Shown here: one piece after another, positions 1-23,313 of the stretch
How positions within the stretch are numbered: the stretch's first letter is position 1
Layout: every line of letters starts with the position of its first letter
Virus record (IMG/VR): IMGVR_UViG_3300043419_000194
Coordinates: 1 to 23,313 of that record
Strand: one strand, 5' to 3'
Length of the DNA stretch: 23,313 nucleotides
Source: a virus
Program-made: the position numbers and the translations under genes
The notes under the pieces: generated by a model
What the model was told of the DNA's origin: nothing
The model's input: the letters and a program-made list of their open reading frames with translations, nothing else
The model's database searches: none

Positions 1-1
1 C

Positions 2-370
2 TTAAACATGGTTCTTCTCCTTAAGAAGCAATTCAGTAGCGACCACAGCAGCGGCAATCTCGGACATTTCGCAAAGCCTGTTGATTTGGTTTTGGGTCAG
101 CCCAACCCATTCACGCTTTGGTTGTGGGTGGGTGTCGGCATAAAAGCCAGAACCATCGCAAACAAAGCACTCTTGATCTGTTCCTATGTCTGGGTCACGA
201 ACCATTCGCCCCGACCCGTTGCAGTGACCACACGCCACAGGCTCTTGCTTCTCTGCCTCTGCGATGGCTTTGCGTAAGTCGTTCCGCGCCTCAACAATAA
301 AGGGCGTGAGGTGTCGATGTGGAAAGCTGTTTAACGCCTCAAGCGCCTGTTTCATTGCTTCAATGCTCAT
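2..370 (-). CDS. Small phage protein with a CxxCxGxG-type zinc-binding motif
   Basis: Unrecognised function. The 122-aa product begins MSIEAMKQALEAL, a start often seen in small phage early proteins, and carries a Cys cluster in its middle (CGHCNGSG, then CFVCDGSG about 20 residues later). This is the double CxxCxGxG pattern of DnaJ-type zinc-ribbon repeats, so a zinc-binding fold is likely. I chose the ATG at 370; a GTG at 379 is also in frame and would overlap the upstream stop codon by a few bases. It is the last visible gene of the leftward operon and its TAA stop lies at the very edge of the window. The zinc motif is seen directly; nothing shows its target. Confidence 0.7.
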   Translation of the reverse strand: MSIEAMKQALEALNSFPHRHLTPFIVEARNDLRKAIAEAEKQEPVACGHCNGSGRMVRDPDIGTDQECFVCDGSGFYADTHPQPKREWVGLTQNQINRLCEMSEIAAAVVATELLLKEKNHV

Positions 371-371
371 A

Positions 372-479
372 TCAATCACCCAACGCTTTCAAAGCAGCCA
401 TAAACATAAGAACAGCGACACCAGCAATGGCAGCGCCAATGAAAAGAATAAGAACGATCAACCAGAAGTTGTGGTCCAT
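372..479 (-). CDS. 35-aa single-span membrane protein
   Basis: A short ORF preceded by a strong ribosome binding site (AGGAG, about 7 bases before the ATG). The product starts MDHNFWLIVLILFIG and is almost entirely one hydrophobic helix (residues 5-30) ending LKALGD. It sits between the 154-aa gene (stop at 489) and the Cys-motif gene, whose start touches its TGA, so it fits the tight packing of the leftward operon. No family is recognised; tiny membrane proteins in phage early operons are often host-interaction factors, but that is inference. Confidence 0.6.
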   Translation of the reverse strand: MDHNFWLIVLILFIGAAIAGVAVLMFMAALKALGD

Positions 480-488
480 GTCAGTCTC

Positions 489-953
489 CTATTTGATGAC
501 ACGCGCCTTGCGTGCCTTGATCTCAGCGTTAACGATGTCCAGAGCCTTCTCAAGCTGCGCGATAGTGCAGACCTCAAGCTGCGCGTCATGCACCTCATAC
601 GCCTCGTTGATAGCCATTAGCTCGGGTCCTTTGGCAATGAATCTATTGTCTCGGTTGATGCCACGCTTGGCTATCTCAAACAAGGCATCCTGCCCTGCCC
701 TGATCTCTTTCGCGTAGTCCTCTCCGATGTTGATGCGAGACAAGGCTTCAGTCACATTCAAGGCTGCGATGATGTTGTCAATGTCATCCTTGGTGGCTGT
801 GCCAGTTCGCAATGAGTCAAGCGAAGAATGATTCTTGATCTTCAGGTGCAGGGCAGCGTCACCCGTCTCGTTGATTGACCTGAACCCATTGATGACCCAA
901 GTAACTGCGTCAAGACGCACGCCCTTGGGTTTGTACTTAGAGCGTTTTCTCAT
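489..953 (-). CDS. Conserved phage protein of unknown function (154 aa)
   Basis: The product begins MRKRSKYKPKGVRLD, is basic at the N-terminus and then mostly helical with many charged residues and no Cys or membrane segment. The start ATG at 953 overlaps the TGA of the upstream gene (ATGA), which supports both the start and translational coupling. I recall similar proteins with this RKRSKYKPKG start in prophages and phages of Burkholderiales, but have no function for them. It belongs to the leftward early operon led by the gene at 1338-1544. Confidence 0.75.
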   Translation of the reverse strand: MRKRSKYKPKGVRLDAVTWVINGFRSINETGDAALHLKIKNHSSLDSLRTGTATKDDIDNIIAALNVTEALSRINIGEDYAKEIRAGQDALFEIAKRGINRDNRFIAKGPELMAINEAYEVHDAQLEVCTIAQLEKALDIVNAEIKARKARVIK

Positions 954-1138
954 TGGGTTAGACCTAAGACTTCCAACTCAAGCTGCTTAACTCGATCTCT
1001 TAGAGACTCGATCTCTTGCTCGTAAGCGTCCAAGTCCTTAAGCATCTTACGCATCACGCTGGCAATTAGGTCTGGACCTTCTGCCTTGTACTCTTCCAAG
1101 CCTGTTATCAGGCGCATGGCTTCTTGTCGTGTTGTCAT
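950..1138 (-). CDS. Small coiled-coil protein (62 aa)
   Basis: The product MTTRQEAMRLITGLEEYK... is wholly helical; its C-terminal half (about residues 35-60) has a clear heptad pattern (IESLRDRVKQLELEVLGL), so it should form a dimeric or trimeric coiled coil. The start ATG overlaps the preceding TGA (ATGA at 1138-1135) and its own TGA overlaps the next start, which is strong positional support for a real gene. Function unknown. Confidence 0.7.
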   Translation of the reverse strand: MTTRQEAMRLITGLEEYKAEGPDLIASVMRKMLKDLDAYEQEIESLRDRVKQLELEVLGLTQ

Positions 1139-1341
1139 TTTCCACCTGCATTTGCTTTGAGTTTTGCGAACTTGCGCTCTGCCTTAACGCCTTCGTACCA
1201 GCCGATCATGCAGCCCTTTTGAGCAGCTTCTCTGGCAATGCGTCCGATGTCCTCTGGTCTGAGTATGCCGACCTTGCCAGCAGCACGCATGACGAATTCG
1301 TGGACTACCTCGTCTATTTTGTTTTGCATGGATTCGCTCAT
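1135..1341 (-). CDS. Small hypothetical phage protein (68 aa)
   Basis: The product MSESMQNKIDEVVHEFVMRAAG... is soluble, with helices and a basic tail (AERKFAKLKANAGGK). I chose the ATG at 1341 because it overlaps the upstream TGA (1340-1338) as ATGA; a GTG at 1353 gives four more residues. A GGGGTG stretch a few bases before the ATG can serve as ribosome binding site. No domain recognised. It is coupled to both neighbours in the leftward operon. Confidence 0.65.
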   Translation of the reverse strand: MSESMQNKIDEVVHEFVMRAAGKVGILRPEDIGRIAREAAQKGCMIGWYEGVKAERKFAKLKANAGGK

Positions 1342-1544
1342 TTCGCACCCCACAGCAAGCAGGTCAAGAAGCCAGCAGCAAAGGCAAGCGTGATGTACAG
1401 CCAGAACTCAAACTGAGCATAGGATTCGTTCTGGCTACCTTCTAGCCACTCCCAACGCTCACGCGCTTGAATGTCGTAATAGTTCTCTCGGAATGCGTCT
1501 GCCGTGGTGCGTGGATAGCATCGGGTTGTTTCGTTGATCTTCAT
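1338..1544 (-). CDS. Small membrane-anchored protein, first gene of leftward operon
   Basis: A 68-aa protein starting MKINETTRCYPRTTADAF with a polar, Trp/Glu-rich N-terminal part and one C-terminal transmembrane helix (about residues 46-66, FWLYITLAFAAGFLTCLLW). It is preceded by a good ribosome binding site (AGGAG about 7 bases before the ATG) and by a near-consensus promoter 40-60 bases upstream, so it is the promoter-proximal gene of the leftward cluster. Likely orientation: short C-terminus after a tail anchor. Function unknown. Confidence 0.7.
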   Translation of the reverse strand: MKINETTRCYPRTTADAFRENYYDIQARERWEWLEGSQNESYAQFEFWLYITLAFAAGFLTCLLWGAK

Positions 1545-1582
1545 TTGCTTTGCTCCTGTTAGCTAGGGTTGTTGATGAGTGA

Positions 1583-1610
1583 ATCATACAATGCTTGTCA
1601 TGCCTGTCAA
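1583..1610 (-). promoter_or_regulatory. Leftward sigma70-type promoter
   Basis: Read on the minus strand: -35 TTGACA (1610-1605), 16-bp spacer, -10 TATGAT (1588-1583). The -35 is a perfect match and the -10 is one base off consensus. Transcription would begin near 1576, leaving a leader of about 30 bases before the gene starting at 1544. A strong, probably early promoter for the leftward operon. Confidence 0.75.
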
Positions 1611-1656
1611 CACCCTAAGTGTATTATTTTCACAACAAACTCATAAAATTGTTGCG

Positions 1657-1747
1657 GCGGGTTCGGTTTCTCCCGCTGAATCGCTGGTTTCTCCTGCTAG
1701 CGGTTGCCTTGATAGGGGTGAGGCAACAGGGCTTCACCCCTTTTTTT
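1657..1747 (+). promoter_or_regulatory. Structured leader with alternative antiterminator/terminator hairpins
   Basis: Nothing is coded here. Two near-identical 13-base units, GGTTTCTCC(C/T)GCT, sit at 1665-1677 and 1686-1698, 21 bases apart, each within a small stem-loop (GCGGG/CCCGC and CGCT/AGCG). After them GTTGCCT (1703-1709) can pair with AGGCAAC (1721-1727). That pairing uses bases also needed by the terminator stem at 1714-1741, so the two folds exclude each other, as in a transcription attenuator. It could also be a free-standing small RNA ending at 1747. A TATTAT at 1622-1627 is a possible -10 but lacks a good -35. Confidence 0.45.
1714..1747 (+). terminator. Rho-independent terminator upstream of the HTH regulator
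   Basis: AGGGGTGAGGC (1714-1724) pairs with GCTTCACCCCT (1731-1741) over 11 bp with one G-U, loop AACAGG, followed by a T-run (1741-1747). No rightward gene lies upstream in the window, so it must end a leader or small RNA rather than an mRNA. Confidence 0.75.
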
Positions 1748-1773
1748 GACTTGCCACGCAAATCAATTATGGC
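1746..1773 (+). promoter_or_regulatory. Possible rightward promoter for the regulator operon
   Basis: TTGACT (1746-1751), 16-bp spacer, TATGGC (1768-1773). The -10 is weak. If used, the start point would fall only a few bases before the ATG at 1788, giving an almost leaderless mRNA, as known for lambda cI from its maintenance promoter. No Shine-Dalgarno sequence precedes the ATG, which agrees with this. Confidence 0.35.
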
Positions 1774-1789
1774 TTAACATTTAAGCCAT
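1769..1789. promoter_or_regulatory. Perfect inverted repeat, likely operator of the HTH regulator
   Basis: ATGGCTTAA (1769-1777) and TTAAGCCAT (1781-1789) are exact reverse complements separated by CAT. The right arm contains the first two bases of the start codon of the HTH gene and the left arm overlaps the candidate -10. This is the position and symmetry expected for an autorepression operator bound by a dimeric HTH protein. Confidence 0.6.
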
Positions 1790-2012
1790 GACAAATCCTA
1801 ACTACATCAAAGAGATTCAAGAGCGTGCTGCTTTAGCTGGCTTCACTATGGCTGATGTCTGCCGTGAGGCGGGTCTAGACCCGTCTGTGGCATCACGCTG
1901 GAAGGCTGGCAAGGTAACCCCCCTAGTCTCATCAATTCATCGCCTCAAGGACGCAGCAGACCGTCTCATCGCGCAGCGCATCGAGTCAATCGACAAGATC
2001 GGTCAGCCATGA
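1788..2012 (+). CDS. Small XRE-like helix-turn-helix transcriptional regulator
   Basis: A 74-aa protein beginning MTNPNYIKEIQERAALAGF. Residues about 19-45 (FTMADVCREAGLDPSVASRW) match a lambda-repressor/XRE-type helix-turn-helix: the 'A-G-L...S..SRW..G...P' pattern is clear. There is no further domain, so it resembles Cro-size regulators rather than cleavable repressors. Its ATG lies inside a perfect inverted repeat, suggesting it represses its own expression. It is the first gene of the rightward operon; its TGA overlaps the start of the resolvase gene (ATGA), so the two are translationally coupled. Confidence 0.8.
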   Translation: MTNPNYIKEIQERAALAGFTMADVCREAGLDPSVASRWKAGKVTPLVSSIHRLKDAADRLIAQRIESIDKIGQP

Positions 2013-2491
2013 TTCAGCCCGTCAAACGAGTTATGGGATGCGATGTGGGTGCTCTCGGTGCGTTTGCACTCTATGTCGATGGAAGGCTTGATCGCGTTGT
2101 TGATATGCCTATCGTTGAGGTTGTCAGAGGTGGCAGCACCAAGAAGCAAGTCTCAGCGCAAGGCGTTGCAGCCATCATCAAGGAGCTTGCCCCTACGCAC
2201 GCCTTCGTTGAAAAGGTCGGCGCAATGCCCAATCAGGGAGTGTCATCAATGTTCGCCTTCGGGCGTGCAGCAGGTGTCATTGAAGGATGTCTTGCAGCGT
2301 TGTCTGTTCCCGTCACCTACATCACACCGCAAGCATGGATGAAAGCCACAGGTTGCGGCAAAGGCAAAGACGCAATTCGTCATCGTGCGATGGAGCTGCA
2401 CCCAGATGACCAGCATCTATTTAAGCGCGTGAAGGACAGCGGCAGAGCAGATTCTTGCATGATTGCTTACTACGGGACGAAGACACTTTGA
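2009..2491 (+). CDS. RuvC-like Holliday junction resolvase
   Basis: A 160-aa protein with the RNase H-like fold signature of RuvC: CDVGALGAFAL (acidic D12), FVEKVGAMPNQG (E68), then FAFGRAAGVIEG and VTYITPQAWM, and near the end DSGRADSCMIAYYG (D148, with D143 nearby). These match the catalytic carboxylates of RuvC (D-E-D/D). Length is close to bacterial RuvC (about 170 aa). It should cleave four-way junctions and branched replication products before packaging. It is coupled to the HTH gene upstream (ATGA) and lies in the replication/recombination operon. Confidence 0.85.
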   Translation: MIQPVKRVMGCDVGALGAFALYVDGRLDRVVDMPIVEVVRGGSTKKQVSAQGVAAIIKELAPTHAFVEKVGAMPNQGVSSMFAFGRAAGVIEGCLAALSVPVTYITPQAWMKATGCGKGKDAIRHRAMELHPDDQHLFKRVKDSGRADSCMIAYYGTKTL

Positions 2492-2835
2492 CATTCGCAC
2501 GACTACCAAGAAAATGCAGCGTATTTGAAGCGAAGTATTCAGCCAAGCAGATGCGGGAATATGCGCTCAAGTGCATGAAGGAATCACAACAACAGGAGAA
2601 ACAATTGCTAGACGCAAAGGAAGAAGAAAGAGAAGTGCTTAGACAGCACATCGTGTGGCTTACAACAGAGCTAGAACGCACACGACATTCATTGAAACAG
2701 CGCAATGACATACTGCGTGAAATGCTTAACCCTGACTCACTAGGATGGGCAGTTGACCCTCAAGTCAGATCACGAATCTACAACCTATTTTCAGAAGAAA
2801 TCGAACAGGAGCGTGCAGCATGGAATCAAAAATAA
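2455..2835 (+). CDS. Coiled-coil hypothetical phage protein
   Basis: The product is rich in Glu, Lys, Arg and Gln and has a long helix with heptads (about residues 40-90, QQQEKQLLDAKEEEREVLRQ and onward), then PDSLGWAVDPQVRSRIYNLF. The start is uncertain: ATG at 2455 overlaps the resolvase gene by 37 bases, while TTG at 2488 overlaps its TGA as TTGA, the coupling seen elsewhere here, and gives MTFARLPRKCS. I favour coupling but give the ATG as outer limit. No clear ribosome binding site precedes either. Function unknown. Confidence 0.6.
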   Translation: MHDCLLRDEDTLTFARLPRKCSVFEAKYSAKQMREYALKCMKESQQQEKQLLDAKEEEREVLRQHIVWLTTELERTRHSLKQRNDILREMLNPDSLGWAVDPQVRSRIYNLFSEEIEQERAAWNQK

Positions 2836-3041
2836 CGCAGTTGCTTTTTCTCAAGTATCACATCGCATATTGCGCTTACAGAAGACAAGTTCACATTGAT
2901 ACAGGTGACTTCCAAATGGCGATGTATCAACAGTTCATGTTTCTTGATTACGCTGAACAATTCGGTGCTTTGAAGAATTCTTTAACCGTAAAAGAAAACA
3001 CAAAATATTGGGAAGCACTACTCTGTTGGGATTACAAATGA
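2820..3041 (+). CDS. Small hypothetical phage protein (73 aa)
   Basis: Preceded by AGGAG about 9 bases before the ATG and overlapping the upstream gene by 16 bases. The product MESKITQLLFLKYHIAYCAYRR... is rich in aromatic residues and looks soluble. Its TGA overlaps the ATG of the nuclease gene (ATGA), so it is likely translated as part of the same coupled operon. No family recognised. Confidence 0.6.
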   Translation: MESKITQLLFLKYHIAYCAYRRQVHIDTGDFQMAMYQQFMFLDYAEQFGALKNSLTVKENTKYWEALLCWDYK

Positions 3042-4108
3042 TAAAACTCAGACCATCATCATCATCACGCTGGATTGCCTGTCCTGCATCTGTCAAGCTG
3101 TCGGAAGGCATCCCAAACACACCATCAGGCGAAGCCGCGCAGATCGGTACAGCGATTCACGCAGTCGCTGAAACCTGCTACCTCACAGGCACATCACCTG
3201 ACGAGTACATCGGCAAGGTCGTGGAAGGCATCACGATCACAGAGGAAAACGCACGCTTTGCTTACGCTCATGTTGACCACATCAGGCAGCTTGAGTTGGA
3301 CATGGGAACTCTGAAGGTCGAGCAATTCGTCACGGCGTACAAAGGCAAAGAAGTCACACTAGGCGGCACAGCAGATGTGATTGCGTATTCATTCGACAAG
3401 GACACTTTGGTCATTGCTGACTTGAAGACAGGCAGAGGATTTGTTGACGCTGATTCAGATCAGATGAAGATTTACGCTATCGGCGCGATGGCACAACTCA
3501 AGACTGAGTTCAGCAATATCGAACTCAGAATTATTCAGCCGCATCACGGTGAACCACGCACTCACAAGCTGACCTACAAGGAATTAAACGAGTGGGCTGT
3601 AACCTATCTCACGCCAGCGATTAAAGCCATCGTCAAAGGCGAGACAACGCCAACACCTTCAGAGAAGGCGTGCCAATGGTGTCCAGCAAAGGCGACCTGT
3701 CCTGCCCATGTCGCAGACTTCAACGAGGTTGCAGCGCAGGACATCAAGCGTATGCACGACATGACAGACGAGCAGATCGGCATCATGCTCTCTAAGGTCA
3801 CAGCAGTCGAAGACTACATCAAAGCATTGCGCGAATACGCCACGCAGAAGATTGAATCAGGCTCAGTCATCACAGGCTGGCAGATGCAACCTAAACGCGC
3901 ACAGCGTAAATGGAAAGACGAGAACAAGGCAGTTGAAGTCTTGATGCAAGCTGGCATAGAAAAATCTAAGCTGTACACAATAGAACTAATCTCACCGTCA
4001 GAAGCAAGTAAGCTGTTGTCAAAAGAAGACAAAGTGTTGTTAGATGACATCACAGAGAAAAAATCTTCTGGCTTAACGCTTGCACGAGCAGTTGGGCTTG
4101 GTCAATAA
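3038..4108 (+). CDS. RecB/Cas4-like PD-(D/E)XK nuclease with Fe-S cysteines (DUF2800 type)
   Basis: A 356-aa protein. Near the N-terminus SSSSRWIACPAS and GTAIHAVAE (His41) match the first motif of the RecB nuclease family; GGTADVI (D113) and IADLKTG (D128, K130) form the D...DxK metal-binding core. C212-x2-C215-x5-C221 near residue 215 plus C15 near the N-terminus match the one-plus-three cysteine layout of the Fe-S cluster in AddB and Cas4. Phage DUF2800 proteins have this design and are usually next to an ssDNA-binding protein, as here. I chose the ATG at 3038 (ATGA overlap) over an upstream in-frame codon at 3008. Likely a DNA-end-processing exonuclease for recombination or replication. 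Confidence 0.85.
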   Translation: MIKLRPSSSSRWIACPASVKLSEGIPNTPSGEAAQIGTAIHAVAETCYLTGTSPDEYIGKVVEGITITEENARFAYAHVDHIRQLELDMGTLKVEQFVTAYKGKEVTLGGTADVIAYSFDKDTLVIADLKTGRGFVDADSDQMKIYAIGAMAQLKTEFSNIELRIIQPHHGEPRTHKLTYKELNEWAVTYLTPAIKAIVKGETTPTPSEKACQWCPAKATCPAHVADFNEVAAQDIKRMHDMTDEQIGIMLSKVTAVEDYIKALREYATQKIESGSVITGWQMQPKRAQRKWKDENKAVEVLMQAGIEKSKLYTIELISPSEASKLLSKEDKVLLDDITEKKSSGLTLARAVGLGQ

Positions 4109-4157
4109 TCACAACCCCCGTCACACATCGTGGCATTCTTAAACTCGAAAGGCTCAA

Positions 4158-4739
4158 ATGCTTAATCTATCATCCTCTGGCGGTTCAGGAAACTACATCC
4201 GCTTTATGCCATCTGCAAACGCTTGGCTCAATAACGCAAAAGAAGAAATCCAACTCAAGAAGGTTGTGTTTGACATTGACAATGTGCAAACAGGTTGGCT
4301 GCACCTCGGTGAAGGTGTGCGTGATTGGCAACCAGACGCAGGCTTAGGCAAGAAAGGACCGCAGCCTTCACCCGACCACAAGCGTGGCTTCATGGTGAAG
4401 TTCTACAACAAGGAACTTGGAACTGTTGAATGGTCATCCAACGGCACAGGTCCTAACATGGGCTTAGAAGCCCTCTACAACGCAGCAGCCGCGCAGCGTG
4501 AAGCAAACGCTGGCAAGTTGCCTGTCATTGAGTACACAGGCAGCAAGCTGGAGAAGATCGGCAAAGGCTCAACACGCATCCCTAACTTCAATGTGGTGTC
4601 GTGGGTTGATCGTCCCGCTGGCATGGATGCCGAAGAAGAGCCTAGCTATACATCTTCTGGTGAGTTCGGTGGCATGAAGCAAGCCGCAGCACCAAAGACA
4701 GCCGCTGCAAAAGCTGTTGATGATGACGAAATGTTTTAA
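4158..4739 (+). CDS. Putative ssDNA-binding protein with SSB-like acidic tail
   Basis: A 193-aa protein with a compact N-terminal domain (residues 1-150) containing alternating beta-type segments and aromatic residues (VVFDIDNVQTGWLHL, GFMVKFYNKELGTVEW, NFNVVSWVDRP), then a low-complexity Ala/Lys linker and the C-terminus VDDDEMF. Bacterial SSB ends DDDIPF, and T7 gp2.5 also has an acidic tail with a terminal aromatic residue, so the tail suggests recruitment of partner proteins. It follows the DUF2800-type nuclease, a common pairing with phage ssDNA-binding proteins (for example DUF2815). The fold assignment is inference; I cannot confirm an OB fold by reading. Confidence 0.6.
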   Translation: MLNLSSSGGSGNYIRFMPSANAWLNNAKEEIQLKKVVFDIDNVQTGWLHLGEGVRDWQPDAGLGKKGPQPSPDHKRGFMVKFYNKELGTVEWSSNGTGPNMGLEALYNAAAAQREANAGKLPVIEYTGSKLEKIGKGSTRIPNFNVVSWVDRPAGMDAEEEPSYTSSGEFGGMKQAAAPKTAAAKAVDDDEMF

Positions 4740-4751
4740 GGAATCACAAAC

Positions 4752-4901
4752 ATGAACACAATGCAAATTCGTTTTGAAGCTATCGCATTAGCTTTGCGCT
4801 CTGTGCCTCAAGGCACATCACTAGAGGCTGTTAAAGCAATCGCTGAATCTATTTATGAGTTCGTCACCAAGGACGAGCCAAAAGATCAGCCACCTCAGTA
4901 A
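4752..4901 (+). CDS. 49-aa hypothetical protein
   Basis: ORF MNTMQIRFEAIALALRS... with an AAGGA ribosome binding site about 9 bases before the ATG, starting 12 bases after the SSB-like gene. The product is helical and amphipathic, ending in a charged Pro/Gln tail (DEPKDQPPQ). It ends 12 bases before a strong terminator, so it is the last gene of this transcription unit. No family recognised. Confidence 0.6.
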   Translation: MNTMQIRFEAIALALRSVPQGTSLEAVKAIAESIYEFVTKDEPKDQPPQ

Positions 4902-4913
4902 CAGCGAGAGAAG

Positions 4914-4946
4914 GCGGGGCAGCATCATGCTGTCCCGCTTTTTTTT
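4914..4946 (+). terminator. Rho-independent terminator
   Basis: GCGGGGCAGC (4914-4923) pairs with GCTGTCCCGC (4929-4938) over 10 bp with one G-U, loop ATCAT, followed by eight Ts (4939-4946). It ends or attenuates the transcript of the resolvase-nuclease-SSB operon. The next ATG lies only 5 bases after the T-run. Confidence 0.85.
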
Positions 4947-4951
4947 CCTCT

Positions 4952-5083
4952 ATGGAAAACACACAAGAATTTTGGACGCTGCTGCTGATTGCGTTGGCTC
5001 AAAGGGTCTACGAATTGGAGCAGCGATTGCAGGAATTAGAAGAAGGACAAGAACATGAAAGTATTGAACAGATACCAATGTGA
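4952..5083 (+). CDS. Possible 43-aa coiled-coil protein
   Basis: ORF MENTQEFWTLLLIALAQRVY... with a hydrophobic N-terminal helix and a Glu/Gln/Leu-rich heptad segment (YELEQRLQELEEGQE). It starts immediately after the terminator T-run with no ordinary Shine-Dalgarno sequence; an AAGG on the 5' side of the hairpin is the only candidate. It overlaps the next gene by 29 bases. Plausible because it fills an otherwise empty 150 bases and has a protein-like composition, but weak. Confidence 0.4.
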   Translation: MENTQEFWTLLLIALAQRVYELEQRLQELEEGQEHESIEQIPM

Positions 5084-5354
5084 GTTATGCAAACGCATTT
5101 ACGAAACACAGGAAGAAGCTATCAATTGCGAGTCAACACCAATAACGAATGACAAAGGCGTGAAGGTCGGTGACATGGTTCTCATCACCAGCGGTGACGG
5201 TAATGGAAAACGACTGCGCGTCACAAGTATTGGCGTAACTCAAAAGGGTTGGGGTCCAGCCAAATATGACCACAGCGTTTTCTTAACTGGCGATGTGATC
5301 GACTCGTGGGGTTCTCGTCAGTTGAACTACAACGCTTATGAGGTGCTTAAATAA
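5055..5354 (+). CDS. Small protein with N-terminal Cys motif and beta-barrel-like domain
   Basis: A 99-aa protein beginning MKVLNRYQCELCKRIY. C8-x2-C11 and C25 form an incomplete zinc-finger-like cluster, followed by a beta-rich stretch (KVGDMVLITSGDGNGKRLRV) resembling a small SH3/KOW-type barrel. A good ribosome binding site (AAGGA) precedes the ATG. Its TAA stop is followed at once by the ATG of the primase-helicase, so the two are probably co-translated and may act together. Function otherwise unknown. Confidence 0.7.
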   Translation: MKVLNRYQCELCKRIYETQEEAINCESTPITNDKGVKVGDMVLITSGDGNGKRLRVTSIGVTQKGWGPAKYDHSVFLTGDVIDSWGSRQLNYNAYEVLK

Positions 5355-7379
5355 ATGCAAGCCGAACAAATAGCAAAGGCGCTTGGCAACGCAAAGAGAA
5401 CAGGGCAGGGCTGGTTAGCCAGTTGCCCATTACCCACACACGGGCAAGGCAACGGTGACAAGAACCCTAGTCTCAGCATTAGTGACGGTGAGGACGGTAA
5501 GCCTTTATTCAAATGCCATGGTGGGTGTGAGCAGCACGATGTCTTTGAAGCCATAAAGAACTTTGGACTCTTACCCGACCTTGAGCCTAGACCTGAACCT
5601 CTGAGCAGCCTGAAGCCAATCCAGACAACCTTAGAGCAGGAGTGGCACTACACGGACGAGGACGGTGTGACGCAGTTCATCAAGCAGCGTTACAAGACCA
5701 ATGACCACAAGGGCAAGACTTACAAACTCCTAAAAGTGGACGATCAAGGCAAGAGACACGCCACGATGCTCGGCGCGAACATCGTCCCGTACAACCTGCC
5801 AGCCTTAGAAGAAGCCAGAGAGCTGAACAAAGTCGTATTCCTCACGGAAGGCGAGAAGGCAGCGGACGCGCTCTCGTCAATAGGCATGACAGCCACAACC
5901 ACGCACGCAGGTGCTGGCAGCTTCCCAGAGGATGCCATCCAGTACTTCGTGAACCTCAACATCGTCATCGTCCCTGACTGCGATAAGGTGGGTTGGGAGT
6001 ACGCCAAGAAAGCCACCAAAGCGATCAAGACCATTGCCAAGTCGATCAGGACTCTGGACCTTGAACTCGAGCACAAGGAAGACGCTTACGAGTATGTCCA
6101 TAAGTACGGCGGCACAAAGAACAAGCTGCAAGACTTGGTGAAGCAGTACGCAGTCAAAGTGACAACAGAAGATGAGGTCACGATTCCTGCACGATTCAAG
6201 GAAGTGGAAGAAAAAGCAACAGAGCCACAGGAAGAACTCAAACCAATCAGGCAAGGCTTCCAGATCGAAGCGTGGGATGACATCAAGGACGAGCCTGTCG
6301 ATTGGCTCATCGAAGGCGTTATCCCTAAGAAAGCATTTGTAGCCCTTTACGCGCCACCTGCCAGCTTCAAGTCATTTGTAGCCCTAGACATTGCAGAGTG
6401 CATCGCCACGACCAGACCATTCTTAGGCAAGGAAGTCAAGCAGCAAGGCGCGGTCCTGTATATCGCAGGTGAAGGTCACGGCGGTATCGGGGCGCGTATT
6501 AAGGCACTAAAACTGCACCACGACACGCCACAAGGAGCGCCTGTCTATTTCCTCAGAAGGCAAGTCAACCTGAGATCAAGCCAGCAGGACATACAAGACT
6601 TGGCACAAGCCATTGACGAGCTGCAAGCCATTCAAGGCATCCAGTTCCAGCTAATCGTGATCGACACATTAGCCAGAGCCTTTGGCGGTGGCAATGAGAA
6701 CGCGTCAGAGGACATGGGAGCATTCATCACGGCAGCAGGTGCAATCCAGCAGCGGTACGACTCGGCGCTCTTAGTAGTTCACCACGCAGGTAAGGACGCA
6801 ACGAAGGGTCTACGAGGTCACAGCAGCTTGCTAGGCGCTGTGGACACAGAGCTAGAGATCATAAGAATTGAGGACGCGCCCAAGGGAATCCTGCACATCA
6901 GCAAGCAAAAGGACGGGGAAGACGGGCAGCGCATGGGCTTCCAAATGGTCACCGTGGACATTGGAACTAGTGCTCTAGGCTTTGAATCTGTGACCAGTTT
7001 GGCGCTGGAATTGGACGGTGAAATGGATGTCAATCAGTCCCGCGGCGGTCCAAGAGAACAACCAAAACGAGCAGGTTTAGGGCAAAACAATCAGCTTGCG
7101 CTTAAGGCTTTGCACGCTGCAATTAAGAAGTTTGGCTCAATGGAACAGGTCGATGGCAAGCGCAACAAGTGCATCAAGATAGAGCAATGGCGCTTGGAAT
7201 TTAAGTCAATAGTAGGCAATGACACAGATGCCGAAACACTCAAAAAGCTATGGTGGCGGGTCAAGACGCAACTGCTTAACGCCAAAAAAGTTGAGCTTCA
7301 TGGCGATTGGTGTTGGGCTGTTTTTGATGACAACGAGCAAAAAGATAGTGAGTTTGGAAAGGTCATTCCAATCAAATAA
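5355..7379 (+). CDS. Primase-helicase (zinc-binding, TOPRIM and RepA-like AAA domains)
   Basis: A 674-aa replication protein. Residues 20-60 hold a CHC2-type zinc site (C24, H29, C54, C58 in LFKCHGGC). A TOPRIM-like domain follows: VFLTEGEKAADAL (E165) and VIVPDCDKVGW (D208, D210), the acidic residues of primase catalysis. From about residue 310 a RecA/RepA-like ATPase (AAA_25 type) has Walker A LYAPPASFKSF (K339), Walker B LIVIDTLARAFGGG (D437) and VVHHAGKDATKGLRGHSS. The Walker A has Phe instead of the usual Gly before Lys, a variant I recall from other phage RepA-like helicases. The C-terminus (600-674) may bind DNA. It should prime and unwind at the phage fork. The repeat cluster directly downstream may be its control site or origin. 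Confidence 0.9.
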   Translation: MQAEQIAKALGNAKRTGQGWLASCPLPTHGQGNGDKNPSLSISDGEDGKPLFKCHGGCEQHDVFEAIKNFGLLPDLEPRPEPLSSLKPIQTTLEQEWHYTDEDGVTQFIKQRYKTNDHKGKTYKLLKVDDQGKRHATMLGANIVPYNLPALEEARELNKVVFLTEGEKAADALSSIGMTATTTHAGAGSFPEDAIQYFVNLNIVIVPDCDKVGWEYAKKATKAIKTIAKSIRTLDLELEHKEDAYEYVHKYGGTKNKLQDLVKQYAVKVTTEDEVTIPARFKEVEEKATEPQEELKPIRQGFQIEAWDDIKDEPVDWLIEGVIPKKAFVALYAPPASFKSFVALDIAECIATTRPFLGKEVKQQGAVLYIAGEGHGGIGARIKALKLHHDTPQGAPVYFLRRQVNLRSSQQDIQDLAQAIDELQAIQGIQFQLIVIDTLARAFGGGNENASEDMGAFITAAGAIQQRYDSALLVVHHAGKDATKGLRGHSSLLGAVDTELEIIRIEDAPKGILHISKQKDGEDGQRMGFQMVTVDIGTSALGFESVTSLALELDGEMDVNQSRGGPREQPKRAGLGQNNQLALKALHAAIKKFGSMEQVDGKRNKCIKIEQWRLEFKSIVGNDTDAETLKKLWWRVKTQLLNAKKVELHGDWCWAVFDDNEQKDSEFGKVIPIK

Positions 7380-7487
7380 GGTCTACATATGGTCTACATA
7401 TGGTCTACATATGTGGACATCATGTGTAGACCACAAACAGGTCTACATATGGGGTGCGGGTCTATATACCGCACCCATATGTGGACC
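7380..7487. repeat. Cluster of 11-bp direct and inverted repeats (GGTCTACATAT)
   Basis: Four direct copies of GGTCTACATAT at 7380-7390, 7391-7401, 7402-7412 and 7440-7450; the first three are exactly head to tail, one helical turn apart. Inverted or near-inverted copies lie at 7409-7419 (ATATGTGGACA), 7422-7432 (ATGTGTAGACC) and 7477-7487 (ATATGTGGACC). The copies at 7440 and 7477 are the ends of a long imperfect hairpin (GGTCTACATAT-GGGGTGCGG against CCGCACCC-ATATGTGGACC). The block starts right after the primase-helicase stop codon. It looks like a protein-binding array: iterons of an origin or a multi-site operator. Confidence 0.8.
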
Positions 7488-7539
7488 ATGTGACCATGAA
7501 AAGTGACCTATTTTGTAAGAAAACTGTAAGGAAGTAAAA

Positions 7540-8226
7540 ATGCAAAAGAAACTGAGTAAAGCGTTGAAAAAGATCGAGCAACCAAGTTTCCCGATTGACC
7601 CGTTTGAGGCAGTCATGCGATCAGGGTTGATTGACCTCAAGGTCGTGAAGAATAACCACGAGAAACGGTGGGGTATTAACCGAGTCATCGAGTTGGTGGA
7701 TTCCGAGCTCCGAATCAAGTTCTGGAAACAGTCGGAACGAATCTTCGATGCACAGGTCAAGCGAGATGAGGTCAGGTTCGAGAAAGCAATCCAAGGGATG
7801 AAGAATGCCTACGCAGCGTTAGACCGTTGGGCTGAGGCACACGGCGTTCAGCCTGTGCCAGAGATCAAGGCTTGCGAGTTGCAGATGCAAGACGGGTCGG
7901 TCATGGTCGTTGTCGAGACGCAGCACGATGCAGAGCTGTATCAGCAGTTCAGACCCGATGTCTTGAACCGTCACATCTGGACGATGCAGGAGCTTGAGGT
8001 CATCATGGAGTCACCCGTCATCAAGGAAACCATGAAAATCAAAGCCTTGCACCCAACTGCAAACCTCGTCAGACTCGACAAAGACCCTGTGAAGTTTCCC
8101 CATGCTGGCGAGACAGGACTCGATGACATGAAATCGGATGAATTGGAAGGTGAACCGATGAAGAAGGTGTTTGACACTTCTAAAATGCCCAAGAAGGCAT
8201 CAAATCGTGCGTTAGAGGCGTTTTAA
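7540..8226 (+). CDS. Conserved phage protein of unknown function (228 aa)
   Basis: Begins MQKKLSKALKKIEQP, with a good ribosome binding site (AAGGAAG) about 6 bases before the ATG. The product is a soluble, helical, charged protein with a segment LRIKFWKQSERIFDAQVKRDEVRFEKAIQGMKNAYAALDRW broken by no known motif, then a beta-type stretch (MQDGSVMVVVETQHDAELY) and a Lys-rich tail ending NRALEAF. I recall similar proteins just upstream of terminase genes in other phages, without function. It lies between the repeat cluster and terS. Confidence 0.7.
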   Translation: MQKKLSKALKKIEQPSFPIDPFEAVMRSGLIDLKVVKNNHEKRWGINRVIELVDSELRIKFWKQSERIFDAQVKRDEVRFEKAIQGMKNAYAALDRWAEAHGVQPVPEIKACELQMQDGSVMVVVETQHDAELYQQFRPDVLNRHIWTMQELEVIMESPVIKETMKIKALHPTANLVRLDKDPVKFPHAGETGLDDMKSDELEGEPMKKVFDTSKMPKKASNRALEAF

Positions 8227-8283
8227 TTGACGGTTAATGCCAATAGATCACCTTTGTATAAAAATTGATTGGAGAGCGTTTAA

Positions 8284-8715
8284 ATGGCTGGACAAAAAAA
8301 GAAACACGCAGACATGGCGTTACTGGACTCGCTGCCAAAGGAGCAGATTCAGGCTTTGTTTGAGGCTGGAGCTAGCGAAGCAAAGATTTGCTACCAGCTT
8401 GGAATCGGCAAAAAGGCGCTTCATGCGTGGTTAGAACGCCCAGAGCAAGAGGGCTTCCTATATCGCGCGCGTGCGAAGGCCGCCGATCACCTCGTGGCAG
8501 AGACGATTGAGATCGCTGATGAAACCGACATTGAGGAGGTCAACAAAGCCCGTCTGCGCGTGCAAACGCGCCAATGGGTCGCTGAACGCTGGAATCCGCA
8601 AGCCTACGCGCAGAGCAAGCAGCCAAGCGTGCAAGTGAATCTGTCTGGCATGAGGCTGGACGCGCTTCGCCATATCGAGGTCGTGGAGCAAGTATCCACA
8701 GATGACAAGGCGTAA
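8284..8715 (+). CDS. terS: Terminase small subunit
   Basis: A 143-aa protein with an N-terminal helix-turn-helix (about residues 27-50, EAGASEAKICYQLGIGKKALHAW) for DNA recognition and the stretch ADETDIEEVNKARLRVQTRQWVAERWNPQAYA, which is characteristic of Sf6/P22-like small terminases (R-L-R-V-x-T-R-x-W). It binds the packaging site and regulates the large subunit. A GGAGAG ribosome binding site precedes the ATG. It is followed, after an unusually long gap, by terL. Confidence 0.85.
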   Translation: MAGQKKKHADMALLDSLPKEQIQALFEAGASEAKICYQLGIGKKALHAWLERPEQEGFLYRARAKAADHLVAETIEIADETDIEEVNKARLRVQTRQWVAERWNPQAYAQSKQPSVQVNLSGMRLDALRHIEVVEQVSTDDKA

Positions 8716-8790
8716 CTTGTTCAGGTTATCCACAGACGCATGGCAAGTGTTGCGTGCAAACAACGAAAAGCCTGTATGACCTGTGGATAA
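8692..8790. promoter_or_regulatory. Cluster of DnaA-box sequences (candidate origin)
   Basis: TTATCCACA at 8726-8734 and its inverse TGTGGATAA at 8782-8790 are perfect matches to the bacterial DnaA box; GTATCCACA at 8692-8700, inside the end of terS, is one base off. An AT-rich stretch follows (8800-8828). Three such matches within 100 bases are unlikely by chance, but DnaA use by this phage is inference. Confidence 0.5.
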
Positions 8791-9036
8791 CCGCGATGAA
8801 ACTTAACATAATGAATGTTGTATCAAATCGGTGAGTGCTTCGGTACTCGTTTTGCGCCTCGACCCCCCCGTCAGCGTTTCGGGGCGGGGCGGGCTGACAA
8901 TGACAGCCCCACAAATATCCGCCACCAGTTCTTCAAACACAGGCGACTTGCAAGGTGCACCCCCCCCACCTGCCCCCACCACACTCCCCACAGCCCCAAG
9001 AAAAAATTTTGAAGAAAAATCTGAAACAATACCTGC
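8716..9036. other. 321-bp terS-terL intergenic region, candidate packaging or origin site
   Basis: An unusually long gap for two terminase genes. From left to right it holds two perfect DnaA boxes, an AT-rich stretch, a hairpin with a UUCG tetraloop (8833-8848) followed by four Ts, a C7 run (8863-8869), a GTCAGC/GCTGAC hairpin (8870-8898) enclosing a G-rich loop, and four C-tracts (8960-8997) that make a G-quadruplex motif on the minus strand. An in-frame small ORF spans its right half. Such a region often carries the packaging start, but I cannot point to the cut. Confidence 0.5.
8833..8853 (+). terminator. Weak terminator-like hairpin with UUCG tetraloop
   Basis: GAGTGC (8833-8838) pairs with GTACTC (8843-8848) around a C(UUCG)G tetraloop, known to be very stable in RNA, followed by GTTTT. 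The T-run is short, so termination would be partial; it may instead protect or process the terS mRNA 3' end. Confidence 0.35.
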
Positions 9037-9040
9037 ATGA
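8900..9040 (+). CDS. Doubtful Pro/Ala-rich small ORF overlapping the terL start
   Basis: An ORF starting MTAPQISATSSSN and running through PPPPAPTTLPTAP to a TGA that overlaps the terL ATG (ATGA). The overlap is the kind used for coupling throughout this genome, and terL has no good ribosome binding site of its own. Against it: no clear Shine-Dalgarno sequence, low-complexity product from C-rich DNA, and no known homologue. It could also be extended to a GTG at 8831. Confidence 0.25.
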   Translation: MTAPQISATSSSNTGDLQGAPPPPAPTTLPTAPRKNFEEKSETIPA

Positions 9041-10533
9041 CAACAGAATCAACTGACAAGAAGATCAAGCTGCATCCTGAAGTTCAGGAGAGGCTGGACA
9101 ACGCGCACCAGAAGAAGCTCAATGAGTTAGCGGCTAACCCGTTTGTGCAGTTTGTGACGCGCTACAAGAATCATCCTGTGCTGTTTGTGAAGGAAGTCTT
9201 GAACACCAGCCCTGATGAGTGGCAATGCACCTTCCTGAATCACATCGCGGCTGGCAACAGGCGTATCAGCGTAAGGTCTGGTCACGGTGTCGGCAAGTCC
9301 ACGGCAGCGTCATGGGCGATCATTTGGTATTTACTTTTACGCTACCCCGTCAAGGTCGTTGTGACAGCGCCCACCTCAAGCCAGTTGTATGACGCTTTGT
9401 TTGCTGAGTTGAAGCGTTGGGTGAAGGAGCTGCCACCTACTCTCAGGGATATGCTCGAGGTCAAGCAAGACCGCATTGAGGTCAAGGAAGCTGCGACCGA
9501 AGCCTTCGTATCCGCAAGGACGAGCCGAGCCGAACAGCCTGAAGCCTTGCAGGGCGTGCACTCAGACAATGTGATGCTGGTGGCTGATGAGGCTTCTGGT
9601 ATCCCTGAACAGGTGTTCGAGGCAGCGGCTGGCTCGATGTCTGGTCACTCTGCCGTGACCCTGCTGCTCGGAAACCCTGTGAGGTCTAGCGGGTTCTTCT
9701 ATGACACGCAGAACCGTCTTGCGAATGATTGGGTGACGATGAAGGTGTCTTGCGTTGACTCCCCACGAGTCAGCGAAGCGTATGTCGAGGAAATGAAGGC
9801 TCGTTACGGCGAGGAGTCGAACGCTTATCGCATTCGCGTCCTTGGCGAGTTTCCGAGAAGTGACGATGACACGATCATCCCGATGGAGCTGCTCGAGCTG
9901 GCAAAGCACCGTGATGTCGAGGTCAGCAAGTCGGCTAAATTGATTTGGGGAGTCGATGTGGCGCGCTTTGGCGGAGACAGGTCTACTCTTGCCAAGCGTC
10001 AGGGAAACGGCTTGGTTGAGCCGATCAAGGTGTGGAAGAACTTGGACTTGATGCAGTTGACGGGTGCGGTGGTGGCTGAGTGGGAGGCGTTAGCCCCAAG
10101 TCAAAGACCGCATGAGATATTGGTGGACTCGATTGGTCTTGGTGCTGGCGTGGTTGATCGGTTGCGTGAGTTGGGCTTGCCTGTTCGCGGCATCAATGTG
10201 AGTGAGAGTCCTGCGATGGGAACTACTTATAAGAACCTGCGTGCCGAGCTTTGGTACAAGTGCAAGGCGTGGTTTGAGGCGCGTGACTGCATCATTCCAA
10301 ATGATGAGGAGCTGGTGGCAGAGCTTGCGACTGTGCGTTACTTCTTTACCAGCAACGGCAAGATTCAGATTGAGAGCAAGGACGATATTCGCAAGCGCGG
10401 CTTGAAGTCACCTGACAAGGCAGACTCGTTCGTTCTGACCTTTGCGAGTGATGCCACGATTGGGATGTTCGGCTCGGCTGTATCAAACAAGTGGTCGCAG
10501 CCTTTGCGTAGAAACCTGTCGCGGGTTGCATAA
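9037..10533 (+). CDS. terL: Terminase large subunit (packaging ATPase and nuclease)
   Basis: A 498-aa protein with all hallmarks: Walker A SGHGVGKST (K87), a coupling-type motif VVTAPTSSQ, Walker B VMLVADEAS (D184, E185), then the RNase H-like nuclease domain with GVDVARFGGDRS (D307, D314), ILVDSIGLGAG (D364) and KSPDKADSFVL (D460, D463). Length and order match large terminases of P22/Sf6-like or related phages. It translocates DNA into the prohead through the portal and cuts concatemers. The ATG at 9037 has no strong ribosome binding site. Head genes follow. Confidence 0.95.
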   Translation: MTTESTDKKIKLHPEVQERLDNAHQKKLNELAANPFVQFVTRYKNHPVLFVKEVLNTSPDEWQCTFLNHIAAGNRRISVRSGHGVGKSTAASWAIIWYLLLRYPVKVVVTAPTSSQLYDALFAELKRWVKELPPTLRDMLEVKQDRIEVKEAATEAFVSARTSRAEQPEALQGVHSDNVMLVADEASGIPEQVFEAAAGSMSGHSAVTLLLGNPVRSSGFFYDTQNRLANDWVTMKVSCVDSPRVSEAYVEEMKARYGEESNAYRIRVLGEFPRSDDDTIIPMELLELAKHRDVEVSKSAKLIWGVDVARFGGDRSTLAKRQGNGLVEPIKVWKNLDLMQLTGAVVAEWEALAPSQRPHEILVDSIGLGAGVVDRLRELGLPVRGINVSESPAMGTTYKNLRAELWYKCKAWFEARDCIIPNDEELVAELATVRYFFTSNGKIQIESKDDIRKRGLKSPDKADSFVLTFASDATIGMFGSAVSNKWSQPLRRNLSRVA

Positions 10534-10567
10534 TCTGTTCTGTCAATTTACTTTGAAGGGGTAAGCC

Positions 10568-10732
10568 ATGATGAAGAAGTCCAAGACCGAGAAGAAAATC
10601 TCGAAGGTCTATAACGAGTTCAAGGCTGGAAAGCTGCACTCAGGCAAGGGCGGTCCAGTTGTCAAGAGCAAGTCTCAAGGCTTGGCGATTGCCTTGTCTG
10701 AGGCTGGTGTCAAACCTAAAAAGAAAAAATGA
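10568..10732 (+). CDS. Small basic protein of the DUF6496 type (54 aa)
   Basis: ORF MMKKSKTEKKISKVYNEF... with VVKSKSQGLAIALSEAG and a poly-Lys tail. The pattern 'KISKVxxEFKxGKLHSG...GPVVKSxxQAxAIALSEA' is that of small DUF6496 proteins found in many phages and bacteria. An AGGGG ribosome binding site precedes the ATG. Highly basic, so possibly nucleic-acid binding. Its TGA overlaps the next small ORF (ATGA). Confidence 0.75.
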   Translation: MMKKSKTEKKISKVYNEFKAGKLHSGKGGPVVKSKSQGLAIALSEAGVKPKKKK

Positions 10733-10875
10733 CTCCAATTACATATTTCAAAAAAGACTGCCTATCAATAAATGAAGGCGGCACACCTATAAATATCCAT
10801 TTGCGTTGGAAAAACAATTTTGGGTTTTATGTGTATTTTTTTGGCTTTCGTTTTTTTTACTTTAGGAATAAGTAA
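10729..10875 (+). CDS. Hidden AT-rich 48-aa gene, aromatic-rich
   Basis: ORF MTPITYFKKDCLSINEGG... running to a TAA that shares its last base with the next ATG (TAATG), while its own ATG overlaps the upstream TGA (ATGA). Such a fit at both ends is hard to explain by chance. The product has an aromatic cluster near its C-terminus (GFYVYFFGFRFFYFRN). The DNA is much more AT-rich than its surroundings, with T-runs, which suggests a recent insertion or a region with additional regulatory role. No family recognised. Confidence 0.5.
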   Translation: MTPITYFKKDCLSINEGGTPINIHLRWKNNFGFYVYFFGFRFFYFRNK

Positions 10876-11342
10876 TGGCTACCTCTAACCAATACGAAGG
10901 CGCAATGCGTCAGATGATGTCCGAAGAGGACTCATCAAGCTGCCCTATTGCTACGCAAGACATCACGGTAAATCTGAAAAACCGAGCCAAGGCGATCACG
11001 GCTGCGGCTTATGGTCCTGAGAACCCCAACCTGCCTAACACGGCTTTCTGGAAGAAGAAGGCTGACACTTGGGATGTGTCTATTGAGGATGCCAAGAAGT
11101 CTCGTTGCGGCAACTGCGCTGTGTTTGTCGTGTCCGATGAGATGCGTAACTGCATCGCAGAAGGCATCGGCAACGAGGCTGACCCTTGGGGCGCGATCAA
11201 GCTGGCTGATCTTGGATATTGCGAGATTTTTGACTTCAAGTGCGCGGCTAATAGAACCTGCGATGCTTGGGTCGTGGGCGGACCTGATCGTGGCGAGAAC
11301 GAAGGCAGCAGCGACAGCGAGAGCGCAGGGGAGATGGACTGA
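10875..11342 (+). CDS. Cys-rich phage head-module protein, possibly Fe-S (HiPIP-like)
   Basis: A 155-aa protein whose C-terminal half carries C78-x2-C81-x11-C93-x22-C116-x6-C123-x5-C129 (RCGNC, RNCIAEG, GYCEIFDFKCAANRTCDAWV), then an acidic Gly/Ser tail. The spacing recalls high-potential iron-sulfur proteins, but six cysteines could also be zinc-binding. I recall similar Cys-rich proteins between terminase and portal in other podovirus-like genomes, without a role. Its ATG joins the AT-rich small gene (TAATG) and its TGA overlaps the next ATG (TGATG). Confidence 0.7.
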   Translation: MATSNQYEGAMRQMMSEEDSSSCPIATQDITVNLKNRAKAITAAAYGPENPNLPNTAFWKKKADTWDVSIEDAKKSRCGNCAVFVVSDEMRNCIAEGIGNEADPWGAIKLADLGYCEIFDFKCAANRTCDAWVVGGPDRGENEGSSDSESAGEMD

Positions 11343-11497
11343 TGAAACAAGGTCTATACGCAAATATCCACGCCAAGCAAAAGCGCATCGCGGCTGGCTC
11401 TGGTGAGAAGATGAACAAGGTCGGCAGCAAGGCAGCGCCTTCTGCTGCTGACTTTAAGGCTGCTGCAAAGACAGCCAAGAAGCCAAAGAAAAAGTGA
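11342..11497 (+). CDS. Small basic phage protein (MKQGLYANIHAKQKR type, 51 aa)
   Basis: ORF starting MKQGLYANIHAKQKRIAAGSG and continuing EKMNKVGSKAAPSAADFKAA to a Lys-rich tail. This is a widespread tiny phage protein ('GLYxNIHxKxxRIxAGSGEKMxKxGxKGAP') usually found near terminase and portal genes; function unknown. Start overlaps the upstream TGA (TGATG), and its TGA overlaps the GTG of the next gene (GTGA). Confidence 0.8.
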   Translation: MKQGLYANIHAKQKRIAAGSGEKMNKVGSKAAPSAADFKAAAKTAKKPKKK

Positions 11498-12183
11498 TAC
11501 CTATCTGCATATCCACAGTACACGGCAAGGGGTTGCCTGTACTGCTGGAGTCAATCAAGCAATACGCTCCAGAGGCGTTTATTTATCTTCGCGGTCCTGA
11601 GAAGGTGATCGGTGGGTATGAGAACTGCCGACTGATCTTTGGCGAGGCGCGTAACTTTGGCGATGATTACAACGAAGTCATAGATGACGCGCTGAAGTAC
11701 GCGCAGGGCTGCATCGTCTGCAATGACGATGTTGTCTTAACGCCGACCAGCTACCAGCGTTTGCTTGAGGATGTCGAGATTATTCGAGAGCTTGTGCCGC
11801 AAGTCGGTTGGGTGGCAGCGCGTAGCGATTCTGTGCGTGCTGCTCAGAATATTAGGTTTAACCCTGATGGCGACCCACTTTATATGAATCGGTTCAAGTC
11901 AGAGTCGTTCATTCGTGAGGCTGGTGTGATTGCCCCGATCTTTGCTTACATCTCGCGTGATGCTTGGAAGCATGGTCGGTTTGGACCTTTGAACTGGTAC
12001 TCGGACGATGTGTCCTGCTTTGACATGAACCGTCTTGGGTACTGTCATTTTGTTTCTTCTAGCTATGTGCATCATGTCGGGTCGCAGACAGTTGGGTCTG
12101 ATGTTGAGGCATTGAACGCACAAGCTAGACCTTGGATAGAGGCTAACCGTCCTGAATATGTCGCAGACTTCTTTGGTTCTTAA
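11494..12183 (+). CDS. Glycosyltransferase-like protein (GT-A type)
   Basis: A 229-aa protein beginning MIPICISTVHGKGLPVLLESI, the beta-alpha start of GT-A glycosyltransferases, with CIVCNDDVVLTP (D78, D79) at the place of the DxD metal/sugar-nucleotide motif, then a Trp/Tyr-rich C-terminal half (GPLNWYSDDVSCFDM, SSYVHHVGSQT) with a possible acceptor-site acid. It starts at a GTG overlapping the upstream TGA. No signal peptide or membrane segment, so cytoplasmic. It overlaps the methyltransferase gene by 26 bases. Likely modifies a glycan, capsid protein or host surface precursor; the acceptor cannot be read from the sequence. Confidence 0.7.
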   Translation: MIPICISTVHGKGLPVLLESIKQYAPEAFIYLRGPEKVIGGYENCRLIFGEARNFGDDYNEVIDDALKYAQGCIVCNDDVVLTPTSYQRLLEDVEIIRELVPQVGWVAARSDSVRAAQNIRFNPDGDPLYMNRFKSESFIREAGVIAPIFAYISRDAWKHGRFGPLNWYSDDVSCFDMNRLGYCHFVSSSYVHHVGSQTVGSDVEALNAQARPWIEANRPEYVADFFGS

Positions 12184-12691
12184 TTTGGGTTGTGGTCGTG
12201 ATTGGCGCGAAGACTGCATCAATGCAGACATCGAGCGCAGGGTCAAGTCTGATTGGTGTCTTGACATCCAGAATGTGTATTGGGACGGGGTTCTAGTTAC
12301 CCGTTTGGGCGAGTTCCCTGTCAAGCGCGGGATGTTCAGCAAGATTCTTGCAAACGATGTGCTTGAGCATATTCCTGATTTGGTCAAGGCGATGACCAAT
12401 TGCAAGGACTTGCTGGCTGATGATGGTGAGATGCACATCCATGTGCCTTATGACTTGAGCCTTGGGGCGTGGCAAGACCCTACCCATGTGCGTGCGTTTA
12501 ACGAGAATTCGTGGGCGTATTACACGAGTTGGCATTGGTATCTGGGTTGGGAAGATCGGTTTTTCTTGCAGCACATGGAATTTCGTCTCTCAAAGTTCGG
12601 GGAAAGCCTAAAATTGCCACAAGATGAGGTTTTGAGAACACCGAGGGCGGTGGACTCAATGTTTGTGATTCTGCAAAAGGGCAAAAAATGA
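12158..12691 (+). CDS. Class I SAM-dependent methyltransferase
   Basis: A 177-aa protein with motif I LNLGCG (residues 8-13), an acidic residue after beta-2 (NADIE, D24), the post-motif ILANDVLEHIPD (66-73) and LLADDGEMHIHVPYDL, as in small-molecule and sugar methyltransferases (Methyltransf_11 type). The lack of an NPPY/DPPY motif argues against a DNA adenine/cytosine-N4 methylase. It overlaps the glycosyltransferase-like gene and its TGA overlaps the portal ATG (ATGA), so all three are translated together. Likely methylates a sugar or sugar-protein conjugate; inference. Confidence 0.75.
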   Translation: MSQTSLVLNLGCGRDWREDCINADIERRVKSDWCLDIQNVYWDGVLVTRLGEFPVKRGMFSKILANDVLEHIPDLVKAMTNCKDLLADDGEMHIHVPYDLSLGAWQDPTHVRAFNENSWAYYTSWHWYLGWEDRFFLQHMEFRLSKFGESLKLPQDEVLRTPRAVDSMFVILQKGKK

Positions 12692-14910
12692 ATCCTTTAT
12701 TAGAGAAGATTGAAGACGCGCTTGAAGATCAACTTGAGGCGGCTGACCCTGAGAGCGAAGAGAACGCGCCAGCCAAGATGGATGACACCGAGCTTGAGGC
12801 GATGATGGGTCAAGAGATCACAGACGCTGTGTCATACATTGACTCAGACCTGTCACCTATCCGAGCTCGTGGTACTGAGTACTACCGCGGCGACCCGTTC
12901 GGCAATGAGGAAGAAGGTCGTTCGCAGGTCGTGGCGATGGAAGTGCGCGACACGGTGTCAGCTATGCTGCCAAGCCTGATGCGTATGTTCTTCAGTTCTG
13001 AGAATGTTGTCGAGTTCGTTCCTCGCGGACCTGAAGATGTCAAGGGAGCGCAGCAAGCTACCGACTACTGTAACTATGTGTTCCAGAACGACAACAACGG
13101 TTTCATGATCTCTTACGCGACCTTCAAGGACGCGCTGGTGCGTAAGTGCGGGATTATGAAGGCGTGGGTTGAAGAAACCGAGTCTGTCCGCATTGAGGAA
13201 TATTCAGGTCTGGATGACCAGACCTTGCAGATTCTGATGCAAGAGCCAGAGGCAGAGACAAAGATTGTCGTGTCCTACCCTGACGAAGACGCAATGCAGA
13301 TGCAGCCAATGATTGACCCAATGACGGGTCAGATGGTGCAGATGCCGCAACCTATGCTGCACGATGTGCAGATCAAGCGAGTGATTACTGACAAGCGTAT
13401 TCATGTGGCTTGCTTGCCACCTGAAGAGCTGTTGCTGTCTCGTCAGGCAATGTCTTTCCAAGACTCCCCGTTCATTGGTCATCGCAAGATGGCTTATGTG
13501 TGGGAGCTGGTCGAGATGGGCTACGACCAAGACGAAGTCATGGAATATGTTGGCTCATCCGACCTCAACGACAGCGAAGAGGCTTTGGCGCGTCAGCCTT
13601 TGAACAACCAGCAATTCCCCACAGAGAGCGCCAACCCAATGATGCAGCGCGTGCTGTATGTTGAGGGTTACGCCAAAGTTGACTATGACGGTGACGGGAT
13701 TGCCGAGCTTCGCAAGATGTGCTTCATGGGTTCTGGCTACAAGATGGTTCGCAACCTGCCAGCTTCGTACCTCCCGTTTATTGAGTTCCCATGCGACCCA
13801 GAGCCTCACACATCGCCACTTGAGGCGAATTCGATCTTTGACATCACACGCGACTTGCAAGAGATCAAGTCAGAGGTGCTTCGTAACACCTTGGACTCTT
13901 TGGCTCAGTCGATTCACCCCCGTACTGTCATTGTTGAGGGTCAGGTCAATATTGACGATGTGCTGAACAACGAGACAGGCGCTGTTATTCGCGCTCGTTC
14001 TGCTGGCATGGTTCAGCCTTTGACCACGCCTTTTGTTGGTCAAGCTGCATTCCCTGTTTTGGACTACATCGACCAGATCAAGGAAGACCGTACAGGCATG
14101 AGCAAGGCGGCTATGGGCTTGAATGCTGACGCTTTGCAGTCGGCTACCAAAGCGGCTGTGAACGCCACGATCTCTGCGTCTCAAGGTCGCATTGAGCTGA
14201 CAGCCCGTCTGATGGCTGAAGGCATGAAGCAGTTGTTTAAGACCATCCTGTTTTTGGTCACGACCCATCAGGACAAGCCTCGCATGATTCGTCTGCGTAA
14301 CGAGTGGGTGCAGATCGACCCCCGCGCTTGGGACAACTCGATGGATGTCACGGTCAATATTGCCTTGGGCAATGGTGATGTGAACGAGAAGATTGCGACC
14401 TTGACGCAGATCGCTGCCAAGCAAGAAGCTATCTTGAACCAATACGGTTTAACGAATCCTGTTGTTTCTGCACAACAGTATGTGCGTACATTGCGTAAGG
14501 TCGTTGAGCTGTCAGGCATGAAGGACGCTTCGGCTTACTTCAGCGACATTCCTGACGATTGGAAGCCACCACAGAGCCAGCCAAAGCCAACACCTGAAGA
14601 AGTGCTGGCGCAGGTTCAGGCTGAGTCGATCAAGGCTGACATTCAGAAGAAGGCTGCTGAACTGGAGTTGCAGCGCGAGAAGATGATTCGGGATGACGAC
14701 TATCGTAGAGATCAATTGAATCAGGACTACTTACTCAAGAAGTACGAGCTTGAGTTAAAGTATCAAACACAGATTGACTCGGCACAGATTGTGGCGATGC
14801 AAGCTGTGGACAGAGAGGCTGTGAAGCAGCAAGGGCAGTTGCAAGCGCAAGTGATGCAAGCGGTTCAAGCGGCACAGCCACCCATCAACCCACAAGGAAT
14901 GGTCTATTAA
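12688..14910 (+). CDS. Portal protein (P22-like podovirus type)
   Basis: A 740-aa protein. The stretch RSQVVAMEVRDTVSAMLPSL followed by MRMFFSSENVVEFVP is typical of P22-like/podoviral portals, as are YCNYVF, DGDGIAELRK and PFIEFPCDPEPH. The size fits (P22 gp1 is about 725 aa). The acidic N-terminus, the Gln/Met-rich stretch near 210-230 (QMQPMIDPMTGQMVQM) and a long C-terminal helix rich in Gln and Lys (640-740) suggest the barrel/helical crown. It forms the dodecameric ring through which DNA enters. Gene order terL, portal, scaffold, capsid agrees. Confidence 0.93.
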   Translation: MNPLLEKIEDALEDQLEAADPESEENAPAKMDDTELEAMMGQEITDAVSYIDSDLSPIRARGTEYYRGDPFGNEEEGRSQVVAMEVRDTVSAMLPSLMRMFFSSENVVEFVPRGPEDVKGAQQATDYCNYVFQNDNNGFMISYATFKDALVRKCGIMKAWVEETESVRIEEYSGLDDQTLQILMQEPEAETKIVVSYPDEDAMQMQPMIDPMTGQMVQMPQPMLHDVQIKRVITDKRIHVACLPPEELLLSRQAMSFQDSPFIGHRKMAYVWELVEMGYDQDEVMEYVGSSDLNDSEEALARQPLNNQQFPTESANPMMQRVLYVEGYAKVDYDGDGIAELRKMCFMGSGYKMVRNLPASYLPFIEFPCDPEPHTSPLEANSIFDITRDLQEIKSEVLRNTLDSLAQSIHPRTVIVEGQVNIDDVLNNETGAVIRARSAGMVQPLTTPFVGQAAFPVLDYIDQIKEDRTGMSKAAMGLNADALQSATKAAVNATISASQGRIELTARLMAEGMKQLFKTILFLVTTHQDKPRMIRLRNEWVQIDPRAWDNSMDVTVNIALGNGDVNEKIATLTQIAAKQEAILNQYGLTNPVVSAQQYVRTLRKVVELSGMKDASAYFSDIPDDWKPPQSQPKPTPEEVLAQVQAESIKADIQKKAAELELQREKMIRDDDYRRDQLNQDYLLKKYELELKYQTQIDSAQIVAMQAVDREAVKQQGQLQAQVMQAVQAAQPPINPQGMVY

Positions 14911-15171
14911 GTGAGTAATGAAGAAGCCGTAAGAAAAGGGAAGAAGGCTGAGAGTCTGATACAGGACGAAGCCTTCTCAGCAGCTTTGCTGCAAATGGAG
15001 AACGATGCCGTTTGGCTTTGGAAGAGTACGAAGCCAGAGGACAGCGTGAAAAGAGAGAGTGCGTGGCATATGGTTCAAGCCATTGAGCAGTTTCGTTTAC
15101 AGATCAACAAGATCATGGACAACGGCAAAGTGGCTCAAAGAAACATTGACCGCGCTCAGAAATCACAATAA
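14911..15171 (+). CDS. Small conserved phage protein after portal (86 aa)
   Basis: Starts at a GTG directly after the portal TAA. The product MSNEEAVRKGKKAESLIQDEAF... is helical, with AAL-QMENDAVWLWKSTKPED and a basic tail. It resembles short helical proteins that follow the portal in many podoviruses of this kind; function unknown, perhaps an assembly factor or virion component. There is 12 bp to the scaffold ATG. Confidence 0.75.
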   Translation: MSNEEAVRKGKKAESLIQDEAFSAALLQMENDAVWLWKSTKPEDSVKRESAWHMVQAIEQFRLQINKIMDNGKVAQRNIDRAQKSQ

Positions 15172-15183
15172 GGAATCTTGGAA

Positions 15184-16197
15184 ATGTCAGGAAATATCGC
15201 CAATCCTTCGGGAAGCGTCCAAGCAGGACCAATGACATTGACTGATGCAGTCGGTGTTCTCGACCAAATGTTGCTGCCTATTGATGGAGAACAGCCAGCA
15301 GAGGAAGAGACGCAGTTAACTGATGGCGATGAGCCAGAAGTTGCGGCTTCAGAGGAAGAATCATTAGAAACGCAAGACGAAGAGTCTAATGATGAAACCA
15401 ATGAGGAACAGTCTGAAGAAGATGAAGAATCTGATGAGGAAGAACAGCCACAGGTCTACACCGTCAAGGTTGACGGTAAAGAGATTGAGGTGACGCTGGA
15501 CGAACTTCAGAAGGGTTATTCAAGGACTCAGGACTACACACGAAAGACGCAACAGATCGCTGAAACCCGTAAACAGGTTGAAGCTGAAGCTGCTGCTATT
15601 CGTGCCGAGCGTGAACAGTACGCTCAATTGTTGGGAGCATTGCAACAGCAACTAGAGTCTGCTGCCGAGCCACAAGTCGATTTGGAGCGTCTTTATCATG
15701 AAGACCCTATCGAGTGGGTTCGTCAGCGAGAGTTGTTGCGTGACAAGCAAGAAAAACTCGCAGCCATTCAGTCTGAACAGCAGCGACTTTCTCAATTGAC
15801 ACAGCAACAACGCATGGAAGAGATGAAAGCCAAACTTGCTCAAGAGCAAGAGGCATTAGTCGCTGCGATACCTGAATGGAAAGATTCCAAGAAGGCTAAA
15901 GCAGAAAAAGCCATGTTGATTGAGTTCGGTCAAAAGGTCGGTTACTCAGAAGAAGAACTCAAGAATGTGTTTGACCATCGTGCCGTTTTGACTCTGCGTA
16001 AAGCAGCGTTGTACGACCAGATGATGTCCAAGCGTGGACAGATCAAACCAGTTGTGAACAATGGTCCTCGACCAGCCAAGCCTAGTGCAGCAGGTCGTGT
16101 CTCTCCAACAAGTGAAGCTACCCGCGCAAAACAGCGTCTTGCAAAAACTGGTCGCGTTGATGACGCGGCTTCCGCAATTGCACTTCTTTTGAAATGA
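15184..16197 (+). CDS. Scaffolding protein
   Basis: A 337-aa protein with a very acidic Glu/Asp/Ser region (about residues 35-95, repeated EESxDE), then HVxxDG-like VYTVKVDGKEIEVTLDELQK, then a long alpha-helical, Gln-rich coiled-coil region (115-240), and a Lys/Arg-rich C-terminus (AAGRVSPTSEATRAKQRLAK). This acidic-coil-basic design and the position just before the capsid gene identify a scaffold; the basic tail would bind the capsid protein. I chose the ATG at 15184 with AAGGA 9 bases upstream; a TTG at 15178 is also possible. Confidence 0.85.
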   Translation: MSGNIANPSGSVQAGPMTLTDAVGVLDQMLLPIDGEQPAEEETQLTDGDEPEVAASEEESLETQDEESNDETNEEQSEEDEESDEEEQPQVYTVKVDGKEIEVTLDELQKGYSRTQDYTRKTQQIAETRKQVEAEAAAIRAEREQYAQLLGALQQQLESAAEPQVDLERLYHEDPIEWVRQRELLRDKQEKLAAIQSEQQRLSQLTQQQRMEEMKAKLAQEQEALVAAIPEWKDSKKAKAEKAMLIEFGQKVGYSEEELKNVFDHRAVLTLRKAALYDQMMSKRGQIKPVVNNGPRPAKPSAAGRVSPTSEATRAKQRLAKTGRVDDAASAIALLLK

Positions 16198-16206
16198 GGC
16201 ACTTAA

Positions 16207-17169
16207 ATGGCTATCGTAACTAACACCTTTACCACCTTTGATGCCAAAGGCATCCGTGAAGACCTGTCAAATGTCATCACAAACATCGCTCCCGAAGAAA
16301 CTCCTTACATGAGCAACATCGGTCGCGAGACTATCAGCAACTCTTTGTACGAGTGGCAAACTGACACATTGGCTGCTGCCGCTGCTAACAAGCAGTTGGA
16401 AGGCGATGATGTGACATCGTTTGACGCTGTGACTGCTACTGTGCGTTTGCAAAACTACGCTCAGATCAGCCGCAAGACCATCGTTTTGTCAGCTACTGAA
16501 GAAGTGGTTAACAAAGCTGGTCGCCGTAGCGAATTGGCTTATCAGATCGCCAAGCGCGGTGCTGAGTTGAAGCGTGACCAAGAATTCACCATGTTGAATG
16601 GTGCTGTGGCTGCTGCTGGTAACACCACTACTGCTCGCGGTACTGCTTCGTTGCAAGCCTTCATCAAGACCAACTACGATATGCAGACCAACGGTGCTAA
16701 CCCATCGTACACAACTCTGCCTAACAGCGCCCGTACTGACGGTAATGTGCGTACCTTCACAGAAACCATCTTGAAGAATGTGATTCAACAAGTTTGGACT
16801 GCTGGCGGTACTCCCAAAATCTTGATGACTGGTCCTGTCAACAAGCAGCGCGTGTCTGGCTTCTCTGGCATCGCTTCTTCACGCTTCAACATTGACGGTG
16901 GCGCTCGTCCTGCAACCATTATTGGCGCTGCTGATGTCTATGTTTCAGACTTCGGAAATGTGCAGGTCGTGCCTAACCGCTTCCAGCGTGAGCGTGATGC
17001 TTTCGTGATCGACCCAGATTACGCAAAGTTGATGACTCTGCGTCCTTACCAACAAATCGAGTTGGCTAAGACAGGTGACGCTGAGAAGCGTTTGCTGATC
17101 GTTGAGTGGGGTCACAAAGTGTTGGCTGAAAATGCTCATGGCATTGCAGCTGACTTGATTACTTCTTAA
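16207..17169 (+). CDS. Major capsid protein (SU10/DUF5309 type)
   Basis: A 320-aa protein beginning MAIVTNTFTTFDAKGIREDL. FDAKGIREDLSNVITNIAPEE, TPYMSNIG and YEWQTDTLAAAAANKQLEGDD are the signature of the SU10-like (DUF5309) HK97-fold capsid family. A later segment RDAFVIDPDYAKLMTLRPYQ and LLIVEWGHKVLAENAHG matches its C-terminal part. It follows the scaffold after 9 bases and is followed by a strong terminator, consistent with very high expression. A GAGG-type ribosome binding site lies at 16196-16201. Confidence 0.92.
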   Translation: MAIVTNTFTTFDAKGIREDLSNVITNIAPEETPYMSNIGRETISNSLYEWQTDTLAAAAANKQLEGDDVTSFDAVTATVRLQNYAQISRKTIVLSATEEVVNKAGRRSELAYQIAKRGAELKRDQEFTMLNGAVAAAGNTTTARGTASLQAFIKTNYDMQTNGANPSYTTLPNSARTDGNVRTFTETILKNVIQQVWTAGGTPKILMTGPVNKQRVSGFSGIASSRFNIDGGARPATIIGAADVYVSDFGNVQVVPNRFQRERDAFVIDPDYAKLMTLRPYQQIELAKTGDAEKRLLIVEWGHKVLAENAHGIAADLITS

Positions 17170-17176
17170 TCAAACC

Positions 17177-17214
17177 AAGGAGAGGGGAGAGAGAAATCTC
17201 TCCCCTTTTTTACA
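17177..17214 (+). promoter_or_regulatory. Shine-Dalgarno possibly bridged to the ATG by a hairpin
   Basis: AAGGAG at 17177-17182 is 31 bases from the ATG at 17214, but the terminator hairpin (17184-17205) lies exactly between them. When folded, the effective spacing is about 9 bases, the preferred distance. T4 genes 25 and 38 use such folded spacers. There is no other ribosome binding site for this gene. Confidence 0.4.
17184..17211 (+). terminator. Rho-independent terminator after the capsid gene
   Basis: GGGGAGAGA (17184-17192) pairs perfectly with TCTCTCCCC (17197-17205) around a GAAA tetraloop and is followed by TTTTTT (17206-17211). It ends or attenuates the capsid mRNA; the next ATG is only 2 bases after the T-run. 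Confidence 0.9.
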
Positions 17215-17528
17215 TGACTGAAAAGAAACTATTTGATAAAGATGATGCTCTAGGCATCACAAGAATTTGGCACTACGATGCCGACACAGATAAAGCGACC
17301 ATTGAGACTCGTCAAGATGTCTCAAAGATCATTGAAGAGAACAAACAAGAGTACGCCCAGATTGACGAAAACGCTCGATGGGGTGAATGGACTCGCGTTG
17401 CCAGCATTCCAATGTCTATCTATTTCCAATTGAAAAGAGAAGGCAAACTGGACGATGAAGCCTACATGAAGCGTTGGCTCAATGACCCCGACAACAAGTA
17501 TTTCAGAACAAGATCGGGCGAAGTATGA
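17214..17528 (+). CDS. Conserved phage protein of unknown function (104 aa)
   Basis: The product MTEKKLFDKDDALGITRIWHYD... is a soluble, charged protein with a KxIIEENKQEYAQIDENARWG stretch, followed by TRVASIPMSIYFQLKREGKLD and FRTRSGEV. I recall this family ('WGEWTRVASIPxxIYxxLK') in podovirus head modules, where it follows the capsid gene; function not established. Its TGA overlaps the ATG of the next gene (ATGA). Reached only by readthrough of the terminator, so lower expression than the capsid is likely. Confidence 0.75.
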   Translation: MTEKKLFDKDDALGITRIWHYDADTDKATIETRQDVSKIIEENKQEYAQIDENARWGEWTRVASIPMSIYFQLKREGKLDDEAYMKRWLNDPDNKYFRTRSGEV

Positions 17529-18184
17529 GCGAAGAAAACATCAACTACATCGCGGTCTGTACGCCAGCGCGTGACATGGTTCACGCTAACTACACCTTTT
17601 GCTTGGTAAACATGGTGGCGTACCACACGATCAACACGATGGATGCTGTTGCCTTGAAGATCAATCAGGGGACATTGATTCAGAACCAGCGTGCTGACTT
17701 GTGCCTTGAAGCAATGCGTGAAAACTGCACCCATGTGCTGTTTGTCGATTCGGACATGACATTCCCGCAGGACATGATTGGTCGTTTGTTGGCTCACAAC
17801 GAGGACATCGTGGCAACCAATTGTGCGCGTAGGCGTATGCCGACAGGTCCAACTGCTAGGGGCATGGACTCTGAGCTGGTCTACTCGATGCCTGAGTCAA
17901 CTGGCTTGGAAGAAGTGCAGTCTATTGGCATGGGTGTCATGCTTATCTCACGCAAGGTATTTGAGTCTTTGAGCGAACCTTGGTTCGAGACACCTTGGCG
18001 CACCGATAAGCGTGGCTATATTGGTGAGGATGTTTTCTTCTGTCGCAAAGCGCGTGCTGCTGGCTTTAAAATCTACATAGACCATGACCTCTCGAAAGAG
18101 ATCGGTCATATTGGCACTTTTGAATTCAAGCACGATCACACTTGGGTGATGCGTGACTTGGAGAAAGCTAAAGAGGCAAGTTGA
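17525..18184 (+). CDS. Glycosyltransferase family 2-like protein
   Basis: A 219-aa cytoplasmic GT-A-type enzyme: N-terminal YIAVCTPARDMVHANYTF, then VLFVDSDMTFPQDM with the DxD motif (D75, D77) that binds metal and sugar nucleotide, IVATNCARR, SIGMGVMLISRKVF, and GYIGEDVFFCRKARAAGFK with the catalytic-base position (E168/D169), and EIGHIGTF with a metal-binding His (H195). This full motif order is that of phage and bacterial GT2 enzymes. It lies between a capsid-associated gene and the adaptor, tightly coupled to both. Acceptor unknown: virion protein, modified base or host glycan. Confidence 0.82.
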   Translation: MSEENINYIAVCTPARDMVHANYTFCLVNMVAYHTINTMDAVALKINQGTLIQNQRADLCLEAMRENCTHVLFVDSDMTFPQDMIGRLLAHNEDIVATNCARRRMPTGPTARGMDSELVYSMPESTGLEEVQSIGMGVMLISRKVFESLSEPWFETPWRTDKRGYIGEDVFFCRKARAAGFKIYIDHDLSKEIGHIGTFEFKHDHTWVMRDLEKAKEAS

Positions 18185-18804
18185 TGGCACTCAGCACATA
18201 TTCGGAATTAAAGACATCGGTAGCAGATTGGCTGAATCGTTCAGACCTGACTTCTGCTGTGCCTGACTTTATTTCATTGGCTGAAGCGCAGGTCGAGCGC
18301 CGACTGCGTACCCGTCAGATGATTGTCAGGGCTACCGCAACCATTGATTCTGAATATAGTGCTGTACCTGCCGACTTCCTTGAGGCTCGTTCTCTGAAGT
18401 TGCAAACCAATCCAATCACACCAGTTGGCTTTGAGACGATTGACTCTCTGGACAATTTAAGCACTCGCTACACATCTTCTGGCAAGCCTCAGTTCTTCTC
18501 GATTGTTGGTGGTCAGATTAGGACTGTTCCGATTGCTGATTCTTCTTACACGGCAGAGCTGGTTTACTACGCGAAGCTGAGTAAGTTGTCTGACAGCAAC
18601 ACGACAAACTGGCTTTTGACCGCTGCACCTGACATCTATCTTTATGGTGCTTTGATGCAAGCTGCTCCATATCTCAAGGATGATGCGAGAATTGGTACAT
18701 GGTCGCAAATGTATTTGACAGCGTTGCAAGACCTGCAAACTGCTGATGATCGTGGCTCTACTTCAGGCGGGGCTTTGGTTGCGAGAGCGAGAACTTTAGG
18801 ATAA
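18184..18804 (+). CDS. Head-to-tail adaptor protein
   Basis: A 206-aa protein with MALSTYSELKTSVADWLNR, ISLAEAQVERRLRTRQM and YSAVPADFLEARSL followed by a beta-rich middle (FFSIVGGQIRTVPIAD, AELVYYAKLSKL) and a helical end (LYGALMQAAPYLKDD). This matches the podoviral adaptor family (SU10/P22-gp4-like) that binds below the portal and joins it to the tail. The ATG at 18184 overlaps the upstream TGA (TGATG). Confidence 0.8.
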   Translation: MALSTYSELKTSVADWLNRSDLTSAVPDFISLAEAQVERRLRTRQMIVRATATIDSEYSAVPADFLEARSLKLQTNPITPVGFETIDSLDNLSTRYTSSGKPQFFSIVGGQIRTVPIADSSYTAELVYYAKLSKLSDSNTTNWLLTAAPDIYLYGALMQAAPYLKDDARIGTWSQMYLTALQDLQTADDRGSTSGGALVARARTLG

Positions 18805-18813
18805 AGGAAAGAT

Positions 18814-19209
18814 ATGTCATCTTTTAGCAATTACACCGAAAACCTGCTGCTGAATTGGTTGCTGACAACCAACTCTGCAACCCGTCCGACAGCTTGGTAT
18901 GTTGGACTGTTTACGGCTGCACCATCTGACACAGGTGGCGGTACTGAGGTTTCAGGCAACGCTTATGCGCGTGTAGCTACTGGCACGATCAGCGTGTCTG
19001 GTACTGACACCACGGCAACCAATGCGGCTGCAATTGAGTTTGCTGCTGCCTCTGGTGGCAATTGGGGAACTATCACCCATGCAGCCATCTTTGATGCTTC
19101 CACTTCAGGCAATATGCTTGCTTGGGCTGCTTTGAGTACATCACGCACCATCAATGATGGCGATGTGTTCCGCATTCCTGCTGGTAGCCTGACAGTCACC
19201 CTGACCTAA
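18814..19209 (+). CDS. Phage tail fibre/tail-associated protein (131 aa)
   Basis: MSSFSNYTENLLLNWLLTTN... then WYVGLFTAAPSDTGGGTEVS, GNAYARVATGTISVS, NWGTITHAAIFDASTSGNML and NDGDVFRIPAGSLTVTLT. This is a widespread small phage protein often annotated as tail fibre, with the pattern 'YVGLFTAxPSDTG...EVSGxAYARVA'. It is beta-rich and probably forms part of the distal fibre or base. A good ribosome binding site (AAAGGAAAG) precedes the ATG. The next gene begins 2 bases after its stop. Confidence 0.8.
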   Translation: MSSFSNYTENLLLNWLLTTNSATRPTAWYVGLFTAAPSDTGGGTEVSGNAYARVATGTISVSGTDTTATNAAAIEFAAASGGNWGTITHAAIFDASTSGNMLAWAALSTSRTINDGDVFRIPAGSLTVTLT

Positions 19210-19211
19210 TC

Positions 19212-19979
19212 ATGGCTGCATACGGCTCTGGCTATTACGGCGGGGGCAATTACTCCTACGGGGTAAGCCTCGGGGCTTTTGCCGTATCTTCTGCCAGCAC
19301 CGTAGCCATCAATGCAAAGCGCGTCTGCATAGGCGCGTTTGCCGTTTCTAGCGCCAGCACAGTTGCTGTTGCAGCCAATGTTGTCAAGTCTGGCGCTTTC
19401 TCTGTCTCATCTAGCAGTTCTGTTGCTATTGCTGGTCAGCGTTTGGCTGATGGCGCTGCTGCTATCTCATCATCTAGTTCTGTCTCTATCGCTGGTCTGC
19501 GCTATGCGATAGGTGCAGCAGCAATCAGCGACACAAGCACAGTTGCTGTCAATGGCGTGCGTTATGCCATTGGCGCTTTTGCTTCTACTGATGCAAGCAC
19601 AGTCGTTATCAATGGCATTCGCGTTGCATTGGCACAGATGTCAATTCTTGATGCAATGACGATGGTTGTTGGTTCGCAGGTGATTGTGAATCAGGCTGTC
19701 ACGATTGAGGCATCAAGTTCTGTTGTCATTGATGGCGCTAGAGTTCAGTCTGGTTCATTTGCATTTGTTGACTCTTCAACTGTTGTCATCAACGGTGTCA
19801 AAAAATGGGAAAATGAGAGCGATACACCTGAGACATGGACTGCACAGCAAGACACATCTGAGGATTGGACAGCGATAGGTGATTCAAGCGTTACATGGAC
19901 TGACGAGTCAGACACTCCTGAAACTTGGACAGCTATCTCTGCAAATAGTAAATCATGGCAGATCGCCGCAACGAGGTAA
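19212..19979 (+). CDS. Repeat fibre protein: nine 20-aa units plus five 10-aa Trp units
   Basis: A 255-aa protein. After a Gly/Tyr-rich head (residues 1-20) there are nine consecutive units of exactly 20 residues (21-200), consensus GAFAxSSxSTVAINGxRxAI, each with two beta-type strands separated by a Gly or Asn-Gly turn. Then five units of 10 residues (202-251): ESDTPETWTA, QQDTSEDWTA, IGDSSVTWTD, ESDTPETWTA, ISANSKSWQI. This is a designed-looking beta-solenoid or fibre shaft with a second, Trp-based repeat at its end. It sits between a tail-fibre-like gene and the S74 fibre gene, so a virion fibre or spike shaft is likely. No homologue recognised with certainty. Confidence 0.75.
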   Translation: MAAYGSGYYGGGNYSYGVSLGAFAVSSASTVAINAKRVCIGAFAVSSASTVAVAANVVKSGAFSVSSSSSVAIAGQRLADGAAAISSSSSVSIAGLRYAIGAAAISDTSTVAVNGVRYAIGAFASTDASTVVINGIRVALAQMSILDAMTMVVGSQVIVNQAVTIEASSSVVIDGARVQSGSFAFVDSSTVVINGVKKWENESDTPETWTAQQDTSEDWTAIGDSSVTWTDESDTPETWTAISANSKSWQIAATR

Positions 19980-19982
19980 AAA

Positions 19983-21278
19983 ATGGCAGATACCACAACG
20001 AGCAATTTATCGCTTACCAAACCAGAGGTCGGTGCGTCAACCGATTCGTGGGGTGGCAAACTAAACACCAACCTTGATACGCTTGACGGTATCTTCAAGG
20101 CTGATGGCACAGGCACATCTGTTGGTCTTAATGTTGGCTCTGGTAAGAAGCTGATTACTACCGATGATGCAACCATTGCTGGTTTACGAGTCGGCAAAGG
20201 CGCTGGCTCAGTAGCTACAAACACCGCTGTTGGTGCTAGTGCTTTGGCGGGAAATAGTACTGGAGCAACAAATACTGCAATTGGTTATCAAGCTGGTTTG
20301 GTAAGCACGGTTTCAAACCAAACTTTTATTGGATACGCAGCAGGTGTTGCAACTACAACGGGGGCTGCAAATACTGCGTTGGGTTCTATTGCTTTATACA
20401 CAAACACAACTGGCGCAAACAATGTGGCGCTAGGCGCTGCTGCTCTTTACTCCAACACCACAGGACCACAAAACACGGCTGTTGGTTATCAGGCTCTTTA
20501 CTCCAACACCACAACACAAGACAGCACTGCAGTTGGTTTTCAGGCGGGTTATTCAAACACCAGTCGAAGTAACGCATTTATAGGAGCATTTGCTGGATAC
20601 TCTGCAACTTCTGGTGGGTTCAATACTTTTGTTGGGTGTAGCTCTGGGGATTTGATAACTACGGGAGCAAAAAACACCATCCTTGGCCGCTACAACGGCA
20701 ACCAAGGCAGCTTAGACATTCGCACATCAAGCAACCGCATCGTGCTGTCTGATGGGGATGGGAATCCTACTTGGTCTTGGGATGGTAGTGGAGCATGGTC
20801 TGTTCGTGGTACTTCATCAACAGATACTGGTGCAATTCGCTTTAGAAATAGCTCGTTTACTAAGTATTGGGATATTGCAACTAACGATGGTACTTTCTTT
20901 ATTGCTGATTCTGATTTTTCTCACTACGCTTATCTCTTACAAAACATGACTTCTTGGGGCTTTGGCTCTGATAGACGCATGAAGAAAGACATTGTTGATC
21001 TTGACTATGGTCTTAATGCTGTAATGGCAATGAAGCCAAAGCGTTATACATTTATCGCATCTGGGAAAGAGGATATTGGTTTTATTGCTCAAGAGCTAAA
21101 AGAGATTGTCCCAGAAGCTGTGTCTGGTGAGGAAATTGAATACTTAGATACAGACACACCACAAGAACGAGCATCTAAGTCTTTGGGTATTGGGAAAGAA
21201 CTTTTGATTCCTGTTTTGGTTAAAGCCATCCAAGAACTCAAAGCAGAATTTGACGCATACAAGGAAGCACACCCATGA
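19983..21278 (+). CDS. Tail fibre with C-terminal S74 intramolecular chaperone
   Basis: A 431-aa protein. The N-terminus ([20 protein letters not shown]) resembles a virion-attachment domain. Residues about 80-235 are YadA-like beta-roll repeats (NTAVGxxAL, SNTTG), three of them with an exact 17-residue period (134-184). The C-terminus (329-431) is an S74/endosialidase chaperone: [20 protein letters not shown] with the Ser329-Lys334 pair, then [17 protein letters not shown]74 domains drive trimer folding and then cut themselves off before the Ser. The mature fibre would be about 328 residues and bind the host surface. GAGG precedes the ATG. Confidence 0.88.
20383..20535 (+). repeat. 51-bp tandem repeats inside the S74 fibre gene
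   Basis: A perfect 21-bp direct repeat lies at 20442-20462 and 20493-20513, 51 bp apart, inside three 17-codon units (residues 134-184 of the fibre). Such DNA identity lets units be gained or lost by recombination or slippage, changing fibre length. Confidence 0.65.
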
Positions 21279-21487
21279 TTGAACTAACAGCCGAAGAACA
21301 AATAGCCAAGCACTACGCTGCTTGCATGGATAGCGTGAACCTCATCAACGGTGAAAAACCAGAGCGCACGACCGACGAGGAATGGGCCGACACTGTTGAG
21401 CGCAACAAAGAACACCTGCGTATCATGCTGGCTAAAGACTTTTGGACTAATGAAGACCTTAGTGCAATTCAAGCTGCGAGTGTGTAA
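21275..21487 (+). CDS. Small protein following the tail fibre (70 aa)
   Basis: The product [22 protein letters not shown]... is helical and acidic. Its ATG overlaps the fibre TGA (ATGA), and its TAA is shared with the next ATG (TAATG). Its place directly after a fibre gene suggests a fibre-assembly or tip factor, but no assembly-chaperone family is recognised. A role shared with the downstream membrane genes is also possible. Confidence 0.65.
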
Positions 21488-21666
21488 TGGCAACTATTGA
21501 CGCAACAGACGCTCGTCTGTCTACGCATGAAGAAGTTTGTGCGATGAGATACGAGCAGATCAATGCAAGACTCAAGCGCCTTGAAGGAATCATCATCAAG
21601 GCATTTGGTGTCTTGACTATCAGCATGGCTGGTGTCATTTGGTCAACCATAACGCACTTGAAGTGA
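21487..21666 (+). CDS. Small holin-like/XhlA-like membrane protein (59 aa)
   Basis: [20 protein letters not shown]... with a helical, charged N-terminal half (RYEQINARLKRLEG) followed by one hydrophobic helix (about residues 34-56, IIIKAFGVLTISMAGVIW) and a short tail. This 'amphipathic helix plus single C-terminal transmembrane segment' is the design of XhlA-type haemolysin/holin-helper proteins. The ATG shares one base with the upstream TAA. First of a run of membrane proteins, so a lysis role is likely. Confidence 0.6.
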   Translation: MATIDATDARLSTHEEVCAMRYEQINARLKRLEGIIIKAFGVLTISMAGVIWSTITHLK

Positions 21667-21674
21667 GGTGACCC

Positions 21675-22490
21675 ATTGACCCTATCTCTGCAATGCTTAT
21701 GCTGTCAAGCGCAATCAAGGGCATACGCTCTTGTTGCGAAATGTTGTCAGAAGGCAAGGCAGAGATACAGCGCATTAAGAAAGGCGTTGAGGACGCTAAA
21801 GCAATCGCTAAAGATGTTTCTGGATTCTTTGGATGGCTTGCCAGCATACTTCGAGGCTCAGAGCCAGCTAAAAGAATACCTGAAGCAGCACCAGAAGCAA
21901 AACCAACAAAGCCAAAGAAGGATGACTATGTTGACCACATTCCAACAGAAGATGAAGTCGTTGACCAGTTCATTCGTCATGTCGGTAACTACTTTAAGGC
22001 ACAGGCTTATCTCGTTGCTTACAAAGAAGAGCTAGAGCAAAAAGTGTTTAGCGCATCGTACAAGGATAACAACGAAGGTGCGCTGGAACTTATCTCTATT
22101 GAGACGAAGCTAACGAAATGCGGGTCTGAGATGCGGTGGCTAATGAACGAAGCGCCACCACAACTAGGACCGCTGTACAGTCGTTATAAAGCGATGTACG
22201 AGAAGATTTTGATTGAGCAGCGTAAGACTAGGGAGAGGGACAGAAAGAACGAGAAGCAAAGAAGGATTGACCAGATCAGGACTGAGAACGACAGAACTGA
22301 TCGCTGCGTACCGCATTGGGTTACCCTTGGGCTTGTTATCATTTTCTGGTTGTGTATATGGCAAATATCTCAAACTATGACGCAAAGGTCTACTTTTGGG
22401 GCATGGTCTTATTCGCAACCGTCAGCTTCATTGCCTTACCAATTACTGCCTTTATCTATTTTGACAACAGAGTTCTCAAGAGTGAGATAG
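21675..22490 (+). CDS. Phage protein with IDPISA N-terminus, coiled coil and transmembrane helix; probable ATT start
   Basis: The first in-frame ATG is at 21693, but it has no ribosome binding site. An ATT at 21675, preceded by GAGGTGA with a 4-base gap, would give (M)DPISAMLMLSSAIKG, and 'DPISA...SAxxxIKKG' is how proteins of this phage family usually begin. From ATT the protein has 271 aa. A central helical region, a very charged helix (about 175-210, RKTRERDRKNEKQRR) and one membrane helix (215-229, WVTLGLVIIFWLCIW) follow. The last 44 residues lie over the start of the next gene and look out of frame (Ser/Gln/Pro-rich). Probably membrane-linked; lysis-module protein of unknown role. Confidence 0.65.
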   Translation: MDPISAMLMLSSAIKGIRSCCEMLSEGKAEIQRIKKGVEDAKAIAKDVSGFFGWLASILRGSEPAKRIPEAAPEAKPTKPKKDDYVDHIPTEDEVVDQFIRHVGNYFKAQAYLVAYKEELEQKVFSASYKDNNEGALELISIETKLTKCGSEMRWLMNEAPPQLGPLYSRYKAMYEKILIEQRKTRERDRKNEKQRRIDQIRTENDRTDRCVPHWVTLGLVIIFWLCIWQISQTMTQRSTFGAWSYSQPSASLPYQLLPLSILTTEFSRVR

Positions 22491-22555
22491 CGGCAGAGAT
22501 AAGAGAACTGAAAAAGCTAAAGCGTGAACTGAAATCAACAGAGAAGGAAGAGTAA
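22358..22555 (+). CDS. Small membrane protein with coiled-coil tail (65 aa)
   Basis: MANISNYDAKVYFWGMVLFA... has one transmembrane helix (11-35) and then a charged heptad region (SEIAAEIRELKKLKRELKS). I chose the ATG at 22358; a TTG at 22316 would extend it. It overlaps the previous gene by 133 bases in another frame. The next ATG (22556) follows its TAA directly. Size and design are compatible with a small holin, an antiholin or an inner-membrane spanin-like protein, but no family is certain. Confidence 0.6.
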   Translation: MANISNYDAKVYFWGMVLFATVSFIALPITAFIYFDNRVLKSEIAAEIRELKKLKRELKSTEKEE

Positions 22556-23044
22556 ATGGCACTAACCAGAAGCGAGATGGAGATCATTATCAAGAAGCGT
22601 GCTGCTGTCTTGCTCATCATATTGGCTGCATTGGTAGCCATTAACAGCTTTTTCAAGGACAGCAACTCTGGTCGCATCATGAAGGACATCATTGCTGCCA
22701 ACAATCAATGGGCTTGGTATCAAGCCAAGAATGTGCGTGCTGCCATTTACAAGACAACTGCTGACCTAGTGGATGACAAGAAGCTGTCGCAGCACTATCA
22801 CGGTGAAGCGCAGCGCATGAACGCTGACATGGAAGAGATCAAGGCACGCGCTGTGGCTTTGGAAACTGAGCAAAAGCAGTTATCAGCCAAGTCACCTTAT
22901 TACACATATTCAGCAATGCTGATGCAGTTGGGTTTGGTGCTTTCTACCGCAGCGATTCTTGCTGTGTCTATGCCTTTGTTTTATGCTGCCGTGGCTGTTG
23001 GCTCGTCAGGTGTTTTATTGTTTGTAATTGCTTTAGGGGTCTAA
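22556..23044 (+). CDS. Membrane protein of the DUF4337 type
   Basis: A 162-aa protein with an N-terminal membrane helix (16-32, AAVLLIILAALVAIN), a polar middle with NNQWAWYQAKNVRAAIYK, the hallmark segment of DUF4337 proteins, and two C-terminal membrane helices (117-137 and 140-160). The function of DUF4337 proteins is not known; in phages they are seen near lysis genes. The ATG follows the upstream TAA directly. Its neighbours on both sides are membrane-related. Confidence 0.75.
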   Translation: MALTRSEMEIIIKKRAAVLLIILAALVAINSFFKDSNSGRIMKDIIAANNQWAWYQAKNVRAAIYKTTADLVDDKKLSQHYHGEAQRMNADMEEIKARAVALETEQKQLSAKSPYYTYSAMLMQLGLVLSTAAILAVSMPLFYAAVAVGSSGVLLFVIALGV

Positions 23045-23045
23045 T

Positions 23046-23313
23046 ATGCTGCCAGTTGTCATGTCAATCGTTAACGGCTTGATTGCCAACAATATGCCGA
23101 AAGTGGCAGATGCTGTGATTGAGAAGGGTGTGGATTATGTGCAGGAGAAGATGGGCATTACCCTGAAGCCTGAACACGAAGCAACAAAAGAGGATTATGA
23201 GAAGTGGAACGCTGAAGCTGCCAAGCATGAGGAGTTCATGGCAGAGCTGGACGAGAAGTCTAGACAGCGTGCTACTGATATGCAGATGAAGGCGATGGAG
23301 TCTGATGACCCAT
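23046..23313 (+). CDS. Probable 3TM-type (GTA-like) holin, cut by window end
   Basis: The ORF starts MLPVVMSIVNGLIANNMPKV right after the DUF4337 gene and continues open to the last base (89 codons visible). The readable part has ADAVIEKGVDYVQEKMGITL, then a charged helical segment (KHEEFMAELDEKSRQRATDM). I recall this N-terminal pattern in holins of the GTA_holin_3TM family, whose membrane helices follow this charged region. The C-terminal part lies outside the window, so the membrane segments cannot be seen and the call is by resemblance and context. Confidence 0.55.
   Translation, partial: MLPVVMSIVNGLIANNMPKVADAVIEKGVDYVQEKMGITLKPEHEATKEDYEKWNAEAAKHEEFMAELDEKSRQRATDMQMKAMESDDP

Follow-up and report, generated by a model that had tools for sequence, protein, structure and literature searches.

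An iteron and hairpin array behind a phage primase-helicase gene: a probable replication origin exchanged together with the C-terminal domain of the protein

The window, which is the whole stretch of DNA analysed, is an IMG/VR virus record of 23,313 bp. It encodes SU10-like portal and capsid proteins and is probably a partial genome, because two circular relatives are larger (~35.5 and 36.3 kb). The gene for a 674-residue primase-helicase is followed, in an intergenic gap inside an operon, by a 108-bp repeat array and then by the gene for a 228-residue protein that matched no known family in Pfam and PHROG searches. The latter gene adjoins the array in all relatives read, and its product could be a replication partner. 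Elsewhere in the window, two 51-bp tandem copies, 83% alike (20442-20545), lie within a gene with a C-terminal Peptidase_S74 domain (chaperone of endosialidase), and a DUF4337 protein (22556-23044; Pfam E 7.7e-26) is encoded near the contig end. The features of the locus are as follows.

5355..7379, + strand, primase-helicase gene, 674 aa, initiator candidate (PHROG, Pfam AAA_25, primase motifs)
6267..6800, + strand, RecA-fold helicase domain, residues 305-482 (AAA_25 PF13481, E 2.6e-42)
7083..7319, + strand, predicted C-terminal winged-helix domain, residues 577-655, candidate iteron reader (AlphaFold2, fold match, covariation)
7380..7390, + strand, iteron 1, exact GGTCTACATAT
7391..7401, + strand, iteron 2, exact GGTCTACATAT
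7402..7412, + strand, iteron 3, exact GGTCTACATAT
7409..7419, - strand, inverted iteron copy, 2 mismatches
7422..7432, - strand, inverted iteron copy, 1 mismatch, 3' arm of hairpin I
7380..7432, + strand, hairpin I, formed by the head-to-tail copies and the inverted copy at 7422 (folding)
7440..7450, + strand, iteron 4, exact GGTCTACATAT, 5' arm of hairpin II
7459..7469, + strand, diverged direct copy, 2 mismatches, apex of hairpin II
7477..7487, - strand, inverted iteron copy, 1 mismatch, 3' arm of hairpin II
7437..7491, + strand, hairpin II (folding; stem conserved by compensatory changes)
7452..7476, + strand, hairpin II inner stem and apex, GGGTGCGG[GTCTATATA]CCGCACCC, retained within lineages through iteron exchange
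7492..7539, + strand, short leader, A+T-rich stretch and ribosome-binding site of the 228-aa gene (sequence)
7540..8226, + strand, next gene, 228 aa (family searches, conserved neighbour)
8284-8715, small terminase gene, Sf6-like, ~0.9 kb downstream of the array

Besides four exact copies of GGTCTACATAT, the array contains a diverged direct copy, three copies in inverted orientation and a pair of hairpins. Iterons 1 to 3 run head to tail at 11-bp spacing. The original prediction, made from the sequence of the window, had described these three copies, the fourth at 7440 and three inverted or near-inverted copies, and the coordinates bear it out in each case (the inverted copies lie at 7409-7419, 7422-7432 and 7477-7487). 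It had also recognized the 48-base hairpin at 7440-7487, which stands, but had missed the second hairpin at 7380-7432. With up to two mismatches allowed, GGTCTACATAT has 14 matches in the window, eight of them inside the 108-bp array; shuffled windows have 2.8 on average and 9 at most, and none of 100 shuffles reaches 14. The single-stranded DNA fold of the array has an energy of -36.5 kcal/mol, compared to -14.6 for shuffles (z = -8.7). No T-run or other terminator-like site was found at the array, the lack of a T-run having been noted before, and the locus does not qualify as an intrinsic terminator, for which a GC-rich hairpin with a T-run behind it is expected. A sigma-70-like promoter was not found at the array either. 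The A+T-rich leader at 7492..7539 is, judging from its composition, a possible unwinding region.

The 674-residue protein matches the DNA primase/helicase and polymerase/primase families of PHROG and AAA_25 of Pfam. The zinc and TOPRIM primase motifs (C24/H29/C54/C58, EGEK and DxD), assigned by motif inference, are invariant in 21 sequences. The best fold match of the helicase domain is RSF1010 RepA (1g8y). Residues 577-655 are predicted by AlphaFold2 to form a winged helix, with the order helix, strands, helix, helix, wing (H-bb-H-H-wing). The closest solved folds are CRP and GlxR, with the ORC winged helices lower in the list, and the fold scores are modest (best E 0.035, probability 0.99). 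Sequence searches of Pfam, PHROG and the PDB returned nothing significant for this domain.

A scan of viral contigs yielded 80 relatives and a second scan added more; 95 loci, 52-96% identical, could be read downstream of the gene, and 45 remained after near-copies had been removed. Conservation in relatives, on which the original prediction had staked its case, was looked for, and the array is kept in all 95 usable relatives, with the same anatomy and in the same place directly 3' of the primase-helicase gene. It begins right behind the stop codon or, in some relatives, overlaps the last codons. In L075 (4190-4330) and L114 (3395-3500) the reading frame of the primase-helicase extends 42-72 nt into the array, so that iterons encode the last residues. 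The order is always that of direct copies, an inverted copy closing hairpin I, a spacer, hairpin II and the ribosome-binding site of the next gene, and the arms of hairpin II are one direct and one inverted copy. Relatives differ in the number of copies and in their spacing. Intervals of 8, 10 and 11 bp occur, hence the exact 11-bp phase of the window is not general, and the earlier argument from it, that one protein occupies one face of the DNA, fails. In five relatives (L011, L018, L021, L080 and L112) the first 80-150 bp after the stop codon contain additional iterons together with an A+T-rich insert, and the main array follows.

The repeat unit itself depends on the lineage, and about nine types are found: GTCTACATATG; GGGACAAATGG or GGTGGACAAATGG; GATAGACGAATGG and GATAGATAGAT; GGAGACGAATGG; GGTCAAATCG; GGTCGAATCG; GTGACGAATCG; TGTGTCAAA; and GGGACAAATCG. 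The copies are degenerate in six of the 45 loci (L003, L006, L008, L015, L016 and L025), where no 8-mer occurs more than twice and hairpin II is kept. The exact units are confined to the array in 10 of 10 contigs. Contigs carrying the exact double repeat of the window were considered as other carriers of the repeat, and this was rejected, for in 6 of 6 the primase-helicase gene lies directly upstream.

The unit follows the C-terminal ~110 residues of the primase-helicase, not the rest of the protein or the neighboring gene. Mean pairwise identity along the protein falls to 33-50% in the C-terminal part. Similarity of the arrays correlates with C-terminal identity (r = 0.70), and the partial correlation is 0.50 for the C-terminus given the N-terminus (none of 2000 permutations is as high), compared to -0.01 for the N-terminus given the C-terminus. 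The correlation of the array with the downstream protein is 0.03. When the comparison is restricted to pairs whose N-termini are at least 85% identical, the correlation between array distance and C-terminal identity is -0.70. Linked inheritance accounts for part of the correlation between domain and array. The original prediction had named the primase-helicase, a 99-aa protein and an HTH protein for binding tests; the C-terminal domain of the primase-helicase, which covaries with the repeats, is the likely binder of the iterons, not the other two proteins.

The C-terminal domain and the array have been swapped together, repeatedly. Relatives L026 and L067 are 91% identical in the N-terminus and 89% in the downstream protein, whereas their C-terminal domains are 34% identical and their repeats differ. 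By sliding identity, the exchanged block starts ~400 bp ahead of the stop codon and ends ~170 bp beyond it, and the flanks are mostly 85-98% identical (the window or L007 compared to L013; L020/L021 compared to L022). The repeat type has to change 15 times on the N-terminal tree and 10 times on the C-terminal one, the minimum being 8; the GTCTACATATG type forms a single clade in the latter and requires 5 changes in the former. L022 and L020 have identical hairpin II apices, and in L022 the iteron arms on both sides of the apex have switched to the GGACA type. Hitch-hiking of one linked block is therefore insufficient as an explanation, because the iterons of L022 changed on either side of an unchanged apex.

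The stem of hairpin II is maintained by compensatory changes. In three clades taken singly, 94-97% of the stem cells pair, compared to 28-57% in slid versions, and 7, 8 and 9 stem pairs, respectively, have changed on both sides. Among the cells that are not Watson-Crick pairs on the top strand, 32 are G.T (at 11 pair positions) and one is A.C, the rest being other mismatches; with the apical pairs left out the counts are 19 and 1 cells at 9 and 1 positions, and a part of the G.T excess is inherited or near the apex. A role as a palindrome only predicts equal numbers of G.T and A.C, and thus the stem probably works as a single top strand, either DNA or RNA.

The layout is also found directly behind distant relatives of the primase-helicase in six types of isolated phages, each with its own unit, as listed below.

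Roseobacter phage CRP-406, unit GGCTGGAAATG
Roseobacter phages CRP-821/831, unit GTATAAA
Roseobacter phages CRP-811/823, unit CTACAAA
Alteromonas phage XX1924, unit GGTTCAC
Salicola phage CGphi29, unit GGGGACA
Idiomarinaceae phage 1N2-2, unit CGGTACA

All six arrays fold better than shuffles (z from -4.3 to -7.4). The commonest 7-mer beats all 100 shuffles in five of them, and in CGphi29 it is above the mean and not the maximum. Cassette exchange has occurred among the cultured Roseobacter phages as well: CRP-811/823 and CRP-821/831 are 96-100% identical in the helicase core and 80-98% in the next gene, whereas the C-terminal domain is 60-88% identical, depending on the block, and the array 47-69%. 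The layout was judged by eye to be present in 24 of 26 contigs related to phage 1N2-2, 20 of which contain a 7-mer at least five times. Their units include GCCCCCT, GGTACATT, GCGTAAC, GGGAAAA and GACCCCC, and the hairpin apex tends to remain CCTTTAGG. The motif CTTTAG is found on the top strand in 14 of 25 of these arrays, on the reverse strand in 3 and in a control stretch in 1. No significant array was detected in the relative from a Salmonella houtenae prophage. One of two Manatee Spring phages likewise shows no significant array, and the other has repeats within the gene instead.

As in iteron origins, several direct copies of a short unit lie beside the gene of a candidate initiator. The original prediction had left the choice between an origin with iterons and a complex operator. 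The origin is now favored, though not by the 11-bp phase, because the position and anatomy of the array are conserved in every readable relative, because the array accompanies the primase-helicase gene even when the downstream genes are different, and because the array sequence and a single domain of the primase-helicase change together. The region 7380-7491 most likely serves as the replication origin of the phage or, at a minimum, as the site where its initiator is loaded, with the iterons and hairpin read by the C-terminus of the primase-helicase. GC skew, which had been proposed as a check, does not change sign at the array in any of ten contigs, of which two are circular; without a flip it is uninformative as an origin marker. 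The missing flip, the related phages that have no significant array behind the gene and the modest fold matches of the C-terminal domain count against the origin reading.

In the mechanism that we infer, the C-terminal winged helix would bind the direct and inverted GGTCTACATAT iterons in the 3' flank of its own gene, which would concentrate and load the RecA-fold helicase ring. Local unwinding would then allow the top strand to fold into hairpin II, with priming by the TOPRIM primase domain at or near the exposed hairpin, so that replication would start at the array. One protein would thus be initiator, helicase and primase, with the origin adjoining its gene. Because such an origin lies beside the gene of a single-protein initiator, the C-terminal domain and the array would constitute a specificity cassette of ~550 bp, exchanged by recombination.

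An operator only, with the winged helix regulating transcription across the replication-packaging boundary and copying starting elsewhere, is an unlikely role for the array. Its place in an intergenic gap within an operon would suit such a role, and arrays of direct and inverted sites are typical of operators too; iteron sites can serve both purposes. However, the array is behind the gene, not ahead of it, and has no promoter-like site; the downstream genes vary between phage families, whereas the array stays with the primase-helicase; and the compensatory top-strand hairpin would be left unexplained. The tolerance of G.T in that hairpin, together with the probable transcription of the region, would agree with hairpins that act as RNA in the message, as a stabilizer, a processing site or a translation control of the next gene. 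This is less probable still, as it does not explain direct repeats that follow a DNA-binding-like domain, and no Rfam family was found, the best matches being far below gathering scores.

The Sf6-like small terminase gene ~0.9 kb downstream might indicate a packaging (pac/cos) site. However, the arrays of the Roseobacter, Alteromonas and Salicola phages adjoin the primase-helicase gene and have neighbors not annotated as terminase, and the array tracks the C-terminal domain, not the downstream protein. A packaging site was rejected on these grounds and has only a minimal chance of being correct. Hardly any weight can be given either to a tandem repeat, neutral or selfish, that travels with the gene's 3' end. 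Although copy number and spacing vary among relatives and the cassette moves as a block, such a repeat would not be expected to keep its anatomy in two phage families with unrelated units, to change its stem in a compensatory manner, or to retain its apex while the flanking iterons change.

An origin is thus the preferred reading, and several known systems resemble it in part. In lambdoid phages a type-specific O initiator and its iterons are inherited jointly as a module; the origin lies inside the O gene, and O loads the host helicase. The putative initiator and the iterons travel as a module here as well, whereas the array is behind the gene and the helicase is in the same protein. A comparable position to that of the lambda origin inside O is seen in L087 (2967-3082; MW202711.1), where a repA-like gene contains five TGAACGTGCG-like repeats, most of them spaced by 15 bp.

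The array-protein pair, as read here, works like P4 alpha and pRN1 and is a member of neither system, because its helicase has the RecA fold and is not SF3. The P4 helicase belongs to SF3 and the P4 origin is bipartite, whereas the helicase of the present protein resembles RSF1010 RepA and DnaB, and its gene is followed by one compact array that includes hairpins. Both proteins combine a TOPRIM-type primase, a helicase and a winged helix in one iteron binder, as P4 alpha is summarized in PMC4234260; the binding is putative here. The Sulfolobus plasmid pRN1 encodes a multi-domain primase-helicase with a C-terminal winged helix, and the stem-loop behind its gene, which is required for replication, functions when moved elsewhere on the plasmid and is conserved in structure, not in sequence, between conserved flanks (PMC4234260). 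The plasmid and phage BIP-1 share with the present locus the joining of primase, helicase and C-terminal winged helix (predicted here) in one protein, an origin (putative here) directly 3' of the gene, and a long stem-loop of changing sequence and conserved structure (PMC4234260). However, pRN1 has an archaeo-eukaryotic primase, an SF3 helicase and no iterons (PMC4234260), whereas here the primase is of the TOPRIM type, the helicase has the RecA fold, and iterons are located inside and beside the hairpins. The oriV of RSF1010 resembles the array in its iterons and short hairpins and in its RepA-fold helicase (here by fold match). In RSF1010, priming occurs on these short hairpins and three proteins, RepA, RepC and RepB', are used with a separate iteron binder (PMC4234260), whereas here a single protein would do the work of all three, the primase and the putative iteron reader being in one gene. 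In the PLE satellites of Vibrio the DNA-binding domain of the initiator likewise changes in step with the iterons, the remainder of the protein being conserved, and the RepA-ori module has been swapped repeatedly (PMC8263062). They differ in that their RepA_N initiator includes neither a primase nor a helicase, and in having iterons of ~30 bp and another fold and layout (PMC8263062).

No description of such an origin was found in the open-access papers searched, and neither 'iteron' nor 'origin of replication' occurs in the text of the Roseobacter phage paper. This kind of putative origin is widespread among phages and apparently undescribed. The analysis provides a predicted origin for a large and common group of metagenomic phages and also for the cultured Roseobacter CRP, Alteromonas XX1924, Idiomarinaceae 1N2-2 and Salicola CGphi29 phages, for which no described origin was found in these papers. 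The specificity of phage replication is seen to move as a cassette made of a DNA-reading domain and its target; the repeats and the DNA-reading end of the protein change together like an exchangeable lock and key, and this kind of origin is now directly testable.

Extra copies of the lambda origin in a cell block the replication of lambda (PMC4488673), which by analogy suggests a possible reason for the diversification of origins. A broader proposal, which we consider tentative and somewhat more apt to be wrong than right, is that this large phage group has a two-part origin lock. Variable iterons, read by a rapidly changing and exchangeable C-terminal domain, would flank a hairpin apex that stays constant on the top strand (CCTTTAGG in one family) and serves the conserved core of the primase-helicase. 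Rivalry during co-infection or origin-directed defence would cause the lock to be replaced time after time, and the recognition helix would be decodable. The letters of that helix are residues 626-645 of the primase-helicase. KKAW seems to accompany GGGACAAAT in proteins of the L012/L025 type as well as in those of the distant L119 type, and GTCTACAT seems to go with K-L-W/F-W; this possible recognition code is a lead. The naturally matched pairs of domain and repeat come near to a ready-made experiment on winged-helix recognition, and bear also on what drives the diversification of phage origins.

In cellular genomes a scan with the single protein gave no relatives of the primase-helicase, and an alignment scan gave distant relatives only, with best segments of 23-42% identity. 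About 1 kb behind a distant primase relative in a Bacteroidota MAG (L103, 9900-10090) there are TGTGGTAA/TTACCACA repeats, which are perhaps another iteron array.
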